Assembly (NCBI GenBank): GCA_009692425.1
Contig: SHZF01000005.1
Location: forward strand, 1 to 64,000
DNA: 64,000 bases
Source of the DNA: Myxococcales bacterium
GTDB taxonomy: Bacteria; Myxococcota_A; UBA9042
Direction: 5' to 3'
In this document: positions 1-64,000 of the stretch, piece after piece
Layout of the letters: every line of letters starts with the position of its first letter
How positions within the stretch are numbered: position 1 is the first letter of the stretch
Program-made: the position numbers and the translations under genes
The notes under the pieces: generated by a model
What the model was told of the DNA's origin: nothing
Database searches by the model: none
What the model saw: only the letters and a program-made list of their open reading frames with translations

Positions 1-454
1 TCCCGGCGTCCGGCGCGGCGGTGGAGTCCGGCAGCGGCCCAGCGTCAGCAACAGGCGTCGCGTCAGCAACAGGCGCCGCGTCAGCAACAGGCGCCGCGTC
101 GGCAACAGGCGCCGCGTCGGCAACAGGCGTCGCGTCAGCAACAGGCGCCGCGTCAGCAACAGGCGTCGCGTCGGCAACAGGCGCCGCGTCGGCAACAGGC
201 GTCGCGTCGGCAACAGGCGCCGCGTCAGCAACAGGTGTCGCATCGGCCACAGGTGTCGCATCGGCCGTGGGAGCGGGCACCTCGGCGCTGGCGTCAGGTG
301 CGCTGGCGTCCAGCGCAGCCGCGAAGTCGGCGGCCGTGAACAGGTCGGGGGCGCCCGTGGCCGCCGCCGCATAGATGGTGGCGGGGCCGGAGTCGGAGCA
401 TCCGGTGGCGCTGGCCATGGCCAGGATGCAGGCAGCGAAAGGGGACCGGAGCAT
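1..454 (-). CDS. Partial lipoprotein with 6-residue repeats
   Basis: The reading frame runs from an ATG at 454 leftwards off the window edge without a stop, so the C-terminus is missing. The first 19 residues are a lipoprotein signal ending in a lipobox-like SATGC with Cys19. After about 40 residues the protein becomes a hexapeptide repeat of the form ADA(T/A)PV, twelve units, encoded by the 18-nt array on this strand. Such Asp/Ala/Pro-rich stretches after a lipobox are common linkers in the other lipoproteins of this window, and they usually precede a folded domain that here would lie outside the window. No function can be assigned. It is divergent from the crotonase gene, with 130 bp between the two starts. 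The plus-strand reading of this repeat is an artefact. Confidence 0.75.
   Translation of the reverse strand, partial: MLRSPFAACILAMASATGCSDSGPATIYAAAATGAPDLFTAADFAAALDASAPDASAEVPAPTADATPVADATPVADAAPVADATPVADAAPVADATPVADAAPVADATPVADAAPVADAAPVADAAPVADATPVADAGPLPDSTAAPDAG
43..258. repeat. 18-nt tandem repeat, 12 units
   Basis: Twelve consecutive 18-nt units of the form cgtc(a/g)gcaacaggcg(t/c)cg, with the last two units diverged. The array lies inside the partial lipoprotein gene and preserves its frame, adding one hexapeptide per unit. Differences between units are mostly synonymous or Ala/Thr swaps, so the array is a likely site of copy-number change. Confidence 0.9.
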
Positions 455-584
455 GGCGGCCTCGCAACGCCCGACGATGGGCGGCGCCGCATTGTAACCA
501 CGTCCGGAGGCGGACGGCACTTGCCCCATGCCGGCACCTCGCCGATGCTGCGCGCCGCACTTGCTGCAGTTCCCGGAGGCTCCC

Positions 585-1343
585 ATGCCTACACCGCTCA
601 CCCTGCGCGCCGATGGCAACCTCGCCGTGCTGACGCTCGACGACGGGCGCGGCAACACGCTGGGGTCGGCCATGCTCCTCGCACTGCGCCAGGCGCTGGC
701 CGGAGCCCACGGCGCGAGCACCTTGTTGGTGTGCGGACGCGCCAAGGTGTTTTCGGGCGGCCTCGACCTTGCCGAGGTCGTGCCGCTCGGCGAGGCCGCA
801 ATGCTCGCCTTCCTCGAACTTTTCGACGCGACTTTTCGCGACCTGATCGCGTTCGACCGCCCGATCGTGATGGCCGTCGCCGGCAGCGCGGTGGCAGGCG
901 GCGCCGTGTTGTTGGCGTGCGGCGACGACCGCATCGGGGCAGACGATACCGGGCGCGTCGGGGCCAACGAGGTACGGCTCGGCATTCCGTTCCCGGCCAC
1001 CGCACGCGAGGCCCTGCTGGCGGGGTTGGGGCCGATGTGGGGCGCCCACGCGATGCTCACAGGCGACATCGTCGACAAGACCGAAGGGATGCGGCGCGGC
1101 TGGCTGCACCGCCTCGTGCCGCCCGAGCGCTTGCTCGAAGTGGCTACGGCGCGCGCCCACGAACTGGCGACGGCACCGGGATCTGCCACGGGCCACGTCA
1201 AGCGCGCGCTGCGGGCGGACCACCTGGAGCGGGTCGATCGCGAAGGGGCACCGCGGCGTGCGGCGTTTGCAGCTGCGTGGGTCGGCGCCGACGCCCAGGC
1301 ACGGCTCGGTGCGGTCCTGGCCAGCCTCAAGCAGCGAGGATAG
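585..1343 (+). CDS. Enoyl-CoA hydratase/isomerase (crotonase) family protein
   Basis: 252 residues, the usual crotonase length. The ATG at 585 is preceded by ggagg; a GTG at 528 would add 19 unlikely residues. The oxyanion-hole region FSGGLDL (about 59-65) and the second glycine-rich segment VAGSAVAGGAVLLACGDD (about 98-115) fit the family. In hydratases two Glu residues add water: one lies in the second glycine-rich helix, where this protein has a Val/Leu stretch instead, and the other lies in a motif like PEV, matched here by NEV. One Glu without the other suggests an isomerase or another crotonase reaction rather than a classical hydratase, but this is inference. Acyl-CoA substrate unknown. 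It is convergent with the next gene, separated by only 8 bp. Confidence 0.85.
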   Translation: MPTPLTLRADGNLAVLTLDDGRGNTLGSAMLLALRQALAGAHGASTLLVCGRAKVFSGGLDLAEVVPLGEAAMLAFLELFDATFRDLIAFDRPIVMAVAGSAVAGGAVLLACGDDRIGADDTGRVGANEVRLGIPFPATAREALLAGLGPMWGAHAMLTGDIVDKTEGMRRGWLHRLVPPERLLEVATARAHELATAPGSATGHVKRALRADHLERVDREGAPRRAAFAAAWVGADAQARLGAVLASLKQRG

Positions 1344-1351
1344 GCGAAAAG

Positions 1352-2395
1352 CTACGAACCGGCCGGCTTGACCGGGGGGCCCACGTCGACGCTCAGTTCA
1401 GCCTTGACGCCCGCGCCACCCTTGGCCTTGGAGAACTCGACCGCCAGCGTGCACTTGCCCGCCTTGAGCCCCTTGACCTTGACGAGGCCGTACGTGTCCG
1501 CCGTCGCTGCGCTGGCACCGACCGCCGTGGAGCCGAGCACCTTGACGGAGCAGGTGTCGGGCGTGGTCGTCGTCGCCTTGACCTCGGTCTTGGCCTGGCA
1601 CACGGGCTTGCCGCCGATCGTCGGACGCACGAGCACGGGGACTTCCAGCAACCCGACCGCGACGAAGTACGTGCCGCCCAGCGCCGCGCCATCGACATCG
1701 TCGATGTCGACCAGCTTGACCGACGCCGTCGTGGCATCGACGGTCGACTTCAGCGTCGCCACTCCCTTGGCGGCCGCGGTCGTGAAGTGCAGGAATTGTT
1801 GATCCTTCGACGCGGTGTCGAGCGTCAGCACGCCCGCCGGTTCGTTGGTGAACGGCCGGTAACCGTAGCCGATCGCGGGCTCGTTGTTCGCATGCTTGAG
1901 GTCGAACGGCACGTAGATGTCCTGGTTGACGAGGTAGAGGCCCTCGGGATCCGCCGTGCACGTGTGGCGCAGCGCCGTCTTCTGCACCTTGGCGGCGCGC
2001 ATGTGGACCTTGTCGGGGACCTCCTGGGCGTTCGCTTTCTTCCCCTTGACGTCGATCGTGGCGGGTCCGTCGCCCGTGCCTTCGAGCGTGACGACGTCGC
2101 CCTTGAATTCTACGATCTTGAGCGCTTCGGGCTTGTCTGACGTCGCCGCGAGTACCGTCACGAGTTGCTCGGGCGTGGTCGCGGTCGCCACGTGTAGGTC
2201 GATGCGGGCGCCGACGGCGATGGCCTTGTTGAAATCGGCGATCTTGTCGTCGGCGAGGTACCAGAAGCGCAGGTTGCCGAGATCGCCGGTGGTCTGGGAC
2301 GCGCACGCCGACGCGGTGAGCAGGGCGAGCAGGCAGGCGCAGCGCAGTGCGCGGCCAAGGGCGTTGTCGAGCTGCGGGGAGAAGACGGGTTGCAT
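1352..2395 (-). CDS. Hypothetical secreted lipoprotein
   Basis: 347 residues from an ATG at 2395 with ggagg a few bases upstream. A leader with a hydrophobic core (CACLLALLTASAC) ends in a lipobox at about residue 33, so the protein is probably anchored in the outer membrane or periplasm. The mature part is rich in Thr, Lys and Val, with alternating hydrophobic residues suggesting beta-sandwich (Ig-like) domains, and has several Cys residues. I do not recognise a family. It lies 143 bp downstream of the alpha/beta hydrolase on the same strand, so it may have its own promoter. The long upstream extension of this frame overlaps the hydrolase and is not used. Confidence 0.7.
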   Translation of the reverse strand: MQPVFSPQLDNALGRALRCACLLALLTASACASQTTGDLGNLRFWYLADDKIADFNKAIAVGARIDLHVATATTPEQLVTVLAATSDKPEALKIVEFKGDVVTLEGTGDGPATIDVKGKKANAQEVPDKVHMRAAKVQKTALRHTCTADPEGLYLVNQDIYVPFDLKHANNEPAIGYGYRPFTNEPAGVLTLDTASKDQQFLHFTTAAAKGVATLKSTVDATTASVKLVDIDDVDGAALGGTYFVAVGLLEVPVLVRPTIGGKPVCQAKTEVKATTTTPDTCSVKVLGSTAVGASAATADTYGLVKVKGLKAGKCTLAVEFSKAKGGAGVKAELSVDVGPPVKPAGS

Positions 2396-2538
2396 GGGAG
2401 TCCTCCGTGAGAATGGCGCGGGTACGATGCGCGCTTGCCGACGGTGGTGCAACGTGGGGTACGGTGGGGTGACATTCGTGTCGTTGCCGCGCCGAAAGTC
2501 GCGGACCCACACGGTCTCGCGCTGCGACAGTGATGCTC

Positions 2539-3462
2539 CTACCTTGCCAACCCCGCCAGTTCCACCATCGCCGCCACCACCTTGCGCGGCGCCTCCAGGT
2601 GCGGCGCGTGGCCCACATCGGACAGCACCAGCGAGCCCGCCCCGAGGCCATCTAGAAAGAGCTCGCGGTTGCGCGGGTGCACGATCCGCTCTTCGCGCCC
2701 ATACACGACGAGCGCGGGCACGCCGGGCCGCCGCATCGTCTCGGGTACGCCTTCGCCGTTCTGCGGCGCGATCATCCGCTCGAAGTGGGCGCGGTGCTCG
2801 GCGTGGCGCGCCATCCACACGCCGGCGACGTGGCGCAGCAGCGGGCGCGGCCACGGCGGGCGGTGCGCGTAGCTGAGCGTGATCAGTTCGAGAAAGTCGG
2901 CGAACGACGTCGGCAGCAGCGGGTTGTGGCCGGCATCGAGGCGGGCCTGCGTGATCGGGTGGAATCCCGCCGGCCCCGCCGCCGCCAGCAGCGCGACCGA
3001 CCGCACGCGCTCCGGGTGGTCGTGGGCGAGCCGGGCCGCGATGCCGCCGCCCATCGAATTGCCGGCCACGTGAACCCTCTGGAGGCCGAGGGCGTCGAGC
3101 AAGCCGAGCAGCGTCGCCACCTGGGCGACCACCGTGGCGCGATCGGGTGCGACGGCCGGTGCCGCGCCAAAGCCGGGCAGGTCCGGCGCGATCACGTCAA
3201 ACGCGCGCGCGAGCCACGGCAGCGCCGTCAGCCAGGTTTCCTTGCGATCCGAAAAGCCATGCAGCGCCAGCAGCACCGGGCCGCGGCCGGCGCGCAGGAT
3301 GGGGATGTCGAGGTCGCCGACGCGCACGACCGCGTGGCGCGCCCCCGTCAACCGCTCCATGGCACTTTGGATGGCGCGGTATTGCACGGCGCCGAGCGCA
3401 GTCTCCGCGCGGACGAAGTGGGCGGCCAGCGAAAAAGACAGGGGCACTGGAGTCCTTGACAA
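2539..3462 (-). CDS. Alpha/beta hydrolase
   Basis: About 307 residues from a TTG at 3462; an ATG at 3360 (residue 35, MERLTGARH) is an alternative start. Fold motifs are in order: LLALHGFSD with the oxyanion HG (about residues 64-72), PDLPGFG, the nucleophile elbow GNSMGGG (Ser about 140), a late acidic residue in YGREERIVHP, and the catalytic His in DVGHAPHLEAP near the C-terminus. This is a typical single-domain serine hydrolase of the esterase/lactonase/C-C hydrolase type. The substrate cannot be deduced from sequence. It is divergent from glpK, with about 90 bp between the starts. Confidence 0.85.
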   Translation of the reverse strand: MSRTPVPLSFSLAAHFVRAETALGAVQYRAIQSAMERLTGARHAVVRVGDLDIPILRAGRGPVLLALHGFSDRKETWLTALPWLARAFDVIAPDLPGFGAAPAVAPDRATVVAQVATLLGLLDALGLQRVHVAGNSMGGGIAARLAHDHPERVRSVALLAAAGPAGFHPITQARLDAGHNPLLPTSFADFLELITLSYAHRPPWPRPLLRHVAGVWMARHAEHRAHFERMIAPQNGEGVPETMRRPGVPALVVYGREERIVHPRNRELFLDGLGAGSLVLSDVGHAPHLEAPRKVVAAMVELAGLAR

Positions 3463-3552
3463 GGGGGACCGTGGCCGAGTCGGACGATCTCGTCAACCGT
3501 TGTTCGCCAGACCCTGATCCGCTAGAACCTTGGCCAACCGCTGAGGCCCGCC

Positions 3553-5043
3553 ATGCCCCCCGTCCTGCTCGCCATCGACCAAGGTACCACCGGCACCACC
3601 GCGCTGCTGATCGACCGCAGCCTGCAGGTGCTCGGCAAGGTCAACGTCGAGTATCCGCAAATCTACCCGCGGCCCGGCTGGGTCGAACACGATCCGGAGG
3701 CGATCTGGGCGTCCGTGCTGCAGGCCATCGACAAGGTGCTGGCGGCTACCGGGACGGCGGCGACCGCGATTGCGGCAATCGGCATTACGAACCAGCGCGA
3801 GACGACCACGATCTGGGAGCGGGCGTCGGGGCACCCGATCCACAATGCGATCGTGTGGCAATGCCGCCGCACCGCGCGGGTATGCCAGGAACTGACCGAC
3901 GCCGGCCATGCCGACTTCGTGCGGGCGCGCACGGGGCTGGCGCTCGATGCGTACTTCTCGGGAACGAAGGCGGCGTGGTTGCTCGATCACGTGCCCGGAG
4001 CCCGCGCGCGCGCCACTGCCGGCGATCTCGCGTTTGGCACGGTCGACTCCCTGCTCGTGTGGCGCTTGACTGGCGGCACGGCGGGCGCGGGCGCCGTGCA
4101 CGTCACCGACCCGTCGAATGCATCGCGCACGATGCTGTACGACCTCGACACGCGCGCCTGGAGCGACGAACTCTGTGCGCTGTTGCGCGTACCCCGGGCG
4201 CTGCTGCCCGCCGTACGCCCGAGCGCGGGAGTCTACGGCCACACGCGCGGCGTGGCAGGGTTGCCCGACGGCATCCCGATCGCGGGCATGGCGGGCGACC
4301 AGCAAGCGGCGCTGTGCGGGCAACTCTGCCTGGAGCCGGGTGCCGCGAAGTGTACGTACGGCACCGGCGCCTTCCTGCTCATGCAGACCGGTCGCCAGCG
4401 CGTGGCGAGCCGCCATGGCCTGCTGACGACCGTGGCATGGCAGGTCGGCGACGATTTTCGGTACGCGCTCGAAGGCAGCGTGTTCGTTGCGGGCGCGGCG
4501 GTGCAGTGGCTGCGCGACGGCCTCGGCATCATCCAGTCTGCCAGCGAGATCGAAGCGTTGGCGCGCAGTGTGCCCGACGCGGGCGGCGTGCAGTTCGTGC
4601 CCGCGCTCGCCGGCCTCGGCGCGCCGTGGTGGCGACCCGACGCGCGCGGGACCCTGACCGGGCTGACACGCGGCACCACGCGGGCGCACATCGCGCGGGC
4701 GGCGCTGGATGGCATCGCGCATTCGTGTGCCGACCTGCTCGACGCCATGGCCGCCGATCTGGGTCACCCGCTGACCGAGTTGCGCGTCGATGGGGGCGCG
4801 GCGGCCAACGACCTGTTGATGCAGATGCAGGCCGATCTCGTGCAGGCCACTGTCGTGCGGCCCGAAGTCGTCGAGACCACCGCGCTGGGCGCCGCCGTAC
4901 TGGCCGGCGTCGGGATCGGCTGGTTCGCCTCGCTCGCCGACGCGCGGTCTGCGTGGCGCGAACAGGCGCGCTTCTTGCCAGGTCCGGCAAGTGCTGTCGC
5001 CGCCGCGCGTGCCCGCTGGCGCGTGGCCATCGATAAGGTGTAG
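3553..5043 (+). CDS. glpK: Glycerol kinase
   Basis: 496 residues, matching the normal length of GlpK. It phosphorylates glycerol with ATP to sn-glycerol 3-phosphate in the cytoplasm. The FGGY-kinase phosphate-binding motif DQGTTGT is at residues 9-15. The glycerol-binding region around GITNQRETT, the WQCRRT segment, and the C-terminal signature [13 protein letters not shown] with the following VETTALGAA are all present. No glycerol facilitator or G3P dehydrogenase gene is adjacent, so it is not in a glp operon here. Start ATG at 3553, with only a weak purine-rich stretch upstream. Confidence 0.95.
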
Positions 5044-5085
5044 GCTCGCCGCGCCGAACAAGAATCGACAAGTCCACGGAGCCTC

Positions 5086-7059
5086 ATGGCCGAATCTGCC
5101 AAGCGTCGCGCCGCCCCCATTGCGCCCGAACGCGAGTTCGCGCCTGAACACCAGATCGCTCCCCACCACCAGAGTGCGGTGCTGGATCTGCTCGACTCGG
5201 GCGTCGTCGTCGTCGACCGCGACCAGCGCGCAATCTACGCGAACCGAGTGGCTCTCGAGCAGATGGGGTTCGCGACCGTGGCGGAATTGGCCCAGGTGGA
5301 CTTCGATGCGCTGACCGACGCCTGCCGGATCCTCGACGAGGCGGGAAACAACATTGCGCGCCCCCAGCGGGCGCTGGCCCGGGCGCTGCGCGGCGAGACG
5401 GTGCGCGGCCACGTCGTGCGCCATGTCACCCCCGAGGGACACCACCGAACTTCCCTCGTCTCCACCTGTCCGTTGTACAACGCAACGGGCGAAGTCGACA
5501 GCGCGGCCCTGACGTTTCGCAACGTCACCGCCGAGCGTGACCTGCAGGCATCGCTTACTGCCAGCGAGTTCAAGTACCGCCAACTCGTCGAGCAGTGCCC
5601 CGATGCGATCTGCGTCCACGACGGCAAGACGATCCTGTACGTGAACCCGGCCGGCATGCGGATGATGGGCGCCACGCAGCCCGAACAGATGATCGGGCAG
5701 GCGGTGTTGCCGTTCGTGCACCCCAACTATCGGGCGCTCGCGGCCGAACGCATTCGCGGTGCGGCCCAGGACCGCGTGGCGCAGCCCGTCGCCGACGAGA
5801 AGTTAGTCGGCGTCGATGGGCGCGTGATCGATGTCGAGGTGGCGAGCTTTCCTTATCTGGACGGGACGAATCCGGTCATGCAGGTCGTGATCCGCGACGT
5901 AACCGACCGGAAGCACGCCGAGGCCGAGTTGCTGCGGGTGCGCAAACTGGAGTCGTTGGCCCTGCTTGCCGGCGGCATCACGCACGACTTTAACAACCTG
6001 ATGACCGCCGTGCTGGCCAACCTGACGCTCGCCCGACTGGCCCAAGACGACGGCTCGCCGGGCTACAACCGGCTGGTCGAGGCCGAAAAGGCGACATTGC
6101 GCGCGCGCGACCTCACCCACCAGATTCTCGCGTTTGCGCGCGGCGGCGACCCCGGGCGCCAGTCCGTCGATGTCGTGCAACTGGTGCGCGAGTCTGCGTC
6201 GTTCGCGCTGGCCGGCTCCGAGACGCGACTCGAACTGGTCGTCGAAGACTCACCGCCGGCCGCGGAAGCCGACCCGGGCCAGTTGGGGCAGGTCGTCCAG
6301 AACCTCGTCCTGAACGCGGGCCAGGCGATGGCGGGGCACGGCACTGTGAGCGTGCGTGTCAGTGCCGGCCGCATCGACGGGGTGCGCGCGGGCGTGCCCC
6401 TGCCCAAAGGGGCCTATGTGTGCGTCGATGTTGCGGACACCGGCCACGGGATTGCGCCGGAGCACGTCGCCCACGTCTTCGACCCGTTCTTCACGATGCG
6501 TCCGCACGGCAGCGGCCTCGGCCTGTCGACTTCGTACGCCATCGTCCAGCGGCACGGCGGCTGGATCAGCGTGGCCTCGCGCCCCGGACACACGGTGTTC
6601 ACGGTCTGGCTGCCCGCGAGCGCGGAGCGGGCGCCGCCGCCGCCGCCCGCCGACACCGCGGAAACGGGCCACGGGAGCGTGCTCGTGATGGACGACGACG
6701 CGCTGATGCGCGAAACGGCATGTGCGGTCGTCGGCGTGCTCGGCTATGCCAGCGAAGCGGTCGCCGATGGTACCGCCGTGGTGGAGCGCTATCGTGAGGC
6801 GCTGGCAGCGGGCGAGCGTTTCGATGCCGTGTTGCTGGACCTGACGGTGCCCGGCGGCATGGGTGGACGCGAGGCCATGGTGGCGCTGCTGGCCTTGGAC
6901 CCGCGCGTGTGCGCGATCGTGTCCAGCGGCTACTCCGACGACCCGGTGATGACGAACTGGGCGGCCCACGGCTTCGCGGGCGTGGTCGCCAAGCCCTACA
7001 CGGTCGGCGAGATGGCGGCGATGCTGCGCAAGGTGGTCAAGCACGGCCGGCGCGGGTGA
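5086..7059 (+). CDS. PAS-domain hybrid histidine kinase with C-terminal receiver
   Basis: 657 residues, 42 bp downstream of glpK on the same strand. Order of domains: a PAS domain (about 20-145, around VLDLLDSGVVVVDRD), a second PAS/PAC (about 160-280, ending in VIRDVTDRKHAEAE), a phosphoacceptor helix with the H-box LAGGITHDFNN (His near 300), an ATPase domain with the N box QNLVLNAGQAM, G1 DTGHGI and G2 GSGLGLST, and a receiver domain (about 530-655) with VMDDDALMRE, phosphoacceptor Asp in LLDLTVPGG, and Lys in VAKPYT. There is no transmembrane segment, so it is a cytoplasmic sensor. It is of the type usually found without a DNA-binding partner, and none is next to it. The signal is unknown. 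Confidence 0.92.
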   Translation: MAESAKRRAAPIAPEREFAPEHQIAPHHQSAVLDLLDSGVVVVDRDQRAIYANRVALEQMGFATVAELAQVDFDALTDACRILDEAGNNIARPQRALARALRGETVRGHVVRHVTPEGHHRTSLVSTCPLYNATGEVDSAALTFRNVTAERDLQASLTASEFKYRQLVEQCPDAICVHDGKTILYVNPAGMRMMGATQPEQMIGQAVLPFVHPNYRALAAERIRGAAQDRVAQPVADEKLVGVDGRVIDVEVASFPYLDGTNPVMQVVIRDVTDRKHAEAELLRVRKLESLALLAGGITHDFNNLMTAVLANLTLARLAQDDGSPGYNRLVEAEKATLRARDLTHQILAFARGGDPGRQSVDVVQLVRESASFALAGSETRLELVVEDSPPAAEADPGQLGQVVQNLVLNAGQAMAGHGTVSVRVSAGRIDGVRAGVPLPKGAYVCVDVADTGHGIAPEHVAHVFDPFFTMRPHGSGLGLSTSYAIVQRHGGWISVASRPGHTVFTVWLPASAERAPPPPPADTAETGHGSVLVMDDDALMRETACAVVGVLGYASEAVADGTAVVERYREALAAGERFDAVLLDLTVPGGMGGREAMVALLALDPRVCAIVSSGYSDDPVMTNWAAHGFAGVVAKPYTVGEMAAMLRKVVKHGRRG

Positions 7060-7065
7060 TTCTGG

Positions 7066-8052
7066 CTACCGGTCGCCGACGACCCGATTGCGCCCCTGGC
7101 TGCGTGCCGCTTCGTACGCCGTCGTCGCCCGCTCCAGCACGTGGTCGGCCGATTCGCGACCGTCCCATGTTGCGGCGCCGACACTGACGGTCAACGGCGC
7201 TGTGCCGCCCGGCACGGGCACGGGCCGCTCGCTCACCGCAAGGCGCATCCGCTCACCAAGGGCGCGCGCGGTCGTCGCCGACGTCTCGGGCAGCAGCACA
7301 CAGAAGGCGACACCGCCGCGCCGCACGAGCACGTCGCGCTTGCGCATGCACGAACGCAGTCGCGACGCGAACACGCGCAGGGCCTGGTCGCCGGCCTGGG
7401 GTCCAAACCGCGTGTTCACGTCGTCGAATTGGTCCGGCTTGAGCGCGAACACCGACACGGGCGTGATGTCCTTGCGGGCGCGGTCCACCTCTTCTTGCAG
7501 GCGCGGCGCGAGGCAGGCCTGGGTCAGCGCGAGCGTCTGGGGGTCGGTGATGGCCAGACGCTTCAGGCGCGCCCGGTCGATCGGCGGCACGGTGCAGTTG
7601 GCGAGCAATTGCGCGAGCGCGAGGTCGTCGGGCGTGAACGCTGCGACCGTGCCAGACGTCATCGACAGGACGCCCAGCACGCGCTCGCCCGCACCCAGCG
7701 GCACGGCAAGAATGGAGCGGATGTCGAAGCCCTGTCCGGCCTTGCGCAAGAAGCGCGGGTCGGCCGCCACGTCGTCGATGCGGGCAGGCGCGCCGTGCTC
7801 GACCACCCAGCCGATGACGCCCTCGCCCGGCCGAAACTGGACGGCCTGCTGCGACGCCGCGTGACCCGCGCGCGCCCCACACAACAGTTCGGTGCGGCTG
7901 TCATCGAGCAGGCGGATGCTGGCGTGATCGCCGGGCAGCAGGCGCAGGGCGGCGTCGGCGACGGCCTGTAGCGATGCTTCGAGGGGCTGGTCCTCGGCCA
8001 GTCGCCTGGTCAGGTCGAGCAGCACGTCGAGGGAGAGGCGGGCGTCGGGCAT
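7066..8052 (-). CDS. GAF domain plus degenerate GGDEF domain protein
   Basis: 328 residues from an ATG at 8052 (the upstream extension is ignored). The N-terminal half is a GAF domain (about 15-160) with VIGWVVEHG and ILAVPLGAGERVLGVLSM typical of the fold. The C-terminal half (about 175-320) aligns along its length with diguanylate cyclases: LKPDQFDDVNTRFGPQAGDQALRVFA matches the nucleotide-binding region, and TVSVGAA and the closing SQGRNRV are conserved. The signature itself reads RRGGVAF where an active enzyme has GG(D/E)EF. Loss of both acidic residues means cyclase activity is not expected; a nucleotide-sensing or docking role is more likely. It converges on the hybrid kinase with a 6-bp gap. 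Confidence 0.88.
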   Translation of the reverse strand: MPDARLSLDVLLDLTRRLAEDQPLEASLQAVADAALRLLPGDHASIRLLDDSRTELLCGARAGHAASQQAVQFRPGEGVIGWVVEHGAPARIDDVAADPRFLRKAGQGFDIRSILAVPLGAGERVLGVLSMTSGTVAAFTPDDLALAQLLANCTVPPIDRARLKRLAITDPQTLALTQACLAPRLQEEVDRARKDITPVSVFALKPDQFDDVNTRFGPQAGDQALRVFASRLRSCMRKRDVLVRRGGVAFCVLLPETSATTARALGERMRLAVSERPVPVPGGTAPLTVSVGAATWDGRESADHVLERATTAYEAARSQGRNRVVGDR

Positions 8053-8236
8053 GGGCGACCTCGATGGGAGCCGCCAGCTTGCCACCGGCGGGTGGCCAGG
8101 GCCAGCCGCTCGCATCGCGGGCCCTCGCATGGTTGACGTGGGCGGCCAATTTCCTTGCAGATCGGCGCGACCCCGCCATCATGGGCAGGCGCGCGCGGCA
8201 GCATGACGGCCCCGCGTGCGACCAACCGAGGACCCG

Positions 8237-11200
8237 ATGTCGCTGCGCCGCCGAACCCACCTGCGCACCCACGATTGCGCGCACGCGGTGGGCGCACTGC
8301 TCGCACTGCTCGCACTGCTCGCGCTGGCCGCGTGCGCCGAGGAGGTGCCGGCCGGTGTGGACGCGGGCGTGGCGGCCGATTCCAACGCCATCGACAACGG
8401 GCGCGGCCTGAGCGACAGCGCGGCCGATGCGACGACGCCGGCCGAGGCAGAGGTCAGCGACAGCGAAACCGCCAGCCCTGCTCCCGACGCCGCCGTGGCG
8501 CCTGCCGTCATGCTGCCAACGCCGTGCAGCGCCGATGCCGACTGCGCGTTGCCGGTCCAGCCGTGCCAGCAAGGCAAGTGCCGCAGCGACGGCTACTGTG
8601 CGGTGTTCGTGGCCAGCGATGGCAGCGCCTGCAACGATGGCGACGCGTGTACGGCGGGCGAGGCCTGCCAGGCCGGCGCGTGCACGGGAGGCAAGCCCGC
8701 GTGCCACTGCACGACCAGTGCCGATTGCGCCAAGCTCGAAGACGGCAACGCCTGCAACGGCACGCTGTACTGCGACGCGACGGCGCAACCGTCCGTCTGC
8801 AAGGTGAATCCAGCGAGCGTCGTGGCGTGTGCGACCGCGGACGACGGCCCATGCAAGCAGACGACCTGCGACCTGGCCACCGGCAAGTGTGCGACCCACA
8901 GCAAACTCGACGGCGCCGCGTGCGACGATGGCATCGCCTGCAGCGTCGACGACACGTGCCAGCAAGGCGGATGCGCCGGCGGCAAGGCGATCTGCCAGTG
9001 CAAGACCAGTGCGGACTGCAGCGCGCTCGACGACGGCGACCTGTGCAATGGCACGCTGTACTGCGACACGAAGGTGTTTCCGTTCGCGTGCAAGGTGAAT
9101 TCGGCCACGCTCGTCAAGTGCCCCGGTGCGCTCGACACCGCGTGCGCAAAGAACACCTGCCAGAAGAAGACGGGCAAGTGCGCCGTCACGCTCGCGCCCG
9201 ACCCGACGCCATGTGACGACGGCGACAAGTGCAGCGCCGACGACCACTGCCTGGCCGGCAAGTGCAAAGGCGGCGCGAACACCTGCCCGTGCCTCGACAC
9301 CCCCGGGTGCGCGAAGTTCGAGGATGGCAACGGCTGCAACGGCACCCTGTTCTGCAACGTGGCGCTCCAGGTGCCTGGCTGCCAGGTCAATCCCGCCACC
9401 AAAGTCACGTGCCCGAGCGTCGGCGATACGGCCTGCGCGCTCCACGCCTGCGATCCGGCGTCCGGCGCATGCAAGGTCAAGAACGTCGCGGAGTTGGAGC
9501 CGTGCGACGACGGCAAGCTGTGCACCGAGGGCGACCATTGCGCCGCAGGGCAATGCGTGGCCGGCACGAATACCTGTCAATGCCAGCAGGACGCCGACTG
9601 TGCCAAGGCCGAAGACGGCAACCTTTGCAACGGCCTGCTGTATTGCGACAAGTCGGCCGCGCCATTCCAGTGCAAGGTGAACCCGAAGACGGTCGTCGGC
9701 TGCCCCGGTGGTGCGGACACGCCGTGTCTGAAAAACAAGTGCATCCCTGCCACGGGGCTGTGTGCGCCGACCGCAGTCAACGACGACGGTGCCTGCGATG
9801 CCGATGGCTACGGCTGCACCGTGGGCGACACCTGCCTGGAGGGCGCGTGCATCGCCGGCACGAACATCTGCGTGTGCGAGCAGGACAGCGACTGCGGCAA
9901 GTTCGAAGACGGCGATGTGTGCAACGGCCTGCTCTACTGCGACAAGACCCAGCAACCGTTCGCCTGCGAGATCAATCCGGCGACGCTGCTGGTGTGCCCC
10001 AGCGTGGACGACACGGCCTGCCTCGCCAACCAATGCCAGCCGAAAGACGGATCGTGCAAGCCCGTGCCGATCAACACGGGCGGCGCCTGCAACGCAGACG
10101 ACAACGTGTGCACGAAAGCGGACCTGTGCCAGGCCGGCAAGTGCGCGGCGGGGCCGAACACGTGCGCGTGCCAGGGCGACGCGGACTGCACGGCGCTCGA
10201 CGACGCGAACCTGTGCAATGGCAAGATGTTCTGCGACAAGTCGAAGGCGCCGTTCGTGTGCGGTGTCAACCCGGCGACGGTCGTCGCGTGCCCAGCGTTG
10301 CCGTCCGCATCCTGCATGGCCAACGTCTGCCAGCCCGCCACGGGCAGTTGCCAGCCGGTGCCCGTGGCCGCCGGCGCGGGGTGCAGCGATGCGAATCCGT
10401 GCACGGTCGGCGACAAGTGTCAGCAGGGGGCGTGCGTGGCCGGCGTGAACCTGTGCGCGTGCGCGACCGACACCGACTGCAACCTGTACGACGACGGCAA
10501 TGCGTGCAACGGCACGATGGTGTGCGACGTGGTCGTGCTGCCCCACAAGTGCAAGCCGACCGGCAAGGTGGTGACGTGTCCGCCAAGCCAGGCCGAGTGT
10601 GCGACCTCGGCGTGCGACCCCAAGACCGGCCTGTGCCTGAAGACGCCGCACCCCGACAAGCAGGGCAAGGCGTGCGACGACGACGACACGTGCACGCTGC
10701 TGACGACGTGCCAGGGCAGCGAGTGCGCGCCCGCCGACACGAAGGACTGCAATGACCTCGACGGGTGCACGGTGGACAAGTGCGAGCCCGCGCTCGGCTG
10801 CGTGGCGACGCCCACGCCGGGCGTGCCTTGCGACGACGGCAATCTGTGCACGACCGGCGACGCGTGCTCCAAGCTCGGGTGCCAGGGCGGTCCCCTGCCG
10901 TGCACCGACCTGGGCCCGTGCACGAAGGCGGTGTGTGACGCGGCGCTCGGTTGCGGCACGCAACTGCTCGACGGCCTGCCATGCGACGACGGCAACCCGT
11001 GTTCGCTGGGCGACAAATGCCAGGCCGCCCAGTGCGCGGGCGATGTGACGCAGTGCGACGACGGCAACCCGTGCACGGTCGAGGCGTGCGGCCCCAAGGG
11101 TTGCGTCCTGCAACTGACCGGACTCCTGGCCGGGTGCAACGACGGCAACACGTGTACCCAGGGCGACACATGCGTCATGGGCGCGTGTACGGGGTCGCCG

Positions 11201-12505
11201 CTACAGTGCCCCGATAGCGACCCCTGCACGAGCGATGTGTGCGACCCGGCGCAGGGCTGCTCGCCGCTGGGCAATCCAAAGTTGGCGTGCGACGACAAAA
11301 ACCCATGTACGCTGGATAGTTGTGTGGAGAATTTCGGCTGTGTGGCGACTGGACTCGACGCCGGGTCGTGCCCGACCGGCACGTGCAAGGCAGGCAGCTG
11401 TGGCGGAGGCTGCGCGTACGGCGCCTCGTTCATCGACGTCCAGGGGGGCATCGAGGCGCTCGTCGGCCTGGCTGCCGTGAGCCTGAGCGATGTGCTCGCC
11501 GTGGGCCACCGCGCCGTGGCGCCGATGGAGGAACCGGACGGTTTCGCCGTGCGCTACAACGTGGCAGGAACCGTCGTGTGGACGAAATCGATCGGTGGCG
11601 TTGGCGAGCAACGCTTCTTCGGCGTGGCAGCGGCAGGTTCCTTTGCCGTCGCGGTCGGCCAGACGGCGAGCGCAACCGATGGCGTGCAAGGTTGGGCGGT
11701 GGCGGTCGGCGCCGACGGCAGCGTGGCGTGGCAAGCGACGCTGGGCGGCAAGGACACCGATCGCCTCGACGGCGTGCTGGCGTTGCCGAACGGGGCGTGG
11801 CTGGCCGTCGGGCAGAAGGGGGACGACGGGTGGGCCGTCATCGGCGATTCAACCGGCAAGATCGGACAGAACCAGGCGATCGCCGTGGCGGGGGGAACGA
11901 CGGCACGGTTGACTGCGGTGGCGGCGCTGCCGGGTGCCGTCATCTTTGCGCCGATCGCCGTCGGGCGGGCCGAGGGCGCCGGGTCGCAAGATGGCTGGGT
12001 CGTCCGCCTCGATGCTGCCGGGAAGGCCGCAGCCCAGACCCTGCTCGGCGGCGGCGGGGCCGACCAGTTCGACGCGGTCGTGGCAGTTCCCGACGGTGGT
12101 GCCGTCGCCGTCGGGCAGACGACCGTCGCGGGCGTCGTGCGGCCGTGGTGGGTGCGTCTTGATGCGGCGGGCACCGTGACGAGCGAATGGAAGGGGCTGA
12201 GCCCGCTAAACCAGGGCCTATACGGCGTCGCGGAGGTCGGCGTCGGAATGCTCGTCGGCGTCGGGACCTCGGCGCTCAAGATCGGCGACGGCAGCGCGAG
12301 TGCGGGGTATGCGGTCCAGTTCGACGTGGCGGGTGTCGCCGCTTGGCAGAAGTTGCTGGTGCCGGGAACGAACGGTCGGCTGGCTGGGGTCGCCCAGATC
12401 GGCACCACGCTGGTGGCGGTCGGCACGGCGACGCGCGTGGGCAAGAAGGAGCCGGACGGCTGGCTCCAGCGATTCGACCTCGATGGCAAGCTTTTCTGTC
12501 CCTAG
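8237..12505 (+). CDS. Large Cys-rich repeat lipoprotein with C-terminal propeller-like region
   Basis: 1422 residues from ATG 8237, with gagga just upstream; an in-frame GTG at 8216 is less likely. The signal ends in the lipobox LAACA. A D/A-rich linker of about 60 residues follows, then roughly 1000 residues of Cys-rich repeats. The long unit (about 95 residues) contains EDGNxCNGxLYCD, FxCKVNP and CTxGDxCxxGxCxxGTNxC; towards 10.7-11.4 kb it shortens to CDDGNPCTxGDxC units. The final 340 residues lack Cys and show repeating VAVGQT/GWAV segments, consistent with a beta-propeller of delta-60 or kelch type. It is probably a surface or adhesion protein stiffened by disulfides. Function unknown. 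The long minus-strand frame over it is a shadow. Confidence 0.88.
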   Translation: MSLRRRTHLRTHDCAHAVGALLALLALLALAACAEEVPAGVDAGVAADSNAIDNGRGLSDSAADATTPAEAEVSDSETASPAPDAAVAPAVMLPTPCSADADCALPVQPCQQGKCRSDGYCAVFVASDGSACNDGDACTAGEACQAGACTGGKPACHCTTSADCAKLEDGNACNGTLYCDATAQPSVCKVNPASVVACATADDGPCKQTTCDLATGKCATHSKLDGAACDDGIACSVDDTCQQGGCAGGKAICQCKTSADCSALDDGDLCNGTLYCDTKVFPFACKVNSATLVKCPGALDTACAKNTCQKKTGKCAVTLAPDPTPCDDGDKCSADDHCLAGKCKGGANTCPCLDTPGCAKFEDGNGCNGTLFCNVALQVPGCQVNPATKVTCPSVGDTACALHACDPASGACKVKNVAELEPCDDGKLCTEGDHCAAGQCVAGTNTCQCQQDADCAKAEDGNLCNGLLYCDKSAAPFQCKVNPKTVVGCPGGADTPCLKNKCIPATGLCAPTAVNDDGACDADGYGCTVGDTCLEGACIAGTNICVCEQDSDCGKFEDGDVCNGLLYCDKTQQPFACEINPATLLVCPSVDDTACLANQCQPKDGSCKPVPINTGGACNADDNVCTKADLCQAGKCAAGPNTCACQGDADCTALDDANLCNGKMFCDKSKAPFVCGVNPATVVACPALPSASCMANVCQPATGSCQPVPVAAGAGCSDANPCTVGDKCQQGACVAGVNLCACATDTDCNLYDDGNACNGTMVCDVVVLPHKCKPTGKVVTCPPSQAECATSACDPKTGLCLKTPHPDKQGKACDDDDTCTLLTTCQGSECAPADTKDCNDLDGCTVDKCEPALGCVATPTPGVPCDDGNLCTTGDACSKLGCQGGPLPCTDLGPCTKAVCDAALGCGTQLLDGLPCDDGNPCSLGDKCQAAQCAGDVTQCDDGNPCTVEACGPKGCVLQLTGLLAGCNDGNTCTQGDTCVMGACTGSPLQCPDSDPCTSDVCDPAQGCSPLGNPKLACDDKNPCTLDSCVENFGCVATGLDAGSCPTGTCKAGSCGGGCAYGASFIDVQGGIEALVGLAAVSLSDVLAVGHRAVAPMEEPDGFAVRYNVAGTVVWTKSIGGVGEQRFFGVAAAGSFAVAVGQTASATDGVQGWAVAVGADGSVAWQATLGGKDTDRLDGVLALPNGAWLAVGQKGDDGWAVIGDSTGKIGQNQAIAVAGGTTARLTAVAALPGAVIFAPIAVGRAEGAGSQDGWVVRLDAAGKAAAQTLLGGGGADQFDAVVAVPDGGAVAVGQTTVAGVVRPWWVRLDAAGTVTSEWKGLSPLNQGLYGVAEVGVGMLVGVGTSALKIGDGSASAGYAVQFDVAGVAAWQKLLVPGTNGRLAGVAQIGTTLVAVGTATRVGKKEPDGWLQRFDLDGKLFCP

Positions 12506-12595
12506 CCCCGGCGCAGGGCGCGCACGGCGGCGGGCGGCGATTGCCTGCGGGCCGCCGCAGTGAGAAAGTGGCCCGGGCAACGAGAGGCGGATCGC

Positions 12596-14472
<1,877 letters not shown>

Positions 14473-14476
<4 letters not shown>

Positions 14477-15471
14477 AGACGAGGCAGCCGCCAGCATTCC
14501 GGGTCCTGTCGGGCAGCGCGCGTGCCGCCGTGTGCCTTGCCCTCGGCTCCCCGTTCCTTGCCATGGGCTCCGCGACCCTTGCCATCCGCTCCGCGTGGGC
14601 CCAGTCGGCGCCGGTCCCGTCTCGGGCCGATGAGGCCGCCGCGCTGTCCATCGTCGCCCGCGCCAAGGCCGACGGCGGCGAACTCGCGCTCGCCGCCGAC
14701 ATGTACCTGCAGGCCCACCGGATGAACGCCGCCGTCGCGGGCTACCTGTACAGCGCCGCGCGCTGCTTCCACAAGGCAAGCGCCTGGGAGGCGGCCGACC
14801 GCGAGTACCGCCGCTTTCTCGAGACGGCGCCCGCCGTCGACGCCGCGCGCGCCAAGGCCGTCGAGTACCTGGCCGAGGTGGCGCCGCGCCTCGCCGAAGC
14901 CCGCGCTGCCGAGGCCCAGGCAGCGAGCGCAAGCCAGATTGAAGAATCGCGCCGGCAAGCAGAGGCACGCAAGACCGAGGCCGACGGCAAGGTTGCCGAA
15001 GCGCTCCGGACCGCCGAAGCCCGCAAGGCGAGCGAAGCGGCAGCCCTGCGCAAGAGCGAGGCAGCGGCAGAATCGGCCGCCGAAGCCGAGCGCAGGCAAG
15101 CCGCTGCGGCAGAGACGGCGCGCCAGCAGGCTGCGGCGATGTCGTCGGGCCACCGCACGGTCGCATGGCTCGCAGTGGCCGGGGGCGTCGCGGCGGCTGG
15201 GGGCGGCGTGGCGCTGTGGCTGGGGGCGAACGCGGATTTCGACGCCTTGCAGAGCAAGCTCAACGCGAAGGACGGGGCCGGCAAGATCACCGGAATCCCG
15301 CGCGAAGATGCCACAACCATGCAAGATGAGGCGAACCTGCGGCGCGGCCTGGGCATGGGTCTGGTTGCCATGGGTGCGGTCGGGCTCGGCGTGGGGAGTT
15401 GGCTGCTTGCGTCTGCGGCTCCCAGCGTGGCAATCGAGGCGAGGCAGGTGTGGGTGGCATGGCAGTTCTGA
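14473..15471 (+). CDS. TPR/coiled-coil protein with two membrane segments, kinase partner
   Basis: 332 residues; its ATG overlaps the kinase stop by 4 nt, so the genes are translationally coupled. An N-terminal signal peptide ends near AWAQS (about residue 47). Next is a TPR-like helical region (about 55-130, LAADMYLQAHRM and YSAARCFHKASAWEAADREYRRFLE). An Ala/Glu/Arg-rich coiled coil spans about 130-220 (AEARKTEADGKV-type heptads). Two hydrophobic helices (about 232-253 and 298-320) flank an external loop. This arrangement is often found beside Ser/Thr kinases in Myxococcota-like genomes, where such proteins are likely envelope-located scaffold or substrate proteins. A specific role is unproven. 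Confidence 0.8.
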
Positions 15472-15602
15472 ACCGTCGCAGTGGGGCGCTGCTGGGCGTG
15501 GCGTGGCTGTGGGCGCTGCCGGCGGGGGCGAGCGAGCCACGGTGGCCCGCCGGCCGGTGCCGCCCTGCGCCTGCATTTTTGACCCCGCGCGCGGCGGTGT
15601 GA
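15459..15602 (+). pseudogene. Short signal-peptide ORF, possibly truncated third gene of the kinase cluster
   Basis: An ATG at 15459 overlaps the end of the TPR gene and opens a 47-codon frame. Residues 1-24 look like a good Sec signal peptide (NRRSGALLGVAWLWALPAGA, then SEP). After only about 20 more residues the frame stops at 15602, precisely where an intergenic repeat copy begins. The simplest reading is the 5' end of a secreted-protein gene, truncated when the repeat or a deletion entered. A genuine 47-residue secreted peptide is the alternative. Low confidence either way. Confidence 0.35.
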
Positions 15603-15603
15603 T

Positions 15604-15662
15604 ACCGAAGCCCGCCGAATCGGATCGAGGCCTCGCGACGAACGCGACGAGCGAGGCAGAAG
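15604..15662 (+). repeat. Dispersed intergenic repeat, partial copy A
   Basis: The segment aagcccgccgaatcggatcg at 15608-15627, followed by agg-c-ctcgcgacga, is almost identical to the reverse complement of the copy at 58600-58706. The opposite end (CGCCGAAGGCGG type) is not found before asnB, so this copy is incomplete. See the findings for the family. Confidence 0.7.
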
Positions 15663-15741
15663 ATGCCGGAGACGGCCTTGACACCAACCCGCGCTCTCGT
15701 ACTGTGCCCGCTCGGGCAACGGCGCTGGGGCAAGGCAAGCC

Positions 15742-17640
15742 ATGTGCGGGTTGGTGGGTGCATTCGCAGGGAGCGGCGACGCGCGCGGCCTGACCGACCG
15801 CCTCGCCCGCGGCGCCGATGCGATCGCCCACCGTGGGCCCGACGATTCCGGTGCGTACTGCGACGGCCCCGTGGCGTTGGGCTTTCGGCGCCTGGCCATC
15901 TTGGACCTGAGCCCGCTGGGCCACCAGCCGATGGCGTCAGCGAGGGGCGATTGGATCATCGTCTTCAACGGAGAAATCTACAACTTCATTGAGTTGCGGC
16001 GTGAATTGGAAGACGTCGGCGTCCGCTTCCGCAGCGCAACGGACACGGAGGTGTTGGTCGAGGCGTTGGAGCACTGGGGCCTCGCCGCCTTCGGTCGCTT
16101 CAATGGCATGTGGGCCGTGCTGGCGTGGCAGCGCTCGACGCAGACTTTGCTCGCCTGCCGCGATCCGTGGGGCATCAAGCCGCTGTACGCGTCCAAGACA
16201 GGCGACACTCTATTTTTTGCCAGTGAGATCAAAGCCATGCGCGCCATGGGCGTCGACCTGGGCACACCCAACATGGTGGCCGCGCGCGCATTTCTCGACG
16301 TCGGCGAACTCGATACGGGAACGCGCACACTCTACCGCAACGTCGAGCGCCTGGAGCCTGGCCAGGTCTACCTGTATCGCGCCGGAGCGGCGCCCCGCAG
16401 GCACACCATCGACACGGACGCCTGGCGCGTCGATGCCACACCTTTCGCCCGCTCCTCGGCAGGGGAACAGGAGTTCGTGGAGCGGTTCCGCGCGGCATTC
16501 TTGGCGGCGGTGAGGATTCGGCTGCGGTCGGACGTAGCGGTGGGCACCTGCCTCTCGGGCGGCCTGGATTCGACGGCCATCGCGTGCGCGGCAGCGCGGT
16601 TCCTGCCGTCGGACCGCACCCAGCATTGTCGCCACGCCTTCACCGCCCTGATTCCCGAATACGACGAACGGCGCTACATCAAGGCCGTGGTCGACCAATC
16701 CCACGCGAGTTGGCACACCACCGTGGCGGACGACGGCCAGGTTGCCGCCGAAATCGAGGGGTTCTTCCGCGCCCACGACGAGCCCGTCCACACCCTGGGG
16801 GCGTTCGCGGGCTACCTCGTGATGGCGCTGGCACGCCGGGAGGGCGTCAAGGTGCTGCTCAATGGCCAAGGCTCCGACGAGTTGCTGGCCGGTTATCCCT
16901 CCTCCACGGGATCTTACCTGCGTTCCGTGCTGCACAGAGACGGCCTGGTCTATGCCGCCGGCCAGGCCGTGGCCGAGGGGGGTTCGGTGCTGGCCGGCGC
17001 ACGCTTGCTGGCCCGTGCCGCCAGCGCGGGCCTCGCGGCACACCTGCCGCCAGCGCTCGCCAGACGCACACGCGCGCTGGTGTCGCTCGCCGCGGCCAAA
17101 GAGGGGCCAGACCTTATCGCGAGGACAGGCCCGTTGGCCGCACGCGGCGACGACGAGCCTGCACGGGGCGAAGGGTTGCCGCTGGCACTCGAGAACCAGT
17201 TCCGGCGCTTCCCGTTGCCGCTCTACCTGCGCGTTGAGGACACGAACTCGTCTGCGTATTCCATCGAGGCGCGGCTCCCGTTCCTGGACCCGACCGTGGT
17301 TGCGCTCGCCCGCGTCGCTCCCGCGTCGCTGCTCCGTCGCGACGGCATGAACAAGTTCCTGTTGCGCCGCATCCTGCCAGGCCTCGTGCCCGACATCGTG
17401 TGGCAACGACGGGACAAGATGGGGTTTCCCGTGCCGAGCGCGCGCTGGCTGCGCGAACCTCTGCGGGCGCGCTTCCTGCGCACGTTGGCGCCGGCGGTGC
17501 TGGCGCGGCGCGGCTGGTACGATGCAGGGGTCGTCGCGGACTTGACCGGCCGTTTTCTTGCGACGGACGGGCCGATGCCGCCCCCGCTGCAGCGCCTGTT
17601 CATGCTCGAGAGTTGGGCGCAGATGCACCTGGACGGGTGA
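15742..17640 (+). CDS. asnB: Asparagine synthetase (glutamine-hydrolysing)
   Basis: 632 residues. Makes asparagine from aspartate, ATP and glutamine, or uses the same chemistry to amidate another carboxylate. The N-terminal Ntn glutaminase domain starts MCGLVG, with Cys2 as nucleophile after Met removal, and carries AHRGPDD, FNGEIYNF and the SATDTEV segment. The synthetase domain has the ATP-pyrophosphatase loop SGGLDSTAIA (about 273-282) and GQGSDELLAGYP downstream. C-terminal LPFLDPTVVALA and the RRDKMGFPVP segment are also typical of the AsnB/AsnO family. A stand-alone gene within generally surface-protein-coding neighbours; some AsnB paralogues modify cell-wall or polysaccharide carboxylates, so a biosynthetic role is probable but not certain. 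Confidence 0.92.
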   Translation: MCGLVGAFAGSGDARGLTDRLARGADAIAHRGPDDSGAYCDGPVALGFRRLAILDLSPLGHQPMASARGDWIIVFNGEIYNFIELRRELEDVGVRFRSATDTEVLVEALEHWGLAAFGRFNGMWAVLAWQRSTQTLLACRDPWGIKPLYASKTGDTLFFASEIKAMRAMGVDLGTPNMVAARAFLDVGELDTGTRTLYRNVERLEPGQVYLYRAGAAPRRHTIDTDAWRVDATPFARSSAGEQEFVERFRAAFLAAVRIRLRSDVAVGTCLSGGLDSTAIACAAARFLPSDRTQHCRHAFTALIPEYDERRYIKAVVDQSHASWHTTVADDGQVAAEIEGFFRAHDEPVHTLGAFAGYLVMALARREGVKVLLNGQGSDELLAGYPSSTGSYLRSVLHRDGLVYAAGQAVAEGGSVLAGARLLARAASAGLAAHLPPALARRTRALVSLAAAKEGPDLIARTGPLAARGDDEPARGEGLPLALENQFRRFPLPLYLRVEDTNSSAYSIEARLPFLDPTVVALARVAPASLLRRDGMNKFLLRRILPGLVPDIVWQRRDKMGFPVPSARWLREPLRARFLRTLAPAVLARRGWYDAGVVADLTGRFLATDGPMPPPLQRLFMLESWAQMHLDG

Positions 17641-17643
17641 ACG

Positions 17644-17816
17644 ATGCCGATGCGGCCGACCTGGATGGCAGTGGCGACGGTGGTCGCGGCCACCGCATGT
17701 GGAACGGAGGCCACCGCCCGGGGCGGGCACGGACGCCAGCGCAGCCGAACTGGTCGGTGCGAGCGAGGCGGGGCCGGTCAATGGGGCGCCCGTGGTCCGC
17801 GGGGGTGTGCAAGTAG
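17644..17816 (+). pseudogene. Possible frameshifted lipoprotein remnant
   Basis: Four bases after asnB an ATG opens a frame whose first 25 residues look like a lipoprotein signal (MAVATVVAATACGTE). The frame then turns into Arg-rich sequence without protein character. In the +1 frame from about 17715 a D/A/S/G-rich stretch (GTDASAAELVGASEAGPV) resembles the linkers after other lipobox sequences here. This suggests one frameshift in a short decayed lipoprotein gene. The evidence is compositional only. Confidence 0.3.
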
Positions 17817-17885
17817 CGCGAATTGCAGACTGCCTGCGCCAAGCGTACCCTGCACGCCGCAGCGCCGTTCGCCGCCAGAGTCGCC

Positions 17886-19895
17886 ATGTTTCGTCCGCTT
17901 GCCCCCTTGCCTTCCTCGTTGATGTCGATCGCGGTGCTCGCAGCCGGGTTGACCGTCGCCGGCCGCGCCCACGCCACCGTGCCGGCCCAGTTCTCCGTGC
18001 AAGGCGTGATCTACGCAACCGCCGGCGGCGCCGCGCCCGATGGCGGCTACGATGGCGTGTTCCGATTGTACGACGCGGAGTTCAACGGCAAGGAGCTGTG
18101 GCAGGAGGGCACGCAGACCTTCGTGGTCAAGGCGGGCCTGTTCCAGCATGTGCTCGGTGTGAAGAAGGCGCTCGACCCGGCGCTGTTCACGGGCGCAGCC
18201 GAGGTGTGGCTCGGCATCCAGTTGCAGGGCGACCCCGAACTGCCGCGCCGCCGCCTGCTGTCGGTGCCGTTCGCGTTGCGGGCCACCTTGGCCGAGGGGC
18301 TCGACTGCTCGGGATGCGTCAAGCTGTCTCATTTGGACGCTGCCGTGCTGGCCGGATTCGCGAAGACCGCCGACCTGTCGAAAGTCGCCCTGAGCGGCGA
18401 GTACGGCGATCTGCAGGGCGGTCCCGACCTGACGCACTACGCCTCGAAGAAGGAACTCTCCCCCGTCGCGCTGACCGGCCAATACAAGGACCTGACCGGC
18501 ATCCCGCCCGCCGCCAAGCTCGACGCCGCGTGCGGCAGCGGCCTCGTGATGAAGGGCATCAAGGCCAACGGCAGCTACGACTGCGTGGCCGGCGGCGTCG
18601 ATCCCAGCGGCCTGCCCCAGGACGGCCTCGACGAGATTTCGGGCGGCCTGCTGACGACGGAGTTCAACGAGGTGGCGACGACGGCGAAGGTGCCGATCCC
18701 GCTGCTCGACAACAACCCCGGCGGCATCACGGACGAGATCGACGTGCCCGACTTCGGCACCGCCCAGGCCCTGACCGTGCACGTCCAGGTCGACAACAGC
18801 GACCTCGCCACGGTGCGCGTGCTGCTCGTCGATCCCGCCGGCGGCAAGCACGCGCTGTACGACAAGAACGGGCCCGGCAAGGCGCTGGACGCAAAGTACC
18901 CGGCGCCCGACAAACAGGTCAGCGGAGACCTCAGCACGTGGTTCGGCAAGAACCCCAAGGGCAAGTGGCAGCTCAATGTGGTCGACATCGGTTTTCTCGA
19001 CAACAAGACCGACGGGGCGCTCAAAGGGTGGAGCATCCAAGTCAAGATCGCGTCGACCAAGAAGGTCGGCGTGCAAGGTGGCCTCATCCTGCTCAACGCC
19101 AAGGACCCGCCCTATCCGTGCGGGCCGAGCGTGGCCGGCTCGCTGTACTTCGACAGCGTGACGAAGGCGGTGCGCTACTGCGACGGCACCTCCTGGCGTA
19201 ACCTCGCCGACACGTGTGGCAACGGCATCGTCGACCCGACTGAGGAGTGCGACGACGGCAACAACACGACGGGCGACGGTTGTAGCACGACGTGCGTGGC
19301 GGCGCTCGGCTTCACGAAAGGCAAGCCTGCAGCGAGTTGCCTGAACATTATCGACGCTGCGAAAATCTCCAACGACAAGATCAAGACCGGCGACTTCTGG
19401 GTCAAGGCGCCCAAGGGCCAGGTGCTGCAGGTGTGGTGCGACATGGATTCCGAGGGCGGCGGCTACACGTACTTCGCCGTGCCGAGCGGCAAGTCGACAT
19501 CGCGCTCGACCGACGACAACACGTGCAAGGACTATGGCCTCGACATCTTCTACCCGCGCAGCAAGGAGCAGTGGACGGCGGTGCTCGCCAAGTACGGCGA
19601 CAGCTACTTCGCGACGATCCCGGGCGTGACGAAGCCGGGCGGTGGCGGCAACTACACGGGCTGCATCATGCGCCACCCGGCGTCGTACGGCGCCAACAGT
19701 TGCGGCGACTGGCGCGTGCCCGACAACGGCCGCTGGTGGATGCGCGATGCCACCTACAGCGAGCCCAACGGTGACTACGAGGCGAATTGCTGGCTGAGCA
19801 TGTACAAGTTCGACCCCGGCGACATCCAGTTCAACGACGGCAGTTGCAGCTACTCCACGTCGAAGTACCTGTGCTCGACGAACGACAAGAAGTAG
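17886..19895 (+). CDS. Secreted protein with P-domain, DUF4215 motif and C-terminal Cys domain
   Basis: 669 residues from ATG 17886 (an upstream TTG at 17823 is disfavoured because it would precede the signal peptide). The signal peptide ends near GRAHA (about residue 25). Residues about 30-250 look like a secreted multi-beta region. Residues about 265-395 match a proprotein-convertase P-domain (jelly roll): VPIPLLDNNPGGITDEIDVPD, LTVHVQVDNSDLATVRVLLVDPAG, then WFGKNPKGKWQLNVVD. Residues about 440-470 carry a DUF4215 motif, CGNGIVDPTEECDDGNN. The final 190 residues have a fibrinogen-like start (VWCDMDSEGGGYTYF) and conserved Cys, suggesting a carbohydrate- or protein-binding module. No protease domain is present, so the P-domain is not accompanied by a subtilase here. 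Confidence 0.85.
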   Translation: MFRPLAPLPSSLMSIAVLAAGLTVAGRAHATVPAQFSVQGVIYATAGGAAPDGGYDGVFRLYDAEFNGKELWQEGTQTFVVKAGLFQHVLGVKKALDPALFTGAAEVWLGIQLQGDPELPRRRLLSVPFALRATLAEGLDCSGCVKLSHLDAAVLAGFAKTADLSKVALSGEYGDLQGGPDLTHYASKKELSPVALTGQYKDLTGIPPAAKLDAACGSGLVMKGIKANGSYDCVAGGVDPSGLPQDGLDEISGGLLTTEFNEVATTAKVPIPLLDNNPGGITDEIDVPDFGTAQALTVHVQVDNSDLATVRVLLVDPAGGKHALYDKNGPGKALDAKYPAPDKQVSGDLSTWFGKNPKGKWQLNVVDIGFLDNKTDGALKGWSIQVKIASTKKVGVQGGLILLNAKDPPYPCGPSVAGSLYFDSVTKAVRYCDGTSWRNLADTCGNGIVDPTEECDDGNNTTGDGCSTTCVAALGFTKGKPAASCLNIIDAAKISNDKIKTGDFWVKAPKGQVLQVWCDMDSEGGGYTYFAVPSGKSTSRSTDDNTCKDYGLDIFYPRSKEQWTAVLAKYGDSYFATIPGVTKPGGGGNYTGCIMRHPASYGANSCGDWRVPDNGRWWMRDATYSEPNGDYEANCWLSMYKFDPGDIQFNDGSCSYSTSKYLCSTNDKK

Positions 19896-19922
19896 GGCTG
19901 CACCGGCGCCGCCCGCCTAGCA

Positions 19923-20792
19923 TCAGCGGCTGCCCGCGCCCTTGGCCAGGTCCTTGACCTGGACGCCAGCGGGCGGCGACCACTGGAACACCGTATCGGC
20001 GATCGCTTCGTGCTTGGGATCGCGCCACAGCAGCGTCGTCGAATCCCCCAGCGGATCGACCAGCACGGTGCCGCGGACCGCGCCCGTGGCCTTGTCGACC
20101 ACCAGCGTCAGCGTGCGCATCACCTGTTGGCCGCCCTTTGGCGTGAGTTCGAGGGCCCAGGCGTCGGGCAGCGGGCTGGGCACGAGCGCGAGCGTGAAGT
20201 CCTTGGCGAGTTGGCCGGCCCCCATCAGCCAACTCGTCGCCTCGTAGAGTTGGGACTGCTGGACGGGGACGCGCACCGCCAGGCGCTCGCGCCGTTCGTA
20301 CGACCACAGGACCTCGCCATCGGAGAAGTAGAAAATCTCCTCGTTCGGGTAGTCCCAGCGCATCTTGCCGGCACGACCGGCCTTGGCGTCGCCCTTTTGC
20401 AACCACATTGAGCCGGAGCGCTCGATGCCTTTGGGCATGCCCATCTTCTTGACGACCTGTGTGAACTGGGCCGCGAATCCGGGTTGCTTCTCGTAGAAGA
20501 CCTGCACGCGCGCGGCGACGTCGGCGGGAGCGAGCGGCCCGGCGGCAGCCTTGGTGGCGGCAATCGCAGGCGTCGACCCAACGGGCGCGGCAGGCTGGCC
20601 CATTGTCGGCAACGGCGCAGGTGCGGGCGGCAGCGCCGGGGCCTGTGTGGCCGGCTCCATCAGCGTCGGCGCCGGCTTGGTCTTGGCGGGCCTGGCTGGC
20701 TTCTTCGCGGCAAACGCGGGGCTCACCACCAGCAGCGCGGTCATTCCGAGCGAGGCCAAAAGGGTGCAGGGACTGGCGGGGCGATGTGGCAT
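19923..20792 (-). CDS. LolA-like outer-membrane lipoprotein carrier
   Basis: 289 residues from ATG 20792 (the 43-residue upstream extension is not used). A signal peptide ending AFAA (about residue 28) is followed by a Pro/Ala linker of about 60 residues. The LolA fold begins around AADVAARVQVFYEKQPGFAAQFTQVV and shows GSMWLQKGDA, GKMRWDYPNEEIFYFSDG and LWSYE, all conserved in the periplasmic carrier family. LolA moves lipoproteins through the periplasm, apt for a genome rich in lipoproteins. No lolCDE is adjacent. It could instead belong to a family of LolA-related secreted proteins with other ligands. The start lies 243 bp from the divergent ftsK. Confidence 0.85.
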   Translation of the reverse strand: MPHRPASPCTLLASLGMTALLVVSPAFAAKKPARPAKTKPAPTLMEPATQAPALPPAPAPLPTMGQPAAPVGSTPAIAATKAAAGPLAPADVAARVQVFYEKQPGFAAQFTQVVKKMGMPKGIERSGSMWLQKGDAKAGRAGKMRWDYPNEEIFYFSDGEVLWSYERRERLAVRVPVQQSQLYEATSWLMGAGQLAKDFTLALVPSPLPDAWALELTPKGGQQVMRTLTLVVDKATGAVRGTVLVDPLGDSTTLLWRDPKHEAIADTVFQWSPPAGVQVKDLAKGAGSR

Positions 20793-21035
20793 CGGGGCTC
20801 CGGTCGTTCGGGCAGGGCGCGCAGTATCGGCGCGGTGGCCGGCACGCTCAACTGGCGCAAGGCTAACGCGGGCCACGCGCACTCCATTCGACGCGCGGGT
20901 CTGCGATTGGGTGGTGTACAAAAAAACGGATTTTCTGGCGCCGCGGCACCCCAGTGCTACGTTCGGGCCGGGCCGCGCGCATTCGCAAACGCCCCCGATC
21001 GTTACGAAATATCGACAACGAAAGTCGAGGGTTCC

Positions 21036-23987
21036 ATGGCTGACGAGCGCCCGAAGAAGTCAACCAAGGCCGCGCCGCTGGCCGCACGTGCTGACGAGGC
21101 CGGTGCAGCCAGCCCGCCGACAGCGAGCAAGGCCAACGACCGCCCGGGCGCCACCCAAGTGCGCGCCGCCGAACTGCGGCAGGAGTTCGTCGGGATCGTC
21201 TTGTTGGGCTGCGGCGTCACGTTTGCGTGCGCTCTCCTGACGTTCGATCCGCGCGACATGGATGTGATTGCTGCGGGCCGCTCGGCCGCGGACGGCGTGC
21301 AGAACGCGATCGGCCCCGTCGGCGCGCGCATCGCCGATTTGCTGTTGCACCTGTTGGGCGTGGGCGCGCTGCTGCTCGACGGCCTCGTGCTGCTGCTCGG
21401 CGTGCACACGTTGATGGGCCGGGCGCGTGCGCCATCGTGGCGCGTCGGCCTTGGACTGCTCGGCTTTTCGTTTGCCGTACTGATCGCCACGCACCTGACC
21501 CTGACGCCGCTCGGCGTGCGGCCATTCGGCAAGGACCCGGCCGGCCTGCTTCCCGGCGCCGCCGCGGTGCTGTGCAAGGCCCTGGTGTCGACGACCGGCA
21601 CGGCGCTGTTCGCGGGCATCCTGGCCTTGGCGTCGCTGGCGGCACTCGCCAACCGGTCGCTGTTGGGGGCCGCGCTGCAGTGGGCCGGCGGTCGCGCCAA
21701 GCCGGCCGTCGCGGGCGCCGCTGGCGTGTCGGTCGATGCTGCGCGTTCCGGTTGGTCGTCGCTGCGGGGCTCGCTCGGCAAGCCGCGCTTCCAACTCGAT
21801 GACGATGCGATGGATGGTGGGCCCGCCCGTGACGACGGCACGCTCGCGATCGAACTCCGCGTGGCAGACCTCGACGGCCGCCCCGCCGAGCCCGCCGCCG
21901 CCGCGCGCCCACTGCCGTCGCCACCGCTGGCCCCGGTGGCGCCGGGGCCACGCGAGAATCCCGTGGCGACGCTGCCCGACGCGCTGCCCGACCCGCTCGC
22001 GACTGCGGTGGCCCTGCGGCGGCCAGGCGATGTGCCCGCCGCTATGGAACCGCGCCGCCCCACCGTGCCGGGACCCGTGCCGGCTCCGGTCGTCGGCAGC
22101 GTGGCGTCGGCGACGTCGCTGGCCGCGATGCTGGGCGCGCCGGCTGCGTATGTCGGAATCAGGCCGGCTGCGTACCTCGGCAGACCGGCTGCGGCTGTCC
22201 TGCACGAAGGCGGCAGCACTCTCGAGATGGACGTGGCCGACATCCGCCGCGCCCACGACGAACTCGCCGGCCTCGACGACGACGAACTGCCCGCAGAAGC
22301 CGTGTTCGTGCTGCCGCCGTCTGACGAGACGTTCGCCCCGCCGGCACCCATCACCGGCGTGCCCGCGGCGGCTGGCGCGCTCTCGCTGCTTGAAGCCGTC
22401 AAGGGCCCGCGCCTCATCGAGACCGAAGCCATGCGGCCGCACGGTGCGCGCTCGCCCGCGGACGGCCAGCAGGGCGCGCTCGCCATCAACGTCGGCAAGG
22501 CGTGGACGCTGCCGCCCGCCACGATCTTCCAGGACCCGCCGCGCCGCGTCGTCGAATGCGACGAGGCCGTGCTGCGCGAAAACGCGATGATCCTCCAGCA
22601 GAAATTGGCCGATTTCAACATCGCCGGAGAAGTTGTCGATGTGCGCCCCGGCCCTGTCGTGACCACCTACGAGTTTCGCCCGGCGCCCGGCGTGCAGGCC
22701 AAGCGCATCGCCAACCGCGCAGAAGACCTGATGATGTCGCTGGCCGCCTTGCGCGTGCGTGTCGTGGCGCCGATCCCCGGCCGCGACGTCGCCGGCATCG
22801 AGGTGCCCAACCAGAAACGCCAGTTCGTCTACTTTCGCGAGATCGTCGAAGCGGCCGTATTCAAGGACTCCCCCAGCGTGCTCACGCTCGCGATGGGCAA
22901 GGACCTCGAAGGCCGCCCGGTCGTGATGGACCTGCAGAAGGCGCCCCACCTGCTCGTCGCGGGCTCGACGGGCACGGGCAAGTCCGTCGGCATCAACAGC
23001 TTCATCTGCTCGATGCTGTGCAAGGCCTCGCCCGACCAGGTCAAGTTCATCTTCATCGACCCCAAGATGGTCGAACTCTCGATGTTTGAGGGCATCCCCC
23101 ACCTGCTCGTGCCCGTCGTGACCGAGGTGCGCAAGGCCGAACTGGCGCTGAAGTGGGCGGTCGGCGAGATGGACCGCCGCTTCAAGGTCATGCAAGAGAG
23201 CCAAGTCAAGAACCTTGCGGGCTACAAGCAGAAGTTGCCAGAGCTCAAGGCCGAGGCCCTGCGCCGTCGCGCCAAGGCGCTGGAGCCTGACAGCGAGGGG
23301 AACACCACCGACCTCGACACGATCGACGTGCCCGAAGACATGCCACACATCGTGATTGTGATCGACGAGTTCGCGGACCTCATCATGCAGGCCGGCAAGG
23401 AAGTCGAGATGCCGGTCGCCCGCCTGGCCCAGAAGGCGCGCGCCGCCGGTATGCACGTCATCCTGGCCACGCAGCGGCCGTCGACCGACGTCATCACGGG
23501 CGTCATCAAGTCGAACTTCGCCACGCGCGTCAGCTTCCAGGTGGCGTCGCAGATCGACTCCAAGGTGGTCCTCGACCGCGGCGGCGCCGAGATGCTGCTC
23601 GGCAAGGGCGACATGCTGTACCTGCCGCCCGGCGAGGGGATGCTGCGGCGCTGCCACGGCACCTGGATCACCGACGAGGAGGTCCTGGCGCTGGCCAAGC
23701 ACTGGAAGGTTCAGGGTGCGCCGTCTTTCGACATGGACGTCCTGCACGACCCCGAATCAGAGGGCAAGGGGGACGACGACGACGACCAGGCCCAGGACGC
23801 GCTGTACGACCAGGCGGTGCGCTGTGTGGTCGAGGCGAACCAGGCTTCGGTGAGCTTCTTGCAGCGCAAGCTGGGCATCGGCTATGGCAGGTCGGCGAAG
23901 ATGGTGGACCTGATGGAGCGGCGCGGTGTGGTCGGGCCGAGTCGGGGGCCGAACAAGCCGCGCGAGGTCTTGATGAATCATGTGTAG
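21036..23987 (+). CDS. ftsK: DNA translocase FtsK/SpoIIIE family
   Basis: 983 residues from ATG 21036, preceded by tcgagg. The N-terminal part has about four transmembrane segments (48-70, 100-120, 135-160, 180-205). A long Pro/Ala-rich linker (about 240-480) follows, then the motor: FtsK alpha and beta regions, with Walker A GSTGTGKSVG at about residues 649-658 and Walker B IVIVIDEFADL at about 770-780. Then HVILATQRPSTDVITGVIKSNF. The gamma winged-helix domain at the end (YDQAVRCVVEANQASVSFLQRKLGIGYGRSAKMVDLME) reads the KOPS sites that direct DNA pumping at the division septum. It is about 7 kb from dnaA rather than in a terminus cluster. Confidence 0.95.
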   Translation: MADERPKKSTKAAPLAARADEAGAASPPTASKANDRPGATQVRAAELRQEFVGIVLLGCGVTFACALLTFDPRDMDVIAAGRSAADGVQNAIGPVGARIADLLLHLLGVGALLLDGLVLLLGVHTLMGRARAPSWRVGLGLLGFSFAVLIATHLTLTPLGVRPFGKDPAGLLPGAAAVLCKALVSTTGTALFAGILALASLAALANRSLLGAALQWAGGRAKPAVAGAAGVSVDAARSGWSSLRGSLGKPRFQLDDDAMDGGPARDDGTLAIELRVADLDGRPAEPAAAARPLPSPPLAPVAPGPRENPVATLPDALPDPLATAVALRRPGDVPAAMEPRRPTVPGPVPAPVVGSVASATSLAAMLGAPAAYVGIRPAAYLGRPAAAVLHEGGSTLEMDVADIRRAHDELAGLDDDELPAEAVFVLPPSDETFAPPAPITGVPAAAGALSLLEAVKGPRLIETEAMRPHGARSPADGQQGALAINVGKAWTLPPATIFQDPPRRVVECDEAVLRENAMILQQKLADFNIAGEVVDVRPGPVVTTYEFRPAPGVQAKRIANRAEDLMMSLAALRVRVVAPIPGRDVAGIEVPNQKRQFVYFREIVEAAVFKDSPSVLTLAMGKDLEGRPVVMDLQKAPHLLVAGSTGTGKSVGINSFICSMLCKASPDQVKFIFIDPKMVELSMFEGIPHLLVPVVTEVRKAELALKWAVGEMDRRFKVMQESQVKNLAGYKQKLPELKAEALRRRAKALEPDSEGNTTDLDTIDVPEDMPHIVIVIDEFADLIMQAGKEVEMPVARLAQKARAAGMHVILATQRPSTDVITGVIKSNFATRVSFQVASQIDSKVVLDRGGAEMLLGKGDMLYLPPGEGMLRRCHGTWITDEEVLALAKHWKVQGAPSFDMDVLHDPESEGKGDDDDDQAQDALYDQAVRCVVEANQASVSFLQRKLGIGYGRSAKMVDLMERRGVVGPSRGPNKPREVLMNHV

Positions 23988-23999
23988 GGCCTACGGCCC
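23987..23999. terminator. Hairpin between convergent ftsK and NHL gene
   Basis: gggcc-tac-ggccc, a 5-bp GC stem overlapping both stop codons in the 3-bp gap between the two convergent genes. There is no T-run, so intrinsic termination is uncertain. Confidence 0.3.
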
Positions 24000-25322
24000 C
24001 ACCTTCACCACCGTCCGCGCCACCCCGTCCACGAACCACAGCCGGCTGTCCGGCCCGATGGCCAGCCCCATCAGGCCCTTGGCTCCGGTCGCCAGCCGCC
24101 CGCGTTCCTTGCCGCCCACATCGTACGCCACCACCTCGCCCGTGCCGTGCAGCCCCACGAACAAGCGCCCCTGGTGCAGCGCCAGGCCGCTCGGCTGCGC
24201 CAAGCCCCCGACCACTACGCTGCTCGGTACGCCCGTGACGTCGCCGAATTCCTTCAGCCCATCCTTGGACCCCTTCTTGGCCGCGAACGTGCCAGCGTCG
24301 ATGTGCACCCGCAGCACGCGCCCGCCGCCCGTGTCGGCGACGTAGAGGTGGCGCGCCCCGGCGTCGAGGATCATGTGCCCCGGCACGCCGGCCACGCGCG
24401 TCACCTTGGCATCGACGCAGCGCCGTACCGAGCCATCCCCGTGGTCGCCGCCGCCGGGGCCGTGGTCCTGGGCAAAATCGTAGCGCACCAGGTAACCGTG
24501 CAGCCCGTCGAACGCCCAGAACACGTTGGCCTGGTCGTGCGCGATGCCCATGCACAAGGGGCTCTCGTGCAGCATGTCGAGGTGGCTGCCCTCCTTCATG
24601 CCCTCCTTCCACGGAAACTCCTGGCCGACCTTGGCAAACAGCGCGAGGTCCGCGGGCCACAGCGTCGGCCCCATGAAATCGTCTTCGGGCTGCGGCGCGT
24701 CGTTCCAGTCGTCGCGCGACTCCTGGCAACTGGCGAAACGGTCGGGGCCAGCAAAGGCGAGGCTCGACACGGTGTCCATGAAATGCTCGCCGTAGCGGTC
24801 CACGCGCGCTTCGTGCACCTGCTGTGGCGTGCCGGGGTGGGTCAGGATCAGCACGCCGTGGGTGCCCGCGTCCGCCACCCACAGGCGCACCGGCGCGTCG
24901 CCTACGCCCGGCTGGAATGCCAGGTCGCGGGGCCCCGCCAGCCCGTGCTGCGGCCCGGCGACGACGATGAACGTGCGGGTGGCCGGATCGCCGAATTCGG
25001 CAACGGCAACGGGACCCGCGTCGATGGCACGGGGCACGGCGGGGGCCGCGTCGGCGGGGGCCGCGCTGTCCGTGGCCTGGCCGACATCGGCGCCTGACGA
25101 GCGGGGGCTGGTGCCAGAGCGGACGGTCGCCGCCGAGGTTGCAGGCGAGGTTGCAGGCGAGGTTGCAGGCGGAGCGGCCCCGGCGCACCCGGCGAGCGCG
25201 GCCAAGCCACACGCGCAGACCGCCAGACCGCCCAGCCTCGACGCCAGACCAGCCAACCAGGCAGCCAGCGCGACGACCGCGGACGCCGGCGTTCGACCGA
25301 ACGAGCCCCAGCACTCGCTCAC
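23991..25322 (-). CDS. NHL/beta-propeller lipoprotein
   Basis: 443 residues from a GTG at 25322 that overlaps the stop of the upstream lamin-tail gene (GTGA), a clear translational coupling; the longer ATG frame runs inside that gene and is rejected. The signal sequence ends in [10 protein letters not shown] Pro/Ala/Thr linker ([11 protein letters not shown], from a 12-nt repeat) follows. The remaining 370 residues repeat the pattern of NHL-type propeller blades: [68 protein letters not shown] and [18 protein letters not shown] Cys-containing Asp/His-rich segment ([11 protein letters not shown]) lies in the middle. Probably a surface propeller binding a ligand or its coexpressed partner. Confidence 0.85.
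25136..25171. repeat. 12-nt tandem repeat in lipoprotein linker
   Basis: About three copies of ggcgaggttgca on the plus strand, in frame on the minus strand, where they encode repeated ATSP after the lipobox of the NHL lipoprotein. Confidence 0.75.
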
Positions 25323-28300
25323 TTGCACACGTTTTCCTTGTTTGGCGTGCCGCGGTCCCGCGTGCCGCACTTCGTCTGGCCGCCCTCCTGCAGCTTGACG
25401 GTCGTCTTGCCGTCCGCAACGACCTGGACCAGTGCGAGGCACTGCTCGAATTTGCCCTTGCAGTCGGCATCGACCTTGCAACTCATCGTGGCCCAGTCGA
25501 ACGTCGCCAGCCCGATGAACAGCCCATACGTACACGCCAGCGTCGCCGGCGCCCAGCATTCCGGCTTGTCGTTGTCCAGCGGCGTCAGGCAAAGCGGCTG
25601 CAACAGCGCCGCACCGCCCGCCAACCACGGCAGCTTGCCGTAGGCGACCTCGTCGGTGACCTTGCCCGCCGGGCTCACAAGCTTGATCGACAGGTCCGTG
25701 CCGTTGCCGAGTTGGAACGAGCCGCCTTCGGGCACGTCCTTCCACGAATAGAACGCGCCGATCTGGTTGTTGGCGGCGGGGTCGGCGAGCGCGACCACGG
25801 TCACCCACGCCTTCGCGGGGATCGACAGCGGCTTGTCCAGCCACGGACCTGCGGCCGTCACGGTGTGGGTAAACGTGCCGCTCTTGATCTTCCAGCCCGC
25901 GAAGTTGATGGCCGCGCCGGTCGGATTGTACACCTCGAACCACTCGCCCTTGTCGTCGGGCACCGCGTCCGGGTTCGGCATCAGTTCGCTGACGATGAGC
26001 GTGCCGGGCAGCACCGGCTCCTTCTTGCAAGCCGCTGAGCACCCGTCGTTGTCGAACGGATTGCCATCATCGCACTCCTCGCCCGCCACGTTGACCTTGC
26101 CGTCGCCGCACTTGGGCGCCGCCACGCACAGACCGCCCTGGCACGTCAGTTGCGCCCCGCACGCGGCGCCCTCGGCCTTGCCCTTGCACGGGTCGAAGCA
26201 GGTGTGGTTCGCCGCGCCCGGGCTGCCCAGATCGCCGCCCGCCCACGCCGTCTTGGCCAGGCACCACTGCCCGCCGTCGTCGTTCTTGGTCGCGCTCGTC
26301 TGCTCGGGGTCGAGTTGCAGCGCCTTGCCTTCGACGATGGCCCAGCCCGCGTCGGGCGCGTAGGTCACGGCGTCGATGACGACCTTGTTCCACTCCAGCA
26401 CCACGTCGTCCTTGGCCTTCTTCGCCATCTGGAACAGCGTCGGCTTGCCGACTTCGGTCCACGCCCACGCCGCCACGACGCTGCCGTTGACCTTGAAATC
26501 GACATTGGCGGCCAAAACCGCAAAGCCCTTCGGCGGCACCCACACCGGCTTGGCCGCCGCGATCTTGACGCCCGCCAGCCCCGACTGGTCGCGCAAGCTC
26601 CAGCCGCGCAGGTCGATCGGCAGGTCGCCGGGATTGAACAGCTCGATCCACGGACCGTCGCCGTCCGCCGTCGCCGCCGGGTCGACCAGCAGTTCGGTCA
26701 CCACGACGCTGCCGGCCCCGAACGCCTCCTTTTGGCAGTTCGCGCTGCAGCCGTCACCGGGCAACTCGTTGCCGTCGTCACAGGTCTCCGCCGCGCCGGG
26801 CTTGCCGTCGCCGCAGCCGGGGCCGTCGCACGCATCTCCGTAGCCGTCGCCGTCGCCGTCCATCTGGTCGGCGTTGCCGATGCCGGGGCAGTTGTCGCAG
26901 AGGTCGCCCGCACCGTCGCCGTCGCCGTCGGACTGGCCCAGGTTCTTCGTCGCCGCGCAGTTGTCACACGCATCGCCGAGCTTGTCGTCGTCCTTGTCGG
27001 CCTGGTCGAGGTTGGTGGCGAACGGACAGTTGTCGACCTCGTTCGGCAACCCGTCCAGGTCGAGGTCCTTGCCGGGCGGCAGGCACGTCGAGTTCGTGCT
27101 GCCCGGCGTGCCGAGGTTGCCGGCGGGCCCCGGCTTGTCGGCCGCGCACCAGAACAGCGCCTTGTCGTTGTCGAGGCCGTTCAGATGGCCGGGGTCGAGT
27201 TGCAGCGCCTCGTTGGCGTTGGGGCTGAAGCCATCGCCACCGATCGCGAGCACATCGACCAGCGCGGAGCCCGCGACATCGATCAGGCGGATCTCATCGA
27301 CCGCGGCCAACAGCACGGGCGCCGGCCCCGCCTTGTTCCATGCCCACGTGACCGGCAGGCCTCCGTTCTTCGACTTGTCGGCGCTTGCCGCCAGCACGAC
27401 GTTGCCCTTGGGCGGCACGGTCACATCGGCGTCGATCGTGAAGCTCGCCCCTTGGCCTGCCGTCGTCTTCTTGAACACGACCTGCCAGCCCTTCAACTCG
27501 ACCGGTTGCAACCCGGGATTGTGCAGTTCGAACCACTGGCCGAACGCGACTTCGACGTTGGTGGTCGTCTGCAGGAACTCGGACACGGCCAGCTTGCCCG
27601 GTCCGATGGGACCCTTGACGCACGCGGCGCAGCCGTCGTTTTTCATCTTGTTGCCGTCGTCGCACGTCTCGCCCACGTCGAGGTCGCCGTCGCCGCACAC
27701 GGCCGGGTCGCAGGCATCGCCCTTGCCATCCTGGTCGGCGTCCTGCTGGGCCTCGTTGGGCACGTCCTTGCAGTTGTCGCATGCGTCGCCGGCCTTGTCG
27801 CCGTCGGTGTCGAGCTGCTTGCCGTCGAGGTCGGGCGGATTGGCCACGGCGACGCAGTTGTCGTCGGCATCGAGCACGCCGTCCTTGTCGGTGTCGGGCG
27901 GTGCGGGGCACGGCGGATTGACCTTGCCGGGCGTACCGGTGTCGCCGCCGGGCAGCGGTGCGAGGGATGCACACCAGTACGACGGGTCGTCGTTGTCTTC
28001 GGCCGACGTGTGCGTCGCGTCGAGCGCCAGCGCCTTGCCCTTGTAGTCGGCCATTGCCCAGCCCGGCAGCTTCCACACCACCTTGTCGAGTTCGACCTTG
28101 GCGGCCGCGCCCGCACCCGGGTAGATGGCCTTGAGCACGAGGCTGTCCTGCAGGTTCGCGAACGCGACGTTGTCGTACACGTACGCGGGCTTGTAGCCAC
28201 CGTTCCACTTCGGGTCGGCGCCGTTGCCGAATACCATGACCTCGCCCGGCTTGAGCAGCAGCGGCAGGCAGTGGTTGATGACGTGCTCGTCCTGACCCTT

Positions 28301-29053
28301 CTCATCGGAGATCGTCAGCCCGTTGAGGTCGATGGTCTTCACTGTGACGTTCTTGACCTCGAACCACTCGCCGTCGGCGTCGAGCACCGTGTCCTTGGGG
28401 TCGCCGACCGGGTCGACGAGCAACTCCGTGATGACGAGGTTGCCCTTGGCCAGCTTCTGCGGCGACGGCGGCGTCTTCGGCGGGTCGCACATGTTGGTGC
28501 AGCCGCCGTCGGGTTTGGCGAACGTACCGGGATCGCAACTGCACACCGGCGCGCCGTCGACGATGGCGCACGCGGTCTTGAACGGCTCCTGACAGGGATT
28601 GGGCGTACACGCGTCGGCATCCGGGCCGATGGCAACGTCGCCAAGATTGCCGTCGGCGGGAGCGGCCGCGTCGAAGCCGTCGGGCGTCGCGTCGGAACCC
28701 GCGGCGTCGGTGGGCTTTGCGTCGGTCGGGGTGGCGTCCTTGGCGGCGTCCTTGGCGGCATCGACCGGGGCGTCGGTCTTGGCATCGACGACGTCCTTCG
28801 GTCCGGCCGCGCTGGGGTCAGCCTTCGCGTCGGCAGCAGTTGTCGCGTCGAATCCGAAGCCCCACGGCGAAGTGCCGCCGCTGCCGGCCGCCGCGCCGTC
28901 CGTCGGCGAGAGCGAGCAAGCCAGCGTGCCGGTCAGCAGGGCGAGCGAGCAGGCCGACACGGCAACGCCGCCGGTTGACGCCCGGGCAACGCGGACGTTG
29001 TGCGGCACGCGCCGAGGCAGGCACTGGAACGCGCGGCAGAAGAACAGGGTCAT
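25319..29053 (-). CDS. Giant lipoprotein with lamin-tail, DUF4215 and TSP3 domains
   Basis: 1244 residues from ATG 29053; the lipobox TGTLAC gives Cys near 47, and a GTG just upstream of the signal core is an alternative start. A D/A-rich linker leads to an EGF-like Cys segment. Four lamin-tail-like domains follow, each starting near (G)[33 protein letters not shown] or [12 protein letters not shown], and containing GxWFEVxN and a later xLxGW. Between them lie calcium-binding thrombospondin type 3 stretches ([26 protein letters not shown]) and three DUF4215 motifs (CGDGxxxxxExCDDGN). The C-terminus is a small Cys-rich segment. Lamin-tail domains in bacteria are associated with extracellular nucleases and surface proteins; no nuclease domain is seen here. 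Forms a coupled pair with the NHL lipoprotein. Confidence 0.9.
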
Positions 29054-29151
29054 CGGTACGGAACTCGCATCCGGTCACCGGCGTACCGGCCGAACGATCG
29101 AGTGTAGCCGCGCCGGCGCGGGACGCAACGCACGGCACGGCGCGAGGCGGG

Positions 29152-30660
29152 TCAAGTGCCACCCAGCAGCCTGCGCAGCACCTTGTCGTGCGCCGCCCGG
29201 TACGGCCCGGGGGCGGCGCGCACGCCGTTGTAGAAGAACGCAAACGCATACGTGCGGCCATCCAGTGCCGCCGCATAGCCAGCGAGCCCGACCACGTCGT
29301 CGAGCGTGCCGGTCTTGGCGTGCACCCGCCCCTTCGTAACGACGTGGTGCAGGCGCCCGCGCAGGGTGCCGTCGATGCCGCCGACGGCCAGCGAAGCGCG
29401 CCACGCAGCACCGGCGGGGTCCTGGGCCATGGTGCCCACGAGATCTACGACCGCTTCGCACGTCACCTTGCTGGCGTGGTACAGGCCGGAGCCATTGCCC
29501 AACTGGACGCCGGCCCAGCGCACAGCGAGGCCGTCAAACGCCTGGCGCACGGCCACTTCGGCACGCTCGGCCGTCGCGGGCACCTGGCCGTGCAGGGCGG
29601 CCGCCAATTTGTACAGCGTCTCGGCATAGCCGTTGTGTGACGTCTTGTTCGTCGTGCGCACGATTTCGAGCAAGGTCGGGGAATTGTGCTGTGCGAGCAG
29701 CGGCAGGTCGGCCGGCGCGCGCTGGAATGCCGTGGACCCTTCGACCGCAATCCCGCGCTTCTGCAGCAGCGCACGGAACACGCCGGCCGCAAAGTAGCTG
29801 GCGTCCGCCACGCGCCGGCGACCCGTGCCGACGGTTTTCTGGCTGCGCGGCATCCGGCCGGTGACGACGACCTCGGTGCGGCGGCCGAGAGCGCGCGCCA
29901 CGACGGCCAGGCTCGAACGACCCTTCTTGACCGTCTCGGCCTCGTTGCGCACGACGACGGCGTCGGCCGCGTCCGGTGTCACGGTCACAGTTGGCGGCGC
30001 GCCCGCGGGTCCCGGGCGCACGGTCACCTGCAAGGTCGCCCCATCGCATGTCAGCGCACCGACCGGTGCACGAAAGGCGGCATCGGTGGTTTTTTCGTCG
30101 AAGCCGCGCGGGTTGGCGTCATCGAACAGCGTGCTGTCGACGACGAGTCGCCCGACGCTGCGCACGCCGGCCTTGGCCGTCGCGTCGGCCAGGCGTGTCC
30201 AGTCGCCGACGGCCATCGTCGGGTCGCCGCCGCCGACCAGTGCCAACACGGCCACCTTGCCGCGGCCATCGAGTGTCCCGCGCACGACGGTCGCCAGCCG
30301 GCGGTCGTGGGGCAGGCTGCGCAGCACAGCGGCAGTGGTGAACATCTTCTCGACCGACGCCGGAAAGACGACGCGGCCGGCATCGACGTCCATGACAACG
30401 GCACCCGACGCGAGATCGACGATGAGGGCGGTCGCGATGGGCTTGCCCGGCACACCCACCAGGATTTCGCGCAGTTCCGCTGCAGTGGGCGGTGCGCTGA
30501 CGTCGGCTTCGGGCAGACCGGAAGTTGCGGCCACAGGTGCGGGCACAGGCGCAGGCGCGGCCCGGATCGACGTCGCCAGCGCGCCCATGGCCAGGGTCGT
30601 CGTGACGCAAACAGCGGCGGCGGCGGCGAAGATGCGGGCAGAGCGCTGCAAGTGGGACAC
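29152..30660 (-). CDS. dacB: D-alanyl-D-alanine carboxypeptidase / PBP4 family (S13)
   Basis: About 502 residues from a GTG at 30660, chosen because a signal-peptide-like segment follows directly (FAAAAAVCVTTTLAMGALA); the 98-residue ATG extension is Arg-rich and unlikely. Motifs of class C low-molecular-mass PBPs are in order: SxxK as PASVEKMF with Ser102 and Lys105, a long insertion domain, SxN as TSHNGYAE, and KTG as VHAKTGTLDD near the C-terminus. The enzyme trims or cross-link-cleaves peptidoglycan in the periplasm. The gene is divergent from dnaA with a large gap (30661-31346) between them. Confidence 0.88.
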   Translation of the reverse strand: MSHLQRSARIFAAAAAVCVTTTLAMGALATSIRAAPAPVPAPVAATSGLPEADVSAPPTAAELREILVGVPGKPIATALIVDLASGAVVMDVDAGRVVFPASVEKMFTTAAVLRSLPHDRRLATVVRGTLDGRGKVAVLALVGGGDPTMAVGDWTRLADATAKAGVRSVGRLVVDSTLFDDANPRGFDEKTTDAAFRAPVGALTCDGATLQVTVRPGPAGAPPTVTVTPDAADAVVVRNEAETVKKGRSSLAVVARALGRRTEVVVTGRMPRSQKTVGTGRRRVADASYFAAGVFRALLQKRGIAVEGSTAFQRAPADLPLLAQHNSPTLLEIVRTTNKTSHNGYAETLYKLAAALHGQVPATAERAEVAVRQAFDGLAVRWAGVQLGNGSGLYHASKVTCEAVVDLVGTMAQDPAGAAWRASLAVGGIDGTLRGRLHHVVTKGRVHAKTGTLDDVVGLAGYAAALDGRTYAFAFFYNGVRAAPGPYRAAHDKVLRRLLGGT

Positions 30661-31346
30661 GGAGCGACGGTGTGCGCACGTGCCGCCCGCGTCGCTGCGC
30701 CAGTCCAGTTTGCCAGGATCGGGGTGCAAGCGGCTCCAGCATGTGCGCGATCGCAACCCCCGCACCCGGCCAAGGCTACCCGATTTCGCGGCGTGGAAAA
30801 GATTTGCGCCCGCGCCGCGATCATGGTCTGCATCGATTGGAGGTTCATCCGTTGTTTCGAGAGATTGACTGGGCATTCGTGGTCCAGTGGTTTGACTGCG
30901 GTCCCCGACCCTACGACGCCGCCGGTGGCGCGATCTGCCCGTCACGACCAACACAACTCATGATTCAGGAAGTGGATTATGGATTGTGCCGAAAATCCGC
31001 GACGCTGCATGAGACCGGGACGTTTTCCGCCCGCTCGGTGCCGGGTTGCGCGCGGACGTACCGCCGCAGGCGTGCCCGCCTGGCGCTGTGCGGTGGACAA
31101 CTCTTGACGATTGCAAGACTTGCCGGGCGGCGGCCGGACCCCACTTGCTGCAAGGCAAACGCAGGGGTAATTCTGTCGAGGCTACTGACCCGTTGCTGCG
31201 GCAGGTTGCCGTCGCGTTGCTCGCCCAAGAGCAGGGCCTGCCCAAAAGCAGGGCTCGCCCAAAAATCAGGACCGCGTCGCTTGTGCGCCGGCAGTCCTGC
31301 CGGCCTTCCTGACCCTGCGGATCGATGACCTTTCGGATCGGCGACG
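30661..31346. other. Intergenic region upstream of dnaA
   Basis: 686 bp between divergent dacB and dnaA; no convincing gene in either strand. It should hold the promoters of both genes. A single DnaA-box-like site occurs at 31092-31100 (complement TTGTCCACC, 8 of 9 to TTNTCCACA). A short near-tandem repeat, cccaa(g/a)agcagggc, is at 31226-31260. Composition is less GC-biased than the flanking genes at 30840-30990. Confidence 0.5.
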
Positions 31347-32948
31347 ATGCAAGACCTTTGGACACAGGCGATGGGACAACTGCGCACCGCAACTCGGCGC
31401 GCAGCAGCCGATCCGTGGCTCGAACGCATCGAACTCATTGAGCTCATCGACTCAACCGACGTCGAAGTGCGCCTCGCAGTGCCCGACCCGCACTTCCGCG
31501 ACTTCGTCGAAGCGCACTACCTCGACGACATCCGCGCGTGCCTGCAAGCACTCACCGCGCGGCCGGTCGCCGTTGCGCTCATTGTACGGCCACCGACCGG
31601 TTTCGCTCCGCCGGACCTGGCGACCACCGACCCGTTCGCGACCGCGTTGCGGGGGTTGCCGCCAGACACGACGTCTCTACCAGAGGCGATGTTTGCGCCG
31701 GAAGGGATGTCTTCGGCAGAAGCGAGGTCATCCGCAGAAGCGATGTCTTCGGCGGAAACGACGTCATCGATGCGGTCGGGGACTGCGCCCGCGTGGGGCA
31801 CTGCCCTGGGCGCGCGCTCGCACCGGCGTGGGGCGCGGCAGCCCGCCCTGCACGGACTCGACCTGCCCGCCCAGCCGGAGCCGGCCAGCCGCCCGCACGA
31901 CCCGACGCCGGATCCCTTCGACGGGCTCGCCCCGCGCCAGACGTTCGACCAGTTCATCATCGGCCAGTCGAATCAACTCGCCGCCACGGCGGCCCAGGCG
32001 GTCGCCGACGCGCCCGGCAAGGTGTTCAATCCGTTGTTCATCTATGGCGGCGTCGGCATCGGCAAGACGCACCTGCTGCACGCTATCGGCAACGCGGCCC
32101 GGTTGCGCGACCCGAACCTGCGCGTGCGCTACGTGCCGACCGCGACGTTCATCGACGACACCTTCACCGCGTGGCGCATCAAGGACCCGGCGACGAAGGC
32201 CGACGTGCGCAACCATTACCGCAGCGGAGTCGACCTGCTGCTCGTCGATGACATCCAATTCCTGCAGCAGCGTGAGCGCTTCCAGGAAGAATTCTTCCAC
32301 GTATTCAACGCGCTATATCATGCGGGCCGTCAAATTGTCATCACGTGTGACCGGTTCCCTTCGGAACTCCAGGACTTCCACGATCGGCTGCGTTCGCGCT
32401 TCGAATGCGGCCTCGTCGCCGAACTGACTCCACCGGAGCGCGACCTGCGTGTGGCCATCCTGCGCCGCAAGTCTATCGACATGGGCCTGCTGCTGGCGCC
32501 CGACGTCATCTACTACCTTGCGGACCACCTGCGGAACAACGTGCGCGAACTCGAGGGCGCCCTGCTCAAGCTCGCCGCCCACGCGCGCCTCGGCAACCGG
32601 GCGCCCGACCTCGCATTCGCGCGCAGCGTGCTGGGGCCGACCCTCGAATTGCCGTCGCGCAACGTGACAGCCGAGGTCATCCAGCGCGTGACGGCCCAGC
32701 ACTACGGACTCAAGCTCACCGACCTTAAGGGCGACAAGCGCCACCGCAGTGTCGTCGTGCCGCGCATGGTGGCGGTGTACCTGACGCGCAAGCACACGGG
32801 CGCGAGCTATCCGGAGATCGGACGGGCCTTTGGCGGGCGCGACCACTCGACGATCATCCATGCGTTCCACCGCGTCGAATGGCTGCTGCAGACCGACCTT
32901 GCCGTGCAGACGGCGGCGGCGGCAATCGAGACCTTGTTGGGCAAGTAG
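31347..32948 (+). CDS. dnaA: Chromosomal replication initiator DnaA
   Basis: 533 residues. Domain I is about 1-80. The linker (domain II, about 85-195) is long and low-complexity and holds a hexapeptide repeat (SSAEA). Domain III carries FIIGQSNQLA, Walker A GGVGIGKT (234-241), Walker B LLLVDDIQFL and FNALYHAGRQIVITCDRFP. Domain IV ends with the DnaA-box-binding signature: GDKRHRSVVVPRMVAVYLTRKHTGASYPEIGRAFGGRDHSTIIHA, split here by family convention into the helix-turn-helix and the RDHST loop. It binds ATP and oriC to open the origin. The first position of the dnaA-dnaN-recF order and the DnaA-box cluster just downstream mark this as the origin region. Confidence 0.97.
   Translation: MQDLWTQAMGQLRTATRRAAADPWLERIELIELIDSTDVEVRLAVPDPHFRDFVEAHYLDDIRACLQALTARPVAVALIVRPPTGFAPPDLATTDPFATALRGLPPDTTSLPEAMFAPEGMSSAEARSSAEAMSSAETTSSMRSGTAPAWGTALGARSHRRGARQPALHGLDLPAQPEPASRPHDPTPDPFDGLAPRQTFDQFIIGQSNQLAATAAQAVADAPGKVFNPLFIYGGVGIGKTHLLHAIGNAARLRDPNLRVRYVPTATFIDDTFTAWRIKDPATKADVRNHYRSGVDLLLVDDIQFLQQRERFQEEFFHVFNALYHAGRQIVITCDRFPSELQDFHDRLRSRFECGLVAELTPPERDLRVAILRRKSIDMGLLLAPDVIYYLADHLRNNVRELEGALLKLAAHARLGNRAPDLAFARSVLGPTLELPSRNVTAEVIQRVTAQHYGLKLTDLKGDKRHRSVVVPRMVAVYLTRKHTGASYPEIGRAFGGRDHSTIIHAFHRVEWLLQTDLAVQTAAAAIETLLGK
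31689..31775 (+). repeat. 18-nt tandem repeat in the DnaA linker
   Basis: About four and a half 18-nt units of the type atgtcttcggcagaagcg (31707-31724, 31725-31742, 31743-31760, with a diverged unit at 31689-31706 and a partial one at the end). They encode the hexapeptide (M/R)SSAEA in domain II, where length changes are tolerated. Confidence 0.85.
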
Positions 32949-32960
32949 CCGACGTTGCCC

Positions 32961-32984
32961 GCCCCGATCCGCCGCCTTCGGCGC
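32961..32984 (+). repeat. Dispersed repeat end (half copy E)
   Basis: The 24-nt segment beginning gccccgatccgccgcc and ending ttcggcgc is identical to 62000-62023, one end of repeat copy C. The other end is not recognised here. It contains the mini-palindrome CGCC-TT-CGGCG. Confidence 0.6.
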
Positions 32985-33192
32985 GTTGCTCGCATTGCCG
33001 TGCGCGTTGCGACGCATCGTGGACGATGCACGACGGGGTTCGGCAAGCCACGCAACCATGTGGCGACTCAAGGTTTTATTTCCCCAACTTCAGGTCTTCG
33101 CCGCACCCGCTCCGTCGGATGCCGCCGCCTGTCGCATCGACCGGCCCGGCCCTGTGGACGGGTTGTGGAATGTCTGGGGACAAGTGCGCCCC

Positions 33193-33201
33193 TTCTCCAC
33201 A
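33193..33201 (+). promoter_or_regulatory. Consensus DnaA box
   Basis: ttctccaca matches the TTNTCCACA consensus at all nine positions. It lies in the middle of the candidate origin and is flanked on both sides by near-matches in either orientation. Confidence 0.7.
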
Positions 33202-33512
33202 GGGTCGAGTCGCCCTGGGGACGATAAGGAGCCAGTCCCCACCGATCTACCGGTTTCCTCCACAGGCCGATCGCCCAGAACGCTTCGATCTTATTAAGAT
33301 CGTTCACTTGCCCACAGGCGTCCACAGCCCCCGCGATTCCGCTCTCTATAGGATCAGATCCAAATACCCAAGTGGCTGGCATCCGGCCCAGGGTCCACCA
33401 CCGGCTTCCATCCCCGACCCTCTTCCCACTGCGCCCTCGCCCTGCTACAAGTTCGCCCCCGACTGACCGTTGCGCCGTGCCTGTTTCCGGCCCCGGTCCG
33501 AGGAAACGCGCC

Positions 33513-34643
33513 ATGAAAGTCCGCATCGACAAGGCCGCACTCACCGTACCGCTCTATCGTGCCCAGGGCGTGGTCGATCGCAAGGCGACCACGAACGTCA
33601 TTGCGTGCGTGCACGTGGCCGCCGGCGACGACGGGTTGGTGCTGTCGGCGACCGACTACGACGTGACCATGACCGCATCGGTGGCGGCCGACGTGCTGGA
33701 GCCGGGGGCCGTGCTCGTCAACGGTCGCGCGCTTTTCGAGATCGTGCGCGCCTTGCCTGAAGGCAGCATGGTCGAACTGACCGGCGAACCGAATCACCGC
33801 CTCCGCATCGTCGCGGGCCGCTCGACCTACCACCTCAACGGGCTGGACCCGGCGGAGTTTCCAGGCGGTTCCATCGAAGCCCAGCCTCGCCTCGGCCTGT
33901 ATTGCGACAAGGGCCACATCGACGCGATGCTGCGGCGCACCCTGTTCTCCGTCTCGCAGGACGACACACGGCCCGCGCTCAACGGTGTGTTGCTCGAGAT
34001 CGAGCCCGTCGCCGACGGTCAGGTGCTCATCCGCATGGTGTCGACGGACGGTCATCGCCTGTCGAAGTCGGAGCGTGTAGTCGCTTGTTCGAGCTACGAC
34101 GGGGCGAGCCACCGCTGCATCGTGCACCGCCGCGGCGCGACCGAGCTTCAGCGCATCTTGGAGGGTTCGGACCCATCGGTGCACATCGGGTTCGCGGGCC
34201 GCAATGTCGTCTTTGCATCCGACAAGGCGCGCCTGCAGGTCAAGCAGATCGACGAGACCTTCCCCGACTACGGGCGCGTGATTCCCGAGAAAGGCGACAT
34301 CTCAGTGTCGCTGCCGCTGCCCGAACTGGTCGGCGCGATCCGGCGCGTGGGGGCGGTGTCGGCGTCGAAGGATGCCACGTTGCGCTTTGAACTCACCGAC
34401 GGCCGCATCGTGCTTGAGATGAACCACCAGGACCTCGGCGAAGCGCATGAGGAGATCGAGCCGGCAAGCTACCGCGGCGGCCACCAGAAGGTCGGCTTCA
34501 ACCCGCGGTACCTGCTCGACGTGTGCCAGGTGCTCGCGACCGACAACGTCAGCCTTGAACTGTCGGACCAGTTCTCGCCGTGCCTGGTGCACAGCGAAGA
34601 GGACCCAGGTTCGGTGTTCGTGATCATGCCGATGCGCCTGTAG
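33513..34643 (+). CDS. dnaN: DNA polymerase III sliding clamp subunit beta
   Basis: 376 residues from ATG 33513 with gaggaaa upstream; the 47-residue 5' extension in frame overlaps the origin and is not coding. Beta-clamp features run through three repeated domains: MKVRIDKAALT, LVLSATDYDVTMTAS, RLRIVAGRSTYHLNGLDPAEFP, the second domain LLEIEPV with MVSTDGHRLSK, and the C-terminal QFSPCLVHSEEDPGSVFVIMPMRL. The last, hydrophobic MPMRL motif is the conserved clamp C-terminus. It tethers the replicative polymerase to DNA. Confidence 0.97.
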   Translation: MKVRIDKAALTVPLYRAQGVVDRKATTNVIACVHVAAGDDGLVLSATDYDVTMTASVAADVLEPGAVLVNGRALFEIVRALPEGSMVELTGEPNHRLRIVAGRSTYHLNGLDPAEFPGGSIEAQPRLGLYCDKGHIDAMLRRTLFSVSQDDTRPALNGVLLEIEPVADGQVLIRMVSTDGHRLSKSERVVACSSYDGASHRCIVHRRGATELQRILEGSDPSVHIGFAGRNVVFASDKARLQVKQIDETFPDYGRVIPEKGDISVSLPLPELVGAIRRVGAVSASKDATLRFELTDGRIVLEMNHQDLGEAHEEIEPASYRGGHQKVGFNPRYLLDVCQVLATDNVSLELSDQFSPCLVHSEEDPGSVFVIMPMRL

Positions 34644-34703
34644 GCCGTCGCCTGCCACGCCGCACGACTGTCGGCGCAACCTTCCGCGAGCACGTACCCG
34701 CCT

Positions 34704-36131
34704 GTGCACATCGAGCGCCTGTATGCCGCACGCTTCCGCAACCTCGGCGACGGGGCGGGTCGTGGCGTGGGGTCGGGAGTTGACGACGCGCGGGGAGTAG
34801 GCGACGGGTCGGGTGCTGGCGACGGGTCGGGTGCTGGCGACGGGTCGGGTGCTGGCGACGGGTCGGGTGCTGGCGACGGGTCGGGTCGTGGCTTCGTCTG
34901 GTTCCCGCATCGCCACTTCAACATCCTTGTCGGCCCCAACGGCGCGGGCAAGACGAACGTGCTGGAAGCCGTCGCGGTACTGGCCGGGCTGCGCAGCTTT
35001 CGGACGGCGCGCCTGCACGAGTGTGTCGCGTTTGGAGACCCTGCGGGAAATACCAGTGCGCGCGCGGTGTTGGGCGCCCGTGTCGTGCGGCACGGCGTAG
35101 CGACCGACCTGGGTGTCGAGGTGGGCGCGGGCACGCGGCGGCTTTTCCTCGACGGCAAGCCAGCGCCCAGCGCGGCCCAATTCCTCGGGCGCTTGGTGGC
35201 CGTGCCGTTTGCGCCCGACGACTTGCGACTGCCCACCGATGCCCCCGACGCGCGGCGGCGCTGGCTCGACCGCGCCGCCTTTCACCACGAGCCGGCCCAC
35301 CTCGACGCCGTGCGCGCGTTCGAGCGGGCCCTGCTGAGCCGCAACGCCTTGCTCAAGGCAGCGCAGCGCGCGCCGGCCGATGCCGAGACCCTCGACGCCT
35401 TCGACGCCGTGTTGGCGCGCAGTGGGGCCCAGGTCGCCGTGCGGCGGGCGGCCGTGCTCGACCGCCTGCGTCCCCTGCTGCAAGAGGTGTTCGGGCGCAT
35501 CGCCGCAAGCGGGCTCGCCATCGATGTGCAGTTGGAGGTGCGCGGTTGCGATCCGTTGGCCTATGCCGACGTGGCGAGCGCGACCGCGGCGTTGGCCGGT
35601 TCGTTGCGGCTGCGGCGCGACCGCGACCTCCAGCAGGGCTCGACGACGCGCGGCCCGCACCGGGACGACGTGCGTTGGACGCTGCAGGGTCGCCCCGTCG
35701 CCAGCCACGCCAGCCAGGGGCAGTGCCGTGCGCTCGTGCTGGCGCTCAAGATTGCCGAACTCCGCAGCCTCGAAGTGGCACTCGGCGAGGCGCCCGTGCT
35801 GCTGCTCGACGACGTCAGTTCCGAACTCGACGCCGCGCGCAACCGAGCGCTCATGAGCTACCTCGACGAACTTGGTGGCCAGGTCGTCGTTTCGACCTCA
35901 CAGCCCACCAGTCTGGCCATCCTGGCGCCGCAGCAGGTGTTCCACATCGCGGCGGGCCACTTGACGGCGGGCGCGGTGGCGGGGCGCCCTGCTGGAGCCG
36001 AGCCTGCTCCCATCGCCGAGCCTGCTCCCATCGTCCAGCCTGCGGCCCTTGGCGACCCTGCCGCCCTGGCCCAGTCTGCAGCCTATGCCGCGCCAGCACC
36101 CGGGCCAGTTGTGCCCGTGGAGGAGCTATGA
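34704..36131 (+). CDS. recF: DNA recombination/repair protein RecF with repeat insertions
   Basis: 475 residues, about 100 longer than usual, from a GTG at 34704. An N-terminal MHIERLYAARFRNL is followed by an unusual Gly/Asp/Ser stretch (about 15-65) that displaces Walker A GPNGAGKT to 77-84 (near 30-37 in typical RecF). Later motifs are normal: the signature SHASQGQCRALVLALKIAEL and Walker B VLLLDDVSSELD. The C-terminal 55 residues form a second repetitive tail (EPAPIA type). RecF loads RecA at gaps. The stop overlaps the murA start by 4 nt (ATGA). Confidence 0.93.
   Translation: MHIERLYAARFRNLGDGAGRGVGSGVDDARGVGDGSGAGDGSGAGDGSGAGDGSGAGDGSGRGFVWFPHRHFNILVGPNGAGKTNVLEAVAVLAGLRSFRTARLHECVAFGDPAGNTSARAVLGARVVRHGVATDLGVEVGAGTRRLFLDGKPAPSAAQFLGRLVAVPFAPDDLRLPTDAPDARRRWLDRAAFHHEPAHLDAVRAFERALLSRNALLKAAQRAPADAETLDAFDAVLARSGAQVAVRRAAVLDRLRPLLQEVFGRIAASGLAIDVQLEVRGCDPLAYADVASATAALAGSLRLRRDRDLQQGSTTRGPHRDDVRWTLQGRPVASHASQGQCRALVLALKIAELRSLEVALGEAPVLLLDDVSSELDAARNRALMSYLDELGGQVVVSTSQPTSLAILAPQQVFHIAAGHLTAGAVAGRPAGAEPAPIAEPAPIVQPAALGDPAALAQSAAYAAPAPGPVVPVEEL
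34800..34889 (+). repeat. 18-nt tandem repeat in RecF N-terminal region
   Basis: Four perfect 18-nt copies of ggcgacgggtcgggtgct and a fifth that ends with cgt, at 34800-34889. They encode GDGSGA repeats and have inserted between the first beta-strand and Walker A of RecF. Confidence 0.92.
36000..36089 (+). repeat. 18-nt tandem repeat in RecF C-terminal tail
   Basis: Five diverging 18-nt units, the first two differing at only one or two bases (gagcctgctcccatcgcc), encode EPAPIA, EPAPIV, QPAALG, DPAALA and QSAAYA. This is an older, decayed array than the one near the N-terminus. Confidence 0.8.
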
Positions 36132-37414
36132 GCCTGTTTCGCATCGAAGGAGGCGCGCCGCTACATGGCCGCGTGCGGGTGTCCGGCAACAAGAACGAGG
36201 CGCTGCCGGCCGTGGCCGCGGCCTTGCTGACCGATGAGCCGGTCACGTTGCACAATGTGCCCGCCATCGTCGATGTCCAGGTGATGCTCGACATCCTGGT
36301 GGCGCTCGGGGCCGACGTGGCAACGCCGCAGCCGGGCACCGTGCGCATCTGCTGCAAAGAACTGCGCACGACTGCCATCCCGGTGCGCCTCGGCGAGCGG
36401 GTGCGGGCGTCGATCTTGTTTGCCGGTCCCTTGCTCGCGCGCGCCGGGCGTTGCGAACTGCCGCCGCCCGGTGGCGATGTCATCGGCCGGCGCCGCCTCG
36501 ACACCCACATGGACGGTCTCGTGGCGATGGGCGCCTTGCTCACCTTGGGCGCCGAACTGCGCTTGGACGCGCCCCAGGGCCTGCGTGGCGCCGACCTGTT
36601 CCTCGACGAGGCCTCGGTCACCGCGACAGAGAACCTGCTGATGGCGGCCAGCCTGGCGCGCGGCACCACGACCATCCAGAACGGCGCCTGCGAGCCGCAC
36701 GTGCAAGGGCTTGCCGCGCTGCTCCAGGCGATGGGCGCCGACATCGGCGGCGTCGGCACCCACCAATTGACGATAGCGGGCGTCGACCGCCTGCACGGGG
36801 CCGAACACACGGTCGGGCCCGACTACATGGAGACCGGCTCCTTCATCGGCCTGGCCGCGGTCACGGGCAGCGAACTGCGCATCGAGGACGCGGCGCCGCA
36901 GCACTTGCGCATGATCCGGGCCACATTTGCGCGGCTCGGCGTCCACACCGTGGTCGATGGCGCCGACATCCTGGTGCCCGGCGGCCAGACACTCGAGGTC
37001 AAGCGCGACCTCGGCGCCGGCATTCCCAAGGTCGATGACGCGCCGTGGCCGCAGTTTCCGACCGACTTGATGTCGATCGCGATCACGACGGCGACACAAG
37101 CGCGTGGAACGGTGCTGTTTTTCGAAAAGATGTTCGAAGGGCGCATGTTCTTCGTCGATTCGCTCATCCAACTCGGCGCGCAGATCATCTTGTGCGACCC
37201 TCACCGGGTGGTCGTGGTCGGGCCATCGCAACTCTACGGCGGCCGCGTGTCGAGCCCCGACGTTCGCGCTGGCATGGCGTTGCTGATCGCTGCGTTGTGC
37301 GCCAAGGGCACGAGCCGCATCGCCAACATCCGCCAGATCGACCGTGGCTACGACCGCATCGAGCAGAAACTGCTCCAACTCGGCGCGCGCATCGTCCGGG
37401 AGGAGGAGGGGTGA
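36128..37414 (+). CDS. murA: UDP-N-acetylglucosamine 1-carboxyvinyltransferase
   Basis: 428 residues from ATG 36128, with aggag upstream and overlapping the recF stop. It transfers enolpyruvate from PEP to UDP-GlcNAc, the first committed step of peptidoglycan synthesis. Conserved Lys22 is in SGNKNEALP. The catalytic loop reads PPPGGDVIGRRRLDTHM: the position that is Cys115 in Escherichia coli (PGGCTIG) is Asp117 here. In characterised bacteria with Asp at this position the enzyme works but is not alkylated by fosfomycin. Other hallmarks, FPTDLMSIA and RQIDRGYDRIEQKL, are present. A stop/start overlap couples it to proB. Confidence 0.96.
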   Translation: MSLFRIEGGAPLHGRVRVSGNKNEALPAVAAALLTDEPVTLHNVPAIVDVQVMLDILVALGADVATPQPGTVRICCKELRTTAIPVRLGERVRASILFAGPLLARAGRCELPPPGGDVIGRRRLDTHMDGLVAMGALLTLGAELRLDAPQGLRGADLFLDEASVTATENLLMAASLARGTTTIQNGACEPHVQGLAALLQAMGADIGGVGTHQLTIAGVDRLHGAEHTVGPDYMETGSFIGLAAVTGSELRIEDAAPQHLRMIRATFARLGVHTVVDGADILVPGGQTLEVKRDLGAGIPKVDDAPWPQFPTDLMSIAITTATQARGTVLFFEKMFEGRMFFVDSLIQLGAQIILCDPHRVVVVGPSQLYGGRVSSPDVRAGMALLIAALCAKGTSRIANIRQIDRGYDRIEQKLLQLGARIVREEEG

Positions 37415-38589
37415 AGAGCGGCGCGGACCTCTTGCCGGGAGAAGTCGCCGCCGGACCGCTGCGGGAGCGACTCCAGGCGGCGCGGCGCGTCGTTGTCAAG
37501 GTCGGCTCGCAGGTGCTGTGCCAGCCCAATGGCGCGGTCGATGCCGCCGTCGTCACGGGGCTGAGCGCCGACGTGGCGGCCGCGCGGGCGGACGGGCGCC
37601 AGATCGTGCTGGTGAGTTCGGGTGCAGTGGCGCTCGGGCGCGGCCGCCGGGCGCGTGGTCTGGCCGGGACCCCTGCGGGCGACGGCATGGGCAAGCAGGC
37701 CCTGGCGGCGCTCGGCCAGCCCCTGCTCATGGCGCGCTGGCAAGACGCGTTCGAAGTCCACGCGACGCAAGTCGCCCAAATCCTGTTGACCCATGCCGAT
37801 CTCGGCCACCGCGGCCGCTTCCTGCACGCCCGCCGCGTGATGGCCGAACTGCTCGATGCCGGCGTGCTGCCCATCGTCAACGAGAACGACACCGTCGCGG
37901 TCGAGGAGTTGGGCTTCGGCGACAACGACCAACTCGCCGCGATGGTGGCCCACGTCGTCGGAGCCGACGCGCTCGTGCTGCTGACCGAGGTGGATGCGCT
38001 CTACACGGCCGACCCCCGCACCGATGGCCGCGCGCGCCGCTATGCCGCGGCCGATCCGCGCCACGATGCGGTGCTGGCAGGCGCGGGCGCGGGCACCTCG
38101 CATTTCGGCACGGGCGGCATGCACAGCAAGGTCCTTGCCGCCCGCAAGGCTGCGGCTGTCGGCGTCGTGACGGTCGTGGCGGCAGGCAAACTGGCAGGTA
38201 TGCTGGGCCGGGTGCTGGCGGGTGCTGCGGAAGGCACCGTGTTTCGACCGGCCGCCCACGGCCTCACTGGGCGCCGCTCATGGATCGCGACGTCGGCCCG
38301 GCCCAAGGGCACGCTGCAGGTTGATGCCGGCGCCGCCCGGGCCCTGCGCAGTGGCGGCGCCTCGCTGCTGCCGATCGGCGTCGTGTGCGTCGATGGCTCT
38401 TTTGGCGTCGGCGACGTGGTGGCCGTCATCGATGGCGACGGTCAGCCCATTGGCCGTGGGCGCGTGCGCTACGGGGCGGACGACGCGCGCAAGGTGGCAG
38501 GGCTGCGCTCCGATCGGATTGCCGCGGTGCTCGGCTGGCTGCCGGCGACGGAACTGGTGCACCGCGACGACTTCGTGGTGGCGGGCTGA
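37411..38589 (+). CDS. proB: Glutamate 5-kinase
   Basis: 392 residues from a GTG at 37411 that overlaps the murA stop (GTGA) with aggaggagg just before it. The amino acid kinase domain shows RRVVVKVGSQVL, LVSSGAVALGRGR, LLDAGVLPIVNENDTVAVEE, FGDNDQLAAMVA and VDALYTADPR, then GTGGMHSKVLAARKAAAVGV. A C-terminal PUA domain (about 295-375) follows. It phosphorylates glutamate in the first step of proline synthesis. proA is not next to it. Its place in an origin-proximal repair/cell-wall operon probably reflects local gene order. Confidence 0.95.
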   Translation: MKSGADLLPGEVAAGPLRERLQAARRVVVKVGSQVLCQPNGAVDAAVVTGLSADVAAARADGRQIVLVSSGAVALGRGRRARGLAGTPAGDGMGKQALAALGQPLLMARWQDAFEVHATQVAQILLTHADLGHRGRFLHARRVMAELLDAGVLPIVNENDTVAVEELGFGDNDQLAAMVAHVVGADALVLLTEVDALYTADPRTDGRARRYAAADPRHDAVLAGAGAGTSHFGTGGMHSKVLAARKAAAVGVVTVVAAGKLAGMLGRVLAGAAEGTVFRPAAHGLTGRRSWIATSARPKGTLQVDAGAARALRSGGASLLPIGVVCVDGSFGVGDVVAVIDGDGQPIGRGRVRYGADDARKVAGLRSDRIAAVLGWLPATELVHRDDFVVAG

Positions 38590-38746
38590 TTGCACGTAGT
38601 GGTGGTGGGTTGAAGGAGCGGGTCGCGCGGCGACCGCTGGGTTACGGTGGCGAACAACCTGCCGCCGATCCATGCGCTGGTTGCGGCCCGAGCCCCTGTG
38701 GCGGAGTTGACCGTCGGGAAACCCTCCGCGGTGCCCGGTGGGTCGT

Positions 38747-39340
38747 CTACACCACCTGACAAGCCTCGTCGAACGCCAGCCGCGGCCCGCGTGGGTACAG
38801 CTTGGCCGGGTCGCCGTAGCCGAGGTTGAGCAGGAAGTTCGACTGCCACGCGGTGCCCGCGAGAAACTCCGCATCGACCTTGGCGCGATCGAACCCATTC
38901 ATTGGGCCGCAGTCGAGCCCGAGCGCGCGCGCCGCCAGCATCAGGTAGGCGCCTTGTAGCGATCCGCCCTGCAGCGCCAGCCGGAACTGCTCCGGCTCCG
39001 GCAGGCCCGCGTACAGATCCTGGATGGCCGGCCACGCCGGGAAAAGGCGCGCCGATTTCGTGTAGAACTCCGCATCATACGCAACGATCGCTGTCACGGG
39101 TGCCGCCATCGTCTGGGCCACGTTGCCGCCGTCGAGGCACGGCTTGAGGCGCGCCTTGCCGTCCGCGCTCGCCACGAACACGAGCCGCATCGGTTGCGTG
39201 TTGGCCGAGGTCGGCGGCATGCGCGCGAGTTCGTAGAGCCGCTGCAAGGTGGCGCCATCGACTGCGCGCTCCTGCCAGCCCTTGTATGTGCGGGCGGCGC
39301 GGAAAAGGAGATCGAGGCCGGTGTCGTCGAGCGTGGGCAT
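38747..39340 (-). CDS. Nitroreductase family protein, RutE-like
   Basis: 197 residues from ATG 39340, close to the size of RutE (malonic semialdehyde reductase). Starts [22 protein letters not shown], with [22 protein letters not shown] for FMN contact, [41 protein letters not shown] and [20 protein letters not shown]. This combination resembles the RutE/HadB group of small NAD(P)H/FMN oxidoreductases. No other pyrimidine-degradation (rut) genes are nearby, so the physiological substrate is open. Cytoplasmic. About 160 bp separates its start from the stop of the cytochrome gene on the same strand. Confidence 0.85.
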
Positions 39341-39501
39341 GGGGCAGGTCCTGGGCGGCGGTGGGTGCCGCGGCAGCAAAAAAAGATTAGGAGGCGAGTG
39401 GCGGCGCGCAAGGGTGTCGACGGTGGATCCTGGGGGATTCGTGCACGCAGCCGGCGAGGTTCCCGTGGTGGTTGCTGGGGGTCGTCACGCGCCAGGACCG
39501 T

Positions 39502-40239
39502 CTACTCGTACAGGCCGAACCACGCCAGCAGCGCCGCCAGGTCGGCGTCGGGCAGCACCTCGCGGCTGAACGGGGGCATGTCGCCACCGTAGCCGAGAAA
39601 GCCGCCGTGGCGCACCTTTTCGACGAATACGACGCGCCGCTGCACCTTCGTGTACCCGCGCTGGTGGGCCTGCACGACCGCTCCGGGCAGGGTCGGGATG
39701 CGCGCGGCGAGCTTTCCGACACCGGTCTGGGCTGCCCCGTGGCACGACCGGCATGCCGCGAGGTAGACGACCCCACCTTGCTGGGCGTCGCCTTTGGGCA
39801 GGTCGGCGGCGACCGGCACGACGCCAAAGGGCCACGCCTGCGTCACGTCGGCTGGTAGCGCGACGAGCCAGGCCCACAGTGCGCGGGCTTCGACGTCTTC
39901 CGCCCGCCAAGCTGTGGGCGCGTGCATGAACTGGGTGCGGCACTGGTTGACGGCCCGCAACAACTCCGTCTCGGAGCCGCCCCACCACGCCGGGCGTTGC
40001 ACGACGCCCGCCAGCGGTGCGCCCGGCAGCACGCGACTCGCGGCATCGGCGGCGCGCGCCACGTGGCAGGACTTGCAGGCGTAGAGGTTGAGCTTGGACG
40101 GAGAGGCGTGGGCCATGCCGTCGTACAGGTGCTCCCCGTGGAGTCGGGCGTCGCCGAGGTGCAGGGGCGCCGGGCCCTGCACCGCGCACGCAGCGAACAG
40201 CGCACCCAGCCAGGGCGCGGCGTGGGCGCGGCGCGTCAT
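39502..40239 (-). CDS. Dihaem cytochrome c
   Basis: 245 residues from ATG 40239, which overlaps the stop of the upstream propeller gene by 4 nt. A signal region ends around ACAVQG, possibly a lipobox. Two haem c sites are visible: CKSCH near residue 55 and CRSCH near 165. Each is followed by a Met-containing region (PTAWRAEDVEARALWAWLVALP; GYGGDMPPFSREVLPDADLAALLAWF) of the type that supplies the sixth ligand in class I cytochromes, the second clearly so. It probably accepts electrons from, or passes them through, its coupled propeller partner in the periplasm. Confidence 0.88.
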   Translation of the reverse strand: MTRRAHAAPWLGALFAACAVQGPAPLHLGDARLHGEHLYDGMAHASPSKLNLYACKSCHVARAADAASRVLPGAPLAGVVQRPAWWGGSETELLRAVNQCRTQFMHAPTAWRAEDVEARALWAWLVALPADVTQAWPFGVVPVAADLPKGDAQQGGVVYLAACRSCHGAAQTGVGKLAARIPTLPGAVVQAHQRGYTKVQRRVVFVEKVRHGGFLGYGGDMPPFSREVLPDADLAALLAWFGLYE

Positions 40240-41465
40240 GGAGTGCTCGCCAGCGCGGGCATGACCAGCAACCGATCGGGGTAGATGCCGGCTTCGATCT
40301 CGCCGAGCGTCGCCAGCGACTCCGGATCGATGGCGAGCAGCTTGCCCGGCGCGACGTGGTCGCCTTCGCACACCAGCCACAGCGTGGTGCGGTCGCTCGA
40401 CCAGACGACCTCGTGCGGCGCCGGGCACTGGCCCGCGGCAAACGTGCGCTGCTTCGCGATGGTCCGCCCGGTCATGTCGATGACCTGGAGCGAATCGGGC
40501 GCCTGGACAGGGACCCACAGCCGGTCCCCTGCCTGGGCCCAGGCGGGGAACAGGGGCACTCCCCCCACCGGCACGGCGCCCGGCTGCATCTTGCGCGCGC
40601 TAGTGTCGAAAACCCGCACGTCCTTGCTGACGGAACACGCGACGGCGAGCCGATCGCCGCTGGCCGAGCGCTGCAATGCGTATGGTCCGAACAGCGGCGC
40701 GCCGGCCGGGCCGACGACTGCAGCCAAGGGGACGCGTTCGACCGCCAGCGTGCCGGCCAGGTCGACCACGGCCACTGCGTCTTCGCCATAGCAGGCCACC
40801 CACGCCCTTGAAGCCGACGGCCCGTCGAGCACGACGCCGTGGGGCGCCACGCACATCGGCACCTCGCGCGCTGCGCCGAGCTGGGCGGGTCCTTGCGGCT
40901 CGAACAGCGCGAGTGGGGCGCGCATCTCCACGAGGGTTTTCGCCCGCAGGACGCGCGCCAGATCGAAATGGGTGACCACGACGCGCCCACCGTCCTCACT
41001 CACCACGATGTCGCCCGGGTTCGGCGCCACGAACGACTCTGCCAGCCACGCGAATGGTCGCAGGCTCCACTGCTGCACCCAGCCGGCCCGCTGCGAAGCG
41101 CCGTGCCGCGCGTGGGGCCCGGCGGCAAGGGTCGGCGCAGGATACGACAGCGCCACGTAGAGCAGGCCGCGTGCGCGGTCCAGGCCGAGGTGATGCGGCC
41201 CGTCGATGTCGATCGGGTTGCGTCCCACGGGCAGGCGCGCGAGCACCTTGCGCGCCGCGAGGTCGTAGAACGTCACGGTGTCGCCCAGTGTGTCCGATGT
41301 CAGGCCAAGGTCGCCCGCCGGCAGCGGGAGCAGGGGGCGCGGCAAGTCCCAGGCGGGCCCACCGTCCCACGCTGCGTAGGTCCAGTTCTCGACCGGCTCG
41401 GCCGGCCCGCACCGGCACGCCAGCAACAGGCCCAGGATGCAGAATCGTGCGCGCGGCCGGACCAT
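40236..41465 (-). CDS. Beta-propeller lipoprotein (YVTN/WD-like), cytochrome partner
   Basis: 409 residues from ATG 41465 (the upstream in-frame ATG at 41522 adds a non-signal stretch). The leader ARFCILGLLLAC ends in a lipobox-like Cys. The body has repeating blades: LGLTSDTLGDTVTFYDLAARKVLARLPVGRNP, HHLGLDRARGLLYVALS, GDIVVSEDGGRVVVTHFD, DAVAVVDLAGTL, DRLAVACSVSKDVRVFDTSARKM and DSLQVIDMTGRTI, typical of the YVTN/lactonase-type propellers. Coupled to the dihaem cytochrome through a TGA/ATG overlap. No catalytic haem site is seen in this protein itself. It could be a binding scaffold or sensor for the cytochrome. Confidence 0.82.
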   Translation of the reverse strand: MVRPRARFCILGLLLACRCGPAEPVENWTYAAWDGGPAWDLPRPLLPLPAGDLGLTSDTLGDTVTFYDLAARKVLARLPVGRNPIDIDGPHHLGLDRARGLLYVALSYPAPTLAAGPHARHGASQRAGWVQQWSLRPFAWLAESFVAPNPGDIVVSEDGGRVVVTHFDLARVLRAKTLVEMRAPLALFEPQGPAQLGAAREVPMCVAPHGVVLDGPSASRAWVACYGEDAVAVVDLAGTLAVERVPLAAVVGPAGAPLFGPYALQRSASGDRLAVACSVSKDVRVFDTSARKMQPGAVPVGGVPLFPAWAQAGDRLWVPVQAPDSLQVIDMTGRTIAKQRTFAAGQCPAPHEVVWSSDRTTLWLVCEGDHVAPGKLLAIDPESLATLGEIEAGIYPDRLLVMPALASTP

Positions 41466-41619
41466 GGTCGCAGTCTGGCGGTTTCTGCCGCCGACGCCCA
41501 GTGCCTCGGCGCGGCCTGCCACGCCGGTACGGCCCGCTCGCCAACTGGCAAGATGCGAGGCGCGGCCGTACGCTGCCCGGGTCCCTTGTGCAGCGAACAG
41601 GCGACGCGAGGTTCCTCTG

Positions 41620-42261
41620 ATGGAAGGTTCGTTCTGGCGGGTGCAAGCGCCGTCGTGTAGCCGCGGTGTGTCCGCTGCAGCCGCCGCAACCGTCCTGATC
41701 CTGACGACGTGCGACGACGAAACACCAGTCCCGGCGAGCCTGGCCGACGTGTTGTTTCAGGCCGGCACCACCGACGAGGCGCTGGCGGCCTTGCTCGACG
41801 CGCCCGCCACGACGGACCCGACCCAGGGGCCCGCCTGGGACGCGCCGACGCCGAATGCCGTGCTGCCGAAGTCCCTGACGCCGACGTTCCGCTGGCATCG
41901 GGGTCCGCAGGCGCGCGGCCCACAGCGCAGTGTGCCTCCTGGCGCTCAGGTGGCCTGGCTGCGGCCGCTGGGCCGGCTGGTGCGCGCCCTCGCCCCCGTG
42001 CAGGCTGCGTGGGCGCACGGCGCGTCACTGAACGGGACCGCCCACTTTCTCGAGCTCGGCGCTTCCGGCAAGCCCGCGTTGGTGCGGGTCTTCACGGCGA
42101 ACGGGTCATGGACGCCACCGGCCGACGTGTGGGCCATCGTCGCGGCGACGCGCGGACCCATCACGGCCCGCCTGACGAGCGCCGTATTTGAAGCGGATCG
42201 CGTCGCGCCGGGCGGCGGGCCGTGGGTGGCCTCACCCGTCACGTTCACGGTCGGGCCATGA
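41620..42261 (+). CDS. Hypothetical lipoprotein
   Basis: 213 residues from ATG 41620 with gagg upstream, divergent from the propeller/cytochrome pair (154 bp apart). Signal ends ILTTC. The protein is rich in Ala, Pro and Trp and has no motif I recognise; residues about 150-205 alternate hydrophobic residues in a pattern suggestive of beta-strands. The stop overlaps the next start (ATGA), so it belongs with the BNR-like protein that follows. Confidence 0.7.
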   Translation: MEGSFWRVQAPSCSRGVSAAAAATVLILTTCDDETPVPASLADVLFQAGTTDEALAALLDAPATTDPTQGPAWDAPTPNAVLPKSLTPTFRWHRGPQARGPQRSVPPGAQVAWLRPLGRLVRALAPVQAAWAHGASLNGTAHFLELGASGKPALVRVFTANGSWTPPADVWAIVAATRGPITARLTSAVFEADRVAPGGGPWVASPVTFTVGP

Positions 42262-43607
42262 CGCAGCGTGGCCGCCCGCCGGGCGCGGCCCGAGGCTGCG
42301 CCGCCCACCTGTGCGCGCTCGCCGTGGCGGTGGGCAGCGTGCCCGACGCGCGGGCCAACGGCCGCTTTCCAAGTGCGGGGCAGGTCGCGTTCCACCCGAC
42401 GGACCCGAACCATTGGGTGGTGCGCGCGACGTTCGGCCTGCTGCAGACGCGCGATGCCGGCAAGAGCTGGGGGTGGGTGTGCGAGCGCGTGCTCGACACG
42501 ACCGGCAACGAAGACCCCTTCGTGCTGGTGACCGCGTCGAGTGCGCTGCTGCTAGCGACGGCGGCGGGCCTGCGCCGGTCCGTCGACGGCGCCTGCTCGT
42601 GGAACCAGCCCGCCGGCGCGGCGACGGCCGAACTCCACGTCGACCTCGCCGCACATCCGGCGAACGCGCACGCGGCCGTGGCCCTGTACCGGACAGGTAC
42701 ACAGACCGATGCGCCCTATGCGGTGGCCGCGACGCTCGACGACGGTGCCAGTTGGCAGCCGTTCGGGGTGCCGATGCCGGCGGGGTTTCTCGCCCTTGCC
42801 TTGGAAGCCGCCGCGCCCGCGGGACCCGGCCTGCCGCTGCGGCTCGTCGCCAGCGGGCGCACCGGACCAGGCCACCAGCAACTCGGCCTGCTGCGCACGG
42901 ACGACAACGGCAAGACGTGGTCGCCCCGGATCGTGCCGCGCGCGGACGGGCTCGGCGCGTACGTGTCGGCGGTCGCTGCCAGCAGCGCACCGGGACCACT
43001 GCGCATCTTCGTGCGCGTGGACGGCGAACCGGGCGACACCTTGCTCGTGTCGGACGACGACGGCGCGACGTGGATGACTGCGCTCGACGTCGGCGGCGCG
43101 ATGACGGGCTTTGCGCGCTCGCCGGACGGCAAGACGACGCTCGTCGGGGTCGCTGGGGAAGGTCCGGGCGGCGTCTACCGCGCGGGTCCAGACCTCCAGT
43201 TCGCCAAGGTGGCCGCCCTGCAAGCATTGTGCCTCGGCTGGGGGCCGGCCGGCCTGTTCGCGTGCGGATCCGAACTGACCACGCCGTTTACGCTCGGCCG
43301 TTCGACCGACGCCGGCGCGACGTGGACGCCGCGGCTCCAGCGCGCCCACGTCGAGCCGCAGGCGTGCCCCGACGCGACGCCGGCAGGCTTGCTGTGTCCA
43401 CCTTACTGGCTGCGGTTGGCACCGAGGCTGGGCTCGCCGGAGAAGTCTACACCCCCGTCCAAGCCCACGACTCCAAACACGACATGCCGGACCAGCCGAG
43501 GCGCGGCGGGGATGGGGTGGTTGCTGGCGTTGGCCGGGTGCGTTGGCGCGTGGGCGTGCCAGCGCGGGCTGGCCAGGCGGCGGGCGGTGGTGTTGCGGCG
43601 TGGCTGA
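42258..43607 (+). CDS. BNR/sialidase-like propeller protein with MYXO-CTERM-like tail
   Basis: 449 residues from ATG 42258, coupled to the preceding lipoprotein gene. A signal peptide ends near ARANG. The central part repeats Asp-box-like units: LLQTRDAGKSWGW, RRSVDGACSWNQP, ATLDDGASWQPFG, LLRTDDNGKTWSP, LLVSDDDGATWMT and STDAGATWTP. These S/T-x-D-x-G-x-T-W motifs mark a six- or seven-blade BNR propeller. The C-terminus has a Pro/Ser/Thr stretch, a TC pair, a hydrophobic helix MGWLLALAGCVGAWAC, and RGLARRRAV, matching the Cys-helix-Arg layout of MYXO-CTERM sorting signals. It is likely displayed on the cell surface. There is no sign of a sialidase active site. Confidence 0.83.
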   Translation: MTQRGRPPGAARGCAAHLCALAVAVGSVPDARANGRFPSAGQVAFHPTDPNHWVVRATFGLLQTRDAGKSWGWVCERVLDTTGNEDPFVLVTASSALLLATAAGLRRSVDGACSWNQPAGAATAELHVDLAAHPANAHAAVALYRTGTQTDAPYAVAATLDDGASWQPFGVPMPAGFLALALEAAAPAGPGLPLRLVASGRTGPGHQQLGLLRTDDNGKTWSPRIVPRADGLGAYVSAVAASSAPGPLRIFVRVDGEPGDTLLVSDDDGATWMTALDVGGAMTGFARSPDGKTTLVGVAGEGPGGVYRAGPDLQFAKVAALQALCLGWGPAGLFACGSELTTPFTLGRSTDAGATWTPRLQRAHVEPQACPDATPAGLLCPPYWLRLAPRLGSPEKSTPPSKPTTPNTTCRTSRGAAGMGWLLALAGCVGAWACQRGLARRRAVVLRRG

Positions 43608-43643
43608 CTGCGGTCGGTGGCGCGGGCCACCTGCCACCCTTGG

Positions 43644-44669
43644 CTACCACCCCTTCTGCACCCGCCGCAGGAACTCGTACGGATATCCCAGTTCGAACGC
43701 CGACGCCGTGTCGAGCCGCTCCATCTGCCCGGCCGTCAGCACGAGCCCGGCGGCCTGCAGGCACTCGGCCTGCTGGGCGAGCGTGCGGGCGCCGTAGATG
43801 ACCGACGTCACCGCAGGCTTCTGCACCAGCCAGCGCAGGGCGACGGCCGCGAGCGAGGCGCCGGTTTCGGCAGCGACGGCGTCGAGTTCGGCAAGCGTAC
43901 GCCAGTTGCGCGGCGTGTCCGATTGGGCCAGTCGTTCCTTCCAGCGCTCCAACCGCGAACCCGGCGGTGGCGGCTGGTCCTTGCGGAACTTGCCGGTCAG
44001 GAAGCCCGCCTCCAACGGCGACCACGGCAGCAGGCCCAGGCCGTGGCGGCGGCACAGCGGCACGAGTTCGCGCTCGACATCGCGCACGGCGAGGCTGTAC
44101 TGGGCCTGCAGCGTCACGTACTTGTCCAGTCGAAGTCGGTCGGACGTGTACAGGCTCTCGACCAGTCGGTAGGCAGCGTAGTTCGAGCAACCGAAGTGCA
44201 GGATCTTGCCCTGGCGCTGCAGGTCGTCGAACGCACGCAGCGTCTCGTCTTCGGGCACGTCGAGGTCCTGGGCGTGGATCTGGTACAGGTCGATGCGGTC
44301 GGTCTGGAGCCGGCGCAGGCTGTCTTCGACGCAGCGGACCATCCGCCCCCGCGATGCCCCGTTGCCGTTCGGCCCCTTGCCCATACGAAAGCGGAACTTC
44401 GTCGCGAGCACGACCTCGTCGCGGCGCCCTGACCGTGCGAACCAGGCGCCGACGACGCGTTCGGCCAGGCCGTCCTGCCCATAGACGTCGGCGGTGTCGA
44501 TGAAATTGACGCCTGCCGCGAGCGCCGCGTCCAGGATGGCGTGCGACGTCTCCCAGTCGCAGCCGGCCCCGTGCATGAACGAGGTCGCGTCGGGGTCGCC
44601 GAACGTCATCGTGCCGAGGCACAGTGTCGAGACCTTCAGGCCGGAGCGGCCCAGCGGGCGGTATTCCAT
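43644..44669 (-). CDS. Aldo/keto reductase
   Basis: 341 residues from ATG 44669. Family signatures are intact: MEYRPLGRSGLKVSTLCLGTMTFG, FIDTADVYGQDGLAERVVG (catalytic Asp and Tyr), VLATKF (Lys), DLYQIHAQD (His), ILHFGCSNYAAYRL and LGLLPWSPLEAGFLTGK. The C-terminal region (SLAAVALRWLVQKPAVTSVIYGARTLAQ) matches NADPH-binding aldo/keto reductases of the YajO/auxin-induced-protein group. Cytoplasmic; substrate unknown. Probably monocistronic; convergent with the BNR-like gene. Confidence 0.92.
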   Translation of the reverse strand: MEYRPLGRSGLKVSTLCLGTMTFGDPDATSFMHGAGCDWETSHAILDAALAAGVNFIDTADVYGQDGLAERVVGAWFARSGRRDEVVLATKFRFRMGKGPNGNGASRGRMVRCVEDSLRRLQTDRIDLYQIHAQDLDVPEDETLRAFDDLQRQGKILHFGCSNYAAYRLVESLYTSDRLRLDKYVTLQAQYSLAVRDVERELVPLCRRHGLGLLPWSPLEAGFLTGKFRKDQPPPPGSRLERWKERLAQSDTPRNWRTLAELDAVAAETGASLAAVALRWLVQKPAVTSVIYGARTLAQQAECLQAAGLVLTAGQMERLDTASAFELGYPYEFLRRVQKGW

Positions 44670-44699
44670 CTGGGCGACTCCTAGCGGCCTGGGTGGCCC

Positions 44700-44851
44700 C
44701 GTTCAGGCTGCATCGCCGACGGACCCGGCAAAGTCAAGCAAAGCGCGAAGGCGCATGAACCGCAGGACGATTTTGAGCCTGAGCAACGCAGCCGCAGCCA
44801 TCGCGGGCGAGCGAGCACCGAGCCGAAATTCAAGGGATTTCGGTATGATCG
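44700..44851. other. Intergenic element between aldo/keto reductase and lipoprotein genes
   Basis: The stretch 44723-44850 is compositionally different from neighbouring DNA and has codon-like order on the minus strand (AALLRLKIVLRFMRLRALLDFAG), but no start or family. Its character suggests a dispersed non-coding repeat of about 130 bp. Only one copy is in the window, so this is not shown. Confidence 0.35.
44823..44843 (-). terminator. Hairpin after lipoprotein gene
   Basis: ccgaaat-tcaaggg-atttcgg, a 7-bp stem with a 7-nt loop, nine bases beyond the stop of the minus-strand lipoprotein gene at 44852. There is no following U-run, so terminator function is plausible rather than shown. Confidence 0.45.
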
Positions 44852-45622
44852 CTACGGCTTCGCGCCCGCCTGAATCCACGCCTCGACGAGCGCGGCGTCT
44901 TCCGGTTCGATGCCGTCGCCGCCGACCACGACCGGCATCTTGTCGCCGCACGCCGTCGTCCCTGGAGCGACCTTTTGCCACAGCAGGCTGGTCTTGGCGT
45001 CGCCCGGCACCACGAGCGTGGCACCGGAACACGCGTACGTCGCGCCGGCGCCGATGCCGACGAGGTGTTGGTAGGAGACCGCCTGGTCCGCAAACAGGTA
45101 GGGCTGCCCCTTCGGTCCATGGCACAAGGTGGCCGCACAGCCGTACTTCTTGATGACGCCCGTGTAGACCGCGCCAAACGTCGGCGCCGCGACCACGCCA
45201 TCGGCCTTGGCGTCAGGTTTCGCATCTGCCTTCGTGTCGGACTTCGCGTCGAACAGGACATCGGGCGCGGCGTCGCTTTTGGCGTCCTTCAACCCGCCGC
45301 CCGAGTCTGCGGGTGCCACGTCGGTGACGGTGTCCTCGACGCGGGATACGCCATCGCCCGGCTCGGCGTCTGCAAGCCCCGCGGCGTCTTCCGGCGGGCC
45401 AGTCGCATCGGCTGTCGCTGCGGAGTCGCCCGCCGTGCGCGGGTCCACGGTGTCGCCGGCGGCGCTGTCTGCGAGTGGAGTGCCTGCCGTGTCGGCCTGG
45501 GAGGCCGCGTCGAAGCCGCCGCCGCCAAACGAGAATGCGCCGCCGCGCGCTGCCGGCGTCGGCACCGGGTTGACCGCACACGCGGCCAGCAGGACGAAGC
45601 ACGCTACAGCAAGGGGTTTCAT
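44852..45622 (-). CDS. Lipoprotein with CX4CH motif, possible haem or disulfide site
   Basis: 256 residues from ATG 45622, overlapping the rnd stop (ATGA). Signal ends VLLAAC; a very long D/A/K-rich linker (about 25-150) contains degenerate DAKSDTKADAKPDAKAD repeats. The C-terminal domain has GVIKKYGCAATLCHG (Cys pair separated by four residues, then His), a later CSGATLVVPGDAKTSLLW, and TACGDKMPV ending in a helix, IEPEDAALVEAWIQAGA. Overall order is like a c-type cytochrome of the peptidyl-Cys-Cys-His class seen in large secreted proteins, but the spacing CX4CH differs from the canonical CX2CH. Haem attachment is therefore uncertain. Confidence 0.75.
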   Translation of the reverse strand: MKPLAVACFVLLAACAVNPVPTPAARGGAFSFGGGGFDAASQADTAGTPLADSAAGDTVDPRTAGDSAATADATGPPEDAAGLADAEPGDGVSRVEDTVTDVAPADSGGGLKDAKSDAAPDVLFDAKSDTKADAKPDAKADGVVAAPTFGAVYTGVIKKYGCAATLCHGPKGQPYLFADQAVSYQHLVGIGAGATYACSGATLVVPGDAKTSLLWQKVAPGTTACGDKMPVVVGGDGIEPEDAALVEAWIQAGAKP

Positions 45623-46809
45623 GCGGCGGGACTCTCGAATGCAACGCGCACGCCCGCCGGACCGCCCGGTCGACACACCGCGTGCAGCCGGCCATCGACG
45701 AGGTCCCACAAGGTGGCGCCCAGGACATCGCGCCGCCAGCCGCGCAACTGGGCGGCGTCGGCGAGCGCGTCACGCGTGCGGGGTGCCTCGCGCAGGGCCT
45801 GAACCAGGATGTCGCGCTTCGATAGCAATTGCGGAGCGATATCAAGACGATAGGCGAGATCTTGCACGCCGAGCATGACAAGTGCCGCCACCGCTTCGAG
45901 CTCCGGCGGCGGCGGCGAGCGGCCCGGTTCGCGGTGGTGCGGGGCAGCCAGCCCGCGCGCAATGGCGGCAAGCCAACGGTCCGCGTGACGGTGCACGGCG
46001 CGGTGCTGCATGCGGCGGTCTCCGTCGAGGTCCTTGCGGGCGCGCGGCGCGTGGCGGGCGAGCAGGTGGACGACTTCGTCGGGGATCAGGAAGTGCGGCA
46101 CCAAGTCCTGTTCCTGCGCCAAGGCCTCGCGCTCTTCGGCGAGCGCGCGCAGCACGCCGGCCTCGCGCGCATCGAGCCGGCGCCCGCCCTGCAGCTTGAG
46201 GAACGCGTTGTCGGGGTCGCGCACGTAGCGGGTGGGTTCGGTCAGTTCCGCGCACTCCTCTTCGACCCAAGCCAGCCGATCGCGCCGCATCAGTTCCGCG
46301 CGCTGGAGGCGGTAGAGTTCTAGCAGGTTGCGCACGTCGCCGGCCGCGTAGCCGAGCATCCGGTCAGGCAGCGGGCGCTGGCTCCAGTCCGCCATCTGGT
46401 CGCCCTTGGGCTGGTGCACGCCGAGCACGCTGTGCAGCAAAGTCGACAGGCCAATTTGCAGGCCGTGCCCGAGAAAGGCGGCGGCCGTCTGCGTGTCCCA
46501 GGCGCGTGGCGGCGTGCGGCCGGTCAACATCCACACGATGCGCAGGTCGTTCTTCAACGCGTGGCCGACGACGCGGCGGCCGGGGCCGGTCAGCGCGGCG
46601 TAGAGCGGGCCGAGGTCGATGCCGGCGATCGGATCGACGAGCCAGATGCCCGCAGCCGTCGCGACCTGCAGCAGCATGAGGCGGGGCACATAGGTGCGCT
46701 CGCTGTGGAATTCCGTGTCGAAGGCGACGGTGTCGGCACCCTCGATGGCGGCGACGGCGGCAGCGACGGCGGCCGGCGTGTTGCACAAGGTGTAGTCGGT
46801 CTCGGTCAT
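45619..46809 (-). CDS. rnd: Ribonuclease D
   Basis: 396 residues. A DEDDy 3'-5' exonuclease that trims tRNA and other structured RNA precursors. Exo motifs: I VAFDTEFHSE (Asp/Glu pair), II HALKNDLRIVW and III YAAGDVRNLLELY with the catalytic Tyr. An HRDC domain (about 205-275) and a further helical domain complete the enzyme (FLIPDEVVHLLARHAPR). Translational overlap with the downstream lipoprotein gene. Cytoplasmic. Confidence 0.93.
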   Translation of the reverse strand: MTETDYTLCNTPAAVAAAVAAIEGADTVAFDTEFHSERTYVPRLMLLQVATAAGIWLVDPIAGIDLGPLYAALTGPGRRVVGHALKNDLRIVWMLTGRTPPRAWDTQTAAAFLGHGLQIGLSTLLHSVLGVHQPKGDQMADWSQRPLPDRMLGYAAGDVRNLLELYRLQRAELMRRDRLAWVEEECAELTEPTRYVRDPDNAFLKLQGGRRLDAREAGVLRALAEEREALAQEQDLVPHFLIPDEVVHLLARHAPRARKDLDGDRRMQHRAVHRHADRWLAAIARGLAAPHHREPGRSPPPPELEAVAALVMLGVQDLAYRLDIAPQLLSKRDILVQALREAPRTRDALADAAQLRGWRRDVLGATLWDLVDGRLHAVCRPGGPAGVRVAFESPAA

Positions 46810-46951
46810 CGGTGCCGGCCCTCAGGAGGCCAGAGCGGATCATGCCGGGTGCGGTTGCGGGGCACAAGGAGACGCGGGCAGCCAGGAGCCACCGGCTGAC
46901 TCTCTCCGGACGTCGATCGTGTAGGTCAATGGAACGGTGCCTGCGCGTCGC

Positions 46952-47329
46952 CTACCGCAGACACTGCGCCGCCCGCCGCAACCCCGCCGCCGCGTCGGCC
47001 CCAGTCAGGATGTCCCCATGGCACGGGATCAGCCGGGCCAGCCCCGGCAGCGCCGCCAAGCGCAGGAGGTGGGCGCGCAGTGCGGGCTTGTCCGCTACGG
47101 CCACGGACTTGAAGACGCGCGGCCCGCCGGTCGAATCGGTCAGGCGGTACAGCCGCCACCAGAGGCCCGTGCCGTGGGCGTTGTTCATTACGGCATCGGC
47201 AAAAGCCAGCGTCTGGCCGCCAACGCCATCGACCACCAACGCGGCCTCGCCGAGATCGCCCAGGCGCGCCGGCGCAGGGTTCGCGCATTGCTTCATAGGG
47301 TCAGGCGCACGGAGCATGTCGTAGCACAA
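46952..47329 (-). pseudogene. N-terminally truncated metallo-beta-lactamase-like (DUF4336-type) remnant
   Basis: 125 residues from an ATG at 47329, or 114 from 47296. The content resembles the C-terminal part of a DUF4336/MBL-fold protein: GEAALVVDGVGGQTLAFADAVMNN, a WWRLYRLTD-like helix and LPGLARLIPCHGDILTG with the late metal-site His. The N-terminal portion with HxHxDH is absent, and only 68 bp separate the frame from the next gene, so no room remains for it. I read it as a truncated gene; a stand-alone small protein is possible. Confidence 0.5.
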
Positions 47330-47397
47330 CCCCGCTTCGCCCGCGCAAGGTCCGTGCTACACTGCAAGCCCCGCTCTGTCGCGGGGCCTGGGCCGCC
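47330..47397 (+). promoter_or_regulatory. Divergent promoter gap with 5' hairpin
   Basis: tacact at 47358-47363 could be a -10 element. gccccgc-tctgtc-gcggggc at 47368-47387 forms a 7-bp stem just upstream of the start of the TSP3 lipoprotein, in its leader. Neither is proven. Confidence 0.35.
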
Positions 47398-49731
47398 ATG
47401 TCCACCGCCACTGCCGCCGCCCTCGCCGCTGCTCCCGTCGCCCGTCGCCGTCCGCCGGCATGGCAACCCCTCGTGCTCGTCGCCCTCGTGGCCTGTTCCC
47501 ACCTGGTCGGCGGCTGCACGGCCCTGCCCGACGACGGCGCCCCGCGCATCGAGCACGTGAGCCAGTTGGCCGACACCTTCGTCGACGTCCTGCCGTACTC
47601 CGTATGGGCGACCGTGCGCGACGGCGGCACCGGCATCGGCGCGGTGCGGCTGTATTGGGCGCGACTCGACGATGCGAGCTTCACCGCGCTCGACATGCAC
47701 GAACTCGGCGGGGGCACGTGGGAGGCCTCGATCCCGGCGCAGAAGGCTGGCACGAAGGTGCGCTACTTCGCTTGGGCGGCCAACCGATCGACGGGCGCGG
47801 CGCGGCGCGTGGCCCTGTACCCGCACCAGGCGGAGCCGCCCACGAAGTTCTTGACGTTTGCCGTGCTCAAGCCTGGCGATCTACCCGAGGGCCACCCGTA
47901 CCTGCAGCCCACTGCGGCGCAAGTGCCCGATGGCGGCGGGCGTGGACCCGACGCCGGCGCGCGCCCCGCACCCGACGTCGTAGCCGTCGATGTTGCGCCT
48001 GCCGACTCCGGCCCGCCCGACATCGACACGTTCGTGCTGCCTGCCGACGCCGACGTGACGCTCGACTCCGACAAGGACGGCGTGCCCGACGTGTTCGACA
48101 ACTGCGCGTCGCACCACAACCCGAACCAGGCCGACAAGGACAACGACGGCGTGGGCGACAAGTGCGACAAGGACAACGACGGCGACGGCATTCCCGACGA
48201 AAACGACAACTGCGACGGCATCGCCAACGCCAGCCAGGCCGACATCGACGCCGACAAGATCGGCGACGCCTGCGACAAGGATCTCGACGGCGACAAGGTC
48301 ATGAACGACAAGGACAACTGTCCGTGGGTCGGCAACACCAACCAGTCCGACGTCGATGGCGACGGGCTCGGCGACGCGTGCGACGTGCAGTCCGGCGCCG
48401 ACGGTGACCAGGACGGCGTCCAGGATGCCAAGGACAACTGCCCGGCCTCGCCGAACCCCGGCCAGCAGGACCTCGACCAGGACGGCACGGGCGATGCGTG
48501 CGATGGCGACCTCGACGGCGACGGCGTCGGCAACGGCAAGGACAACTGCCCGCAGGTCAAGAACGCCAACCAACTCGACGACGACAAGAACGGCATCGGC
48601 GATGCCTGCGACGCCGGCGACGACGACGACAAGGACGGCGTGAAGAACACCGCCGACAACTGCAAGTTCGCGCCCAACCCCGACCAGAAGGACCTGGACG
48701 GCGACAAGAAGGGCGACGTGTGCGACCCGGACCTCGACGGCGACGGCAAGGTGAATGGCTTCGACAACTGTGTGGCCGTGGTCAACGCGAATCAAAAGGA
48801 CTCCGACGGCGATGGCAAGGGCGACGCCTGCGACGACGAGAAACTGTGTGGCTCCAAGCAGCCCGCGTGCCCGGCGGGGACGGAGTGCTTCGAGCCGCTG
48901 TGCCTGTCGCCCAAGGCATGCGACGCGAGCGGCATCTGCGCGCCGGGTACGTTCTGTTACAAGGGGTTGTGCGTGCCGCCGCAGGTGGTTCCCGCGGGCT
49001 TCTGTGCGAAGGACGCGCAGTGCCCGACCGGGTTCGTGTGCCAGTTGTCGACCTGCACGCCCGAGAAGTGCAAAATCGACGCACAGTGCCCGAAGAACTT
49101 GAAGTGCGTGCTCGGTGAGTGCGTCAGCGGCCAGTTGCCCGTGAGCGGCTGCCAGTACAGCGAGCAGTGTGGCGCGAAGCAGCAGTGCCTGAACGGCATC
49201 TGCATCCCAGCGGGCTGCAAGGCCGACACGGAGTGCAAGGGCGACACGAAGTGCTGGAATGGCATCTGCATCCCCTCGCTCATCCCGACGCTGGAGTGCA
49301 AGTCAAACGCGGACTGCCCGAAAAACCTGAACATTCCTGGTCTTGGCAAGGTGACGCTCGTGTGCGCCGCGGGCACCTGCGTGCCCGACCTGCCGCAGAT
49401 TCCGGTCAAGCTGTGCACGATCGACACCGACTGCAAAGCGGGCCAGCAGTGTCTGGTTGCGGTGTGCCTGCCCAAGGGGTGCTCAACGGCGGCCGACTGC
49501 AAGCCCGAGCAGGCCTGCACGTTCGGATTCTGCACGGCCAAGAACCAGCAGGTGCCCGCGCCCGGCCAGTGCGCGACGGACAAGGACTGCAAGGACGGGG
49601 CGAGTTGCCTGGCGACGGCGTGCGTGCCGATCCCGGGCGGGCTACCTGGCGGCGGGGGCATCACGCTGTGCGGCGCTGGCGGCACGTGCCCGGCGGGAAA
49701 GAAGTGTCAGTTCAACGTGATCTGTCTGTAG
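47398..49731 (+). CDS. Thrombospondin type 3 repeat lipoprotein with Cys-rich C-terminal half
   Basis: 777 residues. Signal ends SHLVGGC. The first 180 residues hold a beta domain, possibly Ig-like ([22 protein letters not shown]). Residues about 220-480 are at least eight TSP3 repeats of the pattern DxDxDGxxDxxDNCxxxxNxxQxDxDxDGxGDxCD, calcium-binding stretches with conserved disulfides. Residues about 485-770 are Cys-rich, with units like CxxDAQCPxxxxCxxGxC. It is likely a long, calcium-stiffened surface protein or adhesin stalk. First gene of a probable three-gene run with the two that follow. Confidence 0.9.
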
Positions 49732-51941
49732 GCGCCGCGCCGCTCGACGCGCCGCTCCCCGACGAGCCGCCGTTGCGATTGCAGGAGCTCGACCTGCGCG
49801 ATGGCCTGTTCGCGGGCGCCGACCTCGCCGATGCCGATCTGAGCCACGCCACGCTCGCCGCGGCCGACCTGCGCGGTGCCGTGCTGCGCGGTGCCCGGTT
49901 GCGGCGGGCCGATCTGACCCTGGCGTTGCTCGAGGGCGCAGACTTGCGCGGCGCAGACTTGTCGGGGGCAGACCTGTCGGGCGCGGACCTGCGTGGTGCC
50001 CGGCTCGACGGCGCCGACCTGGCGGGCGCGGAACTGGCGTGGACCCGTCTGCAGGGCGCACGCGGGCTGGCGCCAGACGTGCTGCTGCAGGCTCGCCGTG
50101 GCAATCCCGCGGGCAGCGTCGATGCCACCGGGGAATCTGAGCCCATTGCCGGGGTTCAAGCGTTTCGGCGCGGGCAGGCGGCGCACGCGGCCGGACAACT
50201 GGGCGTGGCCGAACGCCACTTGAAGCTGGCCCTGCGCTGGGTGCCCGACTCCGGCGCCGCGTGGTGGGCGCTGGGCGCAGTGCAACTGGACCGCGGCGAG
50301 CCCGAGCGGGCCGCGCGCTGCTGGCGTGCGGCGCTCGCTGGGGAGCCCGATGCCGATCGCGCCCGCGTCGACCTCGCCGTGCTGGCGTTGGCGACCGGTG
50401 ACTTGGCGGGCGCGCGCCACGACCTCGCCACCCTGACCGACCGCCACCCGGACGCCCCGTGGCTCGCGCTGGCCTGCGCTGCCCTGGCGAACGAGGACGC
50501 GGCGGCGTGTGTCGCAGCGTTGCAGGTCCGCGTCGGCGACAGCCCGGCCGTGCGCTGGTTTCGCGCCGCACCCCAGCGCAGCGTGGTGCGACCCGCGCCC
50601 GTTGAGCGCGTCCGCTTTGACGATCCTGCGTGGGATGCCGCCGAACGCGCCGACCTCGAAGCCGTGCTGCAGCAGCGCCGGCAAACCGACTGGGTGTGGC
50701 ACGGCGCGATCGGCCGCGCGCTTCAGATCGGTGCGCTCGATCTCGCGTTTCGAGCCGAACAGCGCCTGCAGGCCATTGCGCCCGACCAGCGCCTGTGGGG
50801 GCTCGAACTCAAGCACCTCGACGTGACCGCGCACGCGTTCGAGGCCCTCGTGTACACCCGCGTCGGCGGACTGGGCGCGGTGCAGTCCGTGCGCTGGGTG
50901 GCGCTTGGCGCCCACGGGCCAACCGCACGCATCGAGTCGGCGACGGTCGGCGACGGTGGCCGCCATGTCACCTGGGGCAAGCGCTGGCATGGCGCGTCGC
51001 GTCCGCCCGCGAGCGTCGCGTACACCCATCGTGCCGCGCAGTGCGTGCAAGCCCTCGGTCTGCCCACCGGCTTGCCGCTGCACGACGCCGCCGGAGCCGA
51101 CGCGCTGCCGTTTGCGGGCGACCTGTTGTGCCTGTACACGGACCTGGGCGGCGTCCCCGTGGCGGAGCATGACCTTGACGTCGGCCTGGCCGAGCGCATC
51201 GGGGCGTGGCTGGGGCGGATGCACCGCGGCACGGCCCACCTCGCGCTGGGTCCGCGGCCGCGCGCCGGACTGCGCACGGGCACGCGCACGCTGCGGGCCG
51301 CCGACCCCGCCGCCGCGTGGCGCCAGGCGCTGGCGGCGGACCCGGTAAGTCTCGCGCTGTTCGATCGCCATCCGCTCGGTCCGCGCCTGCTGCCGCTGCT
51401 GCAAGCGACCGCCCGGCGGCTGCGCGGGGTGCTGCCGGGGTGCGTGCCCGGGCTGGTGCACGGCGACCTCGGGCCGGGCAACATCATCCGCCTCGACGGC
51501 GATGCCCGTTCGGGCGCGGCCGGCGGCCTGGGTGGCCTCGGCGTCGTTGATTGGGACCTGTGCGATCTCGACGTGGTCGTGTTCGATCTCGCGCGCTGTC
51601 TGGACCTGTGGACCGTGCGCTGGCCCGCCGAAGCGGGCTTGCCGGTCGAGGTGCGCGACGCGGCGTTTTGCGGGCTCGTGCGCGGCTATGCGTCGGAGCG
51701 ACCGCTGCTGCGCGCGGAACGGGCGGCCCTGCCAGTGCTCGTGGCGGCGTCGCGCGTGGACCTCGATGCCACCGTGCTGCCGATGTGTGCCGGACTCGAG
51801 CCCGAGGTGGCCGACCCGGTGCTGGCGCGCCAGTTGACGCGACTGTCCCGGGCCGCCGCCGGGGCGCCGGAACTGGCGGAGCGGCTCCGCGAGGCACTGG
51901 ATGGCGCGGCGGGGGTAGCCGTTCTGCGGTCGGGCGATTAG
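49704..51941 (+). CDS. Pentapeptide repeat-TPR-APH-like kinase fusion protein
   Basis: About 745 residues from a GTG at 49704 that overlaps the TSP3 gene by 28 nt; the rest of the long frame further upstream is a shadow of that gene. Residues about 28-118 are pentapeptide repeats of A(D/N)LxX type ([21 protein letters not shown]). Residues about 145-275 are TPR-like helices ([42 protein letters not shown]). The C-terminal region (about 400-700) ends in an aminoglycoside-phosphotransferase-type kinase core: Brenner motif [11 protein letters not shown] with H586, D588 and N593, and [10 protein letters not shown] with D616/D618 for metal. N-lobe features are weaker. Soluble and cytoplasmic. I do not know this combination in a characterised protein. 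Confidence 0.82.
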
Positions 51942-51951
51942 CATCGCGGCC

Positions 51952-52770
51952 ATGCCGACGACGGGACATCGCCGCCCAGCGACGCACACGCAGCCGCCGC
52001 CGAGGTGCGGCGTGCTTGCCCGCGTGGCCGTGCTGTGGCTGATCGGCTCCTCGTTCGGCGCCCGCGTGGCCCTTGCGGCCCCGGCTGCCGCGCCCGCAGG
52101 CGAAGTCGTGGCCGCGTCGATCTCGGCGTTTGACGACGCAGTGAACACCTTCAAGTATCAGGACTTCGACAACGCGATCCCCAAGCTCAAGGCGCTGCTC
52201 TACCCGACTACCGCGCTCGAACAGAAGGCCGAGTGGCGCGCGCGCGAGTACCTGGGTGCCGCGCTGTGGTGGCAGGGCGAGAACCGCGCCGCACTCGACG
52301 AGTTCACGGCCCTGCTCGTGCGCAACCCGCCGACGCGGCTCGACCCGGCGGTGTACCCGCCCAAGATGGTGGCCGACTTTGAGGGGCAGCGCCTCAACCT
52401 CGTGCGCCTCGGCGTCATCCAACCCGACCAGGCCCCGCGCCCACCCGACACGCCGCCCGTGCGCGTCGAGCCGCCGCCGTACGCGCTGATGTTCTTTCCG
52501 TTCGGGGTCGGCCAGTTCGCCAACCGTGAACCGGCCAAGGGTGCGGCGTTCTTGCTGGCCGAGACGGTGCTCGCCGCGGTGTCGGTCGGTTTCTACGTGC
52601 GCAACCGCGACACGGGACTGCAGACGGGCGTGCGCGACCGCACGGGCGATGTGGTCCAGTTGACCACAGGCGGGGTGTTCTGGGCGCTGGCGGGCTGGGG
52701 CATGTGGGATGCTGCGCGGGGCTGGAGCCGGCCGGCGGCCGCCGTGGGTGGGGGCGACGGATTGAAGTAG
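51952..52770 (+). CDS. TPR-containing membrane protein, third gene of the fusion-kinase run
   Basis: 272 residues, starting 10 bp after the fusion kinase. A signal peptide (LWLIGSSFGARVALAA) ends near residue 43; TPR-like helices cover about 55-145 (FKYQDFDNAIPKLKALLY, EYLGAALWWQGENRAALDEFTALLV). Next is YALMFFPFGVGQFANREPAKGAAFLLAETVLAAVSVGFYV, with a membrane helix, and a second helix (TTGGVFWALAGWGMWDAA). This FPFGxGQFxNREPxKG arrangement is found in envelope TPR proteins of delta-group bacteria. Its role is unknown; coexpression suggests work with the kinase or the lipoprotein. Confidence 0.75.
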   Translation: MPTTGHRRPATHTQPPPRCGVLARVAVLWLIGSSFGARVALAAPAAAPAGEVVAASISAFDDAVNTFKYQDFDNAIPKLKALLYPTTALEQKAEWRAREYLGAALWWQGENRAALDEFTALLVRNPPTRLDPAVYPPKMVADFEGQRLNLVRLGVIQPDQAPRPPDTPPVRVEPPPYALMFFPFGVGQFANREPAKGAAFLLAETVLAAVSVGFYVRNRDTGLQTGVRDRTGDVVQLTTGGVFWALAGWGMWDAARGWSRPAAAVGGGDGLK

Positions 52771-52879
52771 GGGCTTGAGCCGGAGTCGTTGCGTAAGGCG
52801 TGTTGTGTATCTAGCTGATGAGAAAGGGCTGCCTGGCTAGCGCGGAACGAGTCGCCGCGGACCGCAGCACGGTGCGGCG

Positions 52880-54640
52880 CTACATGGCGGCAATCGTCGT
52901 GTCGCCCGACTGACTGTCGCGCTGTGCCGCGATCAGTTCCCGCGCGTGCTGCAGCGCCGTCTCACCCTGGCCCGCTTCGCCGAGCATCCGCGCCAGTTCC
53001 CGCTCACGGCCCGGCACGTCGAGCGACGCGATGACACTGCGCGTGCGCCCCGCCGCTTCGGCCTTGCACGCCTGCAGGTGCACGTTGGCGGCCGCAGCCA
53101 CCTGAGGCAGGTGCGACACCACGATGACCTGCTGCTGCGCGGCGATTCCGCGCAGGAAGCGGCCGAGCTTCAAGCCGACAGAGCCCGACAAGCCGGCGTC
53201 CACCTCGTCGAACACCGCGACCGGCGCGGCATCCGGTGGCGCGGCCAACTCGGTTCCCGCGGCCCCCGTGGCAACCCCTGCGGCGGGCCCATCACGCCCG
53301 GCACACGCCCGCTGCACGGCCAGCAGCACGCGCGCCAATTCGCCGCCCGACGCCACGGCCTGCAACGCGCCGCCCGCCTCCCCGCGGTTGGCGCGCAGCC
53401 ACAGGGTCACGGTGTCGCGGCCCGTCGGACCCGAGTCGGCGCCGTCCGCCGTGAGCACGTCAGTCCGCAGTTCGGCCGCCGGCATGCCAAGGTCGTGCAG
53501 CAACGCCGAGACCTGCTGGCCGAGCGGCCCCGCCGCGGCGTGGCGGGCGTCTGACAACCGCGTGGCGTGGGCGTCGAGCGACTTCTGCAACGCCGCCAGC
53601 CGGTGCTCCAGTTCGGCGCGGCGCTGCTCGTCGGCGTCGGCGTCAAGTTCTGCGGTGATGTCAATGAGCTTTGTCAACGCCGCGGCTTCGCTGCCGCCAT
53701 GTTTCTTCAGCGCGCGTTGCAACTGGTCCTGCCGCTCCGACAGCCGCCCCAGTTCGCGGTCGTCCTTGTGCACCGCGCGCGCCGCCACGGCGAGGTCGTG
53801 GGCGAGATCGCGCGCCAGATCGTGCAGTTCACGACAGCGAACCGCGAACTCCTCGATGTCCCGGCCGGCGCCGGCCAACTTCTGGAGCGACCGCCCGGCC
53901 TTGTGCAGCGTTGCGGCCGCCCCGCCGTCGCCGTCGAGCCCGCCATGAGCTTCTTGCAGGGCGCGCGCGATCCGGTCCGCCGCCCGCAGTCGGAGCAGGC
54001 GCGCCTCGATGTCGGCGAGTTCTCCTGCCTTGAGGCCGAGGTCCTCGAGTTCCTTGTGGACGAAGCGCAGCCAATCGAGTCGGTCGGCGCGCGCCCGATC
54101 GCGGGCATCTACGGCGGCCAGCGCTGCCCGCTGGTCCGTCCAGTTGCGGTGCAGTGCGGCCAGCGCCGCCCTCTCGCCCTGCAGCCCGGCAAACCGGTCG
54201 AGCGCGTCGCGTTGGGCGGCCGGTTCCAGCATCCGGTGTGCGGCGTGCTGGGCCGACACGTCGCACAGCAGCCGTCCCAGTGCGCGCTGCTGCGCCACCG
54301 GCACGAGCCGGCCGTTGGCCCACGCGCGGCTCTTGCCACCGGCCGCCACGGTGCGCCGCAGCACGAGCGTGCCGTCGTCGGATTCGGCGCCCATCTCGGC
54401 CAGCAGTTCATCGACCGCGGCCGGCCACGGGGCCTCGAACAGGGCTTCGACCTCGGCGCGCGCGGCCCCGTGGCGCACGATCTTGTCGGTCGCCTTGCCG
54501 CCGAGCGCGGCATCGAGCGCGTGCAGCACGATCGACTTGCCCGCGCCGGTCTCGCCCGTCAGCGCGTTCAGCCCCGGCCCGAACGTCACCTCGGCCGCCT
54601 GCAAGATGGCGAAGTCGGCAATGCGCAGCGTCGTCAGCAT
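52880..54640 (-). CDS. recN: DNA repair protein RecN
   Basis: 586 residues. An SMC-like ATPase for double-strand-break repair. Walker A GETGAGKSIV at about 30, a Q-loop region and the Walker B region VAVFDEVDAGLSGSVG near the C-terminus, with AQQQVIVVSHLPQVAAAANVH as the D/H loop. The intervening 300 residues form coiled coils with many Arg/Ala (ERAALAALHRNWTDQRAALAA). Two Ala/Gly-rich inserts near the Walker B region are longer than normal. Convergent with the TPR membrane gene over about 110 bp; der follows 9 bp after in the upstream direction. Confidence 0.95.
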   Translation of the reverse strand: MLTTLRIADFAILQAAEVTFGPGLNALTGETGAGKSIVLHALDAALGGKATDKIVRHGAARAEVEALFEAPWPAAVDELLAEMGAESDDGTLVLRRTVAAGGKSRAWANGRLVPVAQQRALGRLLCDVSAQHAAHRMLEPAAQRDALDRFAGLQGERAALAALHRNWTDQRAALAAVDARDRARADRLDWLRFVHKELEDLGLKAGELADIEARLLRLRAADRIARALQEAHGGLDGDGGAAATLHKAGRSLQKLAGAGRDIEEFAVRCRELHDLARDLAHDLAVAARAVHKDDRELGRLSERQDQLQRALKKHGGSEAAALTKLIDITAELDADADEQRRAELEHRLAALQKSLDAHATRLSDARHAAAGPLGQQVSALLHDLGMPAAELRTDVLTADGADSGPTGRDTVTLWLRANRGEAGGALQAVASGGELARVLLAVQRACAGRDGPAAGVATGAAGTELAAPPDAAPVAVFDEVDAGLSGSVGLKLGRFLRGIAAQQQVIVVSHLPQVAAAANVHLQACKAEAAGRTRSVIASLDVPGRERELARMLGEAGQGETALQHARELIAAQRDSQSGDTTIAAM

Positions 54641-54649
54641 CTTGGCAGG

Positions 54650-56347
54650 CTAGTCGTCGGTGTCTTTGGCCGCGTCGAGGTCCACCACTTCGTCGAGCCA
54701 GTCTTCGGTGCCGGGCCACGCGGGCGCCGTCGGGTCCGGCAGGTCCTGCAAGTCGCCGTCGCCGAGCGCGAGGGTGCCGTCGCCGACTGCCGCCATACCG
54801 GCGCGCAGGGCCGCCGGCAAGCGTTCGAGCGCCTGGGTCGAGCGCCGGTTCGGCTTCTTCTTCCAATGCAGCCGCACGGGCGTGCCGAGCAGGTCCCAAT
54901 TCTCGCGCATCCGACCGATGAGAAAGCGCTCGTAGGCGGGTGGCGGCGCGTCGGACACGTTCGTGACCAGGGCAAAGACCGGCGGCCGCATCGCGATCTG
55001 GGCTGCGTAGTAGATGCGCATGCGCTTGCCGCGCATCATCGGCGGCGGGTGCTCGAGTTGGATCGCTTGCAGCCAGCGGTTGAATGCCGACGTCGAGATG
55101 CGCCGGTCGAACGCCTCGAACGTCTTCTGCACCGCCTCCATCAGCTTGTGCACGCGCTGGCCGGTGCGGCCCGACAGGTATACGCGGTGGGTGTGGACCA
55201 GGAACGGCAGCGCCTCGTCGAGCCCGCGGTCGAAGTTGGTAGGCTTCTTGACTTCGCCATCGACCACGTCCCACTTTGTGACTGCGACCACGCACGCGCG
55301 CCGACGATCCTCGACCAGGCGTGCGATCTTGGCGTCCTGGTCGGCGATGTCCTGAGTTGCATCGAGCACGAGGACCGCGATGTGGCAGCGTTCAATGGCG
55401 CGCACGGCTTGGCTGACCGAGTAGCGCTCGACCGGCGTGTCGACCGAACGCTTGCGGCGCAGGCCGGCGGTATCGACGAGCGTGTACGGCCGCCCGTCGA
55501 CGTCGAAGTCGATGTCGATGGCGTCGCGCGTCGTGCCGGGCTGGTCAGCGGTGACCACTCGCGGGGCGCCGAGGACCTTGTTGACGAGTGTGGACTTGCC
55601 GACGTTGGGGCGGCCCACGACGCATACGCGCACGCGGTCGACCACGCCACCCCGCGGCGGCTTCGGCGGTTCGGCGCCGCCTCCCTCCAGCATGCCGGCC
55701 GCGTTGCCAGACGCTGCCACGCCCGACGCAGCAACGCCCGATTCTGCGTCGAATTCCACCTCATCGCTGCCGTCTTCTGCCGCGCCCGCATCGGCCAGCG
55801 CGTCTCCGGCTTGCCTTGCCGCGGCGAGACCAAGGTCGTCGTCCATCGCAGCGTCCGGCAACTTCCGCACGATCTCTTCGCGCAACTCGTCGAACCCGCG
55901 CCCGTGTTCGGCGGCCACGAACACCACGGTGTCGCAGCCCAGCGCATAGCACGCCATCGCGTCGGGCAGCACGGAGTCCGCGTCGACCTTGTTCACCGCC
56001 AGCACGACCGGCTTGCGCGAGCGCCGCAGCACGTCGGCGACCTCGCTGTCGGCCGGCGTCGGCCCCTGGCGCCCGTCCACCACGAACACCAGCACGTCGG
56101 CCTCGGCGACGGCGATGCGGGCCTGGTCCTTGAGCAGCGCGAACACGCCCTCGGTCTCTGTGGGCAGGAAGCCGCCGGTGTCGCACAGTCGCACCTTGCG
56201 GCCGAGCAGTTCGACGTCGCCGTACTGACGGTCGCGCGTGACGCCGGGCTCGTCGAACACGATTGCGCGGCGCCGGCCGAACAGGCGGTTGAACACCGTG
56301 GATTTGCCGACGTTGGGACGACCGACGATCGCGACGAGGGGGGTCAT
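54650..56347 (-). CDS. der: GTPase Der (EngA)
   Basis: 565 residues, longer than the typical 440-490. Two tandem GTPase domains: the first with GRPNVGKST at about 9-17, then LCDTGGF and NKVDAD; the second with GRPNVGKSTLVNK at about 230, LVDTAGLRRKRS and TKWDVVDG. A C-terminal KH-like domain (RWLQAIQLEHPPPMMRGKRMRIYYAAQ) ends the fold. Der acts in 50S ribosome assembly. The extra length is an Ala/Gly/Asp/Glu-rich insertion of about 55 residues between the two G domains (EFDAESGVAASGVAASG) and an acidic C-terminal extension. Confidence 0.95.
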   Translation of the reverse strand: MTPLVAIVGRPNVGKSTVFNRLFGRRRAIVFDEPGVTRDRQYGDVELLGRKVRLCDTGGFLPTETEGVFALLKDQARIAVAEADVLVFVVDGRQGPTPADSEVADVLRRSRKPVVLAVNKVDADSVLPDAMACYALGCDTVVFVAAEHGRGFDELREEIVRKLPDAAMDDDLGLAAARQAGDALADAGAAEDGSDEVEFDAESGVAASGVAASGNAAGMLEGGGAEPPKPPRGGVVDRVRVCVVGRPNVGKSTLVNKVLGAPRVVTADQPGTTRDAIDIDFDVDGRPYTLVDTAGLRRKRSVDTPVERYSVSQAVRAIERCHIAVLVLDATQDIADQDAKIARLVEDRRRACVVAVTKWDVVDGEVKKPTNFDRGLDEALPFLVHTHRVYLSGRTGQRVHKLMEAVQKTFEAFDRRISTSAFNRWLQAIQLEHPPPMMRGKRMRIYYAAQIAMRPPVFALVTNVSDAPPPAYERFLIGRMRENWDLLGTPVRLHWKKKPNRRSTQALERLPAALRAGMAAVGDGTLALGDGDLQDLPDPTAPAWPGTEDWLDEVVDLDAAKDTDD

Positions 56348-56365
56348 ATCGCTTCCCTGCCTGCG

Positions 56366-57493
56366 CTACAGGACGTAGCCGAAGTGACGCAGCATGTCGA
56401 CCCGCTCACTCCAGCGGGGCTCGACGCGCACGTGCACTTCGAGGAACACCTTCTTCTGCAGCAGCGCCTCCATGTGGCCGCGCGCCGCGGTCGCCATCGC
56501 CTTCATGCGCTGGCCGCCCTTGCCCAGCAAGATCGCCCGCTGCGCCGGCTTTTCGACGTGAACCAAGGCCGCCAGCCGCACCAGGCCCGGCAGTTCGTCG
56601 AAGGTCTCGATTTCGCAGGCGACGCCGTACGGCACTTCTTCGCGGGTCTGCAGGAATACCTGTTCGCGCACCAGTTCTGCGCACAGGAAGCGCACGCTGC
56701 GGTCCGTCAGTTCGTCCGTGCCGTACTGGGCCGCGCCCTCGGGCAGCAGCGGGCGAATCGCGTCGAGCAGTTGGAGCACACCATCGCCGGCCCGACCGCT
56801 CAGCGGGATGACGGCGCCGACGCGCGGCACGGTCGCCAGCGCCTCCATGACCGGCAGCAGCTTTGGCTTCGCGACGGCGTCGACCTTGTTGAGCGCGACG
56901 ATGAACTGGTCGCCATAGCGCAGCACGTTGCGCAGCACGCGGCGCACGGCGGGGTCGATGCGGCCATCAAGCGGCTGCTTCCACGTCAGGTCTTCGGCCG
57001 GTGCTGCGTCGTGGCCGGGGCGCGGGGCGTCGAGCAGGCCGTCGTCGTCGGGGAAGTGCGAGTCATCGCCGTCGAACTCGCCCGGTTCCGGGGGCGGCGC
57101 GGGCAATTTGTCGGGCGCGAGCACCGGCGCCGTCAGCGGGGCCGAGACACCCGCGCGCTGCAGCCAGCGCACTGCCTTGGGCGCATCGACCACGACGACG
57201 ACGGCATCGACCGCTTCGAGCGCCTCGATCGCGAGCCCCACCATTGCCCGGTTCAGCGGCGAGCGCGCCTGGTGGATGCCAGGCGTGTCGATGAAGATCG
57301 CCTGCCAGTCCGGCGCCGTCCACACTCCGCGAATCTGATCACGCGTCGTCTGCGGCAAGGGACTCACGATGGCGAGCTTCTCACCGAGCAGGCGGTTGAG
57401 CAGCGTGGACTTGCCCGCGTTGGGCGGGCCGGCGAGCGTGACGAGGCCGCAGCGGAACGGGCGCGAGGGTGGCGGGGCGGCGGCTTTCGGCAC
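56366..57493 (-). CDS. era: GTPase Era with G-domain insertion
   Basis: 375 residues from a GTG at 57493 (the ATG extension to 57682 would add 63 unlikely residues). Era binds 16S rRNA and helps 30S maturation. G1 AGPPNAGKSTLLNRL, G2 with TTRDQIRG, G3 DTPGIHQARSPLN, G4 NKVDAV. The C-terminal KH domain has FLCAELVREQVFLQTREEVPYGVA and ILLGKGGQRMKAMATAARGHMEALLQKKVFLEV. Compared with E. coli Era there is an extra segment of about 75 residues between the VVVVVDAPK strand and the G4 NKVD strand, acidic in part (EFDGDDSHFPDDDG). der and era are adjacent but separate. Confidence 0.93.
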   Translation of the reverse strand: MPKAAAPPPSRPFRCGLVTLAGPPNAGKSTLLNRLLGEKLAIVSPLPQTTRDQIRGVWTAPDWQAIFIDTPGIHQARSPLNRAMVGLAIEALEAVDAVVVVVDAPKAVRWLQRAGVSAPLTAPVLAPDKLPAPPPEPGEFDGDDSHFPDDDGLLDAPRPGHDAAPAEDLTWKQPLDGRIDPAVRRVLRNVLRYGDQFIVALNKVDAVAKPKLLPVMEALATVPRVGAVIPLSGRAGDGVLQLLDAIRPLLPEGAAQYGTDELTDRSVRFLCAELVREQVFLQTREEVPYGVACEIETFDELPGLVRLAALVHVEKPAQRAILLGKGGQRMKAMATAARGHMEALLQKKVFLEVHVRVEPRWSERVDMLRHFGYVL

Positions 57494-57870
57494 GGGGGCG
57501 ACGGTCCTGGGCGGCGCGGACGGGGCGCGACGGGGGCGGCAGTAGACGCGATCGGCGCTCGGTCGGCAAGGGAGAAGCGTCGAATCCGCTTGCGCGAGCG
57601 GTCCGCGACCCGCATCCGTGTGCTGGAGGTGGCGATGGAGCCCGAGCACAAGACCCTGCCCCTGCTGAGGCGCCCCATGCACCGGCGGACGCGGCGATCC
57701 TGCAGAAGATCCTGCAGAAGATCCTGCACCGCTCGCGGCCAGTGGCGGTCTTCGCGCCTGCGAGACCGGCCTTGCCGACGATCGTCATGCGCCCCCAGTT
57801 CGACAGGCCCGCGGCCACGTCTACCTGTCAGATCAAGAAGCGCGCCGCATTGCACAGCCTCCATCCACAA
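57494..57870. other. Intergenic region upstream of era
   Basis: 377 bp without a supportable gene; Arg/Ala-rich frames are shadows. It should contain the era promoter. A 12-nt tandem repeat lies at 57699-57733. Confidence 0.5.
57699..57733. repeat. 12-nt tandem repeat
   Basis: Nearly three copies of gatcctgcagaa (gatcctgcagaagatcctgc, then aga, ending gatcctgcac). Intergenic, between the Phd/VapC-like pair and era. Confidence 0.85.
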
Positions 57871-58257
57871 CTAGCCCACCGGCGCAAAACCCAAGCTCGC
57901 AGCCACCTTGCGCTGCTGGCCATCGCATGTCAGGAACTGCACGTTCACCGGGTTTGGCGCCAGAAACAACGCGGTCGCGACGTGATGCAGGTCCGCACCG
58001 CGCAGGTAACCCTGGGCCAGCACCTTGGCCAACTCTGTGTCAAGACGCCGGTTCGGTCGCACCCAACCGATGCGCTGCAACAGCGGTTCTGGTTCCAGGT
58101 CATCGCCTTCGCGGTGCAGCGTGGCGCGCAGTTCGGCGTTGAGCAGGTCGGCGCTCCAGAGGCCGTCGCACGCTGCCAGTCGCGCCCGCCACAGGTCCGC
58201 GTCCGCCTCGCCCAGCGCAATCGCGACCAAGCAGGAGGTGTCGACGTACGCGTGCAT
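57871..58257 (-). CDS. VapC-like PIN-domain toxin
   Basis: 128 residues; ATG at 58257 shares one base with the stop of the antitoxin (TGATG). The PIN acidic residues are in place: Asp6 with Ser8 in HAYVDTSCL, Glu42 in NAELRATL, Asp89 in RGADLHHVATAL and Asp112 in LTCDGQQRKVAASLG. PIN toxins are Mg-dependent RNases that cut tRNA or rRNA. The pairing with a Phd/YefM-type antitoxin rather than AbrB type is common. Confidence 0.9.
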   Translation of the reverse strand: MHAYVDTSCLVAIALGEADADLWRARLAACDGLWSADLLNAELRATLHREGDDLEPEPLLQRIGWVRPNRRLDTELAKVLAQGYLRGADLHHVATALFLAPNPVNVQFLTCDGQQRKVAASLGFAPVG

Positions 58258-58526
58258 CAATCGCGCTCCGCGAGGAACCGGGCCACGGCGCCGGGCACAT
58301 GGGTGAGCGTCGGCAGGTTGCGGTCGGGCGCGCAGGCCGGCACGAGGCAACCGTCGCGTTGCAGCCGGTCCAGGTGGGCCTGGAACGGTTCATCGGCCTG
58401 GACGATCGGTCTGATTTCTGCCACTTGACGACCACGGTGTGTCACAATGACCGACTCGCCGGCCATGACGCGGCGCAACAGTTCGCTGAAATGCGCCTTG
58501 GCGTCGTAAGTAGAATAGCTGTGCAT
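58257..58526 (-). CDS. Phd/YefM-family antitoxin
   Basis: 89 residues from ATG 58526. The DNA-binding N-terminal half shows TYDAKAHFSELLRRVMAGESVIVTHRGRQVAEIRPI, the Phd/YefM fold. The Pro-rich C-terminal tail (PTLTHVPGAVARFLAERD) would fold onto the toxin active site. Antitoxin first, toxin second, 1-nt overlap: typical autoregulated TA layout, with the complex expected to bind the promoter at 58527-58600. Confidence 0.9.
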   Translation of the reverse strand: MHSYSTYDAKAHFSELLRRVMAGESVIVTHRGRQVAEIRPIVQADEPFQAHLDRLQRDGCLVPACAPDRNLPTLTHVPGAVARFLAERD

Positions 58527-58599
58527 CGTCGCGGCCTCCGGCGAGGTGCGCCGCCGACGAGAATCAGTCTAGTCAGACGGGTCAACGTGGTCAAGTGCC

Positions 58600-58706
58600 T
58601 CCGATCCGCCGCTTTCGGCGTCCGGGTGCGCGGAGAGGCGCGCAAAAAACTCGAATTTCGACCTCGCAGTCGTCGCGAGCCCTCGATCCGATTCGGCGGG
58701 CTTTGG
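58600..58706. repeat. Dispersed intergenic repeat, copy B
   Basis: One end gatccgccgctttcggcg at 58603-58620 and the other gatccgattcggcgggcttt at 58685-58704, each with a small palindrome. Lies between the antitoxin promoter and the stop of queA. The second end is nearly identical (reverse complement) to 15608-15630. Confidence 0.7.
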
Positions 58707-58708
58707 AA

Positions 58709-59920
58709 TTAACTCACCCACATCGCATCCCCGTAGCTGTAAAATCGGTACCGCGCCCGCACCGCCTCCCCATACGCCGCCAGTACGCGCTCCCGCCCGC
58801 CGAACGCGCACACCAGCACCAGCAGGCTCGACTGCGGCAGATGGAAATTGGTCAGCATGCCGCCCACCAGTCCAAACCGGTGGCCTGGCCGGATCGTCAG
58901 GTCGGCCTCGCCCGCCAGCGCGCGCACGGGGCCGCCAGCGTTGATGTCACAGCGCAGGGCCAGCGTCTCCAGCGTACGCACCGTCGTCGTGCCCACCGCC
59001 GCGATCGGGCGCCCGTCGCGGCGGGCCTTTTCGAGCGCGGCCGCCGTCGCCTCGGACACTTCGAAGCGCTCGGGCAGGACGGCGTGGCGGCGCAGGTCGG
59101 GCTGGCGCACGGGCAGAAACGTGCCGGGTCCCACGTGCAGCGTCACGGTGGCGAATTCGATGCCGGCGGCGGCCAAGCCTGCGAGCACGACCGCGTCGAG
59201 GTGCAGGCCGGCAGTCGGCGCGGCGATGGCGCCGGGCTGGGTGGCAAACATACATTGGTAACGCGCGCGGTCGAGCCCGGGCGTCTCGCGGCCGTGGCGG
59301 ATATAGGGCGGCAGCGGCACGTGGCCACAGTGCGCGAGCAGGCTGTGCAGGTCGGCGGCGCCGGCGAGGTCCACGGTCGCCGTGCCATCGGAGCCGACAG
59401 CCACCACGCTGGCGGTCATGCCCGTCGCCCCAGTCACCTGCGCCGAATTCGTCACCTGCATCGTTGCCATCGAATCCATCGATTGTTCGGGACCGGTCGC
59501 GCCCGGACCCGGCTGAAGCGCGATGCGTTGCCCCGCCCGCAGCGGCTTCGACGAGCGTGCCAGCACCGCGTGTCCCAGCAGCCCGCCGCCGCCCACGCCA
59601 AAGGGCCGGGTCAGCAGCAACTCGACCTGGCCGCCCGAGTCCTTGCGCCCAAGCAGGCGGGCCGGCACCACCTTCGTGTCGTTGGCGACCAGCAGCGTGC
59701 CGCGCGGCAGCCAGGTGGGCAGGTCTGCAACGGTGCCGTGGCGCAGGCTCCCCGTCGCGCGCTCCAGGCCCAACAGGCGCGCTGACCGACGCGGTTCGAC
59801 GGCGTGCTGGGCGATGCGATCGTGCGGCAAGTCGAACGCATAGCTGGCCAGGTCATTGTCGTCCGCGCGGGCCACGCGTTCTGTCACGGGGTCCAATGAA
59901 TCTGCCGAGTCAGGTGTCAT
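58709..59920 (-). CDS. queA: S-adenosylmethionine:tRNA ribosyltransferase-isomerase
   Basis: 403 residues from ATG 59920, whose 5' end overlaps rsmD by 11 nt. QueA makes epoxyqueuosine in tRNA. Motifs: YAFDLPHDRIAQHAVEPRRSARLL, LLVANDTKVVPARLLGRK, VPLPPYIRHGRETPGLDRARYQC, GAIAAPTAGLHLDAVVLAGL, VTLHVGPGTFLPVR, VGTTTVRTLETLA and LTNFHLPQSSLLVLVCAFGG. An insertion of about 30 Ser/Thr/Met-rich residues (SMDSMATMQVTNS) appears in the first half. The 5' extension of the frame covers rsmD in another frame. Confidence 0.95.
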   Translation of the reverse strand: MTPDSADSLDPVTERVARADDNDLASYAFDLPHDRIAQHAVEPRRSARLLGLERATGSLRHGTVADLPTWLPRGTLLVANDTKVVPARLLGRKDSGGQVELLLTRPFGVGGGGLLGHAVLARSSKPLRAGQRIALQPGPGATGPEQSMDSMATMQVTNSAQVTGATGMTASVVAVGSDGTATVDLAGAADLHSLLAHCGHVPLPPYIRHGRETPGLDRARYQCMFATQPGAIAAPTAGLHLDAVVLAGLAAAGIEFATVTLHVGPGTFLPVRQPDLRRHAVLPERFEVSEATAAALEKARRDGRPIAAVGTTTVRTLETLALRCDINAGGPVRALAGEADLTIRPGHRFGLVGGMLTNFHLPQSSLLVLVCAFGGRERVLAAYGEAVRARYRFYSYGDAMWVS

Positions 59921-60518
59921 GGTCAGGTGCGGTCGCGCCGGTGGCGGCGGCGGCGGGCTCCAGCCGGTCCAGTGTCGCGGCGCCGCGCGTACGCCGGTCG
60001 AGGTGGGTCCAGCCTGCCAGCGCTTCCGTGGGCAAGCCGCCCTCGCTCTCCACCACCACGTCGCCGCTCGGACGCACCAGCCCATGCCGCAGCAGTCGCG
60101 CCAGCACCACCGCGTGCAGGCCGCTGCGGTAGGGCGGGTCCACGTAGACGAGGTCGAACGGTTCGAGCCGACCGGCGGCGCGCTCCTTGCCGAGCCGATC
60201 GAGCGCGGTGACGGCATCGGTGTCGAGCACCCGCAGGCGGTCGGCCAACCGGGTGCGCTGGGCGTTCCACTTCAGGGCCACGAGCGCGTCCGGGGCCGAT
60301 TCGATGGCGACGGCGGCGACGGCTCCCCGCGACAGGCATTCGAGTGCCACGGCGCCGGTGCCCGCGCACACGTCGAGCACGCGGCGCCCGTCGAATTGGC
60401 CACCTAGCATCGAGACCACCACCCCGCGCACGAAATCCGACGTCGGCCGCACCGCGTCGCCCGGCGGGCAGCGCAGTTGGGTGGCGCGCGCGGTGCCGGC
60501 GATGATGCGCATGGCCAA
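59910..60518 (-). CDS. rsmD: 16S rRNA (guanine(966)-N2)-methyltransferase
   Basis: 202 residues. Start MAMRIIAGTARATQLRCPPGDAVRPTSDFVRGVVVSMLG is close to RsmD (ATG at 60518 or 60512). SAM-binding VLDVCAGTGAVALECLSRGA, catalytic DPPY in YVDPPYRSGLHAVV. Small one-domain enzyme modifying the 30S subunit. Upstream of, and overlapping, queA. Confidence 0.95.
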   Translation of the reverse strand: MAMRIIAGTARATQLRCPPGDAVRPTSDFVRGVVVSMLGGQFDGRRVLDVCAGTGAVALECLSRGAVAAVAIESAPDALVALKWNAQRTRLADRLRVLDTDAVTALDRLGKERAAGRLEPFDLVYVDPPYRSGLHAVVLARLLRHGLVRPSGDVVVESEGGLPTEALAGWTHLDRRTRGAATLDRLEPAAAATGATAPDHDT

Positions 60519-60536
60519 TGTCTCCGGCGCGTCCGG

Positions 60537-61907
60537 CTAGACCCGCCGCGCGAGGTAGTCGATGAGGTCGATCTTCGTAATGATGCCGATGACCTTGGTT
60601 GCCGACACCACGACTGCGACGTTGTCCTGGCCGAGAATCGAGCGCAACTGGTCGATGCTGGCGTCGGGGTCGATCACGCCTTCGAGCGGTTCCATGAGGC
60701 CTTCGATCGCGTCGTCGCGGGTCGAGCGCCCGTCGACGATCGCGTTGAGCATGTCGACCTCGTGCACCATGCCGACGGGCTCGCCGCTCGCCGCCAGCAC
60801 CGGCATCTGGCTGATGCCCTCGCGTTTGAGCCGCACGATGACCGCGCCGAGCCGCTCGTCGGCGGTTGCGGTGTGCAGGTGGTGCGACTTGCCGCGCAGC
60901 AGATCGCGCACTGTGGCCTCGTGCTTGTCGGGTTCGAAGAAGCCATTGTCCTTCATCCAGTCGTCGTTGAAGAATTTCGACAGGTAGATGGCGCCCGAGT
61001 CCGGCAGGATGACGACGATGGTGGTGTTGCGGCCGTGCTCGCGGGCCAACTCGGCCGCGACGTGGACGGCAGCGCCCGACGAGCCGCCGGCGAAAATGCC
61101 CTCTTCGCGTGTCAGCCGGCGCGCCATCTGGAAGCACTCGCGGTCGTTGACCTGGATGACGTCGTCGATGTGGGTGAACTCGAGTGCGCCGCACACCATG
61201 TCTTCGCCGATGCCCTCCACCTTGTATGTGTGGGGCTGCGGGGGCACGCCGGTGTGGAACTGCTCATAGTAAATCGAGCCCTCGGGGTCGACGCCGACGG
61301 TGCGGATGCGCGAATTCTTCTCTTTCAAGAACTTCGCCGTGCCCGACAGCGTGCCGCCGGTGCCAAGGCCCGCGACCAGCAGGTGGAAGTTGCCGCCGGT
61401 CTGCTCCCAGATTTCGGGTCCGGTCGAGCGGTAGTGGGCCTCGATGTTCTCCTTGTTGTGGTACTGGTTGATCATGAAGGAGTTCGGTGTCTCGCGCGCC
61501 ACCCGCTTGGCCGTCTCGTAGTAGCTGTCGGGGTGGTCGGCGGGCACGGCGGTCGGCGTGACGATGACGTCGGCGCCGAAGGCCTTGAGGCGGCTCACTT
61601 TCTCTTGGCTCATCTTGTCGGGCATCGTGAAGATGCAGCGGTAGCCCTTGATCGCCGCCGCCATCGCCACGCCGACGCCGGTGTTGCCCGAGGTGTTCTC
61701 GACGATGACGGAGCCGGGCTTCAGGTCGCCGCGCCGCTCGGCCAGTTCGATGATGTGCAGCGCCATGCGGTCCTTGACCGACCCGCCCGGGTTCATGAAC
61801 TCGAGCTTGGCGAGCACGCGGGCATCGTGGCGGCCGACGACCTTGTGGAGTTGGACCAGCGGGGTGTCGCCGATCGCATGCAGGACGTTCTGGTAGATGC
61901 CGCGCAT
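60537..61907 (-). CDS. Cystathionine beta-synthase with CBS domains
   Basis: 456 residues, the fold of human-type CBS without the haem N-terminus. The PLP Lys is K45 in NPGGSVKDRMAL; GNTGVG, EKVSRLKAFGADVIVTPT, GTGGTLSGTAKFLKE, EGIFAGGSSGAAV follow. A pair of CBS domains (about 335-455) with VNDRECF earlier and RDDAIEGLM sits at the C-terminus. It condenses homocysteine with serine to cystathionine; members of this group can also act as cysteine synthases. ATG start. Confidence 0.93.
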   Translation of the reverse strand: MRGIYQNVLHAIGDTPLVQLHKVVGRHDARVLAKLEFMNPGGSVKDRMALHIIELAERRGDLKPGSVIVENTSGNTGVGVAMAAAIKGYRCIFTMPDKMSQEKVSRLKAFGADVIVTPTAVPADHPDSYYETAKRVARETPNSFMINQYHNKENIEAHYRSTGPEIWEQTGGNFHLLVAGLGTGGTLSGTAKFLKEKNSRIRTVGVDPEGSIYYEQFHTGVPPQPHTYKVEGIGEDMVCGALEFTHIDDVIQVNDRECFQMARRLTREEGIFAGGSSGAAVHVAAELAREHGRNTTIVVILPDSGAIYLSKFFNDDWMKDNGFFEPDKHEATVRDLLRGKSHHLHTATADERLGAVIVRLKREGISQMPVLAASGEPVGMVHEVDMLNAIVDGRSTRDDAIEGLMEPLEGVIDPDASIDQLRSILGQDNVAVVVSATKVIGIITKIDLIDYLARRV

Positions 61908-62223
61908 GGGTGTCTCGCGCGCCCGGGGCGGTCGGGCGGGGCGCGGAGGATGCGCGACAATGGGGGTGGAGGCAACGGGTGGACCAAGCCCCGATCCAAG
62001 CCCCGATCCGCCGCCTTCGGCGCAGCTCTGCGTTATCGCTGCGGAATCGGCGTTCGAAGTGCCGGGTGCATGTCTTCACGCCGATTCCTTGCTTCGCCTT
62101 GTCGAGCGCAAGCGAGCCAACCGGCAACGCGCATCCGAATTCGGCGGCCGGGGATCGGAGTCGGTGGTGAATCCTGGCGGGCCAGAACCCACCCGCGCGG
62201 GCGGCCGTGCGTGGTGCCGGATG
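61908..62223. other. Intergenic region holding repeat copy C
   Basis: 316 bp without a gene. Largely occupied by repeat copy C (61991-62160). The CBS promoter must lie near 61908-61990. Confidence 0.55.
61991..62160. repeat. Dispersed intergenic repeat, copy C
   Basis: About 170 bp. One end is gccccgatccgccgcc then ttcggcgc (62000-62023); the other is gcatccgaattcggcggccg then gggatcgg (62131-62158). Both ends carry mini-palindromes. It lies just after the end of the HTH gene and is opposite in orientation to copy D on the far side of that gene pair. Confidence 0.75.
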
Positions 62224-62793
62224 TCAACGCTCCGCTTCGATCTCCCGCAGCGCCTCGCGCCCTGCCGCGGCCAATGCCACGCCCCGCTCTGCGCGCCTTT
62301 CGACGAGGAGGCCGGCCGCGCGCAGCACCTTCAAGGCCCGGCTGACATGCGGCTGTGGGAGTTGGAGCGCGGCCGCTAGATCGACGGTGCGGGCGCAATG
62401 TGCGTGCCTGAGCCACAGCAGCACGCGCACCGGCGTCGGCGCGAGGACCCGGCGCAACAAGGCCGCGCGCTCGGGCGCCTCGCGTTGCCGGCATCGACGG
62501 GCCGCCGCCATGACTTCGCGAGCGGCCCAGTCGTGGAACTGATAGGCCAGCTTGTCGAGCATCACACGCGCCCGTTGGCCAGGGTCGGAGGGCAGCAGCG
62601 GCCTGCCGAGGCAGCACACCACGCGGCCACAGGTCACCGCCTTGAAGTCGAGCGCCTCGCCATGCACGCGCACGTCAGGCCAACGCCCCGAGACGACCCG
62701 GCGCACGCCCGCCGCTACGCACAGGGCATCGAAGGGCACGGTCACGCCGGTGGCGTGGGCTCGCAACGCCGGGGGCGGGTACATCAAGTCCAC
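62224..62793 (-). CDS. ArsR-like winged-helix regulator, partner of nucleotidyltransferase
   Basis: 189 residues from a GTG at 62793 or ATG at 62784; 3 bp after the nucleotidyltransferase stop. The C-terminal half is a winged HTH of ArsR type: TPVRVLLWLRHAHCARTVDLAAALQLPQPHVSRALKVLRAAGLLVERRAERGVALA. The N-terminal half (about 1-115) is unfamiliar but contains DPGQRARVMLDKLAYQFHDWAAREVM, a pattern seen near stand-alone HTH partners of toxins. It likely binds DNA, perhaps the palindrome at 63484-63500, and may antagonise the upstream enzyme. Confidence 0.75.
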   Translation of the reverse strand: MDLMYPPPALRAHATGVTVPFDALCVAAGVRRVVSGRWPDVRVHGEALDFKAVTCGRVVCCLGRPLLPSDPGQRARVMLDKLAYQFHDWAAREVMAAARRCRQREAPERAALLRRVLAPTPVRVLLWLRHAHCARTVDLAAALQLPQPHVSRALKVLRAAGLLVERRAERGVALAAAGREALREIEAER

Positions 62794-62796
62794 GCG

Positions 62797-63462
62797 TCAC
62801 TTCCCCAGGCCCACCGCCACGCGACGGCATTCGCTGACGCGCTCGACACCTTGGGTCGCCATCTTGCGCAGGGTCGCGGCTCGGTGCAGGTTGCCGTCGG
62901 TCAGGCGCACGGCAGCGTCCCCGCGCACGATGCGGCCCAACTCGGTCTCGTGGCGGTCTTCGAGGCGCCCGCACCGGGCTGGCGTGGTGCCGCGCTCATC
63001 GAGCAGGAGCAGCAGCTTCAACACGTCTTCGGCGTCGCGGTCGCCCTTGGCAGAGCCGCGCCGGTCGTCGAGCGCGTGGAGTTTGAGTACGAGCAGGTGC
63101 TCCAGGCACGCCACCCGGATGCCGGAGCGCAGTTCTGAGTGCGCTCCCGCCTCGTCGTAGGGCACCGCAAGGTCGTGCTGCCCCTCGACATAGACGTCGA
63201 ACTCGATGCCATGCTTGAAGAACTGGCACTTGCGCAGCCGTCGGTTGGGCGTCAGTTGTTCGAGGTCCTTGAGGTCGGTGTAGTCGGCCACCGAGATCAT
63301 GAAGTCCACGTCGTGGCTGAATGCGATCAAGTCTGCGTACCTTGTGCTGGCCCGGGTGTGGGCGAAGACGGCCACGCCGCCGATGAAGACGACGCCGGGC
63401 TCGAAGCCGCTCTGGACATCCTCGACGCCGGCCCACAGTTCTGCCCATTCGCTGTCGTCCAC
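62797..63462 (-). CDS. Nucleotidyltransferase-fold protein (AbiEii/MNT-like)
   Basis: 221 residues from a GTG at 63462, directly after a strong gggaggagg. The motif set is that of minimal nucleotidyltransferases: GG at 28-29 in VFIGGVAVF, SHDVDF with Asp51 and Asp53, and a third Asp89 in IEFDVYV; later VLKLHALDDRRGSAKGDRDAEDV supplies the conserved Lys-Arg-Asp cluster of AbiEii/nucleotidyltransferase-like proteins. Such proteins transfer nucleotides to tRNA or proteins and act as toxins or resistance factors. It forms an operon with the winged-HTH gene. Function as a toxin is inference. Confidence 0.8.
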   Translation of the reverse strand: MDDSEWAELWAGVEDVQSGFEPGVVFIGGVAVFAHTRASTRYADLIAFSHDVDFMISVADYTDLKDLEQLTPNRRLRKCQFFKHGIEFDVYVEGQHDLAVPYDEAGAHSELRSGIRVACLEHLLVLKLHALDDRRGSAKGDRDAEDVLKLLLLLDERGTTPARCGRLEDRHETELGRIVRGDAAVRLTDGNLHRAATLRKMATQGVERVSECRRVAVGLGK

Positions 63463-63483
63463 GGCGTGCCTCCTCCCCTGAGA

Positions 63484-63500
63484 ATACCAGTTATTGGTAT
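63484..63500. promoter_or_regulatory. Palindromic operator candidate
   Basis: atacca-gttat-tggtat, a 17-bp inverted repeat with a 6-bp arm and 5-bp centre, about 20 bp upstream of the ribosome-binding site of the nucleotidyltransferase gene. It is probably the promoter or operator of the gene pair. Confidence 0.6.
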
Positions 63501-63542
63501 GATGGGCAACGCCCGAGTCCAATCAGGATCAACGTCCAACCT

Positions 63543-63673
63543 CCCCCGGTCGCCGAATTCGGATGCAGTTCTAGGTGCCTAGGAGGTTGGCGGTCAACGC
63601 GGACGCTGGGCACGTCGAACCACCAACCGACGACGGCAACGACGAAAATGCGCCGAAGGCGGCGGCTCGGGGC
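63543..63673. repeat. Dispersed intergenic repeat, copy D
   Basis: About 130 bp. One end is cccggtcgccgaattcggat, then gcag (63544-63567); the other is tgcgccgaaggcggcggctc, then gggg (63649-63672). Orientation is opposite to copy C. It sits on the far side of the operator candidate from the nucleotidyltransferase gene. Confidence 0.75.
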
Positions 63674-63749
63674 CGCTGGCCGTCCGCCCGATTCTCCGCC
63701 ACACTCCCGCACTGCGCCCCACGCGCGGCCGTCGCCGCCGGCGCTCGCC

Positions 63750-64000
63750 ATGCCCACGCCGTCCCTGCTCGCCTCTCGGAACCTGCTCGCCTCCCGGGCC
63801 CTGTTCACCGCCCCGCTGCTGCTCGCTGCCTGCGGTTCGCCGCTCGCCGGCGGCTGGCGCGGCACCGCCGATCTCGGCCCTGTGCTCGCGCCGGTGCTCG
63901 AGTTCCACGTCGCCGAAGACTCGCTGACCGGCCGACTTGAACTACAGGAAGTCGGCAAGCCGTACTCGCGCTTCCAACTGTGCGCGCTGCGGGTCGACCC
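63750..64000 (+). CDS. Lipoprotein, partial at right edge
   Basis: 83 complete codons from ATG 63750 to the window end. Signal core ALFTAPLLLAAC with Cys28 as the lipobox. The early mature sequence, AGGWRGTADLGPVLAPVLEFHVAEDSLTGRLELQEVGKPYSRFQLC, looks like a small beta-rich domain. Divergent from the nucleotidyltransferase pair. Family unknown. Confidence 0.75.
   Translation, partial: MPTPSLLASRNLLASRALFTAPLLLAACGSPLAGGWRGTADLGPVLAPVLEFHVAEDSLTGRLELQEVGKPYSRFQLCALRVD

Follow-up and report, generated by a model that had tools for sequence, protein, structure and literature searches.

A helically phased cluster of DnaA boxes between dnaA and dnaN is the likely chromosomal origin of an uncultured Myxococcota-like bacterium

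Does the gap between dnaA and dnaN in this genome hold the origin of chromosome replication? We analyzed a window of 64,000 nucleotides, bases 1 to 64000 of a 145,620-bp contig in a draft assembly of 4.94 Mb (137 contigs, 96% complete, 70% GC). In the window, dnaA, dnaN, and recF are consecutive and all on the plus strand, and the dnaA-dnaN gap is 564 bp long (32949 to 33512). A cognate DnaA is present, as its box-binding domain IV was found (PF08299, 4.2e-26, Pfam). An earlier note had proposed a candidate origin in this gap. We found that this proposal is supported and that the comparative evidence (layout, linkage to dnaN, and GC skew in two relatives) decides in its favor. We found no RNA families or tRNAs within the window. 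The recF frame starts with a low-complexity run of GDGSGA-type repeats (window 34750 to 34895), and in five of the six relatives with a recF match the alignment begins past this run, at residue 63 to 67. The features of the locus are as follows, with offsets given from the core box.

31347 to 32948, plus strand: dnaA, replication initiator, 533 aa (Pfam PF11638, DnaA_N; PF00308, AAA+; PF08299, domain IV; all above cut-off)
33153 to 33158, minus strand: putative DnaA-box core TCCACA, offset -106 (sequence, 10.5-bp phase)
33164 to 33169, minus strand: putative DnaA-box core TCCACA, offset -95 (sequence, position used in relatives)
33175 to 33180, minus strand: weak DnaA-box core TCCCCA (TGGGGA on the plus strand), offset -84 (strict box there in relatives)
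33193 to 33201, plus strand: full DnaA box TTCTCCACA (core 33196 to 33201), offset -63 (sequence)
33216 to 33221, minus strand: weak DnaA-box core TCCCCA (TGGGGA on the plus strand), offset -43 (strict box there in relatives)
33236 to 33241, plus strand: weak DnaA-box core TCCCCA, offset -23 (strict box there in relatives)
33259 to 33264, plus strand: core DnaA box TCCACA, conserved, offset 0
33269 to 33273, plus strand: GATCG motif, 4 bases past the core box (found in 18 of 19 elements; G002 lacks it)
33286 to 33302, no strand: 17-bp palindrome CGATCTTATTAAGATCG in the AT-rich spacer, not conserved in relatives
33311 to 33316, plus strand: weak DnaA-box core CCCACA, offset +52 (sequence)
33321 to 33326, plus strand: partner DnaA box TCCACA, offset +62 (strict box at +61 to +63 in 15 of the 18 elements counted)
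33327 to 33372, no strand: possible unwinding side, where the DNA towards dnaN is less stable (stability profile, trio scan)
33513 to 34643, plus strand: dnaN, sliding clamp (Pfam PF00712, PF02767, PF02768)
34704 to 36131, plus strand: recF, after dnaN (Pfam PF02463)

Counted by their core six-mer, nine DnaA-box-like sites lie between 33153 and 33326 in both orientations (five TCCACA and four weaker TCCCCA or CCCACA sites), which agrees with the five or more near-boxes within 175 bp that the earlier note had described. The perfect TTNTCCACA box that it had reported is also there: TTCTCCACA, at 33193 to 33201 on the plus strand, is the sole full TTNTCCACA box of the gap. The orientation of this box is opposite to that of the box that most relatives have at the same offset. 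A tenth core (TCCCCA) lies in the gap to the left of the nine-site cluster. The cluster had been placed directly after dnaA; it is indeed in the gap that follows this gene, but its first boxes begin about 200 bp beyond the dnaA stop. When we allowed two mismatches to TTATCCACA, we found just four sites in the dnaA-dnaN gap. The gap upstream of dnaA, which had been credited with one weak box, has two sites at two mismatches (30971 and 31092).

TCCACA is rare in this 70% GC genome, and the cluster thus stands well above chance. There are 54 TCCACA on the 145,620-bp contig, and finding 5 in 564 bp has a Poisson P of 1.8e-6 (4.6e-4 after 258 windows). Likewise, TCCACAG occurs 436 times in the assembly and 4 times in the 564 bp (P = 2.4e-7; 2e-3 after 8765 windows). 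We scanned the rest of the contig and found no 565-bp stretch with more than two TCCACA. Perfect E. coli-type boxes (TTATCCACA or TTTTCCACA) number 10 in the assembly and 0 in the window. The sole TTATCCACA of the assembly was set aside; it lies on a 9.2-kb contig, and no cluster was evident in the last 5.2 kb, the part of that contig that was read. One frame on this contig resembles, by eye, an isoleucyl-tRNA synthetase.

We recognized the same element, a core TCCACA-N4-GATCG with a partner box about 62 bp on, in 19 of the 22 genomes of the family, the window's included. Seventeen of these elements have the strict core inside a box cluster, and two were added by hand: that of G002, where GATCG is missing and the spacing of the boxes gave the placement, and that of G001, whose core is TCCCCA-N4-GATCG. 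The core box is a strict TCCACA in 18 of 19 elements. A near-constant AA was seen about ten bases beyond GATCG. The pattern TCCACA-N4-GATCG-N25..55-TCCACA was found in 15 of the 52 genomes searched, at one place in each (as two overlapping matches in G003 and G010) and once in the window's assembly. All of these matches are in the family (15 of 22 genomes), and there were none in 30 genomes from other families of the class.

The earlier note had named a denser box cluster outside the window as a finding that would speak against the proposal. With a model built from the 18 relatives alone, the window site was the best in the 4.94-Mb assembly, at 52.1 bits (E = 1.9e-13), versus 15.1 bits for the next non-overlapping place, and no denser cluster was found. 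With a sequence model of all 19 elements, each member's element ranks top in its genome, but by construction. No convincing element was found in G012, G015, or G017, where the model search gave nothing above 17 bits. G012 and G015 had no dnaA or dnaN matches and hence were not placed. A looser pattern gave only scattered matches across seven family genomes.

Outside the family, three of the 30 genomes searched with the all-19 model gave matches (E <= 0.01). The strongest is in G039, about 0.3 kb past dnaA and within a box cluster. At this locus (L214, contig C661), two boxes 9 bp apart in the cluster are followed by CTACTT, which is trio-like. The other two matches were not accepted: the one in G038 lies about 0.8 to 0.9 kb upstream of a dnaA match and has a single TCCACA, and the one in G034 is not in a comparable cluster. 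At least three TCCACA within 1200 bp downstream of dnaA were seen at only 2 of 12 loci from other families (L019 and L021; L029 was excluded from this count because its contig ends there). Thus, the layout is not class-wide.

The boxes are also in helical phase. The window's nine sites are phased at about 10.5 bp (R = 0.935; jitter control P = 7e-5). For eight genera with one genome each, R was 0.80, a value that 0 of 100,000 jitters reached, and the seven genera other than the window's have a mean phase of -0.77 bp, in agreement with the -0.74 bp of the window. These tests were done without G001, whose element with its TCCCCA core was added later. Eight of the nine window sites, all except that at -106, fall within 1 bp of positions used by at least two other genomes, with 38 of 241 positions being used in this sense. 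Since the weak sites occupy positions at which relatives have strict boxes, we take the four TCCCCA and CCCACA sites to be real DnaA boxes and candidate binding sites for DnaA.

The side at which the DNA would open is less plain. An AT-rich patch had been reported and is present, but it is modest; no 60-bp stretch of it exceeds 50% AT, and 0.5% of the 60-mers on the contig attain this value. The stability profile has two dips, at about +28 to +44 and +92 to +104, seen alike in the window and in the family average, and these are modest in a 70% GC genome. A basal unwinding system has at least three DnaA-trios within about 16 bp after a box. We found no run of three [CT]T[AT] after the core box or the +62 box of the window, and the loose NTN run of three that starts at +29 is more than 16 bp from the core box. 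Among the relatives, G006 and G011 have runs of three to four trios after the +62 box, by both [CT]T[AT] and CTN. G008 has such a run by CTN only, and G013 has one by [CT]T[AT] only and farther off. In the family as a whole, trio-like triplets are enriched after the +62 box (summed run length of 27 versus 20.2 in shuffled sequences, P = 0.007). The element may work like a basal unwinding system, yet we do not file it as a member. With GC-rich boxes and a weak AT patch, unwinding is less obvious here than in AT-rich origins.

The window's unwinding element is not sharply defined, as might be expected if the cluster were one part of a two-part origin and a second group of boxes, or the unwinding element, lay elsewhere; bipartite origins are known (PMC5124646). 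However, the gap upstream of dnaA, with its two weak sites only, offers little for a second half, and no other cluster on the contig reaches three TCCACA per 565 bp. We consider a bipartite origin improbable.

The spacer also contains the palindrome GATCTTATTAAGATC, which had been given as 15 bp (33287 to 33301). It is real and extends to 17 bp, at 33286 to 33302. Were it the functional heart of the locus, it might be a regulator's operator or a cruciform that aids opening. A perfect inverted repeat of this length is unusual in a 36-bp spacer (P = 0.0017 by dinucleotide shuffles), and the family has a slight excess of inverted repeats in the spacer (P = 0.003; 0.023 without the window). However, the palindrome sequence is conserved in none of the 18 other elements, a control stretch at -160 to -124 is enriched to a similar degree (P = 0.01; 0.007 when the window is omitted), and the contig has other palindromes with arms of at least 8. 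We rejected conservation of a hairpin in the spacer because of the excess in the control stretch. The data thus do not bear out a special role, which we regard as very improbable; the palindrome is probably incidental or lineage specific and without a general function.

The position of the element relative to dnaA and dnaN bears most directly on what it does. It lies beside dnaA and/or dnaN in 17 of the 19 family genomes that have it and between both in the window. In eight genomes (G000, G001, G002, G003, G004, G006, G008, and G011) it follows dnaA, and in seven of these it is followed in turn by dnaN on that contig, whereas the contig of G001 stops before any dnaN. In eight others it lies upstream of dnaN and dnaA has moved away: G005, G009, G013, G016, and G020 (g6) and G007, G010, and G019 (g8). 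We found no dnaN in the stretch fetched around dnaA in these eight genomes and at most one TCCACA within 1000 bp after dnaA, so no cluster followed the moved dnaA. The separation is less secure for G010, where only 1.4 kb of sequence follows dnaA.

dnaA and the element are on one contig in G013 (about 81 kb apart) and in G005 (about 80 kb apart). On both contigs (G013:C37 and G005:C2), dnaA is upstream of the element. The matching distances suggest one old rearrangement in genus g6. In a tree of DnaA plus DnaN, g6 and g8 are not sisters: g6 joins G001 (95% support), and g8 joins G003 (98%). Because each has a linked genome as its neighbor in the tree, two departures of dnaA are the simplest account. 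G018 has the element upstream of dnaN and a dnaA that is split across two contig ends, with no dnaN after its C-terminal piece in the 8.8 kb fetched (L054, L055, and L065); this is possibly a third separation or a binning artifact. In G014 and G021, none of the dnaA or dnaN matches shares a contig with the element. The element sits in a third gene neighborhood (G014:C4:91841-91908, L115 and L163; G021:C338:72873-72940, L113 and L164), which looks common to the two genomes.

The earlier note had put forward GC skew as a check. A whole-chromosome curve is impossible for a genome in 137 contigs, and on the window's own contig the check lent no support: the cumulative skew is almost flat, with its minimum at the far end (block-shuffle P = 0.80), and the skew of the window taken by itself is flat as well. 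In contrast, the skew minimum lies 3.9 kb from the element in G005 (P = 0.020) and 3.8 kb from it in G013 (P = 0.003), with dnaA about 80 kb away in each. The minimum is 15 kb from the element in G009 (P = 0.20) and 35 kb from it in G004 (P = 0.30), where the contrast between the left and right sides of the element ranks second among 88. Skew therefore backs the origin reading on two of five contigs and is silent or contrary on three. Strand-corrected third-position skew on three contigs was no clearer, and gene-orientation skew has its minimum near the element only in G013.

The element stays when dnaA moves or sits apart from both genes, which argues for a cis-acting origin and not a dnaA regulatory region. 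In known bacteria, dnaA promoters are also regulated by DnaA boxes. That the boxes titrate DnaA or autoregulate dnaA or dnaN transcription while replication starts elsewhere is nonetheless highly improbable: although the cluster is 5' of dnaN and could act on that gene in most genomes, it is 3' of dnaA in the window, none followed the moved dnaA, the element is away from both genes in G014 and G021 and marks the skew minimum in G005 and G013, and the window's assembly has no second comparable cluster. Most simply, the cluster is read as the origin itself rather than as a piece of the dnaA gene.

The analysis shows a set of boxes that are phased, conserved, present at one place in the assembly, and independent of dnaA. 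From this we infer, with a probability of about 93%, that the oriC of this uncultured Myxococcota-like bacterium extends from 33153 to about 33372, with a box ladder, a rigid core, and an opening towards dnaN or in the spacer. According to this model, DnaA molecules would occupy a row of boxes that share one helical face, and the low-consensus TCCCCA and CCCACA sites would belong to this ladder. The rigid core TCCACA-N4-GATCG and the partner box about 62 bp downstream would orient the DnaA assembly, and a DnaA filament would grow from these two oriented boxes towards dnaN. The filament would then open the less stable DNA past the partner box (33327 to 33372), the AT-rich spacer between the boxes, or both, and the helicase would be loaded at the opened stretch. 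A further idea, which we hold only tentatively and think rather doubtful, is that the element is a portable, self-contained origin cassette, with a DNA methyltransferase or some second factor recognizing its GATCG joint; since it would not need dnaA in cis, it would have parted from dnaA at least twice independently and from dnaN once, with its geometry kept.

Few descriptions exist of replication origins in uncultured Myxococcota, and our literature search found no paper that treats Myxococcota, oriC, and DnaA together with the replication origin. GC skew contributes little in this case. With the element, the origin can be located by sequence in most draft genomes of the family. Because dnaA has moved away more than once, the family offers a natural experiment in which an origin can be told apart from a dnaA regulatory region. 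The conserved GATCG joint, for its part, is a defined starting point for finding out what else recognizes the origin.

We compared the locus with known systems as described in excerpts of the papers cited. The oriC of Bdellovibrio bacteriovorus likewise occupies the gap between dnaA and dnaN, and its eight DnaA-binding sites are close to an unwinding region that is moderately AT-rich; experiments there demonstrated both the binding of DnaA and the unwinding, and four DnaA-trios adjoin its box 1 (PMC5124646). The window, known here from sequence, differs in having no clear trios and GC-shifted boxes (TCCACAGG or TCCCCA). In Bacillus subtilis, helical phasing of the upstream boxes in incC is known experimentally (PMC6669920). 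Phased upstream boxes, and oriented boxes adjoining the unwinding site, are common ground between this system and our element (PMC6669920, PMC8287927); the DnaA-trios that define the B. subtilis basal unwinding system are missing in the window and present in G006, G008, and G011. For Sorangium cellulosum, a myxobacterium, the excerpted review gives a suggested oriC beside dnaN and nearly 2 Mbp from dnaA and states that the usual GC-skew inversion is missing (PMC8538405). The suggested origin thus goes with dnaN and away from dnaA, as in the g6 and g8 relatives. In contrast, dnaA is still adjacent in the window, and we see the separation within one family that has a conserved element. Cyanobacterial origins (Synechococcus) likewise have oriC near dnaN rather than dnaA; these are from a different phylum in which dependence on dnaA was lost in some lineages (PMC2275245, PMC7198777), and there is no sign of such a loss here. 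As far as these excerpts go, the origin is ordinary in kind, and the separation of origin and dnaA has precedents in Sorangium and cyanobacteria. This analysis adds the box ladder and the GATCG joint, and it follows dnaA as it repeatedly loses its linkage to the element among members of a single family.

Follow-up and report, generated by a model that had tools for sequence, protein, structure and literature searches.

What task falls to a kinase whose catalytic domain is preceded by two kinds of binding repeat? The question is raised by a gene in a 64,000-nucleotide stretch of a contig (SHZF01000005.1, positions 1 to 64,000; hereafter the window) from a Myxococcales bacterium, a freshwater organism related to myxobacteria, where a sequence-only reading had pointed to a fusion of pentapeptide repeats, TPR helices and an APH-like kinase. 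Few non-Hanks kinases of the APH fold have known protein substrates, and a conserved kinase fusion with two binding modules and a constant neighbour offers a handle for finding one. The fusion also bears on the role of pentapeptide beta-helices beyond gyrase protection. The features of the locus are collected in Table 1.

Table 1. Features of the kinase gene and its two neighbours in the window
Feature	Position	Strand	Evidence
Upstream lipoprotein, seven TSP3 repeats and a Cys-rich region	47398..49731	+	Pfam TSP_3 (E 5e-58), DUF7107
Pentapeptide, TPR and APH-like kinase gene, 745 aa	49704..51941	+	ORF, Pfam, relatives, structure model
Pentapeptide beta-helix, residues about 23-121, 19 units, about 5 coils	49770..50066	+	Pfam, unit count and shuffles, model
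TPR array, helices 148-288	50145..50567	+	Pfam TPR_16/TPR_19; four helical hairpins in model
Second TPR-like helical block, residues 308-385, into kinase N-lobe	50625..50858	+	Model; kept in relatives
APH/HSK2-like kinase domain, residues about 393-733	50880..51902	+	Pfam APH; profile and fold matches to 2PPQ, YtaA 2Q83, YihE 1ZYL
Putative nucleotide-binding loop, residues 401-408, LGAHGPTA	50904..50927	+	G402, H404, T407 and A408 invariant in 17/17
K426-R427, candidate N-lobe ATP lysine (beta-3)	50979..50984	+	Alignment conservation
Brenner motif HGDLGPGN, catalytic loop with H586, D588, N593	51459..51482	+	Invariant wherever covered
Metal-binding DWD, D616 and D618	51549..51557	+	Conservation; layout of YtaA D257/D259
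Downstream membrane protein, helical TPR-like, C-terminal hydrophobic helices	51952..52770	+	Position, model

Domain Architecture and Structure Model

The gene is a single unbroken frame opening with GTG, in which Pfam finds Pentapeptide (E 3e-22), TPR_16/TPR_19 (E about 1e-6) and APH (E 1e-13) matches in this order from the N- to the C-terminus. One frame carrying pentapeptide repeats, TPRs and a kinase-like core had been read from the letters before any search, with the reservation that profiles might expose the kinase region as a false resemblance; the frame, the Pfam matches and the relatives bear out the description, and the kinase resemblance is not false. The pentapeptide repeats, earlier put at about 18, are real and number 19. 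They follow one another in succession with a central L or F at residues 26, 31 and so on to 116, compared with a longest run of 5 in 2000 residue shuffles, and this run and the regular beta-helix in the model assign the segment to the pentapeptide family. For the TPR array, TPR_19 scores 28.1 bits against a cut-off of 25, and the model contains tandem helical hairpins.

An AlphaFold model built with a 14-sequence alignment supplied the full-chain prediction that had been suggested as a check, and the whole protein was predicted confidently as one piece (mean pLDDT 86.6, pTM 0.87). The beta-helix spans residues 25-120 and is regular, with about five coils and a one-residue strand every five residues (pLDDT about 90-98), and is capped by helix 124-132; the four hairpins of the TPR array are followed by a low-confidence linker (290-303), and helix 365-385 connects the second helical block to the kinase N-lobe. 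The other weak regions are the N-terminus, residues 133-143, the last residues and kinase loop 601-607, an insert peculiar to the window protein. This model supports a rigid multi-domain chain in which the TPR helices connect with the N-lobe of the kinase.

Distribution and Selection

The GTDB family of the window is represented by 22 genomes from 10 genera and is the only family of its order in the collection. Kinase relatives with the same domain order, about 50% identical, occur in 19 of the 22 genomes, and two of the three without one are incomplete assemblies (G010, 84%; G018, 67%). The fusion nearly always lies in a single frame, the exceptions being fragments at contig ends (G008, G011, G020) and a C-terminal frame break (G005). 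The remaining families of the class yielded no comparable match, and neither did 379 genomes sampled from the phylum, in which the best matches outside the family (E 1e-22 or weaker) cover part of the kinase only. Named relatives are metagenome assemblies of Myxococcales or Deltaproteobacteria, several with lake names, and the search for plasmid-borne relatives found none. The fusion is thus a genuine, conserved and lineage-restricted architecture, new as a combination of known components, and it may have been described earlier elsewhere.

In the close pairs L004/L005, L011/L012 and L008/L010, the pentapeptide, TPR and kinase parts each have a dN/dS of 0.10-0.17, and most nucleotide changes fall at third codon positions of the plus frame; all three parts are under purifying selection in these pairs. 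The possibility that the fusion is an artefact, either a chance kinase resemblance or a frame error that runs separate genes together, is refuted and retains practically no probability: the worry that a frameshift had united domains which are split in close relatives can be dismissed because the same architecture occurs in those relatives, almost always in one frame, and the APH match, the fold match given below and the codon-position and dN/dS patterns, which fit the plus frame, all speak against it. Nothing favours an artefact beyond the regional high G+C, which leaves an antisense frame of 815 codons (49707-52154, minus strand) open across the kinase gene; we interpret this frame as a shadow cast by the high G+C of the plus frame.

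Active Site and Affinities of the Kinase

The kinase region scores 51.8 bits against the APH/CAK superfamily profile (PF01636; cut-off 23.2) and carries the HxDxxxxN loop, a metal-binding Asp and, with K426 in the window protein, the N-lobe Lys (or Arg) for the ATP phosphates. The catalytic and metal-binding residues stand exactly where the sequence-only reading had named them; H586, D588, N593 and D616 are invariant in the window protein and the 14 relatives covering them, and D618 is Asp in the relatives apart from a single Glu. K426 is replaced only in genus g4, whose three aligned members have Gln; R427 is invariant throughout, and the putative nucleotide-binding loop sits between strands 393-402 and 405-413. 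The DxD of YtaA (D257/D259) has a layout matched by the window protein, and the window family resembles YtaA in keeping the N-lobe Lys and in having no conserved Glu in the following helix; choline kinase (ChoK) carries Arg at the position of the N-lobe Lys, a common substitution in the superfamily (PMC2860764). Judged by these residues, the kinase core of the window protein is intact and the protein is probably catalytically active.

Sequence profiles rank homoserine kinase 2 first (HSK2, E 2.5e-14), followed by YtaA (1e-7) and YihE (8e-5), and the NCBIfam models ranked highest are homoserine kinase, CotS and SrkA, with the window protein far below their cut-offs (39.8 bits vs 271 and 17.3 vs 255.9 for homoserine kinase 2 equivalogs). 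A Foldseek comparison with the PDB recovers the two-lobed kinase fold, with homoserine kinase 2PPQ at the top (E 4e-11, TM 0.74 over the target), followed by YtaA 2Q83, N-acetylhexosamine kinase, amicoumacin kinase, choline kinase and YihE. These matches would place the domain in the CAK branch, near homoserine kinase 2, the bacterial spore kinases and YihE/SrkA. Resistance APH family models match neither the window protein nor its kinase domain and give weak matches in single relatives alone (E 0.008 or worse), in agreement with the earlier view that this is not an antibiotic-resistance enzyme; the Hanks-type Pkinase is absent from the Pfam matches of the window protein at E 0.1.

Each of the known systems resembles the window protein in part. 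Homoserine kinase 2 (ThrB2, 2PPQ) shares the fold and the motifs but is a single-domain metabolic enzyme, whereas the window protein adds the pentapeptide and TPR parts. The spore kinases YtaA/CotI and CotS share the DxD, the HGDxxxxN loop and the absence of a conserved alpha-C Glu, but they are coat proteins of endospore formers and have neither repeat. YihE/SrkA belongs to the same branch of the superfamily but is single-domain and matches weakly in sequence; its members are annotated as Ser/Thr protein kinases (PMC13411936). In cyanobacteria, pentapeptide repeats are joined to Hanks-type rather than APH-like kinases, including SpkB, and TPR-kinase fusions also occur (PMC2176072; PMC2877116); there the two repeat types are reported in separate proteins, whereas the window protein has both. 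In Myxococcota, four proteins of about 720 aa (L064, L065, L067, L076) carry TPRs directly before a related APH-like kinase, without pentapeptides, and constitute a second multi-domain APH-like family. The kinase tree recovers this TPR-APH clade (support 100/99) and the clade of the full fusion (91/96); with values of 73/54, the tree does not distinguish a close from a distant relation of the two or a single TPR-APH origin from several, and descent of the window family directly from these paralogues was rejected on this account.

That the enzyme instead phosphorylates a small molecule, such as a homoserine-, aminosugar- or choline-like substrate, with the repeats serving assembly or localisation only, is a real if doubtful possibility. 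The best match in both sequence and fold is a homoserine kinase, with N-acetylhexosamine 1-kinase and choline kinase next; the NCBIfam homoserine kinase model matches all 15 kinase domains (15/15), and among the enzymes with a similar fold are several that use small molecules as substrates (homoserine, N-acetylhexosamine, choline, amicoumacin). This reading is weakened by scores far under the homoserine-kinase cut-offs, by the lack of pathway genes among those near neighbours that could be identified, and by the two protein-binding modules in front of the domain, which would be unusual for a metabolic kinase.

Two further roles were considered and rejected. A DNA-mimic or gyrase-directed role of the pentapeptide part finds little to recommend it, given scores far under the family cut-offs (MfpA, 35.3 bits vs 360; Qnr, 21 vs 240), about five coils and a net charge of -4 to -10. 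Anti-phage defence was set aside after PADLOC matched neither the protein nor the products of the two flanking genes.

Gene Neighbourhood

The stop codon of the lipoprotein gene (49731) overlaps the GTG start of the kinase gene by 28 nt, and 10 nt separate the kinase gene from the membrane gene; from this spacing, the three genes would form a single transcription unit. A scan of the locus for sigma-70-type promoters, confined to that pattern, pointed neither way. In all relatives with a locus long enough to include it (13/13), the lipoprotein gene lies directly upstream of the kinase, as it does at three more g4 loci. Its product has as best NCBIfam match the myxobacterial cohesion protein MtsC, below the cut-off (240 vs 350 bits). 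The genes era, der and recN precede the lipoprotein gene in several relatives and share its strand; in the window they are found downstream and on the other strand.

The kinase had earlier been described as standing between a surface lipoprotein and a membrane TPR gene, and these positions hold in the window, but the membrane gene is not a constant partner. It adjoins the kinase in many relatives and lies elsewhere in others that keep the lipoprotein and the kinase (e.g., G013, G015, G019). Its product has no Pfam match, and the model (pLDDT 66.8) is confident solely in the helical part 50-160. The gene occurs in 48/52 genomes of the class. Six genomes from other families have it next to the gene for a GAF/sigma-54 activator, which contains an FHA-like domain; on the stretches read, neither the kinase nor the lipoprotein gene was detected at these six loci (L097-L102), where the membrane gene and the activator form a class-wide adjacent pair. 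This pair is older and exists without the kinase, and the lipoprotein is therefore the better partner candidate and the membrane gene the weaker one.

The FHA-like domain of the activator (Pfam E 3e-8) is degenerate. Canonical phospho-Thr binding in FHA domains goes with the pattern GR, SRxH and NGT; here GTD/GSD replaces GR, and SRxH and NGT are absent. Because these residues are lacking, no phospho-reader is at hand, and phospho-signalling through the activator, whose gene lies on another contig in the window genome, was rejected.

Proposed Function

With about an even chance of being correct, our preferred explanation sees the protein as a scaffold-tethered kinase of the CAK branch that acts in the cytosol, would most likely have a protein as its partner and may serve the making or regulation of the lipoprotein. 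The sequence-only reading had proposed a scaffolded, partner-directed phosphotransferase; the results bear this out in part, in that the fusion and the intact kinase core are supported, whereas direction by a partner is a conjecture. In the model, the five-coil beta-helix, the TPR superhelix and the two-lobed kinase are predicted as a single confident chain. ATP and Mg would be held between the lobes by loop 401-408, K426, N593 and D616/D618, and D588 would assist in passing the gamma-phosphate on to a hydroxyl group, by analogy with the solved relatives. The TPR groove and the beta-helix may bind the partner and might either hold the substrate or place the kinase. A protein is a more likely substrate than a drug, and a role in making or regulating the TSP3 lipoprotein, an envelope protein, is suggested by the conserved association of the two genes. 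By eye, the kinase protein has no obvious signal peptide, whereas the lipoprotein is exported, so that a direct encounter would need the unexported precursor. A narrower version of this proposal, namely a family-specific non-Hanks (HSK2-like) protein kinase with a pentapeptide/TPR docking rod that controls the surface thrombospondin-repeat lipoprotein in freshwater Myxococcota, is unlikely.

Possible Loss of Function in Genus g4

In genus g4, the N-lobe Lys K426 is Gln in 3/3 aligned members, the kinase frame is interrupted near its C-terminal end in genome G005, and genome G006 lacks the kinase gene, its lipoprotein and membrane genes adjoining with no detectable remnant between them. Taken together, these observations suggest that kinase function is dispensable in g4. 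Inactivity of the kinase in this genus is only possible, because the aligned members keep an intact catalytic loop and the same Lys is Arg in choline kinase.

The same substitution, frame break and gene loss lend some colour to a reading of the protein as an adaptor or pseudokinase, whose fold binds ATP or partners while catalysis is not its main role, at least in g4; SrkA of Pseudomonas aeruginosa likewise shows phenotypes independent of kinase function (PMC13411936). We regard this reading as improbable, since H586, D588, N593 and D616 are invariant, g4 included, and the Lys position tolerates Arg elsewhere in the superfamily (PMC2860764). Relaxed selection in g4, suggested by a dN/dS of 0.47, was dropped, as a distant pair elsewhere gives a similar value through saturation.

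G006, in which the kinase gene alone is missing, provides a natural comparison. At this locus (L090, G006:C103), the lipoprotein stop codon and the aligned region of the membrane gene lie within about 270 nt of each other.
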